Of a stretch of DNA of 64,000 nucleotides, positions 1 through 64,000 are shown one piece after another. Within the stretch, counting starts at the first letter, position 1, and every line of letters begins with the position of its first letter. Position numbers and translations under genes: made by a program. A model generated the notes under the pieces. The model was not told the origin of the DNA. It saw nothing but the letters and a program-made list of their open reading frames with translations, and did not search any database. Origin of the DNA: Lysobacter sp. cf310 (lineage in GTDB: Bacteria > Pseudomonadota > Gammaproteobacteria > Xanthomonadales > Xanthomonadaceae); the NCBI RefSeq assembly GCF_900114355.1, contig NZ_FOSS01000004.1, forward strand, positions 460,238 through 524,237, read 5' to 3'.

Positions 1-1
1 C

Positions 2-526
2 CTGCGCCTGGCCCTGCAGGCGCCCGAGGCCGGGCTGGCGCTGACCCACGCGGTCGCGGTGTGTCCGGTGCTGGATCCGGCCCGGACCATGGAATCGATG
101 GAGCAGGGCCTGCCGATCTATCTGTGGTACTTCGAGCGCAAATGGCGCGACTCGCTGGCGCGCAAGCGCGAGCTGTTCCCGACCTTCCACGATTTCGACG
201 ACCGCACCCTGGGCCTGCGCATGCGGCCGCTGACCCAGTGGATGGTCGAGCGCCACACCGACTACGGCACCCTGGACCGTTATTTCGACGGCTACTCGGT
301 GGCCGCCGATCGCCTGGCGCGGCTGCAGGTGCCGGTGAGCATCCTGATGGCCGAGGACGACCCGGTGATCCCGGTCGAAGGCTTCCGCGCGCTCACGCTG
401 CCGGCGAACGCGAGCCTGGAGATCGCGCCCTGGGGCGGGCACTGCGGCTTCCTGGAGAGCGCGCGCCTGGACGGGTTCGCCGAGCGGTGGATCGCGGATC
501 GGCTGGAAGCGGTGGCTTCGGCCTAG
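2..526 (+). CDS. YheT-like alpha/beta hydrolase, C-terminal part
   Basis: The 5' end lies outside the window; about 174 C-terminal residues are present, and the reading frame is open from base 2. The block VPVSILMAEDDPVIP carries the usual catalytic-acid aspartate of alpha/beta hydrolases, and GGHCGFLE near the end carries the catalytic histidine in the form typical of the YheT (UPF0017) family. The nucleophile serine would lie upstream of the window. A GTG at 59 could serve as a start but would remove the fold's core, so I treat the gene as cut by the window edge. Substrate unknown; an esterase role is the family expectation. Confidence 0.8.
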   Translation: MRLALQAPEAGLALTHAVAVCPVLDPARTMESMEQGLPIYLWYFERKWRDSLARKRELFPTFHDFDDRTLGLRMRPLTQWMVERHTDYGTLDRYFDGYSVAADRLARLQVPVSILMAEDDPVIPVEGFRALTLPANASLEIAPWGGHCGFLESARLDGFAERWIADRLEAVASA

Positions 527-810
527 GCCATCGCCCCGAAGCGGGCCATGCTCCCATTCGCGGCGACCACAGGCAGGGCGAGGCTGAGAGGCTGCCCGGA
601 GGGTCGCGGTCGAGGTTGCAGCTCGGCGCCTGCGACCGCTCTCACCCCAACCACCCCGGTCCGGCGCAGCGGTCGGGCGCCCGGCGCAGCGCGAGCCTGC
701 GGCCCGCATTCCGCAAGCGGGAAAGGGGTTTAAGGGCCGCCATACCCCAGCGCCCGCCCCGCCCCGATCCTCCCGCTACAATGCGGGTTTGGCCTGAAGT
801 CCCGAATCCC
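527..810. other. intergenic region, no gene recognised
   Basis: These 284 bases separate the hydrolase from the TPR gene. I see no convincing ORF or RNA gene. A TACAAT at 777-782 is a good -10 element for the TPR gene downstream. An isolated GGCTGAGA looks like a thiamine-riboswitch fragment, but the rest of that consensus is missing. Confidence 0.5.
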
Positions 811-2883
811 ATGTACGAGACCACCCTCGATGCCCTGCGCCGTGGCGCGGCGGCAGAGGCACTGTCCGCCGCCCAGGAACTGGTGGCGGCGCAGCCGCAA
901 GACCCGCACGCTCATCGTCTGCACGCTGCCGCCTTGCGCGCCAGCGGCGATCGCGACGCCGCCATCGCCGCGATCGATCGCGCGATCGCGATCGCGCCCG
1001 AGGACGCCAACCTGCATCTGGAGCGCGCCGGCCTCTTGCTCGACGGTCGTCAGCTCGATCAGGCCCAGGCCGCGCTCGCTCAGGCGATCGGCCTGGACCC
1101 GAACCAGTTTCCCGCCTACGTCGTGCAGTCGCAGCTGGCGATCTCGCGCGGCGATCTCGACGAGGCCGAACGCCTGATCCGCACCGCCGCGCGCATCGCG
1201 CCGGATCACCCGCAAGTCGCCGCCGTCGAAGGCAGCCTGCTGCTGCGTCGCGGCGACGCCGACGCCGCGCTGGCTCTGCTCAGCAGCGCCGCCGAGCGCG
1301 CGCCGGACGAACCGCAGCTGCGTCACGCGCTGGGCTTCGCCTATCTCGCCAAGGGCCACTACGCCTTCGCCGAGCAGGCCTTCCGCGGCATGATGGAGCG
1401 CTCGCCGGCGTCCTCGAAGTCGCTGCGCGTGCTGCTGGTCGAACTGATGCGCCTGCAGGGCCGCGCGGTCGAAGCCGCCGACGAACTCGCGCCGCTGGTC
1501 GAGGCCGATCCCAGCCCCGGCATGCAGCGCTGGCTGGGCGAGATCGAACTCGAAGCCGGCCGCGCCGACAGCGCGCTGCCGCGCCTGCGCAACGCGCTCG
1601 CCGCCGAACCGCGCGACCGCCGCACCCTGTCGGCGCTGATCGAAGTCTGGCGCCGCCTCGGCGACGCCGACGACGCGCGCGCCACCCTGGAAGCGGCCCT
1701 GGCCACGCATCCGCAAACCGACGACCTGTGGCGCGCGCGCCTGCTGTTCGAACCCTTCGCGGGCGACGAAGCGCGCGTCGTGGTCGAACGCTGGATGGCG
1801 GCGATGCCCGACTACATCCCGGCCATGGAAGCGCGCGCCACCATCCACGATCACGCCGGCGAGCGCGAACAGGCAGACGCCATCGCCCATCGCATCGTCG
1901 AGCTCAATCCGGGCGACACCCGTTCGGAGCTGCGCATCATCGACAGCCTGATGCAGAGCGATCCCGACGCCGCGGTCACGCGCGTGGAAAGCCTGCTCGC
2001 GCGCGCGCCGGACGAACAGGTCAAGCTGACCCTGCGTCACTTGCTCGCGCGCACGCTCGACAACGCCGGCCAGCCCGGCGCGGCCGCCGCGACCTGGGCC
2101 GAACTGCAGGCCGAAGTCGCGTCGCAGCGCCTGCCGCTGCCGCCGGTGACCACGCCGCGCACCAACTGGCCGGACCTGACTCCGTTGCCGGAGAACGCGC
2201 CGGGCGTGTTGCTGCTGTGGGGCCCGCCGGGTTCGCTGGTCGAGCGCATCGCGCTGACCTTCGACCTCGCCCAGGGCCCGCTGCGCGCCGACCGTTTCGG
2301 TTCCAACCCGCCCAACGATCCGCTGCAGCGCTACGGCACCGCCGAAAGCCTGCTCGACGGTTCGATGGATCCGGCCTACCTGGTCAACCTGTGGCGCGCG
2401 GCGCTGCCGACCCGCGGCATCAACGACGGCGCGATCTTCGACTGGCTGCTGTGGTGGGACAACGCGCTGCTGCTGGCGCTGCGTCCGCACCTGCCCGAAG
2501 CGGTGCTGATGATCGTGCTGCGCGATCCGCGCGACATGCTGCTGGACTGGCTGGCCTACGGCGCTCCCGCGCCGTTCAAGCTGGAGTCGCCGGAAGCCGG
2601 CGCGCGCTGGATGGCGATGGTGCTCAACCAGGTCGCCGCATTGCACGAGCAGGACCTGTTCCCGCACCGCCTGATCAAGCTCGACGCGATCTCGCAGAAC
2701 CCGCAGGGCATGGCGGACGCGATCGCGCAGGCGCTGGACATCACCATCGCGCCGATGCCGCCGGAAGCGGTCGGCCCGCAGCGTTTCGCCCCCGGCCATT
2801 GGCGCGCCTTCGCCGAGCCGCTGGCCGAAGCCTTCGCGGCGCTGACGCCGGTGGCCAAGCGTCTGGGCTATCCGGAAGCCTGA
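811..2883 (+). CDS. TPR-repeat protein with sulfotransferase-like C-terminal domain
   Basis: About 690 residues. Residues 1-450 are helical, alanine- and leucine-rich repeats with TPR spacing (for example AIDRAIAIAPEDANLHLERA). The last 220 residues resemble the sulfotransferase fold. GPPGSL near residue 471 sits where the PAPS 5'-phosphate loop would be, and VLRDPRD near residue 569 resembles the 3'-phosphate-binding block. The loop is not the usual PRSGTT, so catalysis is uncertain. I chose ATG 811 because TACAAT at 777-782 would start transcription near 789, which excludes the in-frame ATG at 781. TPR-sulfotransferase fusions are common in this family of bacteria; the acceptor is unknown. 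Confidence 0.75.
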   Translation: MYETTLDALRRGAAAEALSAAQELVAAQPQDPHAHRLHAAALRASGDRDAAIAAIDRAIAIAPEDANLHLERAGLLLDGRQLDQAQAALAQAIGLDPNQFPAYVVQSQLAISRGDLDEAERLIRTAARIAPDHPQVAAVEGSLLLRRGDADAALALLSSAAERAPDEPQLRHALGFAYLAKGHYAFAEQAFRGMMERSPASSKSLRVLLVELMRLQGRAVEAADELAPLVEADPSPGMQRWLGEIELEAGRADSALPRLRNALAAEPRDRRTLSALIEVWRRLGDADDARATLEAALATHPQTDDLWRARLLFEPFAGDEARVVVERWMAAMPDYIPAMEARATIHDHAGEREQADAIAHRIVELNPGDTRSELRIIDSLMQSDPDAAVTRVESLLARAPDEQVKLTLRHLLARTLDNAGQPGAAAATWAELQAEVASQRLPLPPVTTPRTNWPDLTPLPENAPGVLLLWGPPGSLVERIALTFDLAQGPLRADRFGSNPPNDPLQRYGTAESLLDGSMDPAYLVNLWRAALPTRGINDGAIFDWLLWWDNALLLALRPHLPEAVLMIVLRDPRDMLLDWLAYGAPAPFKLESPEAGARWMAMVLNQVAALHEQDLFPHRLIKLDAISQNPQGMADAIAQALDITIAPMPPEAVGPQRFAPGHWRAFAEPLAEAFAALTPVAKRLGYPEA

Positions 2884-2958
2884 CGCGCATCGGCGCCGCG
2901 TTCGCGCGGCGCCGAGGGCGTAGAACCCGCAGTCATCATCCTTCGCCAGGGAGGCGGT

Positions 2959-3582
2959 ATGCGTATCCACAGCGACAGTTTCGAACGCGGCCAGCGTCTG
3001 GCCGCCGAGTTCGCCGCCGGTCAGCCCAGCGCCGACGGCTACGGCTTCGCGCCCAACCGCAATCCGCATCTGGCCTGGATCGACGTGCCCGCCGGTACGC
3101 GTTCGTTCGCGCTGCTGTGCATCGACCCCGATGTGCCCACGGTGGCCGAGATGGTCGGCCGCGACGACGTGCAGATTCCGGTCGCGCAGCCGCGCGCCGA
3201 TTTCTGCCATTGGGCGATGATCGACCTGGCGCCGGAGCTGCGCGAGATCGCCGCCGGCAGTTGCAGCGACGGCGTGGTCGCGCACGGCAAGGCCGATCCG
3301 GCCGGGCCGGACGGCGCGCGTCAGGGCCTGAACGACTACACCGGCTGGTTCGCCGGCAATGCCGACATGGCCGGCGACTGGCGCGGCTACGACGGCCCGT
3401 TTCCGCCGCCCAACGATCTGCGTCTGCACCGCTACTTCTTCCGCGTGTTCGCGCTCGACGTCGACCGCCTGGAGCTGCCGCAACGCTTCGGCGCCGCCGC
3501 CGTGCTGCGCGCCATGCACGGCCATGTGCTGGCTGAGGCGGCGACTTACGGGACCTACAGCCTGAATCCCGCGGTCGCCTAG
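2959..3582 (+). CDS. YbhB/YbcL-type PEBP family protein
   Basis: 207 residues with the phosphatidylethanolamine-binding protein (Raf-kinase-inhibitor-like) signature. These are an N-terminal strand ending NPHLAWIDVP, the anion-pocket segment CIDPDVP, the HWAMIDL block, and a late RYFFRVFALD strand. No signal peptide is seen, so it is probably cytoplasmic. A purine-rich AGGGAGGCGG lies just before the ATG and supports the start. Bacterial members have no settled function. The gene stands alone between the TPR gene and an RDD membrane protein. Confidence 0.85.
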   Translation: MRIHSDSFERGQRLAAEFAAGQPSADGYGFAPNRNPHLAWIDVPAGTRSFALLCIDPDVPTVAEMVGRDDVQIPVAQPRADFCHWAMIDLAPELREIAAGSCSDGVVAHGKADPAGPDGARQGLNDYTGWFAGNADMAGDWRGYDGPFPPPNDLRLHRYFFRVFALDVDRLELPQRFGAAAVLRAMHGHVLAEAATYGTYSLNPAVA

Positions 3583-3673
3583 CCGGCCTGCGTTCGCGCG
3601 GGCACGAGGGCGCGTCCCTCTAGGCGCCCACGCATCGGAACTGTTAGTTTTCCCTCATTCCTGGGGGGGAACG

Positions 3674-4273
3674 ATGGACGAGCACAATCCTTACAGCGCC
3701 TCGACGGCGGCGATCTCCGACGCGCCGGAACTGTTGGACGTCGAGTCCACCACCAAGGTGCGGCGCTTCTTCAACTGGTTGATCGACAAGATTCTCCTCT
3801 ATGCCTTGTGGGCCGTGGGCGGCGGAGTCGCCATCGCGATCTACGGCGAGCCGGTGCAAATCTGGTTCGAGGAGCTGCATTGGAGCCTCGACTACGCGCT
3901 CAGCTACCTCACGATCGTCGTCTACTACACCTTCATGGAAGGCGCGTTCGGCTTCACCATCGGCAAACTGATCACCCAGACTCGCGTCGTCGACCAGTAC
4001 GGTCGGCAGCCCACGTTCTGGCGGGCCTTTCTGCGCAGCCTGGCACGCATCATTCCGTTCGAGCCGTTCTCGTTGTTGATGAGCGACGACGAGAACCGTC
4101 GCGGCTGGCACGATTCCTTGGCCAAGACCTATGTGATCGACCGTCCGCGCGGCGGCGCGCCCGTAGGCAAGCCACGTCATTCGATCAGCGCACAGTTCGG
4201 GGATGGCGTGCTGCCGCAGCACGCGCACGCGGCGGGCGTAGAGGCGACTGTGGCCGCTCCGGCTTCGCCTTAG
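3674..4273 (+). CDS. RDD family membrane protein
   Basis: 199 residues. After a short polar N-terminus with an NPY motif come hydrophobic segments near residues 40-58 and 75-95. The sequence ARIIPFEPFSLL and the late RRGWHDSLAKTYVID are typical of the RDD family, which is named for conserved Arg and Asp residues. The C-terminal 35 residues are low-complexity. The ATG follows a GGGGGGAACG stretch. The function of RDD proteins is mostly unknown; transport or stress roles have been proposed for some. It faces a convergent lipoprotein gene across a strong hairpin. Confidence 0.8.
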   Translation: MDEHNPYSASTAAISDAPELLDVESTTKVRRFFNWLIDKILLYALWAVGGGVAIAIYGEPVQIWFEELHWSLDYALSYLTIVVYYTFMEGAFGFTIGKLITQTRVVDQYGRQPTFWRAFLRSLARIIPFEPFSLLMSDDENRRGWHDSLAKTYVIDRPRGGAPVGKPRHSISAQFGDGVLPQHAHAAGVEATVAAPASP

Positions 4274-4281
4274 CGGCCGTC

Positions 4282-4312
4282 ACGCACTCGCCCGCGTAAG
4301 GGCGAGTGCGTT
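4282..4312. terminator. bidirectional hairpin terminator
   Basis: A perfect 12-bp stem (4282-4293 with 4300-4311) and a 6-base GCGTAA loop lie between two convergent genes that end at 4273 and 4332. The run of T after the stem is short, so it may need help, but the position is what a shared terminator needs. Confidence 0.7.
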
Positions 4313-4331
4313 CCGCGATGCGTGGCGGGGC

Positions 4332-5144
4332 TTACTTCGAGACCTGCTCGCTCTCGACCACCATGTCCAGCACGTAAGCCACCGACGAAGCGTCGGCCGG
4401 CGGGTTCTTGATGTCGTACTTCTTCACCCGCAGCACGTTGCGCACGCCCGGTTCGTGGGTGTAGCCCTCGATGTCCTGGTACAGCGGCTGCCAGGCGGCG
4501 TCGCTCTTGATCGCCACGCCGTTGGCCTCGTAGCGGCGCTCGCGCACCTGCAGGCACTGCATGTTCGGGATCAGCGGGTGCGAGCACGGCGCGCGCTGCG
4601 GCGCGACCTCGAAGAACACCGTGCTGCCTTCGCCGCCGTAGCGGGTGGCCGGCGTCGGGCTGCCTTCGAAACGCAGCTGGTCGCCGTTGGCGGCGGTCAG
4701 CAGCAGACTGGGCGCGTCGCCGCCTTCGATCCGTGCCGGCAGCGCGCCGCGCAGGCGTTCGCCGATCGCGCTGTCCAGGTCCATCAGGCGCCGGTCCTGG
4801 CAGGCCATCAGGGTCTGCGCCATGTCGCTGAAGCTCAGCGTCTTGGCGTCGCGCGTATAGCCGCCGTTGGCGCCATTGCAGCCGCCGCTGACGCTGACGC
4901 GCTTGCCGTCGAAATCCAGCTGCAGCGGGCGTTTGGGATCCGGCGCCAACACGGCGATGGGCTGGCCGGCCTTGTCCTGCGCACTGGCCAGGCGCCAGTG
5001 ATACGCGTCCAGACGGACGTCCGCGCTCGCGGTGCTGGCGGCGGCGCCGCTATCGGTGGCGACGGCGTTGCCGCCTTCGGGCGCGGTGTTGGACGCGCAG
5101 GCGGCCAGAGCCAGGCTGAGCAGGGCGGGGGCGAGGATCTTCAT
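4332..5144 (-). CDS. META / DUF4377 domain lipoprotein
   Basis: 270 residues. The N-terminus MKILAPALLSLALAAC is a lipoprotein signal with a clear lipobox, so the mature protein should start at Cys16. Residues 45-155 form a META (HslJ-like) domain with the SGGCNGANGGY block and MACQDRRLMDLD. Residues 175-265 match a DUF4377 domain, with the CLQVRERRY and LRVKKYDI strands. This pairing is common in proteobacterial envelope lipoproteins; HslJ itself is linked to heat stress and novobiocin resistance. Its exact role is unknown. The gene is monocistronic and convergent with the RDD gene. Confidence 0.88.
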   Translation of the reverse strand: MKILAPALLSLALAACASNTAPEGGNAVATDSGAAASTASADVRLDAYHWRLASAQDKAGQPIAVLAPDPKRPLQLDFDGKRVSVSGGCNGANGGYTRDAKTLSFSDMAQTLMACQDRRLMDLDSAIGERLRGALPARIEGGDAPSLLLTAANGDQLRFEGSPTPATRYGGEGSTVFFEVAPQRAPCSHPLIPNMQCLQVRERRYEANGVAIKSDAAWQPLYQDIEGYTHEPGVRNVLRVKKYDIKNPPADASSVAYVLDMVVESEQVSK

Positions 5145-5285
5145 GGGTGCGTTTCCGATTGCGATGAACGAGCCGATACGAACGCAGCGGCGTAGCCATA
5201 GGGGTTGGCCCCATTCATCGTCGTTCAGCTCGCGACAAGGATGGGTGAAATCCGCAACGGTGAGCCCTGCGTGGGCGCTCGCGAA

Positions 5286-6155
5286 TCAGCTGCCCGACGG
5301 CATCAACAGCAGCAGTGCCGCACCCAACGCGAAACGGTAATAAGCGAATGCGGTGAAGCGGTGGCTCTGGATGTAGTGCAGCAGCCATTTCACCGCCACG
5401 AACGCGGTGACCGCCGAGGCCACGAACGCGACCGCCAGCGCGGCCCAGTCCTCGTTCGCCGCCGCCGGCGTGCCGATCACGTCCAGCAGTTCGTAGGCGG
5501 TGGCCGCGAACATGGTCGGAATGCCGACCAGGAACGCGAATTCGGTCGCCGCCGCGCGGCTGGTGGTGCCCGCGAGCAGGGCCACGAAAATCGTCGCGCC
5601 CGAGCGCGAGGTGCCCGGGAACACGCCGGCGATCACCTGCGCCACGCCGACCAGGATCGCCACCGTCCAGGTGATCGTGGTGCGCTCGCCCAGGGTCTGC
5701 GCGCGCTTGGCCGCGTAGTGCTCGGCCAGCAGCATCCAGATGCCGCCCAGCACCAGCGCCCAGGCGATCGGCAGCACCTTGTCGGGCAGTTGGAAGCCCA
5801 GCTTCTTCACCGCGATGCCCAGCACCGCGGTCACGCCGAACGCCACCGCCAGCTTGAGCGCGTAATCGAAGTTGACCTTGCGCTCCAACGCCAGGGCTTC
5901 GTCGTAGGTATCCCGTTCCTTGAGGATGCGCTGCTGGGTGTACGGCAGGAAGCCGGTCGCGAGTTGCCACAGGCGCTGCCGGTAGATCAGCACCACCGCC
6001 AGGATCGCGCCGGCCTGGATCGAGATGTTGAACAGATCGGAGCGGGCGCCCAGCCAGTGCTGTGCGATCAGCAGGTGTCCGGTGCTGGAAATCGGCAGGA
6101 ATTCGGTGATGCCTTCGATGATGCCGAGCAGCAGCGCGGCGAGCAGATCGGTCAT
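5286..6155 (-). CDS. uppP: undecaprenyl-diphosphatase UppP/BacA
   Basis: 289 residues, polytopic inner-membrane enzyme that dephosphorylates undecaprenyl pyrophosphate to recycle the lipid carrier of peptidoglycan and other glycans. Both family motifs are present: EGITEFLPISSTGH near the N-terminus (catalytic Glu and Ser) and PGTSRSGATIF around residue 185 (the phosphate-binding Arg/Ser loop). About eight hydrophobic segments are visible and the length fits the family. Overexpression of homologues gives bacitracin resistance. The gene diverges from glnA, whose regulatory region occupies the space upstream. Confidence 0.97.
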   Translation of the reverse strand: MTDLLAALLLGIIEGITEFLPISSTGHLLIAQHWLGARSDLFNISIQAGAILAVVLIYRQRLWQLATGFLPYTQQRILKERDTYDEALALERKVNFDYALKLAVAFGVTAVLGIAVKKLGFQLPDKVLPIAWALVLGGIWMLLAEHYAAKRAQTLGERTTITWTVAILVGVAQVIAGVFPGTSRSGATIFVALLAGTTSRAAATEFAFLVGIPTMFAATAYELLDVIGTPAAANEDWAALAVAFVASAVTAFVAVKWLLHYIQSHRFTAFAYYRFALGAALLLLMPSGS

Positions 6156-6224
6156 TGAGAGGGTTCGTGCGAGGGAAGGGCGGTAACGGTGCCGAAGCGG
6201 CAGCAGGATATCCTAAAGGACGAA

Positions 6225-6241
6225 TGCACTTAGTTGGTGCA
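6225..6241 (+). promoter_or_regulatory. NtrC box 1 of glnA
   Basis: TGCACTTAGTTGGTGCA matches the NtrC consensus TGCACCA-N3-TGGTGCA at 12 of 14 fixed positions. It is centred about 127 bases before the predicted sigma-54 start, the usual distance for an enhancer. Confidence 0.8.
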
Positions 6242-6255
6242 TTTTCTTAGAATTG

Positions 6256-6272
6256 CGCACCACTATGGATCA
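6256..6272 (+). promoter_or_regulatory. NtrC box 2 of glnA
   Basis: CGCACCACTATGGATCA matches 11 of 14 consensus positions. Its centre is 31 bases (three helical turns) from box 1, which is the spacing that lets two NtrC dimers cooperate. Confidence 0.7.
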
Positions 6273-6333
6273 ATGTTGCGACGCTGCGCGATCTATCTGT
6301 ATTTGAATCAATAGCTTGCGATCAATCAAAACT

Positions 6334-6349
6334 TGGCACGCAGCTTGCT
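6334..6349 (+). promoter_or_regulatory. sigma-54 promoter of glnA
   Basis: TGGCACGCAGCTTGCT is an essentially perfect -24/-12 element (TGGCAC-N5-TTGC). Transcription should start near 6360, about 55 bases before the glnA ATG. Two NtrC boxes lie upstream. Confidence 0.9.
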
Positions 6350-6414
6350 TTATCTAAGCCCAGGCAGCACTCCACGCACCGCACGCCCATTCCCTCCCAA
6401 TCCGGATCCAGTCC

Positions 6415-7824
6415 ATGTCCCTCGAACACGTCGAAAAGCTCATCAAGGACCACAAGGTCGAATTCGTCGATCTGCGCTTCACCGACATGCGCGGCGTCCA
6501 GCATCACGTGACCTTCCCCAAGTCCATCGTCGAGCCGGCGCTGTTCGAGGACGGCAAGATGTTCGACGGTTCGTCGATCAGCGGTTGGAAGGGCATCAAC
6601 GAGTCGGACATGATCCTGCTGCCCGATTCGACCACCGCCTTCCTGGATCCGTTCACCGCCGATCCGACCCTGGTGCTGACCTGCGACATCCTCGACCCGG
6701 CGACCATGCAGGCCTACTCGCGCGATCCGCGCGGCGTCGCCAAGCGCGCCGAGGCCTACCTCAAGTCCAGCGGCGTCGCCGACCAGGCCTTCTTCGGCCC
6801 GGAGCCCGAGTTCTTCATCTTCGACTCGGTGCGCTACGCCAATGAAATGGGCCACACCTTCTTCCACATCGATTCGGAAGAAGCGGCCTGGAACTCGGGC
6901 AAGGAATACGAAGGCGGCAACAGCGGCTACCGTCCGGGCGTGAAGGGCGGGTACTTCCCCGTCGCTCCGCTGGATTCGCTGCACGACATCCGCGCCGAGA
7001 TGTGCAAGACCCTGGAGCAGGTCGGCATCGAAGTCGAAGTGCACCACCACGAAGTCGCCAATGCCGGCCAGTGCGAGATCGGCACCAAGTTCAACTCGCT
7101 GGTCGCCAAGGCCGACGAGCTGCTGACGATGAAGTACATCATCAAGAACGTCGCCCACCGCAACGGCAAGACCGCGACCTTCATGCCCAAGCCCATCGTC
7201 GGCGACAACGGCAGCGGCATGCACGTGCACCAGTCCTTCGCCAAGGGCGGCGTCAACCTGTTCAGCGGCGACGGCTACGGCGGCTTGTCGCAGCTGGCGC
7301 TGTGGTACATCGGCGGCGTGTTCAAGCACGCGCGCGCGATCAATGCCTTCACCAACTCGGGCACCAACAGCTACAAGCGCCTGGTGCCGGGCTTCGAAGC
7401 GCCGGTGATGCTGGCCTACTCGGCCCGCAACCGTTCGGCCAGCTGCCGCATTCCCTACGTGGCCAACCCGAAGGCGCGCCGCATCGAGATGCGCTTCCCC
7501 GATCCGATCCAGTCGGGCTACCTGACCTTCGCCGCGCTGATGATGGCCGGCCTGGACGGCATCAAGAACCAGATCGACCCGGGCGCGCCCAGCGACAAGG
7601 ACCTGTACGACCTGCCGCCGGAGGAAGAGAAGGGCATTCCCACCGTCTGCCATTCGCTCGACCAGGCTCTGGAAGCGCTGGACAAGGACCGCGACTTCCT
7701 CAAGGCCGGCGGCGTGTTCACCGACGACTTCATCGACAGCTACATCGCGCTGAAGATGCAGGAAGTGACCAAGTTCCGCGCTGCGACCCATCCGTTGGAA
7801 TACCAGATGTACTACGCCGTCTAA
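6415..7824 (+). CDS. glnA: type I glutamine synthetase
   Basis: 469 residues, the normal length of GSI. It makes glutamine from glutamate, ammonia and ATP as a cytoplasmic dodecamer. Visible blocks are FDGSSISGW (N-terminal), PEPEFFIFD (metal ligands), [11 protein letters not shown] (active site), [13 protein letters not shown] and [10 protein letters not shown]. The adenylylation tyrosine is Tyr398 in LYDLPPEEE, so the enzyme belongs to the GSI-beta type controlled by covalent modification. Nitrogen-dependent transcription is expected from the sigma-54 promoter and two NtrC boxes upstream. A hairpin at 7834-7859 ends the unit. Confidence 0.98.
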
Positions 7825-7833
7825 CGCGCGCCG

Positions 7834-7859
7834 GGGACGGCGGCCCACGCCGCCGTCCC
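7834..7859 (+). terminator. hairpin after glnA
   Basis: An 11-bp perfect GC-rich stem (7834-7844 with 7849-7859) and a 4-base CCAC loop begin 10 bases after the glnA stop. The T tract is weak. Confidence 0.6.
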
Positions 7860-7888
7860 GCGTTGCCGCACCGCAGTCAGGAGCACCG

Positions 7889-8344
7889 ATGCAGATCCGT
7901 GCAGGCGAACTGGACCATCCCGAGGTGATCGCGCTGCTGCGCGAACACCTGCAGGGCATGGCCCAACTGTCGCCGCCGGAAAGCGTCCACGCCCTGGACC
8001 TGGACGGATTGCGCCAGCCCGAGATCAGCTTCTGGAGCGCCTGGCAGGACGGGCAATTGCTCGGCTGCGGCGCGTTAAAGCAGCTCGATGCCGGGCACGG
8101 CGAGATCAAATCGATGCGCACGGTTTCGCGGCATCTGCGCAAGGGCGTGGCGGCCGCGATGCTGGATCACCTGATCGACGAGGCAGGGCGGCGCGCCTAT
8201 CGGCGGCTGAGCCTGGAGACGGGTTCGATGGACGGCTTCGAGCCGGCGCGCAGGCTGTATGCGCGCTACGGCTTCGAACCCTGCGGACCCTTCGCGGACT
8301 ATGTCGACGACCCCAACAGCGTCTTCATGAGCAAGCACCTGTAG
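7889..8344 (+). CDS. GNAT family N-acetyltransferase
   Basis: 151 residues. The GNAT core shows a strand with GCGALKQLDAGHGEIKSMRT, then the acetyl-CoA pyrophosphate loop region SRHLRKGVAAAMLDHLIDEA, and the late LYARYGFEPCGPFADY strand-helix. It should transfer an acetyl group from acetyl-CoA to an unidentified amine. CAGGAG lies before the ATG. The gene sits between glnA and the TorF porin with its own terminator at 8354-8390, so its place in a nitrogen block may be accidental. Confidence 0.85.
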   Translation: MQIRAGELDHPEVIALLREHLQGMAQLSPPESVHALDLDGLRQPEISFWSAWQDGQLLGCGALKQLDAGHGEIKSMRTVSRHLRKGVAAAMLDHLIDEAGRRAYRRLSLETGSMDGFEPARRLYARYGFEPCGPFADYVDDPNSVFMSKHL

Positions 8345-8353
8345 ACGCACCCG

Positions 8354-8390
8354 ACGGCCCGTGGCGAAAGCTACGGGCCGTTCGCTTTTC
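8354..8390 (+). terminator. rho-independent terminator after the GNAT gene
   Basis: A 9-bp perfect stem (8354-8362 with 8373-8381) with a 10-base loop is followed by the T-rich TTCGCTTTTC. It separates the GNAT gene from the porin-glnK-amtB group. Confidence 0.75.
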
Positions 8391-8546
8391 CAGTCCACCA
8401 CCACAACCAGGAGGTCTCAACGACGGGCTCGCCCCGCCGCAAGGCGACTGCGTCCCAAAAAAGCCCGGGCAACGACGAAACGCCCGCGCCGCAACAGCAC
8501 GAAGCACTGACCGGGGAGGGGCCACCGCTTATGAGGAGCCTGCGTC

Positions 8547-9699
<1,153 letters not shown>

Positions 9700-9718
9700 C
9701 CCTGACGCGAGATCCGAT

Positions 9719-11092
9719 ATGAAGACGCATGCATTGAAGTCCCGCTCGCGCGAGCGGTCGTTGCCCACCCTGGCCCTGGGCGCGCTGCCCCTGGCCGCCC
9801 TGCTGGCTCCGCTGGCGGCGCGCGCGCAGGACGCCGCCGCCGCGGTCGAGCCGGTGGTCGACAAGGGCGACGTCGCCTGGATGCTGACCTCGACCCTGCT
9901 GGTGCTGTTGATGACCGTGCCCGGACTGGCCCTGTTCTACGGCGGCCTGGTGCGCTCCAAGAACGTGCTGTCGGTGCTGATGCAGGTGCTGGCGGTGTTC
10001 TCGCTGATCGTGCTGTTGTGGGTGGCCTACGGCTACTCGCTGGCGTTCGGCGGCGGCGGCCCGTGGATCGGCAGCTTCGACAAGCTGTTCCTGGCCGGCG
10101 TGAACAAGGAAACCCTGACGGCGACCTTCACCGCCGGCGTGTCCTTGCCGGAGTACGTGTTCGTCGCCTTCCAGTCGACCTTCGCCGGCATCACCGGCGC
10201 GCTGATCGTCGGCGCCTTCGCCGAACGCATCAAGTTCTCGGCGGTGCTGCTGTTCTCGGCGCTGTGGTTCACCTTCGCCTATCTGCCGATCGCGCACATG
10301 GTCTGGTACGGGCCCGACGGTTATCTGTTCGCCAAGGGCGCGATCGACTTCGCCGGCGGCACCGTGGTGCACATCAACGCCGGCGTCGCCGGCCTGGTCG
10401 GCGCCTATTTCGTCGGCAAGCGCGTGGGCTACGGGCGCGAGGCGATCAAGCCGCACAACGTCGCCTACACCATGATCGGCGCCTCGTTGCTGTGGGTGGG
10501 CTGGTTCGGCTTCAACGCCGGTTCCAACCTCGAAGCCACCGCCGGCGCGGCCCTGGCCTTCCTCAACACCTTGCTAGCGACCGCGGCCGCGGCGCTGGCC
10601 TGGAGCCTGGTCGAGGCGGTGATCAAGGGCAAGCCGTCGATGCTGGGCGGGGCCTCGGGTGTGGTCGCCGGCCTGGTCGCGATCACCCCGGCCTGCGGCA
10701 CGGTCGGGCCGATGGGCGCGATCGTGATCGGCGCGATCGCGGGCGTGGTCTGCGTGTGGGGCGTGCACGGCCTCAAGCGCCTGCTGCGCGCCGACGACGC
10801 GCTGGACGTGTTCGGCGTGCACGGCCTGGGCGGCATCGTCGGCGCCCTGCTCACCGCGGTGTTCAGCTCGCCCTCGCTGGGCGGCTACGGCCTGGGCGCG
10901 GGCAACGACAGCATCGCCGCGCAGTTGGGCGTGCAGGCGCTGAGCGTGGGCATCACCGTGCTGTGGTCGGGCCTGGTGTCGGTGCTGGCCTTCGCCGTGG
11001 TCAAGCTGGTGTTCGGCCTGCGCGTGGCGGAGGAAGCCGAACGCGAAGGCCTGGACATCACCTCGCACGGCGAATCGGCCTACGAGCATTGA
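9719..11092 (+). CDS. amtB: ammonium transporter AmtB
   Basis: 457 residues. A cleavable signal peptide (cut after AARA, about residue 36) precedes eleven membrane spans. The family blocks MLTSTLLVLLMTVPGLALFYGG, GGTVVHINAG (first conserved pore histidine) and FGVHGLGGIVGALL (second pore histidine) are all present. It conducts ammonium at low concentration and is blocked by un-uridylylated GlnK, which is encoded just upstream. The C-terminal tail (LRVAEEAEREGLDITSHGE) is the cytoplasmic GlnK-contact helix. A GC-rich hairpin follows the stop. Confidence 0.97.
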   Translation: MKTHALKSRSRERSLPTLALGALPLAALLAPLAARAQDAAAAVEPVVDKGDVAWMLTSTLLVLLMTVPGLALFYGGLVRSKNVLSVLMQVLAVFSLIVLLWVAYGYSLAFGGGGPWIGSFDKLFLAGVNKETLTATFTAGVSLPEYVFVAFQSTFAGITGALIVGAFAERIKFSAVLLFSALWFTFAYLPIAHMVWYGPDGYLFAKGAIDFAGGTVVHINAGVAGLVGAYFVGKRVGYGREAIKPHNVAYTMIGASLLWVGWFGFNAGSNLEATAGAALAFLNTLLATAAAALAWSLVEAVIKGKPSMLGGASGVVAGLVAITPACGTVGPMGAIVIGAIAGVVCVWGVHGLKRLLRADDALDVFGVHGLGGIVGALLTAVFSSPSLGGYGLGAGNDSIAAQLGVQALSVGITVLWSGLVSVLAFAVVKLVFGLRVAEEAEREGLDITSHGESAYEH

Positions 11093-11099
11093 CGATGAC

Positions 11100-11123
11100 G
11101 GGCCGGAGGCACGCCTCCGGCCC
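11100..11123 (+). terminator. hairpin after amtB
   Basis: An 11-bp perfect stem (11100-11110 with 11113-11123) lies 8 bases after the amtB stop. There is no T run, so termination is uncertain. Confidence 0.5.
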
Positions 11124-11146
11124 GGCAGGCGGCGCGCGCCGCCGAC

Positions 11147-11238
11147 CCTTCGCAGCAGCGGCGCGGAGCGCGTCCGACTGCAAACGCCGTAGCGGCACGA
11201 ACCGTAGCCTGCGCGTCTCCGCGCCGCTGCTGCGAAGG
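11147..11238. repeat. long inverted repeat (22-bp perfect arms)
   Basis: Arms at 11147-11168 and 11217-11238 are exact reverse complements over 22 bases around a 48-base centre. The stem can extend by CGCG pairs with one bulged base. It lies between amtB and the AraC gene. I found no second copy in the window; it may be one unit of a dispersed genomic repeat. Confidence 0.75.
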
Positions 11239-11246
11239 ATCGGCCT

Positions 11247-11265
11247 CCCCCTTTGAAGAAGGGGG
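11247..11265 (+). terminator. C/G-run hairpin
   Basis: CCCCCTT (11247-11253) pairs with AAGGGGG (11259-11265) around a 5-base loop, directly after the long inverted repeat. It may be part of the same dispersed element and not a gene terminator. Confidence 0.4.
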
Positions 11266-11355
11266 GCGAGGGGGATTTGCTCCTGCTCTGCAAGCGCGTC
11301 GTCCACGCAGACCGCCGACCCTACGCGCCGACACCCACGGTGCTAGCATCCGCCC

Positions 11356-12216
11356 ATGCACGTCGCCACGCTGCTGCAGGGCCCGCTCACGGTGGTCGAC
11401 TACCGCTGCCAGTCCGGCCCGGAGGACGCCCCCTTCGTCGAGGTGCACGGCCGCCATTCGCTGGCCTATGTGCGGCGCGGCAGCTTCGGCTATCAGGCCC
11501 GCGGGCGCCGCTACGAACTGGTCGCCGGCTCGGTGCTGGTCGGCCGCCCCGGCGACGAATACCTGTGCAGCCACGATCACCACCTGTGCGGCGACGAATG
11601 CCTGTCCTTCCATTTCGCCGAGGAACTGGTCGACGAACTGGCCGGCGCGCGCCGCGGCGCGGCCGCGCATTGGGCCGCGGCCGGCCTGCCGCCGCTGCCG
11701 GAACTGATGGTGCTGGGCGAGCTGGCCCAGGCCGCCGCCGACGGGCGCAGCGATCTGGGCGTGGACGAGCTCGGTCTGCTGTTCGCCGAGCGCTACCTGG
11801 GCGTGGTCGGCGCGCGCGAGACCGGTGCGATGCGCGCTCAGGCGCGCGATCGCCGGCGCGCGATCGAGGCCGCGCTGTGGCTGGACGCGCACGCGCACGA
11901 GGCGGTGGATCTGGAGCGCACCGCCGCCAGCGCCGGCCTCAGCGCCTTCCATTTCCTGCGCCTGTTCGCGGCCGTGCTGGGCGTCACCCCGCACCAGTAC
12001 CTGCTGCGCGCGCGGCTGCGGCGCGCGGTGCCCCTGCTGGCCGACGAGGGCCGGCCGATCACGCAGGTCGCCTACGACAGCGGCTTCGCCGACCTGTCCA
12101 ATTTCGTGCGCACCTTCCGTCGCGCCGCCGGGGTGTCGCCGCGCGGCTTCCGCCGCGCCGCGCGCGGCGACCGCAAGATTCTCCAAGAACGCATCGGCGC
12201 CTACGTCGCACGCTGA
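11356..12216 (+). CDS. AraC family transcriptional regulator
   Basis: 286 residues. The N-terminal half is a cupin-like sensing domain ([16 protein letters not shown], then a histidine/cysteine-rich [16 protein letters not shown]). The C-terminal 100 residues contain two helix-turn-helix units: [19 protein letters not shown], then [20 protein letters not shown], the second being the AraC signature. A TAGCAT at 11344-11349 lies only 7 bases before the ATG, so the mRNA may be leaderless. A VOC-fold gene follows 24 bases downstream and is the probable partner or target. The His/Cys cluster could bind metal. Confidence 0.9.
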
Positions 12217-12240
12217 GCCTCCACTCAAGGAGGTTCCGCC

Positions 12241-12600
12241 ATGTACGACCATATCGGCCTGAAGGTTCGCGATCTCGATGCCAGCCTGCGCTTCTACGAA
12301 GCCGCCCTGGGCGCGCTGGGCCATCGCCTGGACTCGCGCTACGAGGGCGGCGCCGGGCTGGGCCCGGACGGTGCGCCCGCGCTGTGGCTGTACGAGGACG
12401 CCAACGCCGTGGGCCAGAGCCACGTCGCCTTGCGCGCGCCCGACCGCGCCAGCGTCGATCGTTTCCATGCCGCCGGCGTGAAGGCGGGCGGGCGCGACAA
12501 CGGCGCGCCGGGGCTGCGCGCGGATTACAGCCCGACTTATTACGCCGCCTTCCTGATCGACCCCGACGGCCACAACGTCGAGGCCGTGTGCATGGACTGA
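12241..12600 (+). CDS. VOC family (glyoxalase/dioxygenase fold) protein
   Basis: 119 residues, one VOC module pair. The opening MYDHIGLKVRDLDASLRFYEA and the closing YYAAFLIDPDGHNVEAVC carry the usual metal-ligand His and Glu positions. AAGGAGG sits ideally before the ATG. It probably forms an operon with the AraC gene upstream. Such small VOC proteins include lyases, isomerases and drug-binding proteins; the sequence does not settle the substrate. Confidence 0.9.
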   Translation: MYDHIGLKVRDLDASLRFYEAALGALGHRLDSRYEGGAGLGPDGAPALWLYEDANAVGQSHVALRAPDRASVDRFHAAGVKAGGRDNGAPGLRADYSPTYYAAFLIDPDGHNVEAVCMD

Positions 12601-12610
12601 GCGGGCGCGT

Positions 12611-13543
12611 TCAGCCCAGGCGCGTGCTGCGCACCTGGCCGATCTCCGAGCGCGGCGGCGCGCCGAACAGACGCTTGTACTCGCGGCTGAACTGCGAGGC
12701 GCTTTCGTAGCCGACCTTGTGCGCGGCCGCGACCGCCTCGATGCCGTCGATCAGCATCAGCCGGCGCGCTTCGTGCAGGCGCAGCTGCTTCTGGAACTGC
12801 AGCGGCGACATCGTGGTCACGGCCTTGAACTGGTGATGCAGCGAGGAGGTGCTCATGTGCACCGACTGCGCCAGGTCGTCGATGCTCAGCGGCTGCAGGT
12901 ACTGCTGGCGCAGCATCTCGACCGCGCGCGCGATCCGGTGCGAGCGGGTGTCGGCCACCGCCAGGTCGCACAGGCGATGGCCGAGGTCGCCGACCAGCAC
13001 GCGGTAGAAGATCTCGCGCAGCGCGATCGGCGCCAGCACCGGCAGGTCGGCCGGCGTTTCCAGCAAGCGCATGAGGCGCAGCACCGCATCCAGCAGCGGC
13101 GCGTTCACGCGCGCGGCGTACAGGCCGCGGTCGATGCCGGTGGACGGCGCCTGCGGGCCGGCGTCCAGGATCAGCGCGGCGATCTCCTCCGGATCGATAT
13201 CCAGGCGCAGGCACAGGTAGGGCTTCTCCGGCGTGGCCTCGGTGATCTGGCCGATCATCGGCAGGGTCACCGACACCACCAGATAGTTCAGCGGGTCGTA
13301 GTGGTAGGTCTCGCCGGCCAGCATCGCGACCTTGCTGCCCTGGGCGACGATGCACAGGCGCGGCTCGTACAGGGCCGGCTTGCACGGCGTCGGGGTGCTG
13401 GAGCGGATCAGGTACAGCTGCGGCACGGCGGTGGGGTGCACGCCGTCCTCGGGGGTCAATCGGGCAATCCGGTCGGCCAGCTCCGCCTGCGGGGCGCAGA
13501 CCCCGTTGCGGGCGAGGGATTCGGCGGAAGTGTTGGCGTTCAT
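12611..13543 (-). CDS. AraC family regulator with AraC_N domain
   Basis: 310 residues from the ATG at 13543, which has GGA at the right distance; an ATG 12 bases further upstream (13555) is possible but lacks a ribosome site. Residues 20-180 match the AraC-type N-terminal regulatory domain (PF06719-like: LYEPRLCIVAQGSKVAML, HYDPLNYLVVSVTLPM). Residues 195-300 hold two helix-turn-helix units (IDDLAQSVHMSTSSLHHQFK, and AAAHKVGYESASQFSREYKR). Members often control neighbouring oxidoreductase or efflux genes. It diverges from the RND pump genes 240 bases away, so control of that pump is plausible. Confidence 0.92.
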   Translation of the reverse strand: MNANTSAESLARNGVCAPQAELADRIARLTPEDGVHPTAVPQLYLIRSSTPTPCKPALYEPRLCIVAQGSKVAMLAGETYHYDPLNYLVVSVTLPMIGQITEATPEKPYLCLRLDIDPEEIAALILDAGPQAPSTGIDRGLYAARVNAPLLDAVLRLMRLLETPADLPVLAPIALREIFYRVLVGDLGHRLCDLAVADTRSHRIARAVEMLRQQYLQPLSIDDLAQSVHMSTSSLHHQFKAVTTMSPLQFQKQLRLHEARRLMLIDGIEAVAAAHKVGYESASQFSREYKRLFGAPPRSEIGQVRSTRLG

Positions 13544-13783
13544 GGCTTCCAGCATCCGGCAGGGACGTTGCGATTATGTTTGCGGATCCTGTCGTTCGGC
13601 AGGCCCAGCCGACGAAATTGCAGGATTGGGCAACGATTCGACAGCATCGTACTAACTGCCCGGGCCCCTCGGGGCCTAACGTACGCCTCACCCCCCGACC
13701 CGACCGGGCCCGCCCCGGCATGGCGCGCGCGCGCCACGCCCCGACGCCCCGGCCGAGGTTCCCTCGCACCGGGATACATCGCG

Positions 13784-16700
13784 ATGTGGATCGTTCAATA
13801 CGCGCTGGACCGCCGTTACACCATCGGCGTGCTGGCTATCCTGATCCTGCTGTTCGGTAGCCTGTCGGCGCGGCGCATGCCCACCGACATCCTGCCCGAG
13901 GTCGGCATCCCCTCGATCAACCTGATCTGGACCTACAACGGCCTGCCGGCCGCGGACATGGCCGCCAAGCTCACCTCGTTCTCCGAGGTCGCGATCATGA
14001 ACACGGTCGACGACCTGCGCGAGGTGCGCTCGGAGTCGATCAACGGCGCCAGCATCGTGCGCATCGACTTCCAGCCCACGGTCAGCCTGGACCGCGCCCT
14101 GGGCCAGATCACCGCGGTCTCGCAGACCATCCTGCGGCGCATGCCGCCGGGCACCTCGCCGCCGCTGGTGATCCGCAACAACATGTCGAGCACGCCGGTG
14201 TTGCAGCTGGTGCTGTCCTCGGACTCGCTGACCGAAGCGCAGTTGTACGACTACGCGCGCCTGCAACTGCGCTCGCAGATCCAGACCATCCCCGGCATCC
14301 GCCTGACCCTGCCCTATGGCGGCGCGGCGCGCCAGATCATGGTCGACCTGGATCCCTCGGCGCTGCAGACCTACGGCCTGACGCCCAGCGACGTGACCTC
14401 GGCGCTGGAACGCGGCAGCCCGACCCTGCCCTCGGGCGCGATCCGCGAGGGCGGGCGCGAGCTGCAGATCTCGCTCGACACCAGCCCGGCGACCGCGGCC
14501 GACTTTCTCGATCTGCCGGTGACCGCGCGCAACGGCAGCGTGATCTACGTGCGCGACGTCGCCTCGGTGCGCGACGGCGGCGCGCTGCAGACCAACGTCG
14601 CGCGCATGGACGGCTCCAGCGCGGTGTCGGTGGCGCTGATCAAGCTCGGCGGCGCGTCGGCGGTCGAGATCGTGCGCGCGGTGCGCGAGCGCCTGCCCGA
14701 GATCGAAGCCTCGGCGCCGCCGGGCATGCGCATCCAGCCGATCTTCGACCAATCGGTGTTCGTCGATCACGCGATCGGTTCGATCCAGCACGAGGCGCTG
14801 CTGGTCGGCCTGCTGGTGGCGCTGGTGGTGCTGGTGTTCATCGGTTCCTGGCGCTCCAGCCTGATCGTGCTGTCGGCGATCCCGCTGGCGCTGCTGGCCT
14901 CGGTGTCGCTGCTGCACCTGCTGGGCTACACCTTCAACGTGATGACCCTGGGCGGTCTGGCGCTGGCGATCGGCATCCTGGTCGACAACGCGGTGGTGGA
15001 CGTGGAGAACACCAACCGCAACATCGCCCTGGGCAAGGACGTGCGCACCGCGATCCTGGACAGCGCGCGCGAGGTGGTGTTCCCCGAGTTCGTGTCGACG
15101 GTGGCGATCTGCATCGTGCTCACCCCGATCCTGCTGATGACCGGCCTGTCGGCCTGGGTGTTCACGCCGCTGGCGCTGGCGGTGATCTTCGCCATGGCGG
15201 CCTCGTTCCTGCTCTCGCGCACGCTGATCCCGGTGCTGTGCTACCTGCTGCTGCCGGCCGACATCGAAAGCCGCGCGCGCCCGCGTTGGCGCGCCGAGCG
15301 CGCCTTGCTGGCGATCAATCACCGCGTCGAACACACCCTGGAATCGCTGCGCGAGCGCCATCACGACCTGTTGGTGCGGCTGGGCCACCACGGCGGCGTG
15401 CTCGCCCTGGCCGCCTTGCTGACCATCGGCGTGGGCGCGGCCTCGGCGCTGATGCTGGGCCGCGAATACTTCCCCCAGGTCGACGCCGGCCAGCTGCGCC
15501 TGCAGCTGCGCATGCCCTCGGGCATGCGCCTGGAGGAGACCGCCGCGCGCGTGACCCAGATCCAGCGCGAGATCCGCGACATCATTCCCGCGCACGAACT
15601 GGAAACCGTCTACGAACAGATCGGCGTGCCCGACGCGGTCAACCTGGCGATGGTCGACAGCACCGTGGTCGGCTCCTTCGAGGCCGAGGTGATGTTGCAG
15701 CTGCGCTCGCCGCACGCGCCCAGCCGTTTGTATCTGCAGCAGCTGCGCGAACGCATCGCGCAGAAGTTTCCCGACGTCAAAGTGTTCGAACGTCCGCCGG
15801 ACGCGACCAGCCGCACCCTGTCCGGCTCGGCCGCGACCATGCTGGAAGTGCGCCTGGTCGGCCGCGACACCGCCGGCAACCTGACCCTCGCGCGCGAGAT
15901 CGAACAGCGCCTGCGCCAGGTGCCGGGCGCGGTCGACGTGGCCTTGCGCCAGGTCCTGGATCTGCCCGAGTACCAGGTCAAGATCGACCGCACCCGCGCC
16001 GCCCAGCTCGGCCTGGACACCCAGCAGGCCAGCCGCGCCGTGCTCGCGGTGCTGGGCTCGGCCGGCACGGTGTCGCCGGTGTACTGGACCGACACCGTCA
16101 ACGCGATCGCCTACACCGTCCAGGTGCAGGCGCCGCCCGCGCGCCTGGGCGATATCGACACCCTGTTGAACACGCCGTTGCGCATCGGCGCCAACGGCCA
16201 GGCGGTGCTGTTGCGCAATATCGCCACGGTCACCCCGCGCACGGTGCCGGCCAGCATCGGCCGCACCACCCTGGCGCCGACCATCAGCGTGCTGGCCAAC
16301 GTGCAGGGCACCGACCTGGGTTCGGTCTACGATCGATTGACCGCCATCACCCACGAACTCGAAGCCCGCCTCAAGCCCGGCAACCGCATCGAGATCGCCG
16401 GTCAGGCCGGCGAGATGCAGAGCGCCTACGGCGAACTCGCGGCCGGTCTGCTGATGTCGGCGGTGCTGGTGTTCCTGGTGCTGGTGGTGAACTTCCAGTC
16501 CTGGATCCAGCCGCTGGTGGCGATGTCGGGCCTGCCGATCGCGATCGCCGGCGCCGCCTTCGGCCTGTTCGCGACCGGCACGCCGTTGAGCGTGCCGGCG
16601 CTGATGGGCGTGATGATGGTGATCGGCGTGTCGACCGCGAACAGCGTGCTGGTCACCAGCTTCGCGCGCGGTCTGATCGCCGAAGGCCACGATCCCGAGC

Positions 16701-16993
16701 TGGCCGCCTACGAATCCGCCGCGGTGCGCCTGCGCCCGGTGCTGATGACCGCCAGCGCGATGGTGCTGGGCATCGTGCCGATGGCGATCGGTCTGGGCGA
16801 GGGCGGCGAACAGAACGCGCCGCTGGGCCGCGCGGTGATCGGCGGCCTGCTGTTCGGCACCCCCGCCACCCTGGTGCTGGTGCCTTCGATCCTGGCCGTG
16901 CTCGGCCGCCACATCAAACGACGTGCGGCGCGCCACGCGTCCGCCGAATCCACCGCCGCCACCGGCATCGCCGAGGCAGGAGCGACCCCATGA
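13784..16993 (+). CDS. RND efflux transporter permease
   Basis: 1069 residues, normal for an RND inner-membrane pump. Twelve membrane spans, two large periplasmic loops and the internal repeat are visible. In span 4 the proton-relay pair reads Asp401-Asn402 (GILVDNAVVDVEN) in place of the Asp-Asp of AcrB-type pumps. The second half has FPDVKVFERPP in the porter domain and NFQSWIQPLVAMSGLPIAIAG in the membrane. The ATG at 13784 begins the typical MWIVQYALDRRYTIGVLAI span; the open frame before it is not homologous. The stop overlaps the adaptor gene's start by 4 bases. No outer-membrane factor gene is adjacent. Confidence 0.93.
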   Translation: MWIVQYALDRRYTIGVLAILILLFGSLSARRMPTDILPEVGIPSINLIWTYNGLPAADMAAKLTSFSEVAIMNTVDDLREVRSESINGASIVRIDFQPTVSLDRALGQITAVSQTILRRMPPGTSPPLVIRNNMSSTPVLQLVLSSDSLTEAQLYDYARLQLRSQIQTIPGIRLTLPYGGAARQIMVDLDPSALQTYGLTPSDVTSALERGSPTLPSGAIREGGRELQISLDTSPATAADFLDLPVTARNGSVIYVRDVASVRDGGALQTNVARMDGSSAVSVALIKLGGASAVEIVRAVRERLPEIEASAPPGMRIQPIFDQSVFVDHAIGSIQHEALLVGLLVALVVLVFIGSWRSSLIVLSAIPLALLASVSLLHLLGYTFNVMTLGGLALAIGILVDNAVVDVENTNRNIALGKDVRTAILDSAREVVFPEFVSTVAICIVLTPILLMTGLSAWVFTPLALAVIFAMAASFLLSRTLIPVLCYLLLPADIESRARPRWRAERALLAINHRVEHTLESLRERHHDLLVRLGHHGGVLALAALLTIGVGAASALMLGREYFPQVDAGQLRLQLRMPSGMRLEETAARVTQIQREIRDIIPAHELETVYEQIGVPDAVNLAMVDSTVVGSFEAEVMLQLRSPHAPSRLYLQQLRERIAQKFPDVKVFERPPDATSRTLSGSAATMLEVRLVGRDTAGNLTLAREIEQRLRQVPGAVDVALRQVLDLPEYQVKIDRTRAAQLGLDTQQASRAVLAVLGSAGTVSPVYWTDTVNAIAYTVQVQAPPARLGDIDTLLNTPLRIGANGQAVLLRNIATVTPRTVPASIGRTTLAPTISVLANVQGTDLGSVYDRLTAITHELEARLKPGNRIEIAGQAGEMQSAYGELAAGLLMSAVLVFLVLVVNFQSWIQPLVAMSGLPIAIAGAAFGLFATGTPLSVPALMGVMMVIGVSTANSVLVTSFARGLIAEGHDPELAAYESAAVRLRPVLMTASAMVLGIVPMAIGLGEGGEQNAPLGRAVIGGLLFGTPATLVLVPSILAVLGRHIKRRAARHASAESTAATGIAEAGATP

Positions 16994-18135
16994 ATGCGCA
17001 CGCCCCCTATACCGACCGCACGCTGGCCCGCGCCGCGGGCGTCCTGAGCCTGGCGATCGCGCTCGCGCTGGCCGCGGGCTGCGGCCGCAGCGAAGCCGAA
17101 ACCACGCCGGCCAAGGGCCTGCCGGAAGTACTGGCGGTGGCGGTCAAGCCGGCCGACAGCGAACTCGAACTGCGCTTGCCGGCGCGCGCCTACGCCGGCG
17201 AGTCGGCGCAGATCTATGCGCGCGCCACCGGCTTCGTGCGCGAGCGCCAGGTCGACCTCGGCGATCGCGTCGCCGCCGGCCAGGTGCTGGCGACGATCTC
17301 CGCGCCGGAGGTCGATCAGGCCGTGCGCGAGGCCGCGGCCGATCTCAACCAGGCCAATGCCGATCAGGAACTGGCCCAGGTCAACTTCGACCGCGCCCAG
17401 GTGCTGGTGGGCTCGGGCGCGATCTCCAAGGAGATGTACAGCGACCGCAAGGCCAACCGCGACGCCGCCGCCGCCGCGCGCGCGGCCGCCGAGGCGCGCC
17501 TGACCAGCGCGCGCGAACGCAGCGCGTTCCAGAGCGTGCGCGCGCCGTTCGCGGGCGTGGTCGCGGCGCGCAACATCGAGCGCGGCGATCGCGTGGTCGC
17601 CGATTCGGCAGCCTCGGCGCTGCCGATGTTCGAGATCAACGCGCTGGATCCGCTGCGGATCGTGATCGACGTGCCGCAAAGCGCCGCGCTGCAGGTGCAC
17701 GCCGGCCTGCAGGCGGAAGTGCGCTTCCCGGAATTGCCGGGCGAGACCTTCAAGGCCGAAGTCGCGCGCAGCGCGCAGAGCCTGTCGCGCGATCTCGGCG
17801 CGATGCGCGTGGAGCTGCGCCTGCCCAACGCCGACGGGCGCATCCCCGCCGGCATGGTCGGCGAAGTGCGCCTGAAGGTGGCGCGCGCCGCGCCGGCGGT
17901 GCTGGTGCCGATTTCGGCGGTGATCCAGGGCGGCGCCGGCCCGCGCGTGGCCACGCTGCGCAAGGACGCCACCCTGGAATTCCGCAGCGTCGCCCTGGGC
18001 CGCAACCTCGGCGGCGAGATCGAGATCGTGTCCGGCCTGGCGCCGGGCGACACCGTGGTGCAGGCGCCGAACGCGCTGCTGGGCGAAGGCGACAAGGTGC
18101 GGGTCAAGCCGCCGGCGGCGCCGAGCAAATCCTGA
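16990..18135 (+). CDS. RND efflux periplasmic adaptor lipoprotein
   Basis: 381 residues. A long signal ends in a lipobox (LAAGC), so the mature adaptor is probably anchored by a lipidated cysteine. Domain order is the first lipoyl half (ARATGFVRERQVDLGDRVAAGQ), an alanine-rich alpha hairpin (residues 115-180), the second lipoyl half (RAPFAGVVAARNIERGDRV), a beta-barrel and a membrane-proximal domain (LAPGDTVVQAPNALLGEGDKV). It links the permease to an outer-membrane channel. Start and stop codons overlap with the permease (ATGA), which shows translational coupling. Confidence 0.94.
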   Translation: MNAHAPYTDRTLARAAGVLSLAIALALAAGCGRSEAETTPAKGLPEVLAVAVKPADSELELRLPARAYAGESAQIYARATGFVRERQVDLGDRVAAGQVLATISAPEVDQAVREAAADLNQANADQELAQVNFDRAQVLVGSGAISKEMYSDRKANRDAAAAARAAAEARLTSARERSAFQSVRAPFAGVVAARNIERGDRVVADSAASALPMFEINALDPLRIVIDVPQSAALQVHAGLQAEVRFPELPGETFKAEVARSAQSLSRDLGAMRVELRLPNADGRIPAGMVGEVRLKVARAAPAVLVPISAVIQGGAGPRVATLRKDATLEFRSVALGRNLGGEIEIVSGLAPGDTVVQAPNALLGEGDKVRVKPPAAPSKS

Positions 18136-18229
18136 GCCCGGCATCGATCGCGCGGGCGCGGCGCCGGACGGGCGACGCGCCGTTTTCCGCTACCATCTGG
18201 CACGGACGCAGGATGCGCACGGAGCGGGC

Positions 18230-20863
18230 ATGGACAGCGAGACGCGGGCAGCGGTAGCGGCGGATGAGGCGGGCGCAACGCCCGCCAGCTTGTTCGAGCG
18301 CCAGGCCGCGCGCACGCCCGACGACGACGCGCTGATCTGCGCGCAGCGCCGCTACGACTACCGCGAACTCAACGCACGCGCCAACGCATTGGCGCGGCAA
18401 CTGAGCGCGGCGGGCGTCGCCGGCGAGCAGGTGGTGGCGATCTGGATCGAGCGCGCGCCCGAACTCGTGATCGCGATCCTGGCGGTGGCCAAGCTCGGCG
18501 CCGCCTATCTGCCTTTGTACGTCGGCGCCGCGCCCATGCAGCAGCGGCGCATGCTGGAGGAAACGGGCGCCGGCCTGCTCCTGGTCGCGCGCGACAGCGA
18601 CGCGCCGGCGTTCGCCGCCGGCATGCGAACCCTCGCGGTCGATGGCGACGCGCCGCTGGTTCCGGACGACAGCGTCGATCCGTTGCGCGACGACGACCCC
18701 GCACGCCTGGCCTATGTGATGTACACCTCCGGCTCGACCGGTCTGCCCAAGGGCATCTGCACCACCGCCGGCAACATCGCCGCGTTCGCGCGCGACCGGC
18801 GCTGGCGCGAGGACGCGCCCGCGCGCGTGCTACTGCATTCCTCGCCCGCGTTCGACGCGTCCACCTACGAGCTGTGGACGCCCCTGCTCAACGGCGGTTG
18901 CGTGGTGCTTGCGCCGCCGGGTCCGCTGGACGCGGCGAGCCTGCGGCGGGTGCTGGCCGCGCACGGCGTGACCGACCTGTGGCTCAGCGCGGGCCTGTTC
19001 CACGCGCTGGCCGCGGATGCCGCCGACTGCCTGGACGGCCTGCGCCGCCTGATCGCCGGCGGCGACGCGCTGTCGGCCGCGGCGGTGCGGCGGGTGCAGG
19101 CGCGCTGCCCGGGCCTGCGCATCGTCAACGGCTACGGCCCCACCGAGACCACCACCTTCGCCACCACCTGCGAGTTGCCGCGACTGGCGTCGGACGAGGA
19201 CGAAGTGCCGATCGGATGGCCGCTGGATGCCACCCGCGTACACGTGCTGGACGAGCGCTTGCGCGACCTGCCGATGGGCGAGGTCGGCGAGCTCTACATC
19301 GGCGGCGCCGGCGTCGCGCGCGGCTATCTGCGGCGCCCGCAGCTGGATGCCGAACGTTTCCTGCCCGATCCCTACGGCGCGCCCGGCGATCGCCTGTACC
19401 GCAGCGGCGATCGGGTGCGGCGTCGCGCGGATGGCGCGCTGTGCTTCGTCGGCCGCGCCGACCGTCAGGTCAAGCTGCGCGGCTTCCGGGTCGAACCGGG
19501 CGAGATCGAGACGCAGCTGCTGCGCCTGCCGCGCATGGCCCAGGCCGCGATCCTGGTGCGCGAGGACGCGCCGGGACGCAAGCGCCTGGTCGCCTACGTC
19601 GTGCGCGACGACGCGCGCTGCGACGACGGCGCCTGGCCGGACGCGCTGCGCACGGCGCTGGCCGAGCACTTGCCCGACTACATGCATCCGGCCGCCTGGA
19701 TCGTCTTGCCGACGCTGCCGCTCACCGCCAACGGCAAGCTCGATCGCGCGGCCCTGCCGGCGCCCGCGGTCGCCGCCACCCAGGCGCCGGCGTCGCCGCC
19801 GCGTCCGCAGGAGCAGATCCTGAGCCTGCTGTTCGCGCAGGTGCTGGGCCTGGAGGCGGTCGGCGTCGACGACGATTTCATCGCCCTGGGCGGCGACAGC
19901 CTCAGCGCGGTGCGGCTGGCCGCGCTGGCCACCCGCGAAGGCGTGGTGATCTCCGCCCTGCAGGTGCTGCGCCACCGCAGTCCGGCGCGCCTGGTCGCGG
20001 CGATCGGCGAGGACGAAGGCGCCGAGCGTATCGAAAGCCGGATACCGCCGGAGCTGCTGACGCCGGTGCAGCGGCTGCGCGCGGGCGGCACGCCGGCCTT
20101 GTTTTGCATCCATCCCGGCAGCGGCCTGAGCTGGCCGTATGCGCGCCTGCTGCCGCATCTGGGCGGCGACTGCGCGGTGTACGGCCTGCAGTCGCGCGCG
20201 GTCAGCGACCCCGATCATCTGCCGGCCTCGATCGAGGCCATGGCCGAGGACTACCTGCGGCGCATCCGCGAACTGCAGCCGCGCGGCCCCTACCGTCTGC
20301 TGGGCTGGTGCCTGGGCGGCGCGATCGCTTCGGCCTTGGCCGCGCGCCTGGAAGCGCAGGGCGAACGCGTGGACCTGCTGTGCGCGGTCAACTATTTCCC
20401 CGGCCAGTACGACGAGGACGACCCGGCGCCGCCTGCGGACGCGTCCGAGGACGAATCGCCGGCGCAGGCGTCGACAGCGGGCGAGGCCGACGAGGCTGAT
20501 GAGGTCGATGAGGTCGGTCCGCCGCCGCCGCCGCGCGTGGTCGCCGAAGTCGCCGGCGCCTATTACGACATCGCGCCGATCCTGTTCGACTTCCGCGGCG
20601 CCGAAAATACGCTGGCGATGGTGCGCCGTTATCGGCCGGCGCCGCTGGCTTGCGACTTGCTGCTGATCCGCGCCGCGCCGCCGCAGGGGCCCGAGCCGTT
20701 GGCCGCCGAGCGCTGGTCGCCGTTCGTGCGCGGCCGCATCCGCTGCCACGACCTGCCGTGCAGCCACAGCCTGGTGCTGAACCTGCGTTATGCCGAGCAG
20801 CTGGCCCGCATCGTCGGCGCGCATCTGTTCGAATGCGAAGGCGAAGCGCTGGCGATGTCCTGA
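18230..20863 (+). CDS. A-T-TE non-ribosomal peptide synthetase-like enzyme
   Basis: 877 residues, no condensation domain. The adenylation domain spans 15-510, with YVMYTSGSTGLPKG (A3), NGYGPTETTTF (A5) and TANGKLD (A10, Lys503). The carrier domain spans 525-592, with LGGDSL and phosphopantetheine Ser557. The thioesterase spans 615-870. Specificity-pocket residues read D209 A210 Y213 W251 I275 G277 G301 T309 F310 K503, one change from the valine code DAFWIGGTFK. The thioesterase nucleophile motif is GWCLGG (Cys694, not Ser), the acid position is Asn721 and the histidine is His846. An acidic, proline-ended low-complexity insert fills residues 728-768 in the lid region. TACCAT at 18191-18196 is a candidate -10. 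It lies alone after the efflux pair. Product unknown. Confidence 0.92.
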   Translation: MDSETRAAVAADEAGATPASLFERQAARTPDDDALICAQRRYDYRELNARANALARQLSAAGVAGEQVVAIWIERAPELVIAILAVAKLGAAYLPLYVGAAPMQQRRMLEETGAGLLLVARDSDAPAFAAGMRTLAVDGDAPLVPDDSVDPLRDDDPARLAYVMYTSGSTGLPKGICTTAGNIAAFARDRRWREDAPARVLLHSSPAFDASTYELWTPLLNGGCVVLAPPGPLDAASLRRVLAAHGVTDLWLSAGLFHALAADAADCLDGLRRLIAGGDALSAAAVRRVQARCPGLRIVNGYGPTETTTFATTCELPRLASDEDEVPIGWPLDATRVHVLDERLRDLPMGEVGELYIGGAGVARGYLRRPQLDAERFLPDPYGAPGDRLYRSGDRVRRRADGALCFVGRADRQVKLRGFRVEPGEIETQLLRLPRMAQAAILVREDAPGRKRLVAYVVRDDARCDDGAWPDALRTALAEHLPDYMHPAAWIVLPTLPLTANGKLDRAALPAPAVAATQAPASPPRPQEQILSLLFAQVLGLEAVGVDDDFIALGGDSLSAVRLAALATREGVVISALQVLRHRSPARLVAAIGEDEGAERIESRIPPELLTPVQRLRAGGTPALFCIHPGSGLSWPYARLLPHLGGDCAVYGLQSRAVSDPDHLPASIEAMAEDYLRRIRELQPRGPYRLLGWCLGGAIASALAARLEAQGERVDLLCAVNYFPGQYDEDDPAPPADASEDESPAQASTAGEADEADEVDEVGPPPPPRVVAEVAGAYYDIAPILFDFRGAENTLAMVRRYRPAPLACDLLLIRAAPPQGPEPLAAERWSPFVRGRIRCHDLPCSHSLVLNLRYAEQLARIVGAHLFECEGEALAMS

Positions 20864-20883
20864 GCCGCTGCCGCGTACCGGGG

Positions 20884-21576
20884 TCAGGTCTTCGATCCGG
20901 CCGTCAGCGCGCGCACGCGTTCGCTGTCCAACAACGTGATGCGGCTGTACTCGACCCGGATCAGGCCGCGCGCCTCCCAGACGTTGAGCTCCTTGCTCAC
21001 GCTCTGGCGGCTCGCGCCTATCATGCGCGCCAGATCCTCCTGCGGCAGGTGCAGGTCGATCGCCACGCCCGCGCCCTGGCCGGCGCTGCCGTACACGCCG
21101 GCCAGCTCCAGCAACCGCTTGGCCAGTCGCGCCGACAGCGGCAGCGTCATCATGTCCTCGACGAAATCCAGCGACATGCGCAGGCGCCGGCACAGCAGTT
21201 TGGCGAAGGCGCGGTAGAGTTCGTGGTGCTGGTCCAGCAAGGCCATGAACTTCGCGCGCGGCAGCAGCATCACCTCGGTGTCGCCGACTGCGTGCGCGTC
21301 CTGCGGGCGCGGGCTGGCGTCGAACATCGACACCTCGCCGAACCAGCTGCCCGGTTCGAACCAGGTCAGCAGCACCTCGCGGCCGTCGGCATGGGTCAGG
21401 CTGATCCGGATCCGTCCGCTGACCACGCCGTACAGGCCGTCGGCCTCGGCGCCGCGCGCGTACAGCAGTTCGCCGTGGCGCAGGCGCTTGCGCAACGACA
21501 TGCTGGCCAGCAGGGCCGTCACCTCCGGCGGCAGGTCGCGCAACCACGGGTCGGCGTTCGCGTTCGACAAGGGCAT
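20884..21576 (-). CDS. Crp/Fnr family transcriptional regulator
   Basis: 230 residues from the ATG at 21576. A cyclic-nucleotide-binding fold (GELLYARGAEADGLYGVVSGRIRIS, then EPGSWFGEVSMFD) is followed by a long dimer helix and a winged helix-turn-helix (LPQEDLARMIGASRQSVSKEL, then WEARGLIRVEYSRITLLD). No cysteine cluster for iron-sulfur is seen, so it is not Fnr-like. An in-frame ATG at 21654 would overlap the divergent aldolase gene's start codon, so I prefer the inner start. It may control the divergent aldolase gene or the NRPS-like gene it converges on. Confidence 0.9.
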   Translation of the reverse strand: MPLSNANADPWLRDLPPEVTALLASMSLRKRLRHGELLYARGAEADGLYGVVSGRIRISLTHADGREVLLTWFEPGSWFGEVSMFDASPRPQDAHAVGDTEVMLLPRAKFMALLDQHHELYRAFAKLLCRRLRMSLDFVEDMMTLPLSARLAKRLLELAGVYGSAGQGAGVAIDLHLPQEDLARMIGASRQSVSKELNVWEARGLIRVEYSRITLLDSERVRALTAGSKT

Positions 21577-21652
21577 GGCCAGAGTGTCGGCAATCCGACG
21601 GTATCCGTCCACCGTCGCTGCTAGCGTGCTGCGCATCGGGTCGGAGACGGTC

Positions 21653-22417
21653 ATGAACGCAAAACCGCACGCTGCGAGTGCCGGATATTCGGCGCAAGAA
21701 TGGGCCCTGCGCGTCGATCTGGCCGCCGCCTATCGGCTGGTCGCCCTGTTCGGCTGGGACGATCTGGTGTTCACTCATCTGAGCGCGCGCATCCCGGGGC
21801 CGGAGCACCATTTCCTGATCAATCCCTACGGCCACATGTTCGAGGAGATCACCGCCTCGTCCCTGGTCAAGATCGACCTGCACGGCAACAAGCTCGACGA
21901 CTCGCCGCACCCGGTCAATCCGGCCGGCTTCATCATCCACAGCTGCGTGCACGCCGCGCGCGAGGATGCGCAGTGCGTGATGCACATCCACTCGATCAAC
22001 GGCATCGCGGTCTCGGCGCAGCAGCAGGGGCTATTGCCCTTGTCGCAGCAATCGACCCTGGTGCTGTCGTCGCTGGCCTATCACGACTACGAAGGCCTGG
22101 CCCTCAACGAGGACGAAAAACCGCGGCTGGTGCGCGACCTGGGCGACAAGACCTTTTTGATGTTGCGCAATCACGGCCTGCTGACCGCCGCGCGCAGCGT
22201 CGCCGATGCCTTTCTGGCGCTGTACGTCTTCGAGGCGGCCTGCATGATCCAGGTGCGCGCGCTGGCCGGTGATCGCGCGCTCACCCTGGTGCCGCAGCCC
22301 ATCGTCGACGGCATGCAGGCCCAGGCCATGCAGGTCACGCGCGGATTGGGCGGCGCGCTGGTGTGGCCGGGCCTGTTGAGGCGCCTGCAGCGCGTCAACC
22401 CGGGCTACGACAGTTGA
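21653..22417 (+). CDS. class II aldolase/adducin family protein
   Basis: 254 residues. FTHLSARIPG, FLINPYG and the zinc-site region VMHIHSINGIAVSA (His-X-His) plus NHGLLTAARSVADAF (third histidine) are the class II aldolase signature. The family includes sugar-phosphate aldolases, epimerases and decarboxylases; this branch, starting WALRVDLAAAYRLVA, is usually left unassigned. GGAG precedes the ATG by 7 bases. It diverges from the Crp/Fnr gene. The next gene, a BASS transporter, starts 70 bases later and could bring in its substrate. Confidence 0.9.
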   Translation: MNAKPHAASAGYSAQEWALRVDLAAAYRLVALFGWDDLVFTHLSARIPGPEHHFLINPYGHMFEEITASSLVKIDLHGNKLDDSPHPVNPAGFIIHSCVHAAREDAQCVMHIHSINGIAVSAQQQGLLPLSQQSTLVLSSLAYHDYEGLALNEDEKPRLVRDLGDKTFLMLRNHGLLTAARSVADAFLALYVFEAACMIQVRALAGDRALTLVPQPIVDGMQAQAMQVTRGLGGALVWPGLLRRLQRVNPGYDS

Positions 22418-22487
22418 CCTTGCGCTCGGTTCGGGCGTCAATCGGGGACTAGGTCGTTCCCAATCTCTAGCCCACGGGTGAGCAGGC

Positions 22488-23375
22488 ATGGAAGACAGCC
22501 GTTTGTTGCAGGTGCTGCTGCCGATCGCGATCGCGCTGATCATGACCGGCATCGGCATGTCGCTGACGCTCGCGGATTTCCTGCGCATAGGCGAACGGCC
22601 CAAGCCGGTGCTGGTCGGCGTGCTCGGTCACTATCTGTGGCTGCCCGCGCTGGGCTTCTTCATCGCCTGGGCGTTCGCGCTGCCGCCCGAATTCGCGGTC
22701 GGCCTGGTTCTGGTCGCAGCCTGCCCCAGCGGTTCCTCCTCGAACGCGCTCACCTATCTGGCGCGCGGCAACGTGGCGCTGGCGGTCAGCCTGACCGTGA
22801 TCAGCGGCCTGGTGACCTTCCTGAGCGTGCCGCTGCTGGTCAATCTGGCCCTGCACTGGTTCGCCGGCGCGCGCGCCGATCTGCAGGTGCCGTTCCGCAG
22901 CACCGCGCTGCATCTGGCCGCCCTGGTGCTGGTGCCGATTTTGATCGGCATGAGCGTGCGCCGCTTCGCGCCGGCGTTCGCGCTGCGGATCGAGAAGTGG
23001 ACCGGCGCGTTCGCGTTGCTGGTGCTGTTCGCGATCATCGTCGCGCTGATCGTTCAACAGTGGGCGAACCTGCCGACCCTGCTGCGCGGCGTCGGCCTGC
23101 CCGCGTTCGCGCTGGCCTGCGGCGCCACCGCCGGCGGCGTGGCCCTGGGCCGCTTGCTGCGTCTGAACCTGCCCGATGCGCTGACCATCGGCATCGAGGT
23201 CGGCGTGCAGAACGCGACCCTGGCGGCCTTGCTGGCGCTGAGCCTGATGAAGTCCGAGCAGATCGCGGTGCCGGCGTTGATGTACGGCATGATGATGTAT
23301 CTGCCGGCCGCGGCCGTGGTGATCTACGGCCGGCGCGCGGCGCGGCGCGCGGCCGAGGCCACGCCGGCGGCCTAG
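22488..23375 (+). CDS. bile acid:sodium symporter (BASS) family transporter
   Basis: 295 residues and about ten membrane spans. GMSLTLADFLRIGERPKPV near the N-terminus and the sodium-site regions ACPSGSSSNALTYLARGNVALAVS and GIEVGVQNATLAALLALSL are characteristic of the family. Bacterial members import organic acids such as pantoate or pyruvate with sodium; the sequence does not tell which. It probably follows the aldolase gene in one transcript. GAGCAGG precedes the ATG. Confidence 0.92.
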   Translation: MEDSRLLQVLLPIAIALIMTGIGMSLTLADFLRIGERPKPVLVGVLGHYLWLPALGFFIAWAFALPPEFAVGLVLVAACPSGSSSNALTYLARGNVALAVSLTVISGLVTFLSVPLLVNLALHWFAGARADLQVPFRSTALHLAALVLVPILIGMSVRRFAPAFALRIEKWTGAFALLVLFAIIVALIVQQWANLPTLLRGVGLPAFALACGATAGGVALGRLLRLNLPDALTIGIEVGVQNATLAALLALSLMKSEQIAVPALMYGMMMYLPAAAVVIYGRRAARRAAEATPAA

Positions 23376-23408
23376 CGCAAAATCCCGTCGCGCCATCCCC
23401 GCGCCGAT

Positions 23409-24734
23409 TTATGGCTTGCCGGCGGCGTCCTGCGGCGCTTGCACCACGATCAGATCGCCGGCGCGCGCGCCCGCCCGCACGGACCAGCCCGGCTTGAGCT
23501 CCAGCCGCCAGCCCGCGCCCTGGATTCCCGACGGCTCCACGCCTTGCGCGGACACCGTCGCCTGCGCGCCGGTCAGCAGCGCGCCGCCGCTTTCGACTTC
23601 CAATGCGCCCCATTCGCCGGTCAGGCGCAGGGTCGGATAGACCATGCCCAACTCGCCCAGCGGGATCAGGGTCTGCGGATTGAACTGGCGATTGGTCTTC
23701 TTCAGCGGAATGACCAGCACCGCGCCGTCCACCAGGCGCGCTTTCAGTTCCGCCGCCTGCTGGCGCTTGTGGCGGTCGCGCGCTTCCTCCGCCGCTCGCA
23801 GGGCGCCGTCGTCGTCGTATTGCGCGGCGCGCGTCTTGAGCGTCGACGGGTCCGGATCGGGCAAGCGCAGCGCCAGGCTCAGCAGCTGATCGAGCCGCTG
23901 TCCGGAACCGAGCTTGCCGCGCCAGGCCGGGTCGGCCTCGTCCAGCAGCAGGCCGTAGGCGGGGCCGGTGGCATAGGCGAACGAGCGCACGAAGCTGGGC
24001 GCCTGCACGAACGCGGACAAGTCGTACTCGGCGTGGGCGATGCGCGCCGCGGGATCGCGGAGGCCGACCTGGACGCCGGTGTATTCGGGCACGCCTTCGT
24101 TGATCTCGAGCAGGCCCTCTTCCGTCGCGGCCTGCGGGAACAGGCGATAGCGCTCGTGCCGGAACAGCATCGCGTCGCTCATGGCCGCCTGGCGCAGCGC
24201 GGGCGTCGGCGCCTTCAGGGCCCGCGCCAATGCGCGCCATTCCAGCTGCAACAGATAACGGCCTTCCAGCGAGTCCAGGTGCTGGTTGCCGATCTCGTTG
24301 CGCGTGAGGCCGAGCTGCGGCTGGACGCGATGGAACAGCTCGTGCGCGATCAGCACCTGGCGTTTGTTCGCCTCGGTCGGCAAGGGCCACAGCAGCTGGG
24401 TCCAGCGCACGCCCGCCCACTCGGTGGGCGTGTTGGCGATGATCACGCTCTCGGGCAGGGTGCCGGTGAACACGCTGCCGGCCGCGACCAATCGGCCTTC
24501 CTTGTCGGCGACGTTGCTCACCACCGCGCGATCGGTGTAGTCGACCAACAGGATCGGGCCGCACAAGGACGTCCCCCACAGCGCGCCGTCGTCGCGCTCG
24601 CACAGGGCCTGCGCTTCGGCGAACACGCGGGCCGCGTCGGCCGGATCGGGCGCGGCGGCGGCGGGCGACGGCAGCAGCAAGGCGGCCAGGCCGGCGGCCA
24701 GGGCGGAACGGGTCAGGCCGGAGAGCAGGTCCAT
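23409..24734 (-). CDS. secreted HExxH metallopeptidase-like protein, unknown family
   Basis: 441 residues. Residues 1-28 are a signal peptide (cut after PAAAA). A zincin motif His131-Glu132-Leu-Phe-His135 lies in LIAHELFHRVQPQ; a third ligand could be Glu157 or Glu165 downstream. Residues 260-330 are charged and helical. The last 100 residues are beta-rich (LRLTGEWGALEVESGGALL). I do not recognise a named family. AGAGGG precedes the ATG. Two operator-like dyads lie 11-48 bases upstream, just where a promoter would be, and a BlaI-type repressor with its M56 protease is encoded behind them, so antirepressor-controlled expression is likely. Confidence 0.75.
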   Translation of the reverse strand: MDLLSGLTRSALAAGLAALLLPSPAAAAPDPADAARVFAEAQALCERDDGALWGTSLCGPILLVDYTDRAVVSNVADKEGRLVAAGSVFTGTLPESVIIANTPTEWAGVRWTQLLWPLPTEANKRQVLIAHELFHRVQPQLGLTRNEIGNQHLDSLEGRYLLQLEWRALARALKAPTPALRQAAMSDAMLFRHERYRLFPQAATEEGLLEINEGVPEYTGVQVGLRDPAARIAHAEYDLSAFVQAPSFVRSFAYATGPAYGLLLDEADPAWRGKLGSGQRLDQLLSLALRLPDPDPSTLKTRAAQYDDDGALRAAEEARDRHKRQQAAELKARLVDGAVLVIPLKKTNRQFNPQTLIPLGELGMVYPTLRLTGEWGALEVESGGALLTGAQATVSAQGVEPSGIQGAGWRLELKPGWSVRAGARAGDLIVVQAPQDAAGKP

Positions 24735-24744
24735 GCGATCCCTC

Positions 24745-24760
24745 TACGATGGTTGTCGTA
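24745..24760. promoter_or_regulatory. BlaI-type operator, proximal dyad
   Basis: TACGATGGTTGTCGTA, arms TACGA(T) and (G)TCGTA around a 4-base spacer. It lies 11 bases before the start codon of the HExxH gene. BlaI/MecI/CopY repressors bind short TAC/GTA dyads of this shape. Confidence 0.65.
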
Positions 24761-24766
24761 CTTATC

Positions 24767-24782
24767 TACGACGCGCATCGTA
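24767..24782. promoter_or_regulatory. BlaI-type operator, distal dyad
   Basis: TACGACGCGCATCGTA repeats the proximal dyad's arms. The centres are 22 bases apart, two helical turns, which would place two repressor dimers on one face of the DNA. Confidence 0.65.
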
Positions 24783-24802
24783 TATCAGGCCGGTGCGGGT
24801 GG

Positions 24803-26029
24803 CTAGCCGCGCGCGTTCCAGCGGATGCGCCCGTTCGGGAACACCCGCAGGGACACCGCCGGGCGCCGGTTCGAGCCCAGCAGGACGACGCTGTCGCCGC
24901 GCTGCAGGATGCGTTCGCTGGGCACCGATTGGCGTTCGATCGAGGCCTGCACCACCCGGCCTTGGCGGATGCGCAAAGCGAAGCTGCCGGCCGGATCGCG
25001 CGCGTTGACCACCACCGTGGGGCCGAAGCCGCTGGCGATATAGCGGTCCTGCATGCGCGCGGCGTTGAGGCCGGGCGCGGCCAGGGCCAGCGCCGCGCCG
25101 AGCACGCCCAGCACGGCGCCGGCGATGGCGACGCGACCGAGCAAGGACGGCGCGGGCTCGGGAGACAGCAGCCGATGCAGGCGCCGGCTGAGCGCGGCGC
25201 CGCCGGAGGACGCCATCGCGACCGTGCCCATGTCGCGCGTTTCGGCCAGCCGCAACAGCCCTTGCGCGAGCGTCTTCGGCGCCGCGCCCTGAGCCACCGC
25301 CATCGCGTCACAGGCGGCCTCGCGCTCGAAGGCGAGGCCGCGGTACAGCGCCCAGGCCGCGGGATGAAACCACACCAGCGCCAGGCCCAGCCGCTGCAGC
25401 AGGTTCCATGCGAAATCCTGCCGGCGCGCATGCGCCAGCTCGTGCAGCAGGACGGCGTCGCGCTGCGCCGCCGGCAGGCGGCCCATGAAGTCCGCGGGCA
25501 CCATCAGGATCGCGCGTCGGTATCCGACCACTTGCGGGCCGGCGACCGCGGCGATGCGCGGCTCGACCCGACCGCGCATGCCGCTGCCGGCCTGCAGGCG
25601 ATCGACGGCGGCGAGCAACGCGGCCGGCGCCGCCTGCAGTGGCGTGGCCGCCAAGCGCGCGACCTCGCCGCACAGCTTGAGCGCATGCGCGCCGGCGCCG
25701 AACCACCAGGCCACCGCGACGGACGCGAGCAGGCCGAGGTAGGCCGCGTTCACCGTCGGCGGCGGCAGCTCCAGCGCCGGCTTCTCGCGCGAGATCTCGC
25801 CGCCCATGGTCGCGAACCACAGATGCAACGATGCGATCGCGAGCACGGGCAAGGCGGCCAGCAGCGCGAAATGCAGGGCCGCGAGGCGATAGCGCAGGCC
25901 GGGCCGCGCGGCAGGAATCAGCCGGCTGGCTCCGCGCCACGACAGCCAGAGCAACGAACCCTGCAGCAGCGTCGCGCCCACCGCGAACGCCAGCAGTTCG
26001 AACACATACGCCAGCGTCGCGGCGTCCAT
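24803..26029 (-). CDS. M56 family (BlaR1-like) membrane metalloprotease
   Basis: 408 residues. Four N-terminal membrane spans surround a cytoplasmic zincin domain whose motif is HELAHARRQDFAWN (HExxH), with EREAACDA supplying the downstream Glu. A late span (residues 305-325) leads into a short periplasmic tail of about 80 residues. There is no penicillin-binding sensor domain, so the signal is not obviously a beta-lactam. M56 proteases relieve repression by BlaI partners; the BlaI-like gene ends 2 bases upstream, so the two are co-transcribed. The start at 26029 follows that stop directly. Confidence 0.92.
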   Translation of the reverse strand: MDAATLAYVFELLAFAVGATLLQGSLLWLSWRGASRLIPAARPGLRYRLAALHFALLAALPVLAIASLHLWFATMGGEISREKPALELPPPTVNAAYLGLLASVAVAWWFGAGAHALKLCGEVARLAATPLQAAPAALLAAVDRLQAGSGMRGRVEPRIAAVAGPQVVGYRRAILMVPADFMGRLPAAQRDAVLLHELAHARRQDFAWNLLQRLGLALVWFHPAAWALYRGLAFEREAACDAMAVAQGAAPKTLAQGLLRLAETRDMGTVAMASSGGAALSRRLHRLLSPEPAPSLLGRVAIAGAVLGVLGAALALAAPGLNAARMQDRYIASGFGPTVVVNARDPAGSFALRIRQGRVVQASIERQSVPSERILQRGDSVVLLGSNRRPAVSLRVFPNGRIRWNARG

Positions 26030-26031
26030 GC

Positions 26032-26412
26032 TCAGTCGGAACCGGCTTCCAGCCGCTTGATCACGGCCTTGAGTTCGGCCAGCTCCTGCTGATCGATCGG
26101 GCGCGCGTCCAGGGCCTGCATGGCCAGGGCCAGCGAGGAGCCGGAAAACGCGCTGTCCATCCAGCCGCGCACCAGCCGGTTGAGGGTGGGGCGCTCGGAC
26201 ACCGCGGCCTTGTAGACGTGTTGGCGCGCGTCGGTGGCGCGCGAGACCAGGCCTTTGGCCAGCATGTTCTGCAGGATCTTCAGGGCGCTGGTGTAGCCGG
26301 TGTCGGTGCCCGCGTACACCGCTTCGTGCACCTGCTTCACCGTCGCCGGCCCGTCCCGCCACAGGATGCGCAGGATGGCGAGTTCGGCGGCGGTCGGCGG
26401 CGATGTCTTCAC
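26032..26412 (-). CDS. BlaI/MecI/CopY family transcriptional repressor
   Basis: 126 residues from a GTG at 26412, which gives the normal family length; an ATG at 26454 would add 14 unconserved residues, and neither has a clear ribosome site. AAELAILRILWRDGPATVKQVHEAV and TGYTSALKILQNMLAKGLVSR form the winged helix. The C-terminal helix (LARPIDQQELAELKAVIKRL-like region) is for dimerisation. The repressor is normally inactivated when the M56 partner, encoded next, is triggered. Likely operators are the paired dyads before the HExxH gene. I saw no matching dyad before this gene itself. Confidence 0.9.
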   Translation of the reverse strand: MKTSPPTAAELAILRILWRDGPATVKQVHEAVYAGTDTGYTSALKILQNMLAKGLVSRATDARQHVYKAAVSERPTLNRLVRGWMDSAFSGSSLALAMQALDARPIDQQELAELKAVIKRLEAGSD

Positions 26413-26528
26413 CGCGGCAGGATGCGACGATCGTGCCCGCAAGACAAGGCGCATACTGCGCGCGGGTCGGGCCGACGCGGCCCAGGCTGCGATCGCGAGC
26501 GGGGACAGGACGACTCCAGGTGGACGAC

Positions 26529-27248
26529 ATGGCGCTGCTGGTAGGCGAGGCATTCTCTCCATGGACCCTCAAGGCGCGCTGGGCGCTGGACCGCTGCGGC
26601 GTCGACTACGCCTATCGCGAATACACACCCGGCCTGAGCGAGCCCTGGCTGCGCTGGCGTCTGCGTCAGTGGCGCCAGCCGGTGTCGGTGCCGGTGCTGT
26701 TGAGGCGCGCGCAGGCGATCCGCGGCTCCTGGGGCATCGCCGAATACGCGGCGCAATGCGCGGGCGACGCGCGTCTGGGCGCGCTCGCCGAGGCGCGGCC
26801 CTGGGACGAGATCAGCGAACGCGGCCTGGCCGCCGCACGAACGCGAGTGGTGCGCGCGGTGCTCGCCGACGACCGCGCCCTGGACGAGTCGGTGCCGCTG
26901 CTGCGCGGCCGCAGCCGCGCGCTGCTCAGGCCGGTCGCGCGCCAGGTCGCGCGGCGTCTGGACCGCAAGTACGCGCATCTGCTGCGGCCGCATGCGCACC
27001 GCGAGGCGCTGCTCGCGCTGCGGGCGGGGCTGGCGCGCGCGGATACGGGCTATCTGCTGGAGCGTTTCAGCTACGCGGACATCAGCATGTCGGTGCTGCT
27101 GGAGGCGGTGCGGCCCACGTCCGGGCCCGCGGCCTTGGGCCCGGTCCAACGCGAGTGCTGGCACGACGCCGCGCTGGCGACGGAATTCGCCGATCTGCTG
27201 GACTGGCGAGATTCGCTGCATCGCAGGTTCGGATATCGCGCCGCATAA
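26529..27248 (+). CDS. glutathione S-transferase-like protein
   Basis: 239 residues from an ATG with AGGTGG at the right distance. The thioredoxin-fold N-terminal domain shows GEAFSPWTLKARWALDRCGVDY, and the cis-proline region is QPVSVPVLL. The second domain is all-helical, ending with LERFSYADISMSVLLEAV, the usual GST N-capping segment. No substrate can be assigned; the Ser-Pro-Trp at the catalytic site departs from the common Ser/Tyr/Cys patterns. It diverges from the BlaI-like gene and is followed by a VOC-fold gene. Confidence 0.8.
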   Translation: MALLVGEAFSPWTLKARWALDRCGVDYAYREYTPGLSEPWLRWRLRQWRQPVSVPVLLRRAQAIRGSWGIAEYAAQCAGDARLGALAEARPWDEISERGLAAARTRVVRAVLADDRALDESVPLLRGRSRALLRPVARQVARRLDRKYAHLLRPHAHREALLALRAGLARADTGYLLERFSYADISMSVLLEAVRPTSGPAALGPVQRECWHDAALATEFADLLDWRDSLHRRFGYRAA

Positions 27249-27322
27249 AGGCGTGGCCATGGCGTCGTCGGCGCATTGCCTCCGGCGACTTATCGACTCA
27301 CCGCCGGAACGAGGAGGACCGC

Positions 27323-27703
27323 ATGAAACGCACCTGGACCATCATCGGCGTCAGCGACGTCGCCGCCAGCTACAAGTGGTACCAGTCGCTGCTGGGCCTG
27401 CCGGCGACCGAGCCCGCGCATCGCTACTTCGGACAGATCCTGGATACCGACGGCACCGTGCTGCTGTGCTTGCACGAATGGGGCGCGCACGAGCATCCGA
27501 CCCTGGCCAGTCGCGACCGCGCCGAACCCGGCAACGGCTTGCTGCTGTTCTTCCGCGTCGACGACTTCGCCGCGGCGCTGCCGCGCGCGCGCGCGCTGGT
27601 CGCGGCGCTGGAAGAGGAGCCCGGCGTGAATCCGAACACCGGCACCGAGGAGTTCGCCTTGCGCGATCCCGACGGCTACTACGTGATGCTCAGCGCGCTT
27701 TGA
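27323..27703 (+). CDS. VOC family (glyoxalase/bleomycin-resistance fold) protein
   Basis: 126 residues. MKRTWTIIGVSDVAASYKWY opens the fold, and EEFALRDPDGYYVMLSAL closes it in the form typical of the VOC family. GAGGAGGACC before the ATG is a strong ribosome site that fixes the start. Function unknown; drug binding or small-molecule lyase activity is the family range. It may be co-transcribed with the GST gene 74 bases upstream. A TonB-receptor relic follows immediately. Confidence 0.88.
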   Translation: MKRTWTIIGVSDVAASYKWYQSLLGLPATEPAHRYFGQILDTDGTVLLCLHEWGAHEHPTLASRDRAEPGNGLLLFFRVDDFAAALPRARALVAALEEEPGVNPNTGTEEFALRDPDGYYVMLSAL

Positions 27704-27729
27704 GGCGCGATACTGGGTCGACGACGGCG

Positions 27730-27993
27730 CGCGTGCGCGGATTGTCGGTGGATGCCGACGCCAACTACTGTGGCGCGCGCCGGACCGACGCGCTCAATCG
27801 CTACCAGACGCCGGGCTATGCGCTGCTGCGTATTGGTGCGCGCTACCGGTTCGACTGGCGCGGCACGCCGGCCGCGCTGCGCCTGCGCGTCTACAAGGTC
27901 GGCGACGAATATGCGTGGATCGCCGGCACCCGCGGCATTCAGGCCTAAGAGCCCGAGCGCCGGTTGATGCTGAGCCTCACACTCGGCGACTGA
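27730..27993 (+). pseudogene. TonB-dependent receptor, decayed 3' fragment
   Basis: About 87 codons encode the C-terminal strands of a siderophore-type TonB-dependent receptor: DALNRYQTPGYALLRIGARY, then LRLRVYKVGDEYAWIAG. An in-frame TAA at 27946-27948 stands where a tyrosine codon is expected. After it the frame continues PERRLMLSLTLGD to a TGA at 27991, a normal receptor ending. The plug and most of the barrel are missing; the VOC gene ends just before. This is a deletion remnant. Confidence 0.7.
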
Positions 27994-28030
27994 GGCGCGG
28001 ACGCAAGGGTGGCGGCGACGTCCTCGCCGC

Positions 28031-28474
28031 TCATTCCAAGGGCAGGGCCAACGCATCGCGCAGGCGCTGCACCTGCTTGTTCAGCGCGCCCAACTCCTGC
28101 GCGCTCATGCCCGAACGTTCGCCCAGGGTCTCGGCCAGGCAGCGGGTGCGCGCGCGCAGCTCGCGCCCGGCGGTGGTCAGGCGCACATGCACCTGGCGTT
28201 CGTCCTGCGCGCTGCGCTGGCGCTCGACCAGGCCGGCCAGCTCCAGGCGCTTGACCAGCGGGGTGATGGTGCTGGGCTCCAGCGCCAAGCGCGTGCCGAT
28301 CGCGCCGACGGTGAGCCCGTCGTGTTCCCACAGCGCACTCAGCACCAGGTACTGCGGGTAGGTCAGCCCCAGCGCGTCCAGCAGCGGTTTGTAGGCGCGA
28401 TTGATCGCGATGCCGGCGCCGTACAGCGCGAAACACAGCTGCTCGTCCAGCGTAAACGGGGTCTTGCTGGCCAT
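28031..28474 (-). CDS. MarR family regulator, OhrR-like
   Basis: 147 residues from the ATG at 28474 (GAGGG upstream); a TTG 30 bases further out is unlikely. LDEQLCFALYGAGIAINRAYKPLL contains Cys14 at the position of the peroxide-sensing cysteine of OhrR. A winged helix follows: TVGAIGTRLALEPSTITPLVKRLE, with the wing RQRSAQDERQVHVRLT. OhrR-type regulators lose DNA binding when the cysteine is oxidised by organic peroxides. The divergent hydrolase gene is the likely target: three TTATCGCGATAA-type dyads lie in the shared upstream region. No ohr gene is nearby. Confidence 0.92.
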   Translation of the reverse strand: MASKTPFTLDEQLCFALYGAGIAINRAYKPLLDALGLTYPQYLVLSALWEHDGLTVGAIGTRLALEPSTITPLVKRLELAGLVERQRSAQDERQVHVRLTTAGRELRARTRCLAETLGERSGMSAQELGALNKQVQRLRDALALPLE

Positions 28475-28523
28475 GGTAGGTGCCCTCGAAGCCTGTTCAG
28501 TCAATCACTTAGCTGAAATAAGC

Positions 28524-28535
28524 TTATCACGATAA
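28524..28535. promoter_or_regulatory. OhrR-like operator, copy 1
   Basis: TTATCACGATAA is one base off a perfect palindrome. It lies 9 bases upstream of the -35 element and nearest the regulator gene, so it may serve autorepression. Confidence 0.6.
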
Positions 28536-28543
28536 AAAATATC

Positions 28544-28571
28544 TTGACAGTTTTTCGGGCTCGTGTAGTCT
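28544..28571 (+). promoter_or_regulatory. sigma-70 promoter of the hydrolase gene
   Basis: TTGACA (28544-28549) is a perfect -35 and TAGTCT (28566-28571) a weak -10 at 16 bases spacing. The start would fall near 28578, inside operator copy 2. Confidence 0.6.
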
Positions 28572-28576
28572 GATTG

Positions 28577-28588
28577 TTATCGCGATAA
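28577..28588. promoter_or_regulatory. OhrR-like operator, copy 2
   Basis: TTATCGCGATAA, a perfect 12-base palindrome over the predicted transcription start of the hydrolase gene. Confidence 0.7.
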
Positions 28589-28591
28589 ATG

Positions 28592-28603
28592 ATATCGCGA
28601 TAT
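28592..28603. promoter_or_regulatory. OhrR-like operator, copy 3
   Basis: ATATCGCGATAT, a perfect palindrome with its centre 15 bases from copy 2. Binding here and at copy 2 would block transcription. Confidence 0.7.
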
Positions 28604-28632
28604 TCATCCCTCAGCCCTCCAGGAGTAGACCC

Positions 28633-29427
28633 ATGAACACCTCGCGCCCCCGTGCTTCCGCCGTCCTGCTGCTCTCCCTGGCCCTGTCGGCGGCGATCTC
28701 CACCGCCTCGGCCGCCGAAGCGGCCGCTCCGGCCCCCGCCAAGGACGCCACCACCGTGGTCCTGGTCCACGGCGCCTTCGCCGACGGTTCGTCCTGGAAC
28801 AAGGTGATCCCGCTGCTGCAGGCCAAGGGCCTCAAGGCGGTCGCGGTGCAGAACCCGCTGACCTCGCTGGAAGACGACGTCGCCGCCACCAACCGCGTCA
28901 TCAATGCCCAGACCGGCCCGGTCGTGCTGGTCGGCCACTCCTGGGCCGGCACCGTGATCACCCAGGCCGGCGCTCACGACAAGGTCAAGTCGCTGGTCTA
29001 CGTCGCCTCGTTCGCGCCTTCGCTGGGCGAAAGCTCGGGCGAGGGCACCAAGGCCTTCCCGGCCAGCCCCGGCCTGGCCCGCGTGATAGCCGATGCCGAC
29101 GGCTACCTGACCCTGCCGGCCGATGCCGTCGCCCAGGACTTCGCCCAGGACGTCAGCGCGCAGGAAGCCAACCTGATCGCGGCCACCCAAGGCCCGGTGC
29201 GCGCCGCCAACTTCGAACAGAAGGTCACCGCCGCCGCGTGGACCGCCAAGCCCTCCTGGTACATCGTCGCCGCCCAGGACCGCATGATCGATCCGGGCGC
29301 GCAGCGTGCGCTGGCGAAGAAGCTCAAGGCCAAGACCACCGTACTGCAGACCAGCCATGTGCCGATGTCGTCGGATCCGGAAGCGGTGGCCGAGGTGATC
29401 GCCGACGCGGCTCGCGCCGCGCGCTGA
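28633..29427 (+). CDS. secreted alpha/beta hydrolase
   Basis: 264 residues with a signal peptide ending at ISTASA. The hydrolase fold shows VVLVHGAFADGSSWNKVIP (oxyanion strand), the nucleophile elbow GHSWAG, the acid in AAQDRMIDP and the histidine in QTSHVPM. The family resembles plant-esterase-like hydrolases often paired with MarR regulators. AGGAG precedes the ATG. Expression is probably released when the divergent OhrR-like repressor is oxidised; the substrate is unknown. A very strong terminator follows at 29524. Confidence 0.92.
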   Translation: MNTSRPRASAVLLLSLALSAAISTASAAEAAAPAPAKDATTVVLVHGAFADGSSWNKVIPLLQAKGLKAVAVQNPLTSLEDDVAATNRVINAQTGPVVLVGHSWAGTVITQAGAHDKVKSLVYVASFAPSLGESSGEGTKAFPASPGLARVIADADGYLTLPADAVAQDFAQDVSAQEANLIAATQGPVRAANFEQKVTAAAWTAKPSWYIVAAQDRMIDPGAQRALAKKLKAKTTVLQTSHVPMSSDPEAVAEVIADAARAAR

Positions 29428-29523
29428 TCCAGGCGTGACGCAGGCGCGGCCTTGCGTGTCGCGTGGCGCCGCGAGGTCGCTCTTGTCGGTGCGCATCCCG
29501 ACACTCGCCTCGCCGGGCAGTGG

Positions 29524-29558
29524 CAAGGAGAACCCGCGTCCGGGTTCTCCTTGCGTCT
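29524..29558 (+). terminator. rho-independent terminator after the hydrolase gene
   Basis: A 13-bp perfect stem (29524-29536 with 29541-29553) closes a CGTC tetraloop and is followed by CGTCTTATT. It ends the hydrolase transcript about 100 bases after the stop. Confidence 0.85.
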
Positions 29559-29559
29559 T

Positions 29560-29747
29560 ATTGCGCAGTAGTTCGCGCCCGCGGCTTGCGGCCGTGTTGC
29601 TGGCGCTGGTCGGCACCGGTACCTTTGCCGAGGACGGCGGGTACGCGATACCCGGCCGATGCAGGGGTAGGAAAGGGCTGCGGCCTCGCCGGGATGCGAT
29701 AAGGCGGGCGCCGCCAGGCAGTGCTCATCACCGGTCGCTTAGCTGGC
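29560..29747. other. intergenic region, nothing recognised
   Basis: Together with the terminator this makes a gene-free stretch of 320 bases after 29427. I see no conserved ORF. It should hold the promoter of the kinase gene, but no clear -35/-10 pair stands out. Confidence 0.4.
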
Positions 29748-30842
29748 ATGAATTCTCTTGCGCTGCTGCTGATCCTCGCGTGTGCGCTGCTGCCGTTGGC
29801 GACCTGGCATGCGGCACGACGCCACGCGCGTCGCGACGCGTCGCGGCGCCTGATCGCGGCGCTGGACGCGCTGTCCTCGCATACGCCGGTCGCATTCGTC
29901 GCTTGGGAGCCGCGCGGTGGCATCGTGCTGTGGAGTGCCGGCGCGCAACGCCTGTTCGAGGTCGATGCCACGCGGATGCTGGGCCAACCGCTGCCCGCGG
30001 GCCTGGATGCGCTGCACCAGGCGGCCGCCGGACTGGAAGGCGCGCGGCCCGCCATGCGCCTGGAATTGCGACGCGCCAACGGCGCCACGGTGGACGCCAT
30101 CGTCTCGTTCGCCGGCGGCGGCGATGGCCTGATCGTGGCCGCCATCGAGGACGCCGTGTCCAGCGCGGCCAATGCGCACTCGGCGGAGGTCGCGCGCGCG
30201 CAACGCGACGCCCTGGTGCGCGAGGTGCACCATCGCATCAAGAACAGCCTGCAAGGCGTGACCGGCCTGCTGCGCCAGCATCTGTCCGACAAGCCGCTGC
30301 TGAAGCCCCTGCTCGAAGCCGCCTCGGCGCAGGTATCGGCGATCGCGGCGGTGCATGGCCTGCACGGCGAGGCCAAGGACGGTCAGATCAATCTGCGCAT
30401 GCTGATGGTGAGGGTGGCCGCGTCCGTTTCCGGCATCATGCACGTACCGATCACGGTATCGGAGCGGTGCGCGGTGCTGGAAAGATTCAGCGTCAACGAA
30501 GAGGAGTCCGTGCCGGTGGCGATGGTGCTGAACGAGCTGATCATGAACGCGGCGAAGCATCGGTCGCGCTCCGGCGTGAACGGCATCGTCGCCATCGACG
30601 CGATCGCGCATGCGCAGCGGGCGCAGATCCTGGTCAGCAATCCGGGCTTCCTGCCCGCGAACTTCGACTTCACGGCCGGCGTGAGTCTGGGCAACGGATT
30701 GGGTCTGATCCGCTCGCTGTTGCCGCGGCGCGGCGCCAGCATCGGTCTGGCCGAGGAAGGCCGTCGCGTCGTGGCCACCCTCGCGCTGCACGCGCCCGAC
30801 GTGCTCAGCGAGAGCACGAAAGATCAAGAGGCCATCGCATGA
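29748..30842 (+). CDS. HisKA_2/HWE-type sensor histidine kinase
   Basis: 364 residues from the ATG at 29748. One membrane span occupies residues 2-22 with no periplasmic sensor loop. Residues 35-145 are PAS-like (VAFVAWEPRGGIVLWSAGAQRLFEV). The dimerisation box LVREVHHRIKNSLQGVTGLL contains His161, the likely phosphorylation site, in the HWE/HisKA_2 form. The ATPase domain shows VAMVLNELIMNAAKH (N-box) and GNGLGLIRSLL. The stop overlaps the ANTAR regulator gene's ATG (ATGA), so the pair is translationally coupled. Such kinases often signal to ANTAR regulators. A GTG at 29721 is an alternative start. Confidence 0.88.
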   Translation: MNSLALLLILACALLPLATWHAARRHARRDASRRLIAALDALSSHTPVAFVAWEPRGGIVLWSAGAQRLFEVDATRMLGQPLPAGLDALHQAAAGLEGARPAMRLELRRANGATVDAIVSFAGGGDGLIVAAIEDAVSSAANAHSAEVARAQRDALVREVHHRIKNSLQGVTGLLRQHLSDKPLLKPLLEAASAQVSAIAAVHGLHGEAKDGQINLRMLMVRVAASVSGIMHVPITVSERCAVLERFSVNEEESVPVAMVLNELIMNAAKHRSRSGVNGIVAIDAIAHAQRAQILVSNPGFLPANFDFTAGVSLGNGLGLIRSLLPRRGASIGLAEEGRRVVATLALHAPDVLSESTKDQEAIA

Positions 30843-31453
30843 ACCGCACGCACCGTCTGCTGGTGGTGGACGACGATCGCCTGGTGCTCGCGACCGTCTG
30901 CCGCGGCCTGCAGGCCGCCGGATATCAGGTCGAATCGGCGCAGTCGGTGGACGAAGCGGTCGCGCTGCTCGACGACTGGCGGCCGGATCTGGCCTTGCTG
31001 GACATTCGCATGGGCGAGCGCGGCGGCTTCGAACTCGCGCGCGAATTGCAGGCGCGCGATGGCATTCCTTTCATGTTCCTCTCCGCCTATGGCGACGACG
31101 CCACGGTCGACGAGGCCACCGAACTGGGCGCGGTGGGCTTTCTGGTCAAGCCCATCGACATCCCCCAGATCATGCCCGCGGTGGAAGCGGCCTTGAAGCG
31201 CGCGGCCGATCTGAGCCGCTTGCGCAGCACCGGACGCCAGTTGGAACAGGCGCTGGACCAGCAGCGCGGCATCAGCGTCGCGATCGGCATCCTGATGGAG
31301 CGCCACCGGCTGTCGCGCAGCGAAGCGGAACTGCGCCTGCGCGACACGGCGCGTTCGCAGCGGCGGAAAATGACCGACCTGGCCGAGGGCATCGTCTTCG
31401 CGGTCGACGCATTGGCGGCCTCGGCGTTGAATGGCGACCGCTCCGATTCGTGA
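30839..31453 (+). CDS. ANTAR-domain response regulator
   Basis: 204 residues. The receiver domain has the acidic pair VVDDDR, phospho-acceptor Asp55 in LALLDIRMG, and the signalling Lys in FLVKPID. A coiled-coil linker (residues 125-145) leads to an ANTAR domain, QQRGISVAIGILMERHRLSR followed by SEAELRLRDTARSQRRKM. ANTAR proteins bind paired hexanucleotide-loop RNA hairpins and prevent transcription termination, as AmiR and NasR do. The RNA target is probably elsewhere; I did not find a clear two-hairpin ANTAR site before the neighbouring genes. Confidence 0.92.
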   Translation: MNRTHRLLVVDDDRLVLATVCRGLQAAGYQVESAQSVDEAVALLDDWRPDLALLDIRMGERGGFELARELQARDGIPFMFLSAYGDDATVDEATELGAVGFLVKPIDIPQIMPAVEAALKRAADLSRLRSTGRQLEQALDQQRGISVAIGILMERHRLSRSEAELRLRDTARSQRRKMTDLAEGIVFAVDALAASALNGDRSDS

Positions 31454-31474
31454 CGTCCGGCGCATTTTCGTGAA

Positions 31475-31504
31475 TTGACACGCGGTCGCGATCGGGACTA
31501 GCGT
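31475..31504 (+). promoter_or_regulatory. candidate sigma-70 promoter of the GTPase/Roadblock cluster
   Basis: TTGACA (31475-31480) and TAGCGT (31499-31504) with an 18-base spacer. It lies 127 bases before the first gene of the cluster. Confidence 0.5.
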
Positions 31505-31630
31505 CTAGCCCAGCCCGAACGCCCCGCAAGCGCGCTCCGGCGTAACGACTGCCTCGAACCGGCAGACCATCCGTTCCACTCGGCCCCGCACCCGCCGATC
31601 GCATCCGCGATTCGAGGGGAGTGCGCGCCG

Positions 31631-32626
31631 ATGAATACAGACGCCCTGTTCGACCCGACGCCCGGTTGCGCCGACGCCACGGCGTGCGCGCGCGAGGTCG
31701 CGCCCCTACGGCTGCTCGTCGACGGTCTCGAACCCGACGAACACGCCACGCTCGATGCGATCCTGAAGGTGGTCGCCTCCAAATCCCTGCGCGGCTGGAC
31801 CTGGGCCGAGGGCTCGGACACGGATCTGTACCTGCACACGCGCGCCCTGCGCCGGCCCGGCGTGCGCGCCGGCGTGTCGGGCTTGCTGGTGCGCGAACAC
31901 GAGCAAGCCGCGCCGGCCGAAGCGCTGGCGCTGGCGGTCCCGTTCCGCGTCATGGCGGTGCTCGAGCTGCTGGATGGCGCCGTCGACCGCCTGCAGCAGG
32001 AGCAGCTCGCCGTCCAGGGCCACGTCGCCGGGCCGGCCGAGGCCGTCGACGACGAAAAGACCCTGGCCTCATCGCTCGCGCGACTGCTGGTGCGCCCGGT
32101 CGAACACACCCTGCGCATCCGCGTGCTGGGCCACGGCACGGTGTACCTGTGCACGCGCAGCCGCATGTACTGCATGGACTTCGAGCAGGCGCAACTGGGC
32201 AAGGCGCTGGAGAGCAAGCGCTTCGTGCTCACCGCGATCGCGCCGGATTCGCCGGAACTGGCGGCCGAGCGCGATCGCGGCTCGCCGCTGGACGAGTTGC
32301 TGTGGCCGATCGGACTGCTGGCTTCGCGCGAGCATGCGGCCCGGCATGAGCGCCAGCGCCTGCGCCAGTGGCCGGATTTCGCGCGCCTGCCGCACGACCC
32401 CAGGCATTTGCAGGCCTGCGCGGCGCTGACGGCGGGCGCGATGGATGCGCACGAACTGGCCGCGGCCACCGGCATGAGCGAGACCGAAGCCGATCACTTC
32501 ATGCACGCCTGCCAGTTGTGCGGCGTGCTGGAAACCGCCGTCGCCGAGTCGGCGCCGATCCTGCCCGCGCAGGACAAAGCGGCCGGCGGACTGTTCGACC
32601 GTCTGTGGCGACGCTGGCTGAAATAG
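31631..32626 (+). CDS. unknown protein opening the GTPase/Roadblock cluster
   Basis: 331 residues, soluble, no signal peptide. Residues 25-110 mix strands and helices (LRLLVDGLEPDEHATLDAIL, RGWTWAEGSDTDLYLHTRAL). Residues 155-190 form a strand pair with RIRVLGHGTVYLCTRSRMYC. The last 90 residues are helical and resemble a winged-helix unit, with AGAMDAHELAAATGMSETEA and HACQLCGVLE. I know no named family. It starts 10 bases before the GTPase gene and shares its transcript, so a role as scaffold or effector of the GTPase is reasonable. GAGGGGAG precedes the ATG. Confidence 0.7.
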   Translation: MNTDALFDPTPGCADATACAREVAPLRLLVDGLEPDEHATLDAILKVVASKSLRGWTWAEGSDTDLYLHTRALRRPGVRAGVSGLLVREHEQAAPAEALALAVPFRVMAVLELLDGAVDRLQQEQLAVQGHVAGPAEAVDDEKTLASSLARLLVRPVEHTLRIRVLGHGTVYLCTRSRMYCMDFEQAQLGKALESKRFVLTAIAPDSPELAAERDRGSPLDELLWPIGLLASREHAARHERQRLRQWPDFARLPHDPRHLQACAALTAGAMDAHELAAATGMSETEADHFMHACQLCGVLETAVAESAPILPAQDKAAGGLFDRLWRRWLK

Positions 32627-32635
32627 GGGATATCG

Positions 32636-33199
32636 ATGGCTCGCGAATACATCGTGCTGGTGGCCGGCCCCATGGGTGCCGGGAAGACCACGGCCATTTC
32701 CGCGCTCAGCGAAATACCGGTCGTGCGCACCGAAGCGCTCAACACCGATCCGCAGCGCAATGCCAAGGCCACGACCACGGTGGCGCTGGATTACGGCGAG
32801 ATCTCGCTGGGCGACGGCGACAAGGTCCGTCTGTACGGCGTGCCCGGCCAGGATCGCTTCGACTTCATGTGGCGCATTCTCGAGAAGCGCGCGCTGGGAA
32901 TGATGCTGCTGGTCGACAACGACGGACCGGACCCGCTGTCCGAGCTCGAGCGCTATCTGCATAGCTTCGAGGCCTTGGGCACGCGCGGCGCGCTGGTGAT
33001 CGGCATCACCCGTCGCGACGTCGGCCGCGGCCCGGCCATGGACGCCTACTACGCGCGACTGACCCAGCTCGGTCGGGTCCTGCCGCTGTTCTCCGTCGAC
33101 GCCCGCAACGCCGCGCAGGTGCGGACGATGCTGGGCGCCTTGATCGCGATGGTCGAAGCCAAGGCGGGCGCGGCGCTGCCCACGGGAGCCATCGCATGA
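32636..33199 (+). CDS. small Ras-like GTPase (MglA/CvnD-like)
   Basis: 187 residues. The P-loop is GPMGAGKT (residues 11-18) and switch I has conserved threonines in KATTTVALDYGE. The G3 box is GVPGQDRF (68-75). At the G4 position the NKxD guanine motif reads TRRD (125-128), keeping only the aspartate, as in conservon-type GTPases. Such proteins pair with Roadblock/LC7 partners that act as activating proteins or scaffolds, and two are encoded directly downstream. The stop overlaps the next start (ATGA). Polarity or surface-behaviour control is the usual role of the class. Confidence 0.88.
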   Translation: MAREYIVLVAGPMGAGKTTAISALSEIPVVRTEALNTDPQRNAKATTTVALDYGEISLGDGDKVRLYGVPGQDRFDFMWRILEKRALGMMLLVDNDGPDPLSELERYLHSFEALGTRGALVIGITRRDVGRGPAMDAYYARLTQLGRVLPLFSVDARNAAQVRTMLGALIAMVEAKAGAALPTGAIA

Positions 33200-33585
33200 G
33201 CGCGCACGATCTGTACCTGCCCTGCCGCGACGTACTGGAGGAGCTGGTCACCCAGACCTTGGGCGTGGATTCGGCGGCGGTCGTCACCGGCGACGGCTTC
33301 GAAGTCGCCGCCGTGCTGCGCGACGGCATCGCGGTCGAAAAGCTCGCCGCCATGGTCAGCTCGCTGCTGGCGCTGAGCGAGGCGGTGGCGCAGGAACTGC
33401 AGATGAGCGGTTGCCGCAACGTCATCGTCGAAACCGACGGCGGCGCGGTGGTGACCCTGCGCATCCCCGCGTCGGGCCACGAGTTGCTGATGAGCGTGCT
33501 GTGCAGCGACGCCGCCAGTCTGGGCTCGGTGCTGTACGCCGCGCGCGATACCGCGCACGCACTGGGGCGACGCCTGCTGACTTGA
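33196..33585 (+). CDS. Roadblock/LC7 domain protein 1
   Basis: 129 residues, a single Roadblock fold: an N-terminal helix (CRDVLEELVTQTLGVDSAAVV), then strands around GDGFEVAAVLRDG, a central helix (EKLAAMVSSLLALSEAVAQEL) and closing strands (RNVIVETDGGAVVTLRIP). In MglA/MglB systems this fold forms a dimer that binds the GTPase. Its start codon overlaps the GTPase gene's stop, so the two should be made in balance. Confidence 0.88.
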   Translation: MSAHDLYLPCRDVLEELVTQTLGVDSAAVVTGDGFEVAAVLRDGIAVEKLAAMVSSLLALSEAVAQELQMSGCRNVIVETDGGAVVTLRIPASGHELLMSVLCSDAASLGSVLYAARDTAHALGRRLLT

Positions 33586-33660
33586 TCCGCATACCGGCCG
33601 CGGACGTCGCATCGGGTCCGTGGCCGTTCCGTTTCCGGTGCGAAACCGAGGAGTAGGGCC

Positions 33661-34020
33661 ATGGGCAATCTGACGCAATCCCTGGAAGAGCTGATGCTGA
33701 TCGACGGGGCTTCCGCCGCCGCTGTGGTGGATTCCAACAGCGGCATGGTGCTGGGCAAGGCCGGCGGCGGCGTGGATCTGGACGTCGCCGGCGCGGGCAA
33801 CACGGAGGTCGTGCGCGCCAAGCTCAAGACCATGAAGTCGCTGGGCCTCAAGGACAACATCGAGGACATCCTGATCACCTTGGGCAAGCAGTACCACGTG
33901 ATCCGGCCCATGGCCGAGCGCTCGGGCATCTTCATCTACCTGGTGCTGGACAAGGCCAAATCGAGCCTGGCGCTGGCGCGCATCAAGACCGCGGAAATCG
34001 AGTCCGCGATGTCGCTCTGA
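33661..34020 (+). CDS. Roadblock/LC7-like domain protein 2
   Basis: 119 residues, also Roadblock-like but divergent from its neighbour: LTQSLEELMLIDGASAAAVV, then DSNSGMVLGKAGGG, a shorter central helix with TMKSLGLKDNIEDILITLG, and HVIRPMAERSGIFIYLVLDKA. GAGGAG before the ATG is a strong ribosome site. Two unlike Roadblock genes beside one GTPase suggest a heterodimer or two separate partners; the sequence cannot decide. Confidence 0.85.
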   Translation: MGNLTQSLEELMLIDGASAAAVVDSNSGMVLGKAGGGVDLDVAGAGNTEVVRAKLKTMKSLGLKDNIEDILITLGKQYHVIRPMAERSGIFIYLVLDKAKSSLALARIKTAEIESAMSL

Positions 34021-34093
34021 GCGGGCTGTGCCCCGGCGACCGGCCCCGCGCCGGCGCCGGGTTGCGGCGTCGGCGGGGCCGCGCGCCGGACAG

Positions 34094-34129
34094 TTGAGAT
34101 TCGCCGGCAAGGGCGTACATTTGCTGTAC
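34094..34129 (+). promoter_or_regulatory. sigma-70 promoter with overlapping dyad
   Basis: TTGAGA (34094-34099) and TACATT (34116-34121) with a 16-base spacer precede the GGDEF/EAL gene. A dyad GTACA-TTTGC-TGTAC (34115-34129) covers the -10, so a repressor could act here. Confidence 0.55.
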
Positions 34130-34155
34130 ACATGCCACGCTCGGGGGGGCTGGCC

Positions 34156-36570
34156 ATGCAGTACAGGGATGTGGCTGCTGTGCGGAACGGACCCTGGTGC
34201 GCGACGCCCGGCATCAAGCAGGCGCCCTGGCGCATCTGGCTGGGCTTCGTCGCCCTGGTGTTCGCGGCGGGGCTGGCCACGGCCATCTCCGCGGCGGTCA
34301 TCGAGATCCAGGCGGGCGCGACCGCCTACCTGGTCGGCGAGGGCCATTGGTCCCGGGCCCGTCTGGAAATCGTTTACCACCTCGACCGCTACTCCCTGCG
34401 CGGCGATCCGCGCGAGTTGGCGCTGGCGCGCAAGGCGCTGGAAGTGCCCATGGGCGATCGCGAGGGCCGCCGGGCGCTGGAGCGCCGCCCCGTGGATCTG
34501 AAAGCGGCCGAACGCGGCTTCCGCGCCGGTCGCAACGCCGAAGCGGATATCCCGCGCCTGATCTGGGTGTACCGCGGTTTCTCGCGGGCCCCGTTCTTCG
34601 CCGACGCGGTCGCAATCTGGCGCGAGGCCGAGCCTCACATCTTCCGGCTGCAGACCATCGCCGATCAGCTGGAGGCGCATTGGCGCCAGCCGGGCGCGAC
34701 CGCCGCCGGGCCGCAGGTGCGCGCGGAGCTGGATCGCATCGGCCGCATCCTGCAGCCGATGGAGCGCAAGTTCGCCGACACCCTGCTGGTGGGCGTGGCG
34801 CAAGTGCGCGCGCTGCTGCTGCTGGTCAGCGGCGTGCTGTTCGTCGTCATCGCCGCGTTGGCGGTGCTCGCCTATCACTCGTCGCTGCGCCGCATCCGCG
34901 CCACCGAAAGCCGGTTCCGCGCGGCGTTTCAACAGGCCAGCGTGGGCATGGCCAAGCTCAACAGCGAAGGCCTGGTGTTGGCGGCGAACGAAGAGTTGGC
35001 GGCGATGCTGTCCTATTCGGCCGAATACCTGGTGGGCACGCGCTTCAGCGACCACCTGGTCGATGCCGGCCCGGTGGGCGATACCTGGATGGACGGTACG
35101 GCTCCGGTCGAACGCCGGGTCCGGCGGTCCGACGGCAGCGAGTTCTGGGGGCGGGTCACGCCGTCGAACGTGCAGGTCGAGGCCGGAACCGGCCGGATCT
35201 TCCTCATCGTCGAGGACGTGTCCGAGGCGCGCGACCTGGCCCAGATCCTGACCTTCCAGGCCAGCCACGACGGATTGACCGGCCTGATCAACCGGCGCGA
35301 GATCGAGCATCGCCTGGACGAATTGCTGACCCAGGCGCACGCCGACGGCCGGCGCCACACCCTGTGCTTCCTCGATCTGGACCAGTTCAAGCTGATCAAC
35401 GACACCTGCAGCCACGCCGCCGGCGACGAAGTGCTGCGGTTGATCGCGAACACGCTGCCCGGCCATCTGCGCCCCGAGGACTGGATCGGCCGCCTGGGCG
35501 GCGACGAGTTCGCGGTGCTGCTGCGCGACACGCCCGTCGAGGCCGCGACCCGGCTCGCCGGCCGCATCAATCAGGTGCTGGCCGACACCTGCCTGCTGTG
35601 GGAGGGCCACCATTTCGCCTTGACCGCGAGCATCGGGCTGGTCGAGATCAACGCCGAAAGTCCCAGCGTGGCCTGGCTGCTGCGCGCCGCCGACACCGCC
35701 TGCTACCTCGCCAAGGACGGCGGCCGCAACAGCGTTCAGGTGTATGTCGAAAGCGACACCGAGGTCACCCAGCACCGGCGCGAGATGCACTGGGTCGATC
35801 AGACGCGCTCGGCGATCGCCGAGGATCGCCTGCAGTTGTACGCGCAGCGCATCGCGTCGCTCACGGCGGGAGGCGGCGGGCTGCAATACGAAATCCTGGT
35901 CCGCCTGCGCGACGTCAACGGCAACCTGTGCAATCCCGGCGCGTTCCTGCCGGCGGCCGAGCGTTATGGCCAGGCCAGCATGATCGACCTGCAGGTGCTG
36001 AGCCTGACCTTGCAGGCGCTGTCGCGAAATCGCGCGCATCTGGACCAGCTGGAGCTGTGCCACGTGAACGTGTCCGGCCAGTCGGCGGCGTCGCGCGATT
36101 TCTGCCGGCGCGCCGAGGCCTTGCTGGACGCGCACCCCGAGGTCGCCCGCAAGCTGTGCTTCGAACTGACCGAAACCGCATCCATCGACCGGCTCTCCCA
36201 GGCCCACGCCTTCATCGACGCCGTGCACGCGCGCGGTTGCCTGGTGGCGCTGGACGACTTCGGCAGCGGGCTGTCGTCGTTCGCTTATCTGAAAAACCTG
36301 CCGGTCGACATCCTCAAGATCGACGGCTTGTTCGTGCGCGACATCGATCGCAACGATCTCGACTACGCCGTGGTCCGCGCGATCACCGAAGTCGCCCGCT
36401 CGCAGGGCAAGCGCACCGTGGCGGAGTGGGCCGAGACCGAGGCGGTGCTGCAGCGCTTGCGCGAGATCGGCGTGGACGCGGCGCAGGGCTATGCCATTCA
36501 CAAGCCCTGTCCGCTGCAGGAGCTGATCCGACAAGTCAGCCTGGTCGTCGTCAGGGCCAACGTGGCCTGA
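34156..36570 (+). CDS. membrane GGDEF-EAL c-di-GMP protein with PAS domain
   Basis: 804 residues. A membrane span at about 15-40, a periplasmic helical domain to about 210, and a second span (ALLLLVSGVLFVVIAALAVL) are followed by a PAS domain (FRAAFQQASVGMAKLNSEG). The GGDEF domain has an intact motif (GGDEF, 448-452). The EAL domain reads EIL at 579-581 but keeps ELTETA and DDFGSG (700-705). The cyclase looks competent. The phosphodiesterase keeps its first metal-ligand Glu, so it could be active or only bind the nucleotide. I chose ATG 34156, behind a GGGGGG run, because the promoter at 34094 would start transcription near the alternative ATG 34132. It is probably the output of the GTPase module upstream. 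Confidence 0.9.
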   Translation: MQYRDVAAVRNGPWCATPGIKQAPWRIWLGFVALVFAAGLATAISAAVIEIQAGATAYLVGEGHWSRARLEIVYHLDRYSLRGDPRELALARKALEVPMGDREGRRALERRPVDLKAAERGFRAGRNAEADIPRLIWVYRGFSRAPFFADAVAIWREAEPHIFRLQTIADQLEAHWRQPGATAAGPQVRAELDRIGRILQPMERKFADTLLVGVAQVRALLLLVSGVLFVVIAALAVLAYHSSLRRIRATESRFRAAFQQASVGMAKLNSEGLVLAANEELAAMLSYSAEYLVGTRFSDHLVDAGPVGDTWMDGTAPVERRVRRSDGSEFWGRVTPSNVQVEAGTGRIFLIVEDVSEARDLAQILTFQASHDGLTGLINRREIEHRLDELLTQAHADGRRHTLCFLDLDQFKLINDTCSHAAGDEVLRLIANTLPGHLRPEDWIGRLGGDEFAVLLRDTPVEAATRLAGRINQVLADTCLLWEGHHFALTASIGLVEINAESPSVAWLLRAADTACYLAKDGGRNSVQVYVESDTEVTQHRREMHWVDQTRSAIAEDRLQLYAQRIASLTAGGGGLQYEILVRLRDVNGNLCNPGAFLPAAERYGQASMIDLQVLSLTLQALSRNRAHLDQLELCHVNVSGQSAASRDFCRRAEALLDAHPEVARKLCFELTETASIDRLSQAHAFIDAVHARGCLVALDDFGSGLSSFAYLKNLPVDILKIDGLFVRDIDRNDLDYAVVRAITEVARSQGKRTVAEWAETEAVLQRLREIGVDAAQGYAIHKPCPLQELIRQVSLVVVRANVA

Positions 36571-36653
36571 TCGCGGACGCGGCGCCGGTGGGCCGCTGCC
36601 GATGCGAGCCGGCGGAATTCGGTCTGCGATGCCGGGGTGAACCCGCTCGAACT

Positions 36654-36670
36654 TGCACTAAGATGGTGCA
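36654..36670 (+). promoter_or_regulatory. NtrC box overlapping the ntrB start
   Basis: TGCACTAAGATGGTGCA matches the NtrC consensus at 13 of 14 fixed positions. It ends on the base before the ntrB ATG. TAAGAT inside it (36659-36664) is a -10 candidate that would make ntrB mRNA leaderless and NtrC an autorepressor. Confidence 0.8.
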
Positions 36671-37728
36671 ATGCCCCCCGATTCCATCCCCGCCCCGGCC
36701 CTGGACAGCCTCACCACCCCGCTCGCCTGGAGCGATGCCGGCGGGGCGATCCTGGGCTGCAACGCGGCGTTTTCGCGCTGGCTCGGGGTCAGCGCGCGGC
36801 GTTTGCCGGGCTGGCCGCTGGCCGGGCTGGATGCGGGCGACGGGCGGCTGGCCGCGGCGCTGGCACGCACCACGATGGACGAGTCGCTGCGCTTGCGCCG
36901 CACCCGCCTGCGCTATGCCGATGGCGAGGAGCGCTTCGCCGACCTGTGGCTGAGCCGGCTCGACGACGGCGGTTGGTTGCTGGAGGTGCACCCGGTCGAC
37001 GAGTTCCCGGGCGACGATCCGGCCTTGTTGCTGCCCTCGGCCTTGTCGGCGTCGTTGAAGGGGCTGGCGCACGAATTGCGCAATCCGCTCGCGGGCGTGA
37101 AGGGCGCGGCGCAGCTGCTGGCGCGCCGGCTCGATCACGGCAATGCGGGCAACGGCGACTCGCGCGAGCTGGTCGCCCTGATCGGCAGCGAAGTCGATCG
37201 CCTGACCGCGCTGCTGGATCAGCTGCTCACGCCGGCGCCGCCGCGCGCGCATGCGGCGCTCAATATCCATGCGGTGCTCGAACGCGTGCTGCGCCTGGCC
37301 GAAAGCGAGGCCGGCTGGGCGGTGCGGCTGGTGCGCGATTACGATCCCAGCCTGCCCGAGTTCGCCGGCGACGCCGACCGCCTGATGCAGGCGGTGTGGA
37401 ACCTGGTGCGCAATGCGATCGAGGCCGGCGCGACCCAGGTGACCCTGCGCACGCGCGCCGAACACAGCGTGCGCATCGCCGATGCCGTGCACGCGATCGC
37501 GCTGCGCCTGGAGATCGGCGACGACGGCCGTGGCGTGCCCGAAGAACTGGCCGAACAGTTGTTCCTGCCGCTGGTGTCGGGCCGCGCCGAGGGCAGCGGT
37601 CTGGGCCTGGCGCTTGCGCAGCAGGTCGCGCGCGAGCACCGCGGTTCCCTGGCCTACCGTTCGCGGCCGGGCCATACGGTATTCACCCTGCTGCTGCCGA
37701 TGCCGATTGAACCGGAGGCTGTGTCCGA

Positions 37729-37732
<4 letters not shown>
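36671..37732 (+). CDS. ntrB: nitrogen sensor histidine kinase NtrB
   Basis: 353 residues, cytoplasmic, no membrane span. An N-terminal PAS domain (AGGAILGCNAAFSRWLGVSA) is followed by the H-box LAHELRNPLAGVKGAAQLL with phospho-acceptor His134. The NtrB-type ATPase domain has QAVWNLVRNAIEAGA and GSGLGLALAQQVAREH. NtrB phosphorylates or dephosphorylates NtrC depending on PII. The stop overlaps the ntrC start by 4 bases. No ribosome site precedes the ATG because an NtrC box abuts it; the mRNA may be leaderless. Confidence 0.96.
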
Positions 37733-39141
<1,409 letters not shown>

Positions 39142-39232
39142 TTTCACCGTCGCTGAACCGGCACCGCGCTAGCGTGCCGGCGTCGCCATTCCATTCGTCA
39201 TCCAACGCATCCGCTCGTCCCCAGGAGTCGCC

Positions 39233-39799
39233 ATGAACACCGCCGCCCGCACCGCCCTGATCGCCGTCACCGCCGTGGTTCTGACCGCCTGCGGTTCGGC
39301 GCCGAAGAAAACCGCGCCGCCGCCGCCCAAGCCGGTGTCCACCGCGCAGTCCGGGCAGGCGATCCTGGCCTCGGCCTCGGGCAGTCTGGTCAGCGGCAAG
39401 GTCCAGATCGTGCCCACCGCCGACGGCGTGCGCCTGACCGGCGTGATCGGCGGTTTCGCGCCGGGCAGCGTGCATGCGATCCACATCCACGAGAAGGGCG
39501 ATTGCAGCGCGGTCGATGCCAGCAGCGCCGGCGGCCATTTCAATCCGGGCATGAGCGCGCACGGCAAGGTCGACAGCGGCAGCCACCACGGCGGCGACAT
39601 GGACAACCTGGTCGCCGATGCCGACGGCGTGGCCAAGGTCGACGCGCACGCGCGCGCCGTGACCCTGGGCGGCGGCGCCGGCAACGACATCGCCGGTCGC
39701 GCGGTGGTGGTGCATGCGGCGCCCGACGACTACGTGAGCCAGCCGGCCGGCAACGCCGGCGCGCGCGTGGCTTGCGGCGTGATCTCGGTGTCGCACTGA
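39233..39799 (+). CDS. sodC: Cu/Zn superoxide dismutase, lipoprotein form
   Basis: 188 residues. The signal peptide ends in a lipobox (VLTAC), and a proline-rich linker follows, so the enzyme is probably tethered in the periplasm. Copper ligands lie in AIHIHEKGDC and GGHFNP, zinc ligands in HHGGDMDNL, and a late copper histidine in AVVVHAAPDDY. The disulfide cysteines are in KGDC and VACGVI. It removes superoxide. TAGCGT at 39170 may be part of its promoter, inside a 7-bp hairpin after ntrC. AGGAG precedes the ATG. Confidence 0.93.
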   Translation: MNTAARTALIAVTAVVLTACGSAPKKTAPPPPKPVSTAQSGQAILASASGSLVSGKVQIVPTADGVRLTGVIGGFAPGSVHAIHIHEKGDCSAVDASSAGGHFNPGMSAHGKVDSGSHHGGDMDNLVADADGVAKVDAHARAVTLGGGAGNDIAGRAVVVHAAPDDYVSQPAGNAGARVACGVISVSH

Positions 39800-39901
39800 G
39801 TTCGGTGATCGGCGGCGCCGCGCGTCGCCGTCGTCATGCAGCGCGCGCCGCATAGCCGCGGCGCGCGCTTATCCTGTCCGCCCCTGCCTAGACCCACCGC
39901 C

Positions 39902-40393
39902 ATGACCCGTCTGCGCATCCGCGACGCCGCACCCGCCGACCGCGATCTGATCGCCGACTGGATGATCGCGATGGCCTGGGAAACCGAGCACAAGCGGCTG
40001 GATCCGGACACCGTGCGCGCCGGCGTCGAAGCCGGCCTGGCCGACGCGGCCAAGGCGCGCTATTTCGTGGCCATGCGCGAGGTCGAGGTCGCCGGCCGCG
40101 AAACCATCGCGGTTGCCGCCGGCACCTTGATGTTCACCCACGAGTGGAGCGACTGGCGCAACGGCGACTGGTGGTGGATCCAGAGCGTCTACGTCGCCCC
40201 CGAGCATCGCCGCCAGGGCGTGTACCAGGCCATGCACGGCCACGTCGCCGCGCTGGCGCAGGCCACGCCGGGCGTGATCGGCTTGCGTCTGTACGTGGAG
40301 CGCGCCAACACCGCCGCGCAAAGCACTTACCGGGCGCTGGCCATGGACGATGCGGGTTACGCGATCTTCGAAAGCGAGTTCGGCAAAAGCTGA
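39902..40393 (+). CDS. GNAT family N-acetyltransferase
   Basis: 163 residues from the ATG at 39902; the open frame upstream adds an arginine-proline stretch without family similarity. MTRLRIRDAAPADRDLIADWM is the usual GNAT opening, WWWIQSVYVAPEHRRQGVYQAM is the acetyl-CoA loop, and LRLYVERANTAAQSTYRALAM is the last helix. The substrate is unknown. It is convergent with the following hypothetical gene, with only 21 bases between. Confidence 0.9.
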   Translation: MTRLRIRDAAPADRDLIADWMIAMAWETEHKRLDPDTVRAGVEAGLADAAKARYFVAMREVEVAGRETIAVAAGTLMFTHEWSDWRNGDWWWIQSVYVAPEHRRQGVYQAMHGHVAALAQATPGVIGLRLYVERANTAAQSTYRALAMDDAGYAIFESEFGKS

Positions 40394-40414
40394 GCGCGCC
40401 GGCTCGGGCGCGCT

Positions 40415-41329
40415 TCAAAGCTGATCGCGCGCCTGCTCACCGTCTTCGCAATGCACGAAGGTCACCGGCACGCCGTGCGCGCCCAGCACCGCGGCGATCT
40501 GGCGCAGGCGCGCCTCGAAATGCTGGTAGCGGCGATTGAGCTGGGCGCGGCAGTCGTCGCTGTCGCAGGGCGCTTCGGGCGCGTAGCGCGCATGCCAGGC
40601 CGGCGGCGAGAACATCGCGATCCGCGCTTCGCCGTCGGCGTAATGGATCAACGGCTCCGGCGGCGCGTCCAGCCATTCCTCGCCGTCGGGCTGCAGCAGC
40701 GCGGTTTCCAGGATCGGCCACAGCGGCGCCAGGCCGGCGTGCTCGTACTGCATGGCCATCATCGCGGCCAGGTCGTGCACGGTCAGGTAGCGCGCGTGCT
40801 CGACCTGCAGGCCGAACGCCTCCTGCGCGGCCAGGGCGGTGTCGGCGCCGGCCATGCCGCGTTCGAGCAGGCTGGTTTCGAAGGCGTCGCCCACGCGCGC
40901 GGCGATGTCGGGGTCGCCGCCGAGCAGGAACGGCACCAGCCGCAGCGGGCCGCCGGCGAAGTCGGGCGAGGGCGGCAGGGTGCCGGGCAGGCGGTCCTCG
41001 TGGGCGCCGAAGGCCACGATCCGGCCCTCGGCCTCGCGTCGGCCGGGCGCGCGCGCGGCCAACTGGTCGAGCTCGTGGTGCAGCGGCCAGCCCGGGCGCA
41101 GCACCTCGACCGGGTCGTAATGGGCGCCGACGACGACCAGCTCCAGCGCCGCGGCCTGGGGCGCGAAGCCGGCCAGATCGCGCGCGATCAGGTCGGCCAG
41201 CGGCCCGACCTGGGCCTGGGACAGGGCGTGGCGGGCCACGGCGGCGTCGCCCCGGAGCTCCAGCGCAAGCGCGCCGAGCACGTGCAGCGGGGCGGGAGGC
41301 GCTGGGCGGTGGCTGGCGTCTGAGGTCAT
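40415..41329 (-). CDS. conserved hypothetical protein
   Basis: 304 residues from the ATG at 41329; the frame stays open 60 bases further, but upstream residues look non-coding. Soluble, no signal peptide. Residues 35-75 hold helices and a strand with LELVVVGAHYDPVEVLRPGW. Residues 150-190 are acidic and helical. The end reads RLRQIAAVLGAHGVPVTFVHCED, a helix and strand pair. I recognise no domain or catalytic motif. It is monocistronic and divergent from fadI. Confidence 0.65.
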   Translation of the reverse strand: MTSDASHRPAPPAPLHVLGALALELRGDAAVARHALSQAQVGPLADLIARDLAGFAPQAAALELVVVGAHYDPVEVLRPGWPLHHELDQLAARAPGRREAEGRIVAFGAHEDRLPGTLPPSPDFAGGPLRLVPFLLGGDPDIAARVGDAFETSLLERGMAGADTALAAQEAFGLQVEHARYLTVHDLAAMMAMQYEHAGLAPLWPILETALLQPDGEEWLDAPPEPLIHYADGEARIAMFSPPAWHARYAPEAPCDSDDCRAQLNRRYQHFEARLRQIAAVLGAHGVPVTFVHCEDGEQARDQL

Positions 41330-41466
41330 CGTCGGGCTTGGATACGCTGGCGTTTGGTTGCGCGCGGAGGCGGCGCTACACTGCGCCATTATGCCCGCGA
41401 TGATGCTGCGGGCCGGTCTCGAGCTTCACCCGCCTTCCCGCTGTCCCGCCAACCCGAGGTATCCCG

Positions 41467-42744
41467 ATGCGTCCTGTCCGTCCCGTCGCCGTGCTCGGTG
41501 GCGTTCGCATTCCGTTCTGCCGCCAGAACACCGCCTACGCGGACGTCGGCAATCTCGGCATGTCGGTACGGACGCTCGGCGCCCTGGTCGAGAAGTTCGG
41601 CCTGCACGGCCAGCAGCTGGGCGAGGTCGCGATGGGCGCGGTGATCAAGCACAGCAGCGACTGGAACCTCGGCCGCGAGGCCGCGCTGTCCTCGGGGCTG
41701 TCGCCGCTGACGCCGGGCATCACCCTGCAGCGCGCCTGCGGCACCTCGCTGGATTCGATCGTGACCATCGGCAACAAGATCGCCACCGGCCAGATCGAGG
41801 TCGGCATCGGCGGCGGTTCCGACACCACCTCGGACGTGCCGATCGTGTACGGCAAGCGCCTGCGCCGCCGTCTGCTCGAGGCCGCGCGCGCCAAGACCAC
41901 CAAGGACAAGCTGGCCGCGTTCAAGGGTTTCCATTTCCGCGAGCTCAAGCCCGAGTTCCCGGGCGTGGCCGAGCCGCGCACCGGCAAAAGCATGGGCGAC
42001 CACTGCGAGGACATGGCCAAGGAGTGGAACATCTCGCGCGACTCGCAGGACGAGTGGGCGCTGTCCTCGCACCAGAAGCTGGCCGCCGCCTACGAGCGCG
42101 GTTTCTTCGAGGACCTGGTGGTGAGCTTCCGCGGCGTCTCGCGCGACAACAATCTGCGCGCCGACAGCAGCCTGGAAAAGCTGGCCACGCTGAAGCCGGC
42201 CTTCGACAAGGTCTCCGGGCGCGGCACCCTGACCGCGGCCAATTCGACGCCGCTCACCGACGGCGCGGCGGCCTGCCTGCTGGCCTCGGAAGAATGGGCG
42301 CAAGCGCACAACCACGAAGTGCTGTGCTACCTGCGCGACTCGCAGGTGGCGGCGGTCGACTTCGTGCACGGCGAGGGCCTGCTGATGGCCCCGACCGTGG
42401 CGGTGCCGGAGATGCTCAAGCGCAACGGCCTGACCTTGCAGGACTTCGATTTCTACGAGATCCACGAGGCCTTCGCCGCGCAGGTGCTGTGCACGCTGCG
42501 CGCCTGGGAGAGCGAGGACTACTGCAAGAACCGCCTGGGTCTGGACGCGCCGCTGGGCCGCATCGACCCGGCCAAGATCAATCCCAACGGTTCCTCGCTG
42601 GCGGCCGGCCATCCGTTCGCGGCCACCGGCGCACGCATCGTCGCCACCGCCGCCAAGGAGCTCAAGCAGCGCGGCGGCGGCCGTTGCCTGATCTCGATCT
42701 GCACCGCCGGCGGCATGGGCGTGGTGGCGATCCTCGAGCGCTGA
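41467..42744 (+). CDS. fadI: acetyl-CoA C-acyltransferase FadI (thiolase)
   Basis: 425 residues. Nucleophile Cys91 in QRACGTS, the His of NGSSLAAGHPFAATGAR and the proton-exchanging Cys of SICTAGGMG complete the thiolase active site. The sequence GGSDTTSDVPIVYGKRLRRR and the long loop domain match the FadI branch and not FadA or PhaA. It cleaves 3-ketoacyl-CoA in the last step of beta-oxidation. The usual partner fadJ is not adjacent downstream. A REP-like hairpin follows the stop. Confidence 0.93.
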   Translation: MRPVRPVAVLGGVRIPFCRQNTAYADVGNLGMSVRTLGALVEKFGLHGQQLGEVAMGAVIKHSSDWNLGREAALSSGLSPLTPGITLQRACGTSLDSIVTIGNKIATGQIEVGIGGGSDTTSDVPIVYGKRLRRRLLEAARAKTTKDKLAAFKGFHFRELKPEFPGVAEPRTGKSMGDHCEDMAKEWNISRDSQDEWALSSHQKLAAAYERGFFEDLVVSFRGVSRDNNLRADSSLEKLATLKPAFDKVSGRGTLTAANSTPLTDGAAACLLASEEWAQAHNHEVLCYLRDSQVAAVDFVHGEGLLMAPTVAVPEMLKRNGLTLQDFDFYEIHEAFAAQVLCTLRAWESEDYCKNRLGLDAPLGRIDPAKINPNGSSLAAGHPFAATGARIVATAAKELKQRGGGRCLISICTAGGMGVVAILER

Positions 42745-42771
42745 GCCTCGCCCGCACGCGTCCTGCTTCCT

Positions 42772-42831
42772 GCGGGAGCGGCGTGAGCCGCGATCGGCGC
42801 CCGGCGCCCTCGCGACTCACGCCGCTCCCGC
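42772..42831. repeat. REP-like palindromic element
   Basis: 16-base perfect arms at 42772-42787 and 42816-42831, with the inner stem continuing by CGCGA/TCGCG. The core GGAGCGGCGTGAGCCGCGA looks like the extragenic palindromes common in Xanthomonadaceae. One copy was seen in the window, between fadI and the macro-domain gene. Confidence 0.7.
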
Positions 42832-42872
42832 TGCGTTAACGGGCATCGAGTTTTTCACGCAGGAGCGCCGGC

Positions 42873-43379
42873 ATGTCCCTCGAAGCGATCCAGGCCAACA
42901 TCGTCACCCTGGACGTCGACGCCATCGTCAATGCCGCCAACAGCTCGCTATTGGGCGGCGGCGGCGTCGATGGCGCGATCCATCGTGCGGCCGGTCCCGA
43001 CCTGGTTGCCGAATGCCGACTGCTCGGCGGCTGCAAACCCGGCGAGGCCAAGCTCACGCGCGGTTATCGGCTGCCCGCGCGCCATGTGATCCACACCGTC
43101 GGGCCGGTCTGGCGCGGCGGCGAGCACGGCGAGGCCGACACCCTGGCCGCGTGCTATCGCAATGCGCTGGAGCTGGCGCAGCGGCACGCGCTGCGCTCGA
43201 TCGCGTTCCCCTCGATCAGCACCGGCATCTACGGCTACCCGATCGAAGCCGCCGCGCGCATCGCGATCGCGACGGTGACGACGGCCTTGGCCGCGCAGGC
43301 GCAGCCACCGCGCACGCTCTTCTGCTGCTATTCGGCCGAGGATCTTGCCGTATACCGCGGTTTGCTCGCGCCCGGCTAG
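42873..43379 (+). CDS. macro domain protein (O-acetyl-ADP-ribose deacetylase type)
   Basis: 168 residues, a free-standing macro domain. [26 protein letters not shown] contains the catalytic Asn/Asp loop of the MacroD/YmdB branch; [12 protein letters not shown] and [14 protein letters not shown] line the ADP-ribose pocket. Such enzymes hydrolyse O-acetyl-ADP-ribose and remove mono-ADP-ribose from proteins. CAGGAG precedes the ATG. It lies alone between the REP element and a small membrane protein gene. Confidence 0.94.
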
Positions 43380-43502
43380 GCAAGCCGCGGCGCGGCCCCG
43401 TATCCTCTTCGCAGGCACGACGCGCAGTCATGGGGATGGCGCGCGTCCACCGGCGCGGATCGCGGCCAGCGGCGCGCCGAATCGCCAGCCACAGGGGATC
43501 CG

Positions 43503-44063
43503 ATGACCGCGTTCAATCCATATGAGGCGCCGAAGGCGCCGCTGTATGTCGCCCCGACCCGGGTCGTGCTCGACGGCGACTGCTGGCGCGAAGGTTCGGT
43601 GCTGGTGGTGCGCGCGGAGTGCAAACTGCCGTCGCGCTGCATCAAGTGCAATGCGCCCGCGCTCGAACCGGTCAAGCATCGGCGCTACTACTGGCACACG
43701 CCGGCCTGGTACCTGCTGATCCTGTTGAACCTGCTGATCTATGCGGTGGTCGCGGCGATGGTGCGCAAGCACACGCGCGTCGGCGCCGGCCTGTGCGAAC
43801 GCCACCTGCGCCGGCGCCGGATCGGCCTGGGCATCGCCTGGGCCAGCGTGCCGGTGGGCATGGCGCTGATGTTCGCGGGCGTGGACATGGAACGCGGCTG
43901 GGTGATCCTGGCCGGCGCCCTGATCATGTTGGGGCTGTTGATCGGCGGCTTGGGCATGGCGCGGATCCTGACGCCCAGCCACATCGGCCCGGTGTACTCG
44001 CGCTTCAAAGGTTGCGGCAGCGAGTTCCTGGCGACCCTGCCGACCTACGTCGGCGGCCGCTGA
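43503..44063 (+). CDS. hypothetical membrane protein with CxxC motif
   Basis: 186 residues. The N-terminus FNPYEAPKAPLYV carries the NPYxAP motif seen at the start of several small proteobacterial membrane proteins (the RDD protein at 3674 has a similar NPY). A zinc-ribbon-like ECKLPSRCIKCNAP follows at residues 39-52. Then come hydrophobic spans near 66-88, 105-122 and 128-148, and a polar tail. Function unknown. It is convergent with hemY. Confidence 0.65.
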   Translation: MTAFNPYEAPKAPLYVAPTRVVLDGDCWREGSVLVVRAECKLPSRCIKCNAPALEPVKHRRYYWHTPAWYLLILLNLLIYAVVAAMVRKHTRVGAGLCERHLRRRRIGLGIAWASVPVGMALMFAGVDMERGWVILAGALIMLGLLIGGLGMARILTPSHIGPVYSRFKGCGSEFLATLPTYVGGR

Positions 44064-44093
44064 GCGCGGCGCCCGCCGCGCTCAGCGCGAACT

Positions 44094-45347
44094 TCAGCCG
44101 CGCAGGCGCGGCATGCCGTGTTCGTCGCGTTCCTCGACCACGGCCTCGTCGAAAATCTTCTGGCGCAGATCGCGCCCCGGCAGTTCGCGGGTGGCCTCGC
44201 CGCGCGCGGCGAGCAGGGCATTGGCGTAGCTCAGGCGCGCGCGCGCATCGTCGCCGGCGGCGGCGAAACCGTGGCCCAGCTCTTCCCAGGCCTCGCTGTT
44301 GGCGCCCTGGGCGAGCGCGCGGTGCAGATAGGCCTCGGCCTGCGGCCATTGGCCCTGGGCACGGGCCAGACGCGCCAGCGTGACCAGCAGCGCCGGGCTG
44401 GCCGGGTGCGCGGACAGCCAGCGCTCGGCATTGCCGCGGCGCGCGTCGAGGCGGCCGATCGGCAGGCGGCCGTAGAGCGCGGCCAGGGATTCGTCCCAAC
44501 GCGTGTCCAGCGCCTGCTCCAGGCTCTTGGCCGCGGCCTCTTCCCAGCGCAGCGCGGCGGCGCGTTCGGCGTAGGCGGCGACCGCCGCCGGTTCGCTCTT
44601 GAGCGGTTTGGGCAGCGCTTCCCAACGATCGGCCAGCACGTTGGCGTCGGCGGCTTCGCGCAGCGAAGCCTCGGCCCACTGCGCTTCCAGACGGCTCAGA
44701 CGATCGGCCGGCACGGCCTGCTGCTGGCGCAGCGGGCCGAGCAGCCCGTAGGCCTCGCCGGCACACCCCAACGCAGCCAGTGCGCGGGCGCGCAGGATCA
44801 GGCCGCGCGGCGGCAGCGGCTGCGCGGCGGGCGCGTCCAGCGCGGCCAGGGCGTCGTCGGCGCGGTCCTCGGCCAGCGCCAGTTCGGCCGCGGCCAGCGC
44901 ACGCGCGGTCGGGTAGCCGCTGCTGCCCAGGCTGTCCAGGTGTTGCGCGCTGGCGGCGGCATCGCCGCGCGCGGCCGCGGCCTGGGCGGCGCCGACGTGC
45001 GCGATCGCGGCGACGTCGTCGCTGCGCGCGGCCAGGGCCAGGGATTTTTCGGCGCGCGACCAATGGCCCTGATGCAGCGCATCCAGACCGTCGATCAAAC
45101 GCGCGCGCGCCTGCTTCTTGCGATGCCGGCGCACCGCCGCGAACGGCAGCGACAGCACCTTCCAGGCCAGCCACAGGCCGATCAGGGTGGCGCCCGCGAT
45201 CAGGATCGCCTTGGGGACGTTGGTGGTGTAGTCGTTGCCGCCGTAGCGCACCAACACGTAACCGGGGTCCTGCACCAGCAGTTGCGCGACCAGGGCGCCG
45301 GCCAGGGCCAGCACGATCCAGAACAGCAGGTTGCGGAACAGATTCAT
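44094..45347 (-). CDS. hemY: HemY family TPR membrane protein
   Basis: 417 residues. Two N-terminal spans (LFWIVLALAGALVAQLLV, then AILIAGATLIGLWLAWKVL) precede a HemY-N region (FAAVRRHRKKQARARLIDGL) and TPR-like helices to the end. Despite its name this proteobacterial HemY is not the protoporphyrinogen oxidase of the same symbol; its role in haem synthesis is unproven. It is the last gene of hemD-hemX-hemY, starting 9 bases after hemX. Confidence 0.93.
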   Translation of the reverse strand: MNLFRNLLFWIVLALAGALVAQLLVQDPGYVLVRYGGNDYTTNVPKAILIAGATLIGLWLAWKVLSLPFAAVRRHRKKQARARLIDGLDALHQGHWSRAEKSLALAARSDDVAAIAHVGAAQAAAARGDAAASAQHLDSLGSSGYPTARALAAAELALAEDRADDALAALDAPAAQPLPPRGLILRARALAALGCAGEAYGLLGPLRQQQAVPADRLSRLEAQWAEASLREAADANVLADRWEALPKPLKSEPAAVAAYAERAAALRWEEAAAKSLEQALDTRWDESLAALYGRLPIGRLDARRGNAERWLSAHPASPALLVTLARLARAQGQWPQAEAYLHRALAQGANSEAWEELGHGFAAAGDDARARLSYANALLAARGEATRELPGRDLRQKIFDEAVVEERDEHGMPRLRG

Positions 45348-45356
45348 CCGGGCTCC

Positions 45357-46382
45357 TCAGCGCGTGGTGCGCAACTGGCGCAGTTGCTGCAGTGTGCTGC
45401 CCAGCGTGGGAACCGTCGGTGAAAGCGGCATGGCGGCCAGCGATTTCAGGGTGTCGCGCTGACGCGTCTGCGCGGCCGAGGCCGGCGCCAGGCGTTGCAG
45501 CCAGCCGTCGGCACGGGCCAGCGCATTGCGGTAGCCGGCGTCGTCGCGACGTTCGGCGGCGGCGCGCGCGAGCGAAATTTCCAGTTGCAGGCCGGCCAGC
45601 GCGATCGCGCGATCGGCCGGGCGCAGCGCGACCGCGCCGTCGCTGGGCTGGATGTCGACGATGTTGCCGAACGCGCGCTGCCACCACGGCGCGCGCGGCG
45701 CCGCGGGTTGGGCGTCGCGCACCGGCGCCAGGCTCAGCGTGCGCGCGAACGCGTCCAGCTCGGCCATCGCGCGCACGCGCGGGTCGATGCCCAGCGCGTC
45801 CAGCGCGGCGCGCTCCTGCATCAGGGTCTGGCGCAGGCTCAGGTAGGCGGGGTCGTCGATGCCGTCGAGCACGCCGCCGGCCAGCGCATAGGCGCGGCGC
45901 GCGCCGGCCAGGTCGCCGGCGATCTGCAGGCGTTGCTGGCCCAGGGTCAGCAGCAGTTCGGTTTCGTCCAGGCGCAGGGCCTGGGCGCCGTGGCGGTCCG
46001 GATCGGCGAGCTTGGACACGCTGTCTTCGATCAGGCTGGCGCGCGTGCCGATGCCGTGCAGTTCGTCGCGCAGCACGCGGTTGGTGGTGTCGGCCTGCTG
46101 CAGGCGGCGGTTCTGCGAACGCTGGTCGTTGCGCAGCGCGTTGATGCGTTCGTCCAGCGCGTCCAGGCGCAGGTCGGCGTCGGCGACCGCGGCGCGTTCG
46201 CGCGCGGCGCGCACCTGCAGTTGTTGCCAGGCGTACCAGCCGCCGGCCGCGAGCAAGGCGAGCAACAGCAACCACAGCCAGGAGTAAGAGGAACGTCGGG
46301 GGGCGGGCGAGGGAGAGGACACGTCGGAGGCGGGCCGGGAGGTGGGGGAGGCCGGGGCGGAAGAATCGGGGGAGGCGCTCAT
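45357..46382 (-). CDS. hemX: HemX family protein (uroporphyrinogen-III C-methyltransferase-like)
   Basis: 341 residues. A proline/serine-rich cytoplasmic start leads to one span (SYSWLWLLLLALLAAGGWYAW), then a coiled coil (RAAVADADLRLDALDERINA) and a helical domain with ELLLTLGQQRLQIAGDLAGA, the HemX signature. It lacks methyltransferase motifs, so the common name is misleading. It lies between hemD and hemY in one unit. Confidence 0.92.
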   Translation of the reverse strand: MSASPDSSAPASPTSRPASDVSSPSPAPRRSSYSWLWLLLLALLAAGGWYAWQQLQVRAARERAAVADADLRLDALDERINALRNDQRSQNRRLQQADTTNRVLRDELHGIGTRASLIEDSVSKLADPDRHGAQALRLDETELLLTLGQQRLQIAGDLAGARRAYALAGGVLDGIDDPAYLSLRQTLMQERAALDALGIDPRVRAMAELDAFARTLSLAPVRDAQPAAPRAPWWQRAFGNIVDIQPSDGAVALRPADRAIALAGLQLEISLARAAAERRDDAGYRNALARADGWLQRLAPASAAQTRQRDTLKSLAAMPLSPTVPTLGSTLQQLRQLRTTR

Positions 46383-46419
46383 GACACCGCCATGCTACCG
46401 GAAGGCCCGTGCTCGCAAG

Positions 46420-47196
46420 TCATGCGGATCCACGCAACTCGTCCGGCACCACCGCCAGCAGCTCGCGCGGACGCGGGCCGGCGGCGACCCGGACCCGGGC
46501 GAAACCCAGTCCGCGGGCGAGCTCGCCCAGGCGCGGGCTGGCGGCCAGCGCGGTGGCGCCGCGCAGGGCGCGCGCGGCGTCGTCGGGCAGGGTTTCCAGC
46601 ACGCGCTGCAACGCTTCGCCGCTGGACAGGGCCAGCACCGCCGGCGCGTCCAGCGCGCGCAGCCGCGCGATCGCGCGCGCCGCGGGCGCGATCGGCTCGC
46701 GCGCATAGACGTCGGCGCGCAGCACCCGCGCGCCGCGCGCCTGCAATTCCGGGGTGAGCAGGCCGCGGCCGCCGGGGGCGGTGATCAGGCCGAGCGCGTG
46801 GCCGGCCAGTTCGCGGCTATCGAGCAGGGCGAGCAGGCCTTCGCTGTCCATCCGCCGCGGCGCCTGCACGCGCGCGATGCCGGCCCGGCGCAAGGCCGCC
46901 GCGCTGCCGGCGCCGACCGCGAACCATTCGCGCCGGCCGTCGTCGCGCAGCGGCCGCAAGGCGTGCGCGGCGCGCACCGCTTCGGGACTGGTGAACACCG
47001 CGTAGGGCGCGCTCAGCGCGGCCGCCAGGGCGGCGCGCGCGGCCTCGTCGTCGCGTCGGCGCCAACGCCACGGCGACAGCGCGATGAAGTCGGCGCCCAG
47101 CCGCGCCGCGGCCCGGCGCAGGGCCGCGTGCGCGCCGCTGGGCCGTAGCGAGATCACGTACCATCGCGGCGGTTGTGGCGGTGTGTGCGGACGCAT
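46420..47196 (-). CDS. hemD: uroporphyrinogen-III synthase
   Basis: 258 residues from the ATG at 47196. It closes hydroxymethylbilane to uroporphyrinogen III with inversion of ring D. The bilobed fold shows WYVISLRPSGAHAALRRAAA, the switch region PYAVFTSPEAVRAAHAL and LALSSGEALQRVLETL. Sequence conservation is low in this family, so the operon order hemD-hemX-hemY is important support. A further ATG at 47262 would overlap the divergent thioesterase gene's start codon, and the extra residues look non-coding. hemC is not adjacent. Confidence 0.88.
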   Translation of the reverse strand: MRPHTPPQPPRWYVISLRPSGAHAALRRAAARLGADFIALSPWRWRRRDDEAARAALAAALSAPYAVFTSPEAVRAAHALRPLRDDGRREWFAVGAGSAAALRRAGIARVQAPRRMDSEGLLALLDSRELAGHALGLITAPGGRGLLTPELQARGARVLRADVYAREPIAPAARAIARLRALDAPAVLALSSGEALQRVLETLPDDAARALRGATALAASPRLGELARGLGFARVRVAAGPRPRELLAVVPDELRGSA

Positions 47197-47260
47197 GCCG
47201 GCAGCTTGGCATAGCCGCGCAGGCCGCGGCATCCCGTCCGCCTCCCCCAACGCGTGCCCC

Positions 47261-47719
47261 ATGAGCCTCGAAGAAGCCCTGCAACGCCTGCGTCACCACT
47301 ATCAATCGATGCCGCCGGTGGCGGCGATGCAGCTCAACGTCGCCGACTACGACGGCCAGCGCCTGCGCCTGCACGCGCCGCTGGCCCAGCACGTCAACGA
47401 CAAGGGCTGCGCCTTCGGCGGCAGCCTGGCTTCGATGATGACCCTGGCCTCGTGGGGGCTGGTCTCGCTGCGCCTGGAACAGGCCGGCATCGACGCCGAC
47501 GTTTATGTGGCCGACAGCCAGATCCGCTACCTCGCCCCCCTGTACGCCGACATCGACGTCGACGCCGAGCTCGCCGCCGACGCCGACTGGGACAGCTTCC
47601 TGAGCACCCTGCGCGAGCGCGGACGCGCCCGCACCGGCCTGGTGGCGCGCGTGCGCCTGCCCGAGGGCGGGGTCGCGACCGACTTCACCGCCCGCTACGT
47701 CGCCATCGCGCGCGGCTGA
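47261..47719 (+). CDS. YiiD-C-type hotdog thioesterase
   Basis: 152 residues, a single hotdog fold. QHVNDKGCAFGGSLASMMTLASWG is the helix-entry block with the conserved Asn/Gly of the YiiD C-terminal domain (PF09500-like), and YVADSQIRYLAPLYADI is the central strand pair. Family members hydrolyse acyl-thioesters, but the substrate is unknown. The frame is open upstream of 47261 without similarity. It diverges from hemD. Confidence 0.85.
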   Translation: MSLEEALQRLRHHYQSMPPVAAMQLNVADYDGQRLRLHAPLAQHVNDKGCAFGGSLASMMTLASWGLVSLRLEQAGIDADVYVADSQIRYLAPLYADIDVDAELAADADWDSFLSTLRERGRARTGLVARVRLPEGGVATDFTARYVAIARG

Positions 47720-47792
47720 GGCGCGCGACACAACACCGGACGCGGAACCGGCTAGCATGTCGGCCGACGCGGTCCCTTGCTGGAGACACCCG

Positions 47793-48209
47793 ATGCGCCT
47801 GTTGAAAGTCCTGCTGCTGCTGTGCCTGTGCGCGGTCGCCGGCGGCGCCCTGGCCAGCAAGAAGACCAACGAACTCGAACGCAACCAGTACGCCTGGTCC
47901 GGCGCGGTGCGCTGGGGCGAGTTCGAACAGGCGCAGAACCTGATCGATCCGATCTACCGCAAGGCCCACCCGGTCACCGCGCTGGAGTTGGAGCGCTACA
48001 AGCAGGTGCAGGTGTCGTCCTACCGCGACGTCGGCTCCAGCCTGGACAAGGAACGCGGCCTGGCCGTGCGCGACATCGAGATCGGCGTGATCAACCGCCA
48101 CACCCAGGCCGAGCGCACCGTGCGCTACCGCGAGGAATGGCGCTGGGACCCGATCGCCAAGACCTGGTGGCTGACCTCGGGGCTGCCGGACCTCTGGGAC
48201 GGCATGTAA
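47793..48209 (+). CDS. secreted hypothetical protein
   Basis: 138 residues. MRLLKVLLLLCLCAVAGGALA is a signal peptide. The mature part has ELERNQYAWSGAVRWGEFEQ, VSSYRDVGSSLDKERGLAVRDIE and a C-terminal strand set RTVRYREEWRWDPIAKTWWL. It resembles small periplasmic proteins of Xanthomonadaceae with no assigned role. CTGGAG lies 10 bases before the ATG. A good terminator follows. Confidence 0.7.
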   Translation: MRLLKVLLLLCLCAVAGGALASKKTNELERNQYAWSGAVRWGEFEQAQNLIDPIYRKAHPVTALELERYKQVQVSSYRDVGSSLDKERGLAVRDIEIGVINRHTQAERTVRYREEWRWDPIAKTWWLTSGLPDLWDGM

Positions 48210-48214
48210 ACCCC

Positions 48215-48252
48215 GCCAGGGCCCGTCGCGACGGGCTCGCCCCGGCTTTTTT
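48215..48252 (+). terminator. rho-independent terminator
   Basis: A long GC stem around the perfect palindrome GCCCGTCGCGACGGGC extends outward with one mismatch to GCC/GGC and is followed by six T (48246 on). It ends the 47793 gene. Confidence 0.85.
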
Positions 48253-48309
48253 GCGCCGCCCGCCGCCGTGGGCGACAATCGCGCCCCCATCCGTCGTCCC
48301 CGTGATCCT

Positions 48310-48747
48310 GTGACCCTAGAAGAACTGCTCGCCTTCGGCAGCCGCCACATGTTCCTGTCGATGGGTCTGGTCGGCCTCACCGTCGCGCTGGTCTACACGG
48401 AAGGCGCGCGCCTGTTCCGCGGCTACAAGGCCCTGCGCCCGGCCGAGCTGACCGGCCTGATCAACCGCGAGAACGCGCTGGTGGTCGACCTGTCGGCGAC
48501 CGGCGATTTCGAGAAGGGCCACATCGCCGGCAGCCGTTCGGTCTCGCCCGGCCAGTTCGATCCCGAGAACAAGCTGCTGGCCAGCGCCAAGTCGCTGCCG
48601 GTGGTCATGGTCTGCCGCAACGGCCAGGCCTCGGCCGACGCCGCCAAGCGCCTGAAGAAGGCCGGCTTCGAGCAGGTCTACTGGCTCGATGGCGGCGTGC
48701 AGGCCTGGCAGCAGGCCGATCTGCCGCTGGTCAAGGGCCGCGCCTGA
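48310..48747 (+). CDS. membrane-anchored rhodanese-like protein
   Basis: 145 residues from a GTG at 48310. A span at residues 17-35 (SMGLVGLTVALVYTEGARLF) anchors a rhodanese domain with NALVVDLSATGDFEKGHIAG, active-site Cys in VMVCRNGQAS, and DGGVQAWQQADLPL. It may carry sulfur as a persulfide. The same kind of gene often precedes secB in gammaproteobacteria (the E. coli yibN-grxC-secB-gpsA order), and secB-gpsA follow here without grxC. Confidence 0.9.
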   Translation: MTLEELLAFGSRHMFLSMGLVGLTVALVYTEGARLFRGYKALRPAELTGLINRENALVVDLSATGDFEKGHIAGSRSVSPGQFDPENKLLASAKSLPVVMVCRNGQASADAAKRLKKAGFEQVYWLDGGVQAWQQADLPLVKGRA

Positions 48748-48749
48748 TC

Positions 48750-48779
48750 CCGCCGCGCGGCGGCCGCCGTGCGCGGCGG
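48750..48779 (+). terminator. GC-rich hairpin after the rhodanese gene
   Basis: A 9-bp perfect stem (48750-48758 with 48771-48779) lies 2 bases after the stop; the following CCCCTTG is a poor T tract. A CATAAT at 48842-48847 downstream is a candidate -10 for secB. Confidence 0.45.
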
Positions 48780-48907
48780 CCCCTTGCGTGCGGCGCGCGG
48801 CGCCCCCACGCCTGAACGCGGGGCGTGGTTCGCACGCATGCCATAATCGGCCTCTTTCCGCGGTTTCGACCGCATCATCAAACACTTAACACCGCTGGAG
48901 TCATCCG

Positions 48908-49420
48908 ATGTCCGAAGAAAACGTCAACGGCGCCGTCGCGCCGGTCGAAGCCGCCGGTCCGGCGTTCACGGTCGAAAAGATCTACGTGAAGGACGTCTCC
49001 TTCGAAGTCCCCGGCGCGCCGGCGGTGTTCAACGAGACCGCGCAGCCGCAGCTGCAGATGAACCTCAACCAGAGCGTGCAGCGCCTCAACGACGCCGCCT
49101 TCGAAGTCGTGCTGGGCATCACCCTGACCTGCAGCGCCGGCGACAAGCCGATGTACCTGGCCGAAGTGAAGCAGGCCGGCGTGTTCGGCCTGGCCGGTTT
49201 CGACGAGGCCACCCTGGACGGCATGCTGGGCACCCATTGCCCGAACGTGCTGTACCCGTACGCGCGCCAGCTGATCAGCGACCTGATCCAGTCCGGCGGC
49301 TTCCCGCCGTTCTTCCTGCAGCCGATCAACTTCGACGCCCTGTACGCCGAAGGCCTGCGTCAGCGCGCCTCGCAGCAGCAGGGCGGTCTGGCCGACGCGG
49401 AGACCGCGGGCAACGCCTGA
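48908..49420 (+). CDS. secB: protein-export chaperone SecB
   Basis: 170 residues. [20 protein letters not shown] and [34 protein letters not shown] are diagnostic SecB segments. The tetramer keeps preproteins unfolded and hands them to SecA. The C-terminal extension ([15 protein letters not shown]) is of usual length. CTGGAG precedes the ATG. gpsA starts 25 bases after the stop, the conserved secB-gpsA arrangement. Confidence 0.98.
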
Positions 49421-49445
49421 GGGCCGCCCGCGATCGGACCACGGC

Positions 49446-50489
49446 ATGGGCACGGACACGAATTCCGATGATGCCTCGCTGCGCGTGGCGGTATTGGGCG
49501 CGGGCTCCTGGGGCACCGCGCTCGCCGCCCTGATCGCGCGGCACGGTCACCCGACCGTGCTGTGGGGCCGCGACGCCGACGGCGTCGCGGCGATCGAATC
49601 GCAACACGAAAACCCGCGTTACCTGCCGGGCATCGCCCTGCCGGACACGCTGCGCGCGACCGCCGACATGGCGACCGCGCTGGCCGGCGCCGATCTGGTG
49701 CTGGTGGTGGTGCCCTCGCACGCCTTCGCCGAAACCTTGCGCGCGCTCGCGCCGCATCGTCCGGCGCGGGCCGGCGTGGCCTGGGCGACCAAGGGCTTCG
49801 AACCCGGCAGCGGCCGCTTCCTGCACGAAGTCGCGGCCGAAGTGCTGGGCGACGACGTGCCGCTGGCCGTGGTCACCGGCCCGTCCTTCGCCAAGGAAGT
49901 CGCGCAGGGCCTGCCGACCGCACTGACCGTGCACTCCGACGATGCCGCCTTCGCGCGTGCGGTCGCCGGCGTGCTGCATGGCCCGACCTTCCGCGCCTAC
50001 ACCGGCGACGACATGCTCGGCGCCGAACTCGGCGGCGCGATGAAGAACGTGCTCGCGGTCGCCACCGGCGTCGCCGACGGCATGCAACTGGGCCTCAACG
50101 CCCGCGCCGGCCTGATCACCCGCGGCCTCAACGAGATGCTGCGCCTCAACCACGCCATCGGCGGCCAGCCGGAAACCCTGATGGGTCTGGCCGGCCTCGG
50201 CGATCTGGTCCTGACCTGCACCGGCGACCTGTCGCGCAATCGTCGCCTCGGCCTGGCGCTGGGACGCGGCCAGAGCATCGAAGCGGCGGTGCGCGAGATC
50301 GGCCAGGTGGTCGAATCGGTGCAGACCGCCGACGAAGTCATGCGCCAGGCCGAACGCCACGGCATCGAACTGCCGATCTCCAGCGCGGTCCAGGCCGTGC
50401 TGCACGGCACGATCACGCCCGCCGACGGCCTGCGCCAGTTGCTCGCGCGCGAACAGAAGCCCGAATACCCGCACGAACTGTTCGGCTGA
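49446..50489 (+). CDS. gpsA: glycerol-3-phosphate dehydrogenase [NAD(P)+]
   Basis: 347 residues. It reduces dihydroxyacetone phosphate to sn-glycerol 3-phosphate for phospholipid synthesis. The nucleotide-binding loop is [39 protein letters not shown] and [20 protein letters not shown] (catalytic Lys) follow, with [20 protein letters not shown] for substrate binding. The length is slightly above the E. coli enzyme because of a short polar N-terminus. Co-transcription with secB is likely. Confidence 0.97.
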
Positions 50490-50589
50490 GTGCGGCATCG
50501 CGCGGCGCGTGGCTGCGCCGTCGTCCGGCTTGGCCTGAGCGCCGGCCGAGGCCACACTAGCGCGCCTCCCCCGCCGAAACGGACTTCCG

Positions 50590-52125
50590 ATGCGCGCGCT
50601 ACTCGCGGTTCTGCCGCTGCTGCTGTGTTTTTCCGCGCCCGCCCGTGCCGCCGTGCCGCCCTGCGGCGAGTATCGCCCCGACGACGAATACGCGCCGCTG
50701 CTGAGCTTCGCCGGCAACAGCGTGAGCGCGCGCGACCGCCAGGGCTTTGTCAGCACCAGCGCCTGGCGCTACCGCATCGACGGCGACACCTTGTTGATGC
50801 GTCACGCCGACAGCCCGCTGCTCGACGTCTACCGCATCGAGGCCGACGGCGAGCGGCTGGTGCTGCAACCCGACCGCATGCGCAGCCAGGCGCTGACCTA
50901 TCGCCGCAGCGCGCCCGCGGTCTGCGTCCCCACGCTGGGCGCGGGTGTCGCGAACGCGCCGCAGGGCACGCCCGAGGCCGAGCAGGATCGCCTGGCCTGC
51001 GCCGCCGGCGACATCCAGGCCTGTGTCGGCGAGCTCGCCTACGACCGCGAGACGCCGGACGATCAGCGCGCCAAGCGCTTGGAGGCGTATTGCCGGCAGG
51101 ACGCCAGCCCCTACGCCTGCGAAGAATGGGCCAAGGCGCTCGCCCCCAAGGATCCGAACGCGCCGCTGTACCTGTTCCGCACCGCGGCGGTATCGGCGCC
51201 GGAACTGGCCGCCTTGCGCGCGGGCTGCCGCGAAGCGCGCTCGGCCAAGGCCTGCACCGCGCTGGCCGAGCAGGACTGGATCGCCGGCCGCTACGCCAGC
51301 GCGCGCGACACCCTGGTCGCCGCCTGCGAATGGCGCCTGGACGCGCAGGCCTGCGAGCATGCGCAGGGCCTGAAGGTGATCGCGCTCAGCGACGCGCCCG
51401 CGCGGCGCAAGCCGCAGCAGCCCTGTGGCACCTACGCCAGCGGCGCCGGCGGCTTGTTCGACGTGTTCCGTTTCGGCGACGACCGCGCGGTGGCCGCCTC
51501 CAGCGACGGCGAAGCGACCATGCGCTATCGCCTGCGCGAGGACCAGGTGCTGGTGCGCCACGACAAGGGCGACGACTTCGTGCTGCGCTGGCTGGGCGAC
51601 GACACCCTGGTCGGCATGGACGACTGGACCCGATTCACCGTCTATCTGCGCGGCATGCCCGAGACCTGCGCGGCGGTGCCGCTGCCGATCGCCAGCGACC
51701 GGATCATCGAAACGCCCTACCGCGTCGACCACTGCGCGCTCGCCGCCGGCGCCAGCGTCGAGGCCTGCTGCGCGAGCGGCTCGATGTCGGCCTGCATGGG
51801 CGCCGGCCACACCGCCGCGCTCGGCGGCGACTGGGCGCGCGCGGCCGGCTACTACGATCGCGTGTGCGCGATGCACGTGCGCGAGGGCTGCGGCAACGTG
51901 GTCGAGGCCTATCACAACAGCGGCGACGACCAGCTCCTGGCCGGCATCCGCAAGGTCTGCCACGACGAGCCGCGTTCGGTTGCCTGCGAGGAACTGGACC
52001 TGGCCAGCGCCGCGACGATCACCCGCAAGCAGTTGGAGCGCGATGTCGAACAGTCGCTGCGCGAACTGCTGGAGCGCGTGCCGGCGGAGGCGCAGGAGGA
52101 AGCGCAGGACGATAGCGGGGACTGA
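50590..52125 (+). CDS. secreted cysteine-rich Sel1-like repeat protein, duplicated
   Basis: 511 residues after a signal peptide (cut near PARA). It contains two copies of a beta-rich unit, VPPCGEYRPDDEY...YRIDGDTLLMRHADS (residues 21-100) and QPCGTYASGAGG...YRLREDQVLVRHDKG (residues 277-360). Each is followed by a string of Cys-pair helices (LACAAGDIQACVGELAY, CCASGSMSACMGAGH) with Sel1-like spacing. An internal tandem duplication of the whole gene is likely. Periplasmic location with several disulfides is expected. No catalytic motif seen; the function is unknown. Confidence 0.7.
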   Translation: MRALLAVLPLLLCFSAPARAAVPPCGEYRPDDEYAPLLSFAGNSVSARDRQGFVSTSAWRYRIDGDTLLMRHADSPLLDVYRIEADGERLVLQPDRMRSQALTYRRSAPAVCVPTLGAGVANAPQGTPEAEQDRLACAAGDIQACVGELAYDRETPDDQRAKRLEAYCRQDASPYACEEWAKALAPKDPNAPLYLFRTAAVSAPELAALRAGCREARSAKACTALAEQDWIAGRYASARDTLVAACEWRLDAQACEHAQGLKVIALSDAPARRKPQQPCGTYASGAGGLFDVFRFGDDRAVAASSDGEATMRYRLREDQVLVRHDKGDDFVLRWLGDDTLVGMDDWTRFTVYLRGMPETCAAVPLPIASDRIIETPYRVDHCALAAGASVEACCASGSMSACMGAGHTAALGGDWARAAGYYDRVCAMHVREGCGNVVEAYHNSGDDQLLAGIRKVCHDEPRSVACEELDLASAATITRKQLERDVEQSLRELLERVPAEAQEEAQDDSGD

Positions 52126-52202
52126 GCAGGCCGCGGCGATGCCCGCGGCTCACCGCGTCCCACGCGCCAGGGCGCTTGCGCGCCTGTCGATCGCCCAAAG
52201 AA

Positions 52203-52224
52203 AAAGCCCGGCATGCCGGGCTTT
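52203..52224. terminator. bidirectional terminator
   Basis: A perfect palindrome, AAAGCCCGGC / GCCGGGCTTT around AT, with A-rich DNA on the left and TCTCTTG on the right. It serves the plus gene ending at 52125 and the minus gene ending at 52252. Confidence 0.85.
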
Positions 52225-52251
52225 CTCTTGTCGTTCGACCGCTACGCTGGA

Positions 52252-52854
52252 TCAGAAGCTGGCGCGAGCGCCGATCATGTACTGCGTGGTGTCTTCGACG
52301 AACTCGACCTCGGCCACGACGCCCCAGGTCTGGTTGAACTTGTACTGGCCGCCGAGGGTGCCGACGAAGTCGCCTTCGAAGTCGCCGCCGTCGATGTAGC
52401 CGGCCTTGACCCAGCCTTCCAGGTTGTCGGTCATCTCGCCGCGGATACCGAGGTTGAGCTTGCCGCCCTTGCCTTCGCCGCTGCTGTTCTCGACCGAGAT
52501 TTCCTGACGCAGGTACGACAGCTCGGCGATGAAGTCGGCGCGGTCGCTGATGTCGGCGTGGTAGCCGAAACCGATTTCGGCGGTTTCGAAGTCGGTGTCG
52601 AAGGTGCCGGGGATGCCGTTGACGCGGACATCGTCCTGGGTCTTGCTGTAGTGACCGAAGACGGTGAAGTTTTCGCCCAGCTCGACCGAGCCGCGGATGT
52701 AGCCGCCGTCCAGCTCCGGATCGAAGCCGGCGACGCCGGTGTCGACGTCAACGCGGGTGTAGCCGCCTTCGACGTAGGAATAGCTCAGGCCCTCGGCCGA
52801 GGCGACGAACGGGGCGGTGGCCAGCAGCGCTGCCAGCACGAGTTGCTTCTTCAT
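52252..52854 (-). CDS. Ax21 family outer-membrane protein
   Basis: 200 residues. The signal peptide ends at ATAPFVASA; the mature start is EGLSYSYVEGGYTRVDVD, which is the Ax21 family hallmark. Eight or so amphipathic strands follow and the chain ends ARASF with a terminal phenylalanine, as for an outer-membrane barrel. Ax21 was once proposed as a signal molecule in Xanthomonas, a claim later withdrawn; a barrel or vesicle protein is the safer view. A second, divergent copy lies upstream. A dyad at 52941-52976 may control it. Confidence 0.88.
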   Translation of the reverse strand: MKKQLVLAALLATAPFVASAEGLSYSYVEGGYTRVDVDTGVAGFDPELDGGYIRGSVELGENFTVFGHYSKTQDDVRVNGIPGTFDTDFETAEIGFGYHADISDRADFIAELSYLRQEISVENSSGEGKGGKLNLGIRGEMTDNLEGWVKAGYIDGGDFEGDFVGTLGGQYKFNQTWGVVAEVEFVEDTTQYMIGARASF

Positions 52855-52940
52855 GAATTCTCAATCCTGATGTTTGGTTTGCGTCCATGCCGCAATGCGG
52901 CGGGGCGCACGATAACGAAACATTCACATCCCCACAACTG

Positions 52941-52976
52941 CCAAAGGCAACACAGATTCCGTGTGACCGCCTTTGG
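52941..52976. promoter_or_regulatory. dyad upstream of the first Ax21 gene
   Basis: CCAAAGGC (52941-52948) pairs exactly with GCCTTTGG (52969-52976), and CACA/TGTG pair inside. It lies about 87 bases before the gene start and downstream of the other gene's terminator, so an operator role is more likely than termination. Confidence 0.5.
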
Positions 52977-53000
52977 AATGGGGTTTAACCGGTTCGGCGC

Positions 53001-53029
53001 AAAAAAAGAGCCCGGCCGGGGCCGGGCTC
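53001..53029 (-). terminator. rho-independent terminator of the second Ax21 gene
   Basis: Read on the minus strand: a 10-bp stem (53020-53029 with 53008-53017), a 2-base loop, then seven T (complement of 53001-53007). A textbook terminator about 60 bases after the stop. Confidence 0.93.
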
Positions 53030-53091
53030 GATCGCGACGTTCGGGGGAGAGAGAGAAAAATCGCGATTGGTACGGGGTGACGCGCTCGCGC

Positions 53092-53646
53092 TTAGAAGCT
53101 GACGCGCGGGCCAACGAAGAACTGGGTATCGCCGTCGACGAACTTGACGTCGCCGTTCACGCCCCAGGTGTCGTTGAACTTGACCAGAGCGCCGACGCGG
53201 CCGTAGAACTCGCCGTCCGACTTCTCGTAGTCCTCGTAACCGGCCAGCGCATAACCCTGGATGTTCGGGGTCAGCGTGCCGTTGACGCCGGCTTCGACGC
53301 TGTAGCCGTTGAAGTCCAGACCCTGGCCGGCGTCGAACTTCTCGTAGGCCACGCGGGTCAGCAGGTCAACGCGCGAGTTCAGCTCGTGGTTGTAGCCCAG
53401 GCCGACGCGCCACTGGTCGAAGTCGATATTGGTGTTGTCGATCTCCTGCTTGCTGTAGCCGCCGAAGATGTGGAAGTTGTCGGCGATCGCGCCCGAGCCG
53501 TTCAGGGCCCAGCCGTCGGCGTCGCCGCCATCGGTGTTGGTCTTGGCGTAACCGCCTTCGACGTAGGTGTAGGACACGCCCTCGGCCGCGGAGGCGGCGA
53601 ACGGCAGGGCGGCGAGCAGGGTCAGGGCAAGCAAAGTGCGCTTCAT
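53092..53646 (-). CDS. Ax21 family outer-membrane protein, second copy
   Basis: 184 residues. MKRTLLALTLLAALPFAASA is the signal peptide and AEGVSYTYVEGGYAKTNTD the family start; the chain ends VGPRVSF. It shares fold and start with the neighbouring copy but differs at most positions, so the duplication is old. Each copy has its own terminator. The 292 bases upstream, to the rtcR stop, are notably AT-richer than the rest and should contain its promoter. Confidence 0.9.
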   Translation of the reverse strand: MKRTLLALTLLAALPFAASAAEGVSYTYVEGGYAKTNTDGGDADGWALNGSGAIADNFHIFGGYSKQEIDNTNIDFDQWRVGLGYNHELNSRVDLLTRVAYEKFDAGQGLDFNGYSVEAGVNGTLTPNIQGYALAGYEDYEKSDGEFYGRVGALVKFNDTWGVNGDVKFVDGDTQFFVGPRVSF

Positions 53647-53938
53647 AAAGGTCTCAGCCTCTTATTGGTTTTGTGCGTCCGAATCGCGGCGCCTCGGGGT
53701 GGGGCGGCTCTTGTGATTCGGATGTGGCGCAGTATCCAAGCGCCGATTCAATCGAAGCTGAATTTTGTACTTGAAAGTTTAGGAACTCTGCGGTTCGTGC
53801 ACGGTCGCGACGAAAGTCATGCCTGTTAAATGCTTGTAAACAAAGGGTTTGCGGCGTATTCGCCGAACAAAACGGCGGATGAATGCGCGCTGGCAACGTT
53901 TACAGACGCGTCCGAAAGGCACCGGATATGCGCGGCTT

Positions 53939-55561
53939 TTACCGCTCCGTATCGTGTCGGACGAGGCTGGCCGCGGCCTCGCGCAGCTGTTCCCAGTCCA
54001 GCCCGTAGCGCCCCAGGTATTTGCGCAGGCGGTCGGCGTCGTTGGTGCTGGCGCGCTGGCTGCGCGAGACCGCGAACAGCTCGCGTCCGGCCTGCGACAG
54101 CGATTTCGCGCGTGCGCACACGCGCGCCACGTCTTCCAGTTGCACGCGGTCGAAGCGGTCCAACTCGTCCCAGCGCTGGCCCAGCAGGGCCTGCAGCGGC
54201 GACAGCGGCCGGCCCGAACGCCACAGCCGGCGCAGGCGCTCGATTTCCTCTTCGACTTGCGCGGTCTGGATGCGCCCGGCGTTGGCCAGGGTCGCCATGC
54301 GCATCACCGAGGCGCCCAGGTCGCGGAAGTTGCCGCTCCAGGCGGCCTCGGCGCTGGTGGCGTAGCGCAGGTAGCGCTCGCGCGCCTCGCGGTTGAAGGT
54401 CACGCGCTGGTGCTGCTCGCGCGACCAGCGTTCGAGCTCGAAATCCAGATTCGGCTCGATGTCCTCGGCGCGCTCGGCCAGGCCGGGCAGGCGGTAGGTC
54501 CACAGGTTCAGGCGCGCCAGCAGGTCGTCGCGGAAACGGCCCTGCTGCACCGCCTCGTGCAGGTCGCGGTTGGTGCCGGCGATCAGCTGGAAGTCGCTTT
54601 CGACCTCCTTGTCGCTGCCCACCGGCAGAAAGCGCTTCTCTTCCAGCGCGCGCAGCAGCATCGCCTGTTCGTCCAGGCCCAGCTCGCCGATCTCGTCCAG
54701 GAACAGCAGGCCGCGATGGGCCGAGCGCAGCAGGCCGGCGCGGTCGCCGGCCGCGCCGGTATAGGCGCCTTTGACGTGGCCGAACAGCGAGCTCATCGCG
54801 CCGTCGCCGCGCAGGGTCGCGCAGTTGACCTCGACGAACTGGCCGGGCAGCTGGTGCTTGAGCTTCTTCAGCTCGAACACGCGCTTGGCCAGCTGGCTCT
54901 TGCCGGCGCCGGTCGGGCCCATCAGCAGCATCGGCGCGCGCGAGCGCGTGGCCACGGTTTCGATCTGCTCGATCATGCGGTTGAAGGCGGCGTTGCGGGT
55001 GGCGATGCCGCTCTTGAGCAGGTCGCGGTCGTGCAGCTGTTGTTGCTGGAAGCGCTGCGCGATCAGGTCGTAGCGCGACAGGTCCAGGTCGATCACCGCG
55101 TAGGTGCCCGGATCGGCGCCGCCCTGCTTGCGCGGCGGCGAGGTCTGCAGCAGGCGGCCTGGGAAGTGCCGGCTCTCGGTCAGCAGGAACCAGCAGATCT
55201 GGCTGACGTGGGTGCCGGTGGTGATGTGGACGTAGTAGTCCTCTTCCTCCGGCTTGAACTCGTAGCCGGCCAGGAAATCGTGCAGCGCCGCGTACACGCC
55301 TTCGAAGTCCCAGGGGTCGGCCAGATAGGTGTCGTGGATGCGGACTTGCGTCTCCGGCGAGGCCTGGCCCAGGTCCTCGCGCACGGTCGCGGCGAGCTTG
55401 CCGTAGCGGCGCTGGTCCAGCAGCAGTTCCAGGCGGTCGAGCAGGAAGTCCTGGTGCATGCCCAGCGACACCGTCGGCCGCCATTTCTCCCAGCGCCCGG
55501 GCCCGGTACCACTGTCCAGCGTGGTGCCGAGCATGCCGATCACGACCTGGCGCTTGCGCAT
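53939..55561 (-). CDS. rtcR: RNA-repair transcriptional activator RtcR
   Basis: 540 residues. The N-terminal 180 residues are the CARF-type sensor (VVIGMLGTTLDSG, HDTYLADPWDFEGVY, YYVHITTGTHVSQICWFLL). The AAA+ domain has Walker A GPTGAGKS, sigma-54 contact loop GAYTGA (Tyr for the usual Phe) and Walker B LLFLDEIGE. A C-terminal helix-turn-helix region includes SLSQAGRELFAVSRSQR. RNA-end ligands are thought to release the CARF repression. I prefer the ATG at 55561, 6 bases after AGGA; an ATG at 55567 directly abuts AGGA. TATATT (minus, 55594-55589) is its -10 candidate. It diverges from rtcBA. Confidence 0.96.
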   Translation of the reverse strand: MRKRQVVIGMLGTTLDSGTGPGRWEKWRPTVSLGMHQDFLLDRLELLLDQRRYGKLAATVREDLGQASPETQVRIHDTYLADPWDFEGVYAALHDFLAGYEFKPEEEDYYVHITTGTHVSQICWFLLTESRHFPGRLLQTSPPRKQGGADPGTYAVIDLDLSRYDLIAQRFQQQQLHDRDLLKSGIATRNAAFNRMIEQIETVATRSRAPMLLMGPTGAGKSQLAKRVFELKKLKHQLPGQFVEVNCATLRGDGAMSSLFGHVKGAYTGAAGDRAGLLRSAHRGLLFLDEIGELGLDEQAMLLRALEEKRFLPVGSDKEVESDFQLIAGTNRDLHEAVQQGRFRDDLLARLNLWTYRLPGLAERAEDIEPNLDFELERWSREQHQRVTFNREARERYLRYATSAEAAWSGNFRDLGASVMRMATLANAGRIQTAQVEEEIERLRRLWRSGRPLSPLQALLGQRWDELDRFDRVQLEDVARVCARAKSLSQAGRELFAVSRSQRASTNDADRLRKYLGRYGLDWEQLREAAASLVRHDTER

Positions 55562-55648
55562 ATCCATTCCTATAAGAGACGCGCCGAGAATATACGAAAT
55601 TCAGATGGCTACCGGATTCCATCCGCCCAGATATCGAAAATAGTCCTT

Positions 55649-55667
55649 CAATATCAATTGGATATCG
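55649..55667. promoter_or_regulatory. candidate RtcR upstream activating site
   Basis: CAATATC-AATTG-GATATCG is an inverted repeat with 6 of 7 matching arm bases, 15 bases before the rtcB sigma-54 element. Another GATATCG lies at 55630-55636, 31 bases (three turns) from the one at 55661. Confidence 0.5.
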
Positions 55668-55681
55668 CGTCGGCGCGAAGT

Positions 55682-55697
55682 TGGCATGGCGATTGCT
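55682..55697 (+). promoter_or_regulatory. sigma-54 promoter of rtcBA
   Basis: TGGCATGGCGATTGCT fits TGGCAC-N5-TTGC with one change. Transcription should begin near 55708. Its location opposite rtcR, a sigma-54 activator gene, supports it. Confidence 0.85.
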
Positions 55698-55708
55698 CTA
55701 GTACCTGA

Positions 55709-55813
55709 GCACCCGGCGGATTCCGGCGGGTGCGAGCAGGCAGCGGCGCCTGGCTGGCAATGGGGCCAGCCGGGCCGGCCGGAACGGCGCGCCAAGGCGG
55801 CGGCCACCGGCCC
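55709..55813 (+). ncRNA. structured 5' leader of rtcBA mRNA
   Basis: The predicted 147-base leader holds three consecutive hairpins: GCACCCG (55709) with CGGGTGC (55727), GGCTGGC (55752) with GCCAGCC (55765), and GGGCCGG (55772) with CCGGCCC (55807). The first starts at the expected 5' end of the transcript. I see no Y-RNA or tRNA-like fold. It could be a regulatory leader or stability element; a separate RNA product is not shown. Confidence 0.4.
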
Positions 55814-55854
55814 GGCGCCACGGCGCGGTACCACCAACGAATAGAGTGAAGGCC

Positions 55855-57081
55855 ATGAGCACCCAGAATTACGACGTCATCCAGGAGCCCGGCTCCGCCC
55901 CGATCAAGCTGTGGACGCGCGGCGTGCCGCTGGAGGACGAGGCGCGCCAGCAGTTGCAGAACATCGCCAAGCTGCCCTTCATCCACCGCTGGATCGCGGT
56001 GATGCCGGACGTGCATCTGGGCAAGGGCGCGACCGTGGGCTCGGTGGTGCCGACCATCGGCGCGATCGTGCCGGCCGCGGTCGGCGTCGACATCGGCTGC
56101 GGCATGATCGCCGCGCGCACCAGCCTGATCGCGAGCGACCTGCCGGACGATCTGGCCGGCCTGCGCAGCGCGATCGAGCGCGCGGTGCCGCACGGCCGCA
56201 CCGCCGGCCGCGGCGTGCGCGACAAGGGCGCCTGGCAGAACCCGCCCGAGCGCGCGATCGAGGGCTGGTCGCAGCTGGTCGCCGATTTCCAGCGCATCTG
56301 CGAGCGCCACCCGCGCCTGAAGAACACCAACAACCTCAACCATCTGGGAACCCTGGGCACCGGCAACCATTTCGTCGAGGTCTGTCTGGACGAGGAGCAG
56401 CGTGTGTGGTTCATGCTGCACTCCGGCTCGCGCGGCGTCGGCAACGCGATCGGCACCCACTTCATCGAGCTGGCCAAGCAGGACATGCGCCGGTGGATGA
56501 TCAACCTGCCCGATCAGGACCTGGCGTACCTGCCCGAAGGCAGCGAGCATTACGCGGACTACGTGTTCGCGGTCGACTGGGCGCAGCGTTACGCGCGCAT
56601 CAACCGCGAGATCATGATGCAGCACGTGGTCGCGGCCGCGCGTCAGGTGATCGCCAAGCCTTTCGAGGCCGCGGCCGAGGCGGTGAACTGCCACCACAAC
56701 TACGTCAACCGCGAGCAGCACTTCGGCAAGGACGTGTTCGTGACCCGCAAGGGCGCGGTCAGCGCGCGCAAGGGCGAGTTGGGCATCATCCCCGGCAGCA
56801 TGGGCGCGAAGAGCTTCATCGTGCGCGGCCTGGGCAATGCCGACAGCTTCCATAGCTGCAGCCATGGCGCGGGCCGGGTGATGAGCCGTACCCAGGCGCG
56901 CAAGCTGATCAGCGTGGCCGATCACGTCAAAGCGACCGCGCACGTGGAATGCCGCAAGGACGCGGAGGTGGTCGACGAGTCGCCGGCCGCGTACAAGCCG
57001 ATCGAAGCCGTGATGGCCGCGCAGAGCGACCTGGTCGAGATCGTGCATACGCTGCGTCAGGTGGTGTGCGTCAAGGGTTGA
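55855..57081 (+). CDS. rtcB: RNA-splicing ligase RtcB
   Basis: 408 residues from the ATG at 55855; the GTG at 55846 is upstream of the AAGG ribosome site's reach. RtcB joins 2',3'-cyclic phosphate or 3'-phosphate ends to 5'-OH ends with GTP and manganese. Cys82 in GVDIGCGM is a metal ligand, HLGTLGTGNHFVEV and LHSGSRGVG are metal/GTP loops, and His337 in CSHGAGRVMSR is the guanylated residue, at the same number as in the E. coli protein. The length matches the E. coli type. rtcA follows in the same transcript. Confidence 0.97.
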   Translation: MSTQNYDVIQEPGSAPIKLWTRGVPLEDEARQQLQNIAKLPFIHRWIAVMPDVHLGKGATVGSVVPTIGAIVPAAVGVDIGCGMIAARTSLIASDLPDDLAGLRSAIERAVPHGRTAGRGVRDKGAWQNPPERAIEGWSQLVADFQRICERHPRLKNTNNLNHLGTLGTGNHFVEVCLDEEQRVWFMLHSGSRGVGNAIGTHFIELAKQDMRRWMINLPDQDLAYLPEGSEHYADYVFAVDWAQRYARINREIMMQHVVAAARQVIAKPFEAAAEAVNCHHNYVNREQHFGKDVFVTRKGAVSARKGELGIIPGSMGAKSFIVRGLGNADSFHSCSHGAGRVMSRTQARKLISVADHVKATAHVECRKDAEVVDESPAAYKPIEAVMAAQSDLVEIVHTLRQVVCVKG

Positions 57082-57119
57082 GCGCGTCGCCCACGGGCGA
57101 CACGGTATTTACATGGAAA

Positions 57120-57141
57120 CGGACGGGGCGGGCCCCGTCCG
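57120..57141 (+). other. intergenic hairpin between rtcB and rtcA
   Basis: A 9-bp perfect stem (57120-57128 with 57133-57141) and a CGGG loop lie 38 bases after the rtcB stop, with no T run. It may modulate the rtcB:rtcA ratio by attenuation or RNA processing. Confidence 0.5.
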
Positions 57142-57162
57142 CATCGTTATTCGGAATTGGCA

Positions 57163-58182
57163 ATGGACATGATCGAACTGGACGGCTCGGCGGGCGGCGG
57201 GCAACTGCTGCGCACCGCCTTGAGCCTGAGCCTATGCACGGGCATCGGCTTCACCATGCAGCACATTCGCGCCCAGCGTTCGCGCCCCGGCCTGATGCGC
57301 CAGCACCTCACCGCCGTCAACGCGGCCGCGACCGTCGGCCGCGCCTTCGTGCACGGCGTCGACCTGGGCGCGACCCGCCTGCGCTTCGAGCCGGGCCAGG
57401 TCGTGCCGGGCGACTATCGCTTCGCCACCGGCACCGCCGGCTCGACCACGCTGGTGCTGCAGACGGTGTTGCCCGCGCTGTGGGCTTGCGACGCGCCCTC
57501 GCAACTGCGGCTGGAGGGCGGTACCCACAATCCGCTCGCGCCCAGCGCCGACTTCATCGCCGACAGCTACCTGCCGGCCCTGCGCAAGATCGGCGTGGAC
57601 GCATCGCTGCGCCTGGAGCGCCACGGCTTCTACCCGGCCGGCGGCGGCGTGCTGCACGCCACGGTCCAGCCCGGCGCGCGCCTGCAGCGCTGCGTATTCG
57701 ATGCGCGCGGCGAGCGCGAGTCGGTGCGCGCGACCGCGCTGCTGTCGGGGCTATCGGCCGCTATCGGCCGCCGCGAGCTGGACGTGGTGGGCGAGCGTCT
57801 GGGCCTGGGCGAGAGCGAGCTGGACCTGCACCAGGTGCGTCCGGCGATCGGCCCGGGCAACGCCTTGAGCGTGCAGGTGCGCCACGCCGCGCACTGCGAG
57901 ACCTTCACCGGTCACGGCGAGCGCGGCGTGCTGGCCGAGCAGATCGCGCGCAAGCTCGCCGACGAGGTCCGGGTCTATCTGGATTCGCCGGCCTGTGTGA
58001 GCGAGCACCTGAGCGATCAGTTGCTGCTGCCGATGGCCCTGGCCGGCGGCGGCGCGTTCACCACCACCACGATCAGCGAGCACCTGAGCAGCAACGCGCG
58101 CCTGATCGAGAAGTTCCTGCCGGTGGAAATCGACTGGCAGGCGCTGGGGCCGGATCACTGGCAGGTCGCGGTAAGCGCCTAG
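57163..58182 (+). CDS. rtcA: RNA 3'-terminal phosphate cyclase
   Basis: 339 residues from the ATG at 57163. RtcA converts RNA 3'-phosphate ends to 2',3'-cyclic phosphates with ATP through an adenylated histidine. ELDGSAGGGQLLRTALSLSL is the family opening and GTHNPLAPSADFI an internal motif. The C-terminal region DQLLLPMALAGGGAFTTTTISEHLSSN includes the catalytic-histidine segment (EHLSSN). It ends the rtcBA unit. GGA lies 8 bases before the start. Confidence 0.96.
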   Translation: MDMIELDGSAGGGQLLRTALSLSLCTGIGFTMQHIRAQRSRPGLMRQHLTAVNAAATVGRAFVHGVDLGATRLRFEPGQVVPGDYRFATGTAGSTTLVLQTVLPALWACDAPSQLRLEGGTHNPLAPSADFIADSYLPALRKIGVDASLRLERHGFYPAGGGVLHATVQPGARLQRCVFDARGERESVRATALLSGLSAAIGRRELDVVGERLGLGESELDLHQVRPAIGPGNALSVQVRHAAHCETFTGHGERGVLAEQIARKLADEVRVYLDSPACVSEHLSDQLLLPMALAGGGAFTTTTISEHLSSNARLIEKFLPVEIDWQALGPDHWQVAVSA

Positions 58183-58259
58183 CCGACCCACGCGGTCGCC
58201 CGTCGATCAAGCTCTTGCTGCAGCTGCAGAGGCAGCTGAGCGAGTAACGCCGGGCTCGC

Positions 58260-59783
58260 TCACCCCATCGACAGCGCCGGACTCGGCGCTGTCGATGCGC
58301 GTGCGACCGGCTCTCCCTGCGGCCGACGCAGCACCACCCACAGGCACAGGCCCAGCGCGACGAACTGGCTGAAGCTGGACAGCGCCAGACGGCCCATCAG
58401 TTCGGGCAGGGGCATGCCGCCGAACGGCAGCACCGCGCTCAGCGCGAGGTAGGCGATGGCCAGCGCGACGATGCGCGGCGGCTGCAGGCGGCTGCCTGCG
58501 GCGACCAGCAGCCACAGCCAGATCGGCGCGAACAGGCCGTTGTGGTCGGGCACGAAGGGGCTGCGGTAGGCGGCCAGGGCCAGCAGCGCCAGCCAGGTCG
58601 AGACCAGTTCCAGCCGCGACATTCTCGACGCCCGGCGCGCGGCGAAGATCGCCAGCGCGAACACCGCCAGCGTCCAGACCCAGGACACCGCCTTCTCCAC
58701 CGCCGGCGTCATGCCGCCCACGCCCAGCAGCTCCAGCTTCAGGGTCAGGCCGGGCACCGAATCGTTGATCGCCACCACCGGTTCCAGTCCGTCCAGCCAC
58801 AGGAAGGCCCAGGACTCGTTGCTGAGGATGCGCGGCGCCTGGAACTGGAAGAAGGCCTCGAACGGCGCCGTACCCAGCCAGAGCATCGCGATCACGCTGT
58901 ACAGCGCGGCGAACGCGATCGTCCACGCCGCCTCGCGCCAGCGCCGTGCGGCCAGCAGGTACAGGCCGAGCAGACCGGGGAACAGCTTGAACACGGCGAA
59001 GCCGAGCAGGGCGCCGCCGGCGATCGGGCGGTCGCGCCAGAACAGCATCATCGCCAGCAGCGACATCGCGATCGCGGCGATCTGGAAATTGCCCAGCTGC
59101 AGGGTCAGCAGCACCGGCGTGCTCAGCCACAGCGCCGGCATCAGCAGAGCGACGCGGCGCCCGGCGGCGCCGCCGATCCAGCGCCCGAGCACGAACACGC
59201 TGGCGGCCAGCACCGCGCCCTCGATCGCGAACCACAGCGCGCGCAGCTCGATGAAGCCGTCGCTCACCGCCAGGCCGGCGCGCGGCAGTATCAGGAACTG
59301 CGGCAGGTAGAGGAAGTCGTCGAGCTTGAAGCGGCCTTCCATGCCGGCGTAGTGCTCGGGGTCGTAGAGGTTGGGCACGCCCTGCGCGGCCAGGCCGGCG
59401 GCCTTCCACATGCCGGAGAAGCAGTTGTGGCGCACGTAGAACTCGTCGAACCAGTAGGCCGAGGCCTGCGCCTGCGCGGGGTCGAGCATGAACAAGGCGA
59501 CGCCGGCGGTGCGCGCGATCGCGGCCAGCGCGATCAGCAGCCACAGCGCGCTCCAGATCGGATGCGCGCGGCGCAGTCCGTCCCATTCGGCGGGCAGCCG
59601 GCGCGCCAGCCAGGGCGTGGCGAAGGCCGCCAGGGCCAGCGCGATCGCCAGGGCGACGCTGGGCGCGAACGCGGTCGGCAGATACGCGCCCACCGCCACC
59701 GCCGGCAGGGTCGCCAGCAGCAGGCTCAGCAGGGCGGCGACGACCCAGCGTTCGCTGGAGATCCGGTGCGCGGCGAGGTTCAT
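58260..59783 (-). CDS. GT87-like (DUF2029) polytopic glycosyltransferase
   Basis: 507 residues from the ATG at 59783. About ten membrane spans, with the family region AVFKLFPGLLGLYLLAARRWREAA, which resembles the K-x-x-P block of DUF2029/GT87 polyprenol-phosphate-mannose transferases. A long periplasmic loop (residues 85-145) carries DEFYVRHNCFSGMWKAAG, where the acidic DE pair could be catalytic. It is the last gene of the minus-strand cluster, 49 bases after the HAD gene. It should use a polyprenyl-phosphate sugar donor on the periplasmic side; the acceptor is unknown. Confidence 0.8.
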   Translation of the reverse strand: MNLAAHRISSERWVVAALLSLLLATLPAVAVGAYLPTAFAPSVALAIALALAAFATPWLARRLPAEWDGLRRAHPIWSALWLLIALAAIARTAGVALFMLDPAQAQASAYWFDEFYVRHNCFSGMWKAAGLAAQGVPNLYDPEHYAGMEGRFKLDDFLYLPQFLILPRAGLAVSDGFIELRALWFAIEGAVLAASVFVLGRWIGGAAGRRVALLMPALWLSTPVLLTLQLGNFQIAAIAMSLLAMMLFWRDRPIAGGALLGFAVFKLFPGLLGLYLLAARRWREAAWTIAFAALYSVIAMLWLGTAPFEAFFQFQAPRILSNESWAFLWLDGLEPVVAINDSVPGLTLKLELLGVGGMTPAVEKAVSWVWTLAVFALAIFAARRASRMSRLELVSTWLALLALAAYRSPFVPDHNGLFAPIWLWLLVAAGSRLQPPRIVALAIAYLALSAVLPFGGMPLPELMGRLALSSFSQFVALGLCLWVVLRRPQGEPVARASTAPSPALSMG

Positions 59784-59832
59784 GCGGTCTGGCTCCGAAG
59801 GACGGTGCGACGCGGGCGACGGCGGGCGGCGT

Positions 59833-60597
59833 TCACTGCGCGGCCCAGCCTTCGACCTTGCCCGAGAACACGTAGCGGCTGAGTTCCTCGAAGTCGTCGA
59901 ACACCAGGTCCGGCGCCGACTCGCGCGCATGGCCGTTGTGGGCGCGGTCGACGCGCAGCAGGGTGGTGATGCCGAAGCGGCGCGCGCCGGCGATGTCGCT
60001 GGCCGGGTCGTCGCCGATCATCCAGATGCGCTCCGGATCGATGCCGAGCTTGTCGATCGCCAGCTGGAACGGCGCCTCCTGCGGCTTGTCGGCGCCGGCC
60101 TCCTCGGAGGTCACCACGTAGTCGAAGCAATCGTCCAGGCCGAAGTAGATGATCTTGCGGAATTGGATCTGCGAGGTGAGGTCGGTGATGATCGCCGTGC
60201 CGATGCCGCGGCTGCGCAGCGCCATCAGGAACTCGCGCACGCCCGGGAACAGCTCGCAGTGGGCGAGGAAGGTGCGCCAGTAGGTCTGTTCCAGATCCAG
60301 CGTGATCACCAGCTGGGTCTTGCGCCCCAGCAGTTCGATGCCGCGCTGGAAGTACAGCAGGCGGCTGTGCGAACTGGCGGTGCGGCCCAGGCGCTGCTTC
60401 ACCTCCAGCCGCGCCTGCGAGAAGGCCTGGCGCACGTCGGCGACCTCGCAGCCCAGCAGGCGCACCGCTTTCTCCTCGGCGGCCACGGTCGCGCAGGCGT
60501 GCGGATGGCCGTAGGCGTAGAGGGTGTTGTCGGTGTCGAAGATGATCGCCTGCGGCGCGCGCAGGGCGGTGTCCGCGGTGTGGATGTTCAGGCTCAT
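59833..60597 (-). CDS. HAD family hydrolase
   Basis: 254 residues. Motif I is IIFDTDNT (nucleophile Asp21, acid/base Asp23), motif II the Thr of IITDLT, motif III the Lys in GADKPQEAPF, and motif IV IGDDPASDIAGARRFG. A helical cap lies between motifs I and II. It is most likely a phosphatase of sugar or nucleotide phosphates. Its ATG overlaps the stop of the kinase-fusion gene (ATGA), which ties it to that protein. Confidence 0.92.
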   Translation of the reverse strand: MSLNIHTADTALRAPQAIIFDTDNTLYAYGHPHACATVAAEEKAVRLLGCEVADVRQAFSQARLEVKQRLGRTASSHSRLLYFQRGIELLGRKTQLVITLDLEQTYWRTFLAHCELFPGVREFLMALRSRGIGTAIITDLTSQIQFRKIIYFGLDDCFDYVVTSEEAGADKPQEAPFQLAIDKLGIDPERIWMIGDDPASDIAGARRFGITTLLRVDRAHNGHARESAPDLVFDDFEELSRYVFSGKVEGWAAQ

Positions 60598-62690
60598 TGG
60601 ATTCGGTTCTTCAGGGCTTCTTCGGTGTGCACCAGGACCAGCAACTGCATGATCCCGCTCATGCCGTCCTCCCACTGGGGACGGATGTCCAACATCTCCT
60701 GCAGGCCGGGCACCAGACTGCGCGCGGCCAGGGCGATGTCCTCGGCGACCACGTCGCCTTCGATCTCCATTTCGACCTCGCCCGACTCGTCGGCCAGCTG
60801 CACGTCCAGGTGCAGGCCGCACACGCCGATCAGGATTCGCGCCACGCGCTCGTGGTAGGTGCCGTTGCGGATCAGCGCGACCAGCTTCAGGCGCACCTGG
60901 TCGGGCGCGATGCCGCGCTCGAGCTGCTGCGGATTGACCGGCTGCAGGCGCAGCACCAGGCTCGCCACCGCCTTCTGCGGGTGGATGTAGCGCTGCGAAT
61001 CCGGCGCGCGCCGCTCCAGCGAGCCGGTGACCGCGGCCAGGTCGTGGCCGCGCTGATGCACGTCCCGATGGATCTTCCAGGCCCGGCGCAGCGATTCGTC
61101 CACGTCCAGGAACACGCTGACGTCGTAGCGCCGGCGCAGGCGCGGGAAGTGCAGCGCGTGCAGGCCCGAGGCGATGATCACATCGTTCTTGGCCAGCAGG
61201 GTCGGCTTCTCGAAACGTCCGGCGCTGTGGTCGTAGCGGCGGCAGACGATGGCCTTGCCGTCCATCAGCGCCAGCACGTCGTTGCCGAAGCGCTGCAGGT
61301 CGTTGGCGCGCGGATTGAGGTGGGTCAGGCCCTTCCACATCGGCGCGTAGCGGTCCCAGATGTGGTAATCGTCGCCGGACACGTGCACCACCGAGTGGTC
61401 GCCGAACACGCCGGCCAAGGCGCGGCTCAGGGTGTCCTTGCCCGAGCCCGAATCGCCGGCGATGCCCAGCGCCAGCGGCTTCTGGGCGATGCGGTAGTAG
61501 TCGTTGCGGCCGACGCGCTCGCGCAGCATCTGCACGATCAGCACCAGGCCCGAGGCCACCACCAGGGTCATCCACAGCGAATGGATATGCGGGGTGATGC
61601 GCGCGGCCACCGTCGCGATCGCCGGTGCCGGGTCCCAGCCCAGCGACGGTACGGCGGCGCCGCTGGAAATGAACACGTGCATCGCGATCAGCAACAGCGA
61701 GAAGCCGCCGGCCAGCACGCGCGCGCTGCGGTCGCCCTGCAACTGGTGCGCGACCAGGAACGGCACCAGCCACAGGTACCAGCCCGGCGGCGCCGGCGTG
61801 CCCAGCACCACCAGGAAGAACGAGAGCCCGGTGCTGGCGATCAGCAGCTCGAAGCTGATGCGGCGGAAACGCCAGGCCGCGTAGGCCGCCAGCAGGTACA
61901 GGGTCGGCGTCAGATAGAGCTTGAGTTCATCGCCCAGCGGCAGGGCCAGGTCGAACACGCGCCCGAATTCGCGCGAGCCGAAGACCATGCTCACGAAGCC
62001 GGACGACGCCAGCCAGGGCAGCGTCAGCAGCGTCGCCAGCACCGCGCAGGCCAGCGCGAACGGCGCCAGCATCGAGCGCAGGCGCTTGTTGCGCCACAAG
62101 TAGATGCCGATGAAGGGCGCGGCCAGGCCCATGCTGAGCTTGGCCGCCAGCGCCAGGCCCAGCGTGGCGCCGGAGGCGACCGGGCGATAGCGGCGGATCA
62201 ACAGCAGCGACAGCAGCAGCAAGGCGATCGGCACGATGTCGGTCTGGCCGTTCCAATAGGTCACGAACAGCACGATCGGCGACCACCAGTACAGCCACAG
62301 CAGCATGCGCGGCTGCTCGGTCGGCAGCAGGCGCCGCAACAGCAGCAGGCAGGCCAGGTCGGCGCCGAGCAGGCCCAGGCGGAAGCCGATGCCGGTGTAG
62401 GCGCCGCTGCCGGTGGCGGCGTCGATCAGCCAGCCCAGCACGCTGCCCGGCGCGTGCGCGAGCAGCATCACCGGGCCGTAGGGATAGGCCAGCGGCGTGC
62501 CGCCGGCGGCGAGGAAGCTCGACCACGGATCCAGGCTGGGGAATCGGATCGCGTGGTCCAGGAACGGCAGGAACCACTGCTGCTGGATCTTCGGCACCAG
62601 CAGCACGATCAGCAGCGCGCGCAGCAACAGGCCGGCGCGGAACTCCCAGGTCCGCAGCATCGGGTCTCGCCACAGCCGCGCCGCGCTCAT
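60594..62690 (-). CDS. fusion: polytopic GT-C-like membrane protein + uridine-kinase-like domain
   Basis: 698 residues. Residues 1-395 have about ten membrane spans with a GT-C look (TPLAYPYGPVMLLAHAPGS, LYWWSPIVLFVTYWNGQTDI, then LGLALAAKLSMGLAAPFIGI). Residues 400-610 are a P-loop kinase of the uridine kinase/phosphoribulokinase group, with Walker A GIAGDSGSGKDTL (about 408-420), HVSGDDYHIWDRY and VIIASGLHALHFPRLRRRYD. The last 85 residues are acidic and possibly regulatory. The combination suggests phosphorylation of a lipid-linked or sugar substrate at the membrane. The stop overlaps the HAD start and the start overlaps the GDPD-like stop. Confidence 0.85.
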   Translation of the reverse strand: MSAARLWRDPMLRTWEFRAGLLLRALLIVLLVPKIQQQWFLPFLDHAIRFPSLDPWSSFLAAGGTPLAYPYGPVMLLAHAPGSVLGWLIDAATGSGAYTGIGFRLGLLGADLACLLLLRRLLPTEQPRMLLWLYWWSPIVLFVTYWNGQTDIVPIALLLLSLLLIRRYRPVASGATLGLALAAKLSMGLAAPFIGIYLWRNKRLRSMLAPFALACAVLATLLTLPWLASSGFVSMVFGSREFGRVFDLALPLGDELKLYLTPTLYLLAAYAAWRFRRISFELLIASTGLSFFLVVLGTPAPPGWYLWLVPFLVAHQLQGDRSARVLAGGFSLLLIAMHVFISSGAAVPSLGWDPAPAIATVAARITPHIHSLWMTLVVASGLVLIVQMLRERVGRNDYYRIAQKPLALGIAGDSGSGKDTLSRALAGVFGDHSVVHVSGDDYHIWDRYAPMWKGLTHLNPRANDLQRFGNDVLALMDGKAIVCRRYDHSAGRFEKPTLLAKNDVIIASGLHALHFPRLRRRYDVSVFLDVDESLRRAWKIHRDVHQRGHDLAAVTGSLERRAPDSQRYIHPQKAVASLVLRLQPVNPQQLERGIAPDQVRLKLVALIRNGTYHERVARILIGVCGLHLDVQLADESGEVEMEIEGDVVAEDIALAARSLVPGLQEMLDIRPQWEDGMSGIMQLLVLVHTEEALKNRIQ

Positions 62691-63274
62691 CGCCAAAGCT
62701 CGGTCTCCTTGGTGCAGACCGCGTCCACGGCGATGCCTTCGCGCGCGAGCAGCTCGCGCATTTCGGCGATGCCCTGGGCGGCGTCGCGGCCCTGCAGTTC
62801 CGGCGAAACCAGACACAGGCGGAAGCCGGCCGCGCGCAGGCGCTCGGCCTGGGCGCGATCCAGCGGAAAGCGGGTGAAGCAGTCCACCCAGATCCAGTTC
62901 ACCCGCCCGGCCAACGCCAGCGCGGTGTCGATCGATTCGTACTCCGACACCCGCACCGCGCAGCGCGCTTCGCCGCGCGCGGCGGTGCGGACCAGGAACG
63001 GGAAGGACTGGTCCAGGAAAAACCAGTCCTGGATGCCGCGCTCGCGCATCAGCGCGATCAGGCGGTCCTCCAGGCCTTCTTCCTTGACGTTGAGGATCAG
63101 CAGGCGATGGCGGTAATCGTCCAGCCAGTCCTCGAACTCCTCGCCGTCGGCGAAGGCGTCGTGGTGAACGATGATGGTCTCGCCGCGGCTGCGCAGATCG
63201 AGCTCGATCCCGAACTCCGGCGAGGTCGCGCGCAGTTCCGCGCGGGTGTTGCGGCGGTGGCGGACGATGATCAT
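62687..63274 (-). CDS. GDPD/PI-PLC-like phosphodiesterase domain protein
   Basis: 195 residues from the ATG at 63274; the open frame upstream is not similar to anything. IIVRHRRNT, then GIELDLRSRGETIIVHHD, copies the glycerophosphodiester phosphodiesterase pattern (His-Arg...Glu-x-Asp...His-Asp). The later WIWVDCFTRFPLD and CLVSPELQGRD fit a TIM barrel's closing strands. The protein is short for a full GDPD (usually 240 or more), so the barrel may be trimmed. Start and stop overlap the neighbours by 4 bases each. Confidence 0.8.
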   Translation of the reverse strand: MIIVRHRRNTRAELRATSPEFGIELDLRSRGETIIVHHDAFADGEEFEDWLDDYRHRLLILNVKEEGLEDRLIALMRERGIQDWFFLDQSFPFLVRTAARGEARCAVRVSEYESIDTALALAGRVNWIWVDCFTRFPLDRAQAERLRAAGFRLCLVSPELQGRDAAQGIAEMRELLAREGIAVDAVCTKETELWR

Positions 63275-63990
63275 GCGGGGTGCGAGAGGTCTTTGCGCAG
63301 GCGCAGGCTGAAATCCAAGGTGCGGCGGATGAAGCGCGCCTTGGCGCGCCAGTTCACGTTCCAGTGCGAGCTGCCGTAGGCGCGTTCGCCGAAGCGGACC
63401 CGGAAGCGGCGCACTTGCAGGCCGCTGCGACGGGCCTGGTAGTAGGCGTACAGGTCCAGCGAGAAATCGTGCGGCGGCGCCTGCCAGCGTTCGAAGAAGG
63501 CACGCGCGAACAGGGTCGGCTGGGCGTTGATGTCCCACAGCCGGCGTCGCAGCAGCAGGGTCTCGAACAGCGACATGCCGATGGTGAAGACCACGTCCGC
63601 CAGCGGCCGGCCGTAGCGGCGGCCTTTGACGAACAGCGTGCTCGGGTCGCGGTCGTCGAACAGGTCCAGGCCTTCCAGCGCATCGGCCGGATCGGTCTGC
63701 ATGTCGGCGTGGGTCCAGCCCACGATCAGGCCGCGCGCGGCGCGCAGGCCGGCGAGGATGCCGTAGCCATAGCCCTGGTTGCGTTCCACGCGCACGCTGC
63801 GGATGCGCTCGGCGCCCTGCAGCAGCGCGGCCAGCACCGCCGGGGTGTCGTCGGTGGAGCCGTTGTCGACCAGGATCGCTTCCACGTCCTCGCGCACGAA
63901 GGTCTGGTGCAGGCGCGCCACCAGCAACGGCAGGTTGCGGGCTTCGTTGTAGCAGGGGATCACCAGGGACAGGCGCAGGGAGGTGGTCAC
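63271..63990 (-). CDS. family 2 glycosyltransferase (polyprenyl-phosphate type)
   Basis: 239 residues from a GTG at 63990. LSLVIPCYNEARNLPLLVARL and ILVDNGSTDDTPAVL form the nucleotide-sugar site and GWTHADMQTDP is the variant DxD region of the dolichol-phosphate-mannose-synthase group. No C-terminal spans are present. It probably loads a sugar on polyprenyl phosphate, which would feed the GT-C-like partners downstream. Only 10 bases precede the GTG and no ribosome site is seen; GTGA could overlap an upstream stop in the operon's style, or the true start may lie outside the window. Confidence 0.88.
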   Translation of the reverse strand: MTTSLRLSLVIPCYNEARNLPLLVARLHQTFVREDVEAILVDNGSTDDTPAVLAALLQGAERIRSVRVERNQGYGYGILAGLRAARGLIVGWTHADMQTDPADALEGLDLFDDRDPSTLFVKGRRYGRPLADVVFTIGMSLFETLLLRRRLWDINAQPTLFARAFFERWQAPPHDFSLDLYAYYQARRSGLQVRRFRVRFGERAYGSSHWNVNWRAKARFIRRTLDFSLRLRKDLSHPA

Positions 63991-64000
63991 GGCGTTTCGA

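Follow-up and report, generated by a model that had tools for sequence, protein, structure and literature searches.

Introduction

Finding a phosphoribulokinase (PRK) is commonly taken to indicate the Calvin cycle. The kinase domain described here, the C-terminal 300 residues of the protein that carries it, resembles the class II type PRK of that cycle in its fold and in nine active-site residues. Unlike the Calvin cycle enzyme, it is fused to a GT-C-like membrane domain and scores below the NCBIfam cut-off, and its own genome gave 0 matches to the Rubisco large subunit. Gtr-type periplasmic glycosylation modules consist of a GtrA flippase, a GtrB-like GT2 glycosyltransferase, and a GT-C transferase. 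In relatives of our locus, GT2 likewise has GtrA-like and GT-C-like proteins as neighbors, whereas the present operon has no GtrA-like gene, its GT2 lacks a hydrophobic segment of its own, a kinase sits on the GT-C-like domain, and a precursor pathway appears to be encoded in the operon itself. The heptose-1,7-bisphosphate pathway, which is composed of GmhA, HddA/HldE, GmhB, and a nucleotidyltransferase, is similar in that a kinase produces a bisphosphate, a HAD phosphatase removes the distal phosphate, and a nucleotidyltransferase follows; in contrast to that pathway, the kinase here is of the PRK type and presumably acts on a pentulose phosphate, and there is an extra aldolase.

The non-carboxylating pentose bisphosphate pathway of halophilic archaea (PMC9700705) is alike in that our HAD phosphatase is nearest to the model of the ribulose-1,5-bisphosphate (RuBP) 5-phosphatase and our class II aldolase resembles ketose-1-phosphate aldolases. 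There, RuBP comes from ribose-1,5-bisphosphate isomerase, whereas here it would be made by PRK; moreover, the aldolase subfamily appears to differ, and our genes belong to a glycan operon with a nucleotidyltransferase and glycosyltransferases. Plasmid cassettes of Azospirillum, Rhizobium, and Tropicibacter (L053-L055), known from annotation and profile matches alone, carry a homologous GDPD-like gene and a tandem nucleotidyltransferase gene beside a HAD gene. The similarity is remote (64-84 bits for the GDPD-like protein), and the cassettes differ from our operon in having no match to the fusion or the aldolase in the stretches read. Among the open-access PMC papers listed in our searches, judged by title and start of the abstract, none deals with a named pathway or a characterized cluster of this composition, in line with the original prediction, which knew of no named pathway. 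Here, we establish the gene content of the operon, the co-occurrence and co-variation of its genes, two predicted folds, and sets of conserved residues.

Organization of the operon

The window, a stretch of 64,000 nucleotides from the soil bacterium Lysobacter sp. cf310, contains on its minus strand the five genes that had originally been predicted there, and the coordinates given below agree with that placement. These five genes are the 3' part of an operon of eight genes. The three upstream genes, which extend beyond 64 kb and were missing from the original prediction, encode a SAM methyltransferase (268 aa, L009:16225-17031), whose 3' end at 63987..64000 (minus strand) runs past the window end, a tandem nucleotidyltransferase (552 aa, L009:17089-18747), and, farther upstream, a class II aldolase (344 aa, L009:18776-19810), followed by a divergent NRPS gene. 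Together with the kinase type, these three genes are the informative part of the system.

Overlaps of 4 bp are found at the methyltransferase/GT2, GT2/GDPD, GDPD/fusion, and fusion/HAD junctions, the latter three being those by which four genes had been linked in the prediction, and they suggest joint translation of the overlapping genes. The HAD and GT87 genes are spaced by 49 bp. With script-chosen starts, the GDPD/fusion junction is also -4 in 9/18 loci of relatives with the same order and ranges from -23 to +59 in the remaining 9/18. The downstream rtc genes (convergent rtcA/rtcB and rtcR) are RNA-repair genes and were rejected as members of the system.

The kinase half of the fusion

The gene of the membrane-kinase fusion (60594-62690, minus strand) codes for a polytopic GT-C/GT87-like membrane domain (residues 1-399; 61494..62690) and a C-terminal PRK-type domain (residues 400-698; 60594..61493). 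PF00485, a family that includes uridine kinases as well as PRK, matched the fusion with 124.8 bits (cut-off 22). PRK07429 scored 198.5 bits on the kinase versus 81.2 bits for uridine kinase, a margin of 117 bits, and matched 12/12 fusion members. As this score, which comes from a match over 209 of 326 positions, stays under the curated cut-off of 236, we use the label "PRK-type".

In the R. sphaeroides PRK, we take D42, H45, R49, Y98, H100, K165, R168, D169, and R173 to be the catalytic and Ru5P-binding residues. The nine active-site residues of the fusion (D440, H443, R447, Y486, H488, K539, R542, D543, and R547) are kept in all 12 aligned fusions, and the same nine residues are present in both annotated PRKs that we compared, which are located beside cbbX/rpe and tkt, as well as in three of three unannotated kinases. 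A partial uridine-kinase-like frame of 115 residues (L079) has Y and D at the positions of H443 and R447. In Foldseek analyses, the fusion model matched PRKs over ~310 columns with TMt values of 0.77-0.80, covering the full PRK fold including its C-terminal domain. Uridine kinase identity was rejected on the basis of the lower model scores and the PRK residue set, and the kinase half is of the phosphoribulokinase type. The original prediction of a kinase thus holds, although the PRK type, indicated by scores, residues, and fold, had not been recognized. That the domain is active on D-ribulose-5-phosphate (Ru5P) is reasonably likely.

A point against this is that three histidines (His 457, 511, and 549), invariant among the fusions, differ in both annotated comparison PRKs, although the alignment with Synechococcus PRK has His at two of these positions, 511 and 549. 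None of the open-access PMC matches listed dealt with the cyanobacteria-specific PRKs 9qkn/9qkp. A small kinase-domain tree placed the L046 fusion beside the comparison PRKs; as the tree is unrooted and this placement weakly supported, it is uninformative with respect to a single fusion origin. A zeta toxin identity (19.1 bits, below cut-off) was rejected, as was a phage origin, the kinase-domain matches being short and present in just 4 of 50,697 phage records.

The HAD phosphatase and the class II aldolase

The best model for the HAD phosphatase (59833..60597, minus strand, 254 aa) was NF053830, the ribulose-1,5-bisphosphate 5-phosphatase, with 178.3 bits (178 vs. 112 bits for the second model), a score that does not reach the curated cut-off of 330. 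The same model matched 12/12 cluster HAD members. In all six genomes analyzed, the cluster HADs scored 172-190 bits and other HADs at most 73, with cluster HADs above the cut-off in 0/6 genomes. The enzyme underlying this model yields ribulose-1-phosphate (Ru1P), as described in PMC9700705. A tblastn search of plasmids with the HAD gave no haloarchaeal RuBP phosphatase in the best 30 of 202 records. The HAD resembles the RuBP 5-phosphatase, with which we do not claim identity, and whether it yields Ru1P is an evenly balanced question. As both the HAD and the kinase score below curated cut-offs, their substrates could have shifted.

The aldolase matched PF00596 (Aldolase_II) with 75.6 bits (cut-off 22.2), and its residues E93, H107, H109, and H168, presumably the metal site (E, HxH, NHG), are invariant in 10/10 members. 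The RhaD and FucA models matched all ten members, the Ru1P aldolase nine, the methylthioribulose-1-P dehydratase eight, and the 3-oxo-tetronate-4-phosphate decarboxylase, whose substrate is not a ketose-1-phosphate, seven. The best models were of the RhaD type, all well below cut-offs, with Ru1P aldolase less close. By these matches, the aldolase seems to resemble mainly ketose-1-phosphate aldolases.

Our core claim, which we hold with a confidence slightly short of even, is that the glycan is fed by a ketose-1-phosphate produced by kinase and HAD. Alternatively, the PRK-type kinase could act on an aldose phosphate, e.g., ribose-5-P or arabinose-5-P, by phosphorylating its anomeric C1, whereupon the HAD would remove the distal phosphate, the nucleotidyltransferase would produce an NDP-pentofuranose, and GT2 would form a polyprenyl-P-pentose, leaving a side role to the aldolase. 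GT2 would then have a normal anomeric donor, the order of kinase, bisphosphate, phosphatase, and nucleotidyltransferase would be that of the heptose-1,7-bisphosphate route as we know it, and a Desulfobulbus cluster (L042) has additional genes for a GHMP kinase, a small HAD, and a SIS-domain protein, to which heptose roles may be assigned. However, the kinase keeps the nine PRK active-site residues, the named substrates of the matched aldolase models are mostly ketose-1-phosphates, and the conserved aldolase would stay unexplained, so that we regard an aldose substrate as unlikely in comparison to a ketose phosphate.

The membrane components and the GDPD-like protein

The separate GT87 protein (58260..59783, minus strand, 507 aa) matched PF09594 with 57.8 bits, above the Pfam cut-off, and is present in 10/19 fusion loci, where it is confined to Lysobacter and close kin. 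The membrane half of the fusion gave a GT87 match of 24.2 bits, slightly below the cut-off of 25. It forms a helical domain in the predicted model, with 7 strong hydrophobic segments in a simple scan; of the 50 listed structures that matched the model of the fusion, none is a GT-C enzyme. Of the two polytopic GT-C/GT87-like proteins that had been predicted, the separate GT87 is thus confirmed, whereas a GT-C identity of the fusion half is only likely.

GT2 (63271..63990, minus strand, 239 aa, GTG start) matched PF00535 with 78.5 bits; the NCBIfam models all remained far under their cut-offs, the best being ArnC-type with 45 of 529 bits, and no hydrophobic segment was found in it. It is probably a polyprenyl-phosphate sugar synthase. 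GtrA-like matches occurred in 10/19 fusion loci (query's source counted), in 8/19 adjacent to or fused with GT2, and in four Lysobacter loci (L033, L034, L038, and L039) the GtrA-like domain and GT2 share one open frame; this strain's operon has no such gene. With GT2, the GT-C-like domain, GT87, and the GtrA-like neighbors, the predicted kit for a lipid-linked glycan is probable, and a lipid-linked surface glycan is likely the end use.

No Pfam family matched the GDPD-like protein (62687..63274, minus strand, 195 aa) above cut-off. Its AlphaFold model (pLDDT 94.9) is a GDPD barrel, with bacterial GDPDs as the best Foldseek matches (E 3e-7, 17% identity), and H6, R7, E24, D26, H38, D39, and K64, which we assume to have a catalytic role, are invariant in 12/12 members. 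As predicted by the model, it is a minimal GDPD-fold phosphodiesterase-like protein. The view that phosphatase and phosphodiesterase trim the finished glycan is not supported, as the HAD, by its resemblance to RuBP phosphatase, seems to serve in making the precursor and no hydrophobic segment was found in either protein.

The conserved GDPD fold, together with a ketose phosphate at C1, would suit a phosphodiester product, in which Ru1P or an epimer becomes an NDP-ketose whose transfer includes the phosphate, so that the glycan carries phosphopentulose substituents in diesters that the GDPD-like enzyme hydrolyzes; the clustering of GDPD-like, HAD, and tandem nucleotidyltransferase genes on plasmids L053-L055 also points this way. 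We consider this quite improbable, as the GDPD-like protein, lacking a hydrophobic segment, probably would not meet an exported product, GT2 and GT-C enzymes move glycosyl groups, and we know of no transferase family for phosphopentulose transfer that is represented in the operon.

Proposed pathway

In the pathway that we prefer, with a ketose-1-phosphate as glycan precursor, the PRK-type domain would convert Ru5P to RuBP, from which the HAD would strip the 5-phosphate to give Ru1P, which is able to cyclise. As a ketose-1-phosphate, Ru1P would be a substrate of the class II aldolase, either for cleavage or for a configuration change by retro-aldol reaction and re-addition. The resulting sugar phosphate would be activated by the tandem nucleotidyltransferase, loaded onto polyprenyl phosphate by GT2, flipped by a GtrA-like protein, which would not come from this operon, and transferred at the outer face by the kinase-fused GT-C-like domain, in Lysobacter also by the separate GT87. 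The methyltransferase may decorate the transferred sugar, and the GDPD-like protein would, in the eighth step, cleave a phosphodiester, perhaps recycling or proof-reading polyprenyl-P-sugar. We infer all substrates from sequence, and the entire chain as proposed is tentative and rather doubtful. Its weak step is the ketose-1-phosphate becoming a GT2 donor: GT2 enzymes require an anomeric leaving group, and NDP at ketose C1 is none. We know of no described donor for ketopentose residues of bacterial glycans, and among the open-access PMC papers listed for ketopentoses, none addresses such activation by its title.

It is somewhat unlikely, in our estimate, that RuBP is made without Rubisco as a surface-glycan intermediate and that fusion and HAD supply Ru1P for a nucleotide-activated ketopentose of a new class, which reaches the surface via a polyprenyl carrier. 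If true, RuBP would gain a role in biosynthesis, in bacteria that for the most part show no Rubisco match, and the operon might shed light on the activation of the rare ketopentoses present in bacterial glycans. Of 25 further entries that carry the fusion, one (Roseomonas G454) gave a Rubisco-family match above cut-off and the remaining 24 gave none, and a PRK-type kinase without Rubisco could mislead genome-based predictions of autotrophy.

Distribution and co-occurrence

With the fusion as query, the core genes were found together on three plasmids as well as in alpha-, gamma-, and deltaproteobacteria, and their order varied. At the 19 fusion loci, which came from searches with the fusion itself, the partners were GDPD (19), HAD (18), GT2 (18), nucleotidyltransferase (17), and aldolase (16). 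This distribution is a lower bound, since fusion loci were sought with close peptide patterns and no more than 2 or 3 candidates per genome were scored in the searches by phylum. The patchy distribution and the plasmid copies suggest that the operon probably spread horizontally.

The kinase is fused to a membrane domain at 19/19 loci, in a search that favored such fusions, and kinase, HAD, nucleotidyltransferase, and GDPD co-vary (distance correlation r 0.79-0.95, without housekeeping control). The nucleotidyltransferase is also absent from 7/7 same-genus genomes without the fusion. This linkage, including the joint presence or absence of fusion and nucleotidyltransferase in the genus, speaks against two unrelated functions, in which PRK, HAD, and aldolase would form a non-carboxylating pentose bisphosphate route from Ru5P to DHAP and glycolaldehyde, and nucleotidyltransferase, GT2, GT-C, and GDPD an ordinary glycan system. 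Halophilic archaea use RuBP phosphatase and Ru1P aldolase as such a catabolic route, as outlined in PMC9700705; here, we judge this separation to be very improbable and favor a single glycan-directed pathway.

Individual loci deviate and count against the proposed pathway. No aldolase was found in the Desulfobulbus MAG G453, no GT2 is in place at L043, the nucleotidyltransferase is separated from fusion and aldolase in G115, and the HAD and aldolase matches at L046 reach just 42-43 bits. A locus in favor of the pathway is L060, which has nucleotidyltransferase, GT2, and GDPD-like genes without the fusion and a HAD close by; one of its proteins combines a ribulose-phosphate 3-epimerase domain with a region of ketose-bisphosphate-aldolase type and also matches P-loop kinases weakly, its kinase-like matches lying under cut-offs.

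Gene content and borders of the operon

The five genes encoding the GT2, the GDPD-like protein, the fusion of a GT-C-like membrane domain with a kinase domain, the HAD phosphatase and the GT87 protein were found where the original prediction had placed them, all on the minus strand. The 4-bp overlaps that it had described are present at the GT2/GDPD-like, GDPD-like/fusion and fusion/HAD junctions, and the GT87 gene starts 49 bp past the HAD gene. It had also proposed a look at the genes upstream beyond the 64 kb, and this revealed three further co-directional genes ahead of GT2, namely a class II aldolase (344 residues), a tandem nucleotidyltransferase (552 residues with two nucleotidyltransferase domains) and, directly upstream of GT2 with another 4-bp overlap, a methyltransferase. 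The operon is bordered upstream by a divergent NRPS gene and downstream by the rtc genes. The divergent NRPS-like genes immediately upstream lie at L010:51-6891 (the first of them was examined with Pfam), and the RNA-repair genes occupy window positions 53939-58182, with rtcR on the minus strand and rtcB and rtcA on the plus strand, the latter two convergent with the glycan operon. The closest named locus is that of Lysobacter sp. Root916, whose fusion is 98% identical.

The kinase half of the fusion is of the phosphoribulokinase type

Pfam assigns the C-terminal half of the fusion to PRK/uridine kinase. With NCBIfam, the phosphoribulokinase (PRK) model reached 198.5 bits (cut-off 236) versus 81.2 bits for uridine kinase, and it matched all 12 aligned fusion homologues. 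The top PDB sequence matches of the domain are likewise PRKs. An AlphaFold model of the fusion (14 sequences, mean pLDDT 87.8) aligned in a structure search with PRK structures along the entire length, the best being 9qkp, a cyanobacteria-specific PRK (TMt 0.77-0.80), and among the 50 structure matches listed, all concern the kinase half.

We then aligned the 12 fusions with two annotated PRKs, of which one adjoins cbbX and rpe (L078) and the other tkt (L080), and with three unannotated kinases (L025-L027). All 12 fusions share nine residues with each of the five comparison kinases, and these correspond to the catalytic and ribulose-5-phosphate (Ru5P)-binding set of PRK; one neighbor of this set varies, the Azospirillum copy reading DGYH in place of DDYH. 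Based on the PRK scores, the PRK fold of the model and the shared active-site residues, we call the domain PRK-type by predicted fold and active site. H457, H511, and H549 are invariant in the fusions and replaced by other residues in L078 and L080, so the specificity of the kinase may differ; positions 511 and 549 are also histidines in the Synechococcus PRK.

Phosphatase, aldolase, and nucleotidyltransferase

The HAD protein scored 178 bits with the ribulose-1,5-bisphosphate (RuBP) 5-phosphatase model, and the next model reached 112 bits. As 178 bits is well below the curated cut-off of 330, we do not class the protein as a member of that family. The match is nevertheless specific, with 172-190 bits for the cluster HAD across six genomes and at most 73 bits for any other HAD in them. 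For the enzyme behind this model, RuBP was the only one of 12 sugar phosphates with notable phosphate release, and the product was ribulose-1-phosphate (Ru1P) (PMC9700705).

Among ten aligned aldolases, the rhamnulose-1-phosphate and fuculose-1-phosphate aldolase models match all ten, the Ru1P aldolase model nine, and the methylthioribulose-1-phosphate dehydratase model eight; the substrates of all four are ketose-1-phosphates. The 3-oxo-tetronate-4-phosphate decarboxylase model, whose substrate is not a ketose-1-phosphate, matches seven. The scores are far under the cut-offs of every subfamily model, and the metal-site residues are invariant. Taken together, these findings point to RuBP and Ru1P for the kinase and the HAD and mostly to a ketose-1-phosphate for the aldolase. 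In the nucleotidyltransferase, the G-x-G-x-R motif and the aspartate and lysine typical of the fold are retained in each half.

A possible route to a lipid-linked glycan

In the route that we propose, Ru5P would be converted to RuBP and then to Ru1P, upon which the aldolase would act; the sugar phosphate would be nucleotide-activated, and the activated sugar loaded onto a polyprenyl carrier, flipped and transferred. GT2 enzymes require an anomeric leaving group, and the conversion of a ketose-1-phosphate into a GT2 donor is the weak step of this route. Because of this donor problem, a route via an aldose and a phosphodiester product are proposed as alternatives. Any role given to the GDPD-like protein is speculative; it has a predicted GDPD fold and retains conserved catalytic residues.

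The GT2 is a GT-A-type enzyme without a hydrophobic segment. The GT87 match of the membrane half of the fusion falls barely below the cut-off, while the separate GT87 protein exceeds its own. GtrA-like genes are present in 10 of the 19 fusion loci, the source of the query included, and none lies within the operon of Lysobacter sp. cf310. Eight of them are tied to GT2, four as neighbors and four in the same frame; in Lysobacter L033, L034, L038, and L039, one open frame holds the GtrA-like and GT2 domains.

Each part of the operon belongs or is related to a known family, and a search of the open-access PMC literature, judged mostly by title, yielded no named pathway of the same composition. What appears to be new is the gene combination, together with the fusion of a PRK-type kinase and a GT-C-like domain in hosts of which most have no Rubisco match. 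The Rubisco family PF00016 had no match in the cf310 genome and none in 23 of 25 other fusion-bearing entries; of the other two, Roseomonas G454 exceeds the cut-off and the second stays below it. At least one genome was probably entered twice (G010 and G459).

Linkage and distribution of the cluster

The 19 fusion loci comprise our own, three plasmids and 15 from genome contigs, and 11 are from Lysobacter or close kin. They contain the GDPD-like gene in 19 cases, HAD and GT2 in 18 each, the nucleotidyltransferase in 17 and the aldolase in 16. Of the incomplete loci, L041 and L036 are truncated at contig ends, and L044 has its aldolase-nucleotidyltransferase pair elsewhere in the genome. GT2 is absent from its expected place in L043, and no aldolase was found across the genome of L042, a Desulfobulbus MAG. 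In this MAG, a GHMP kinase, a small HAD and a SIS-domain gene, which could be a heptose pathway, are interleaved with the cluster (L042:3403-13400). The gene order varies in Hirschia L031, E. coli L030, L045, and deltaproteobacterial L046, so the genes do not stay together simply because a single block was inherited; the HAD and aldolase of L046 are weakly similar (42-43 bits).

The nucleotidyltransferase occurs in six of 398 sampled genomes of the phylum, ours included. The four others with a full-length match all carry the fusion and the aldolase, and in G115 the nucleotidyltransferase is on a separate contig from the fusion and the aldolase. The fusion is present in 12 of 19 other genomes of the genus and in one of 16 other family members, and the nucleotidyltransferase is likewise missing from all seven genomes of the genus that lack the fusion. 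For five cluster proteins, the pairwise distances are correlated (r 0.79-0.95, 10-12 loci; 0 or 1 of 2000 permutations equally high), with a contribution of vertical descent, as they were compared without a housekeeping control.

One variant, L060 of genome G073, lacks the fusion but carries genes for the tandem nucleotidyltransferase, a GT2 and a GDPD-like protein. Adjoining them is a gene for a 1293-residue protein (L060:4775-8653), immediately preceded by a methyltransferase and a HAD-IIA phosphatase gene. This protein clearly contains a ribulose-phosphate 3-epimerase domain (90 bits), along with a ketose-bisphosphate-aldolase region above the Pfam cut-off (32 bits), and its N-terminus matches a P-loop kinase weakly, below the cut-offs; it occurs once in the 398 genomes. 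Should the kinase match be genuine, unrelated families would provide the same types of reaction, again around pentulose phosphates.

The cluster is plasmid-borne in Azospirillum, Hirschia, and E. coli, and all three plasmids are predicted to be non-mobilizable. Among 5426 genomes of E. coli, two contain the cluster of the E. coli plasmid, one from human stool and one from a bullfrog. This IncR plasmid holds the cluster and a 586-residue protein without a Pfam match (L030:6022-14984), with an IS26 about 1.6 kb downstream. Remote GDPD-like proteins also adjoin a HAD on plasmids L053, L054, L055, L074, L075, and L077, the hosts being Azospirillum, Rhizobium, Tropicibacter, Scandinavium, and Pseudomonas. 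In L053-L055 only, a tandem nucleotidyltransferase with a GT2 annotation is seen beside the GDPD-like and HAD genes; WavE genes are present in L053, L074, and L075, and ABC exporters in L074 and L075.
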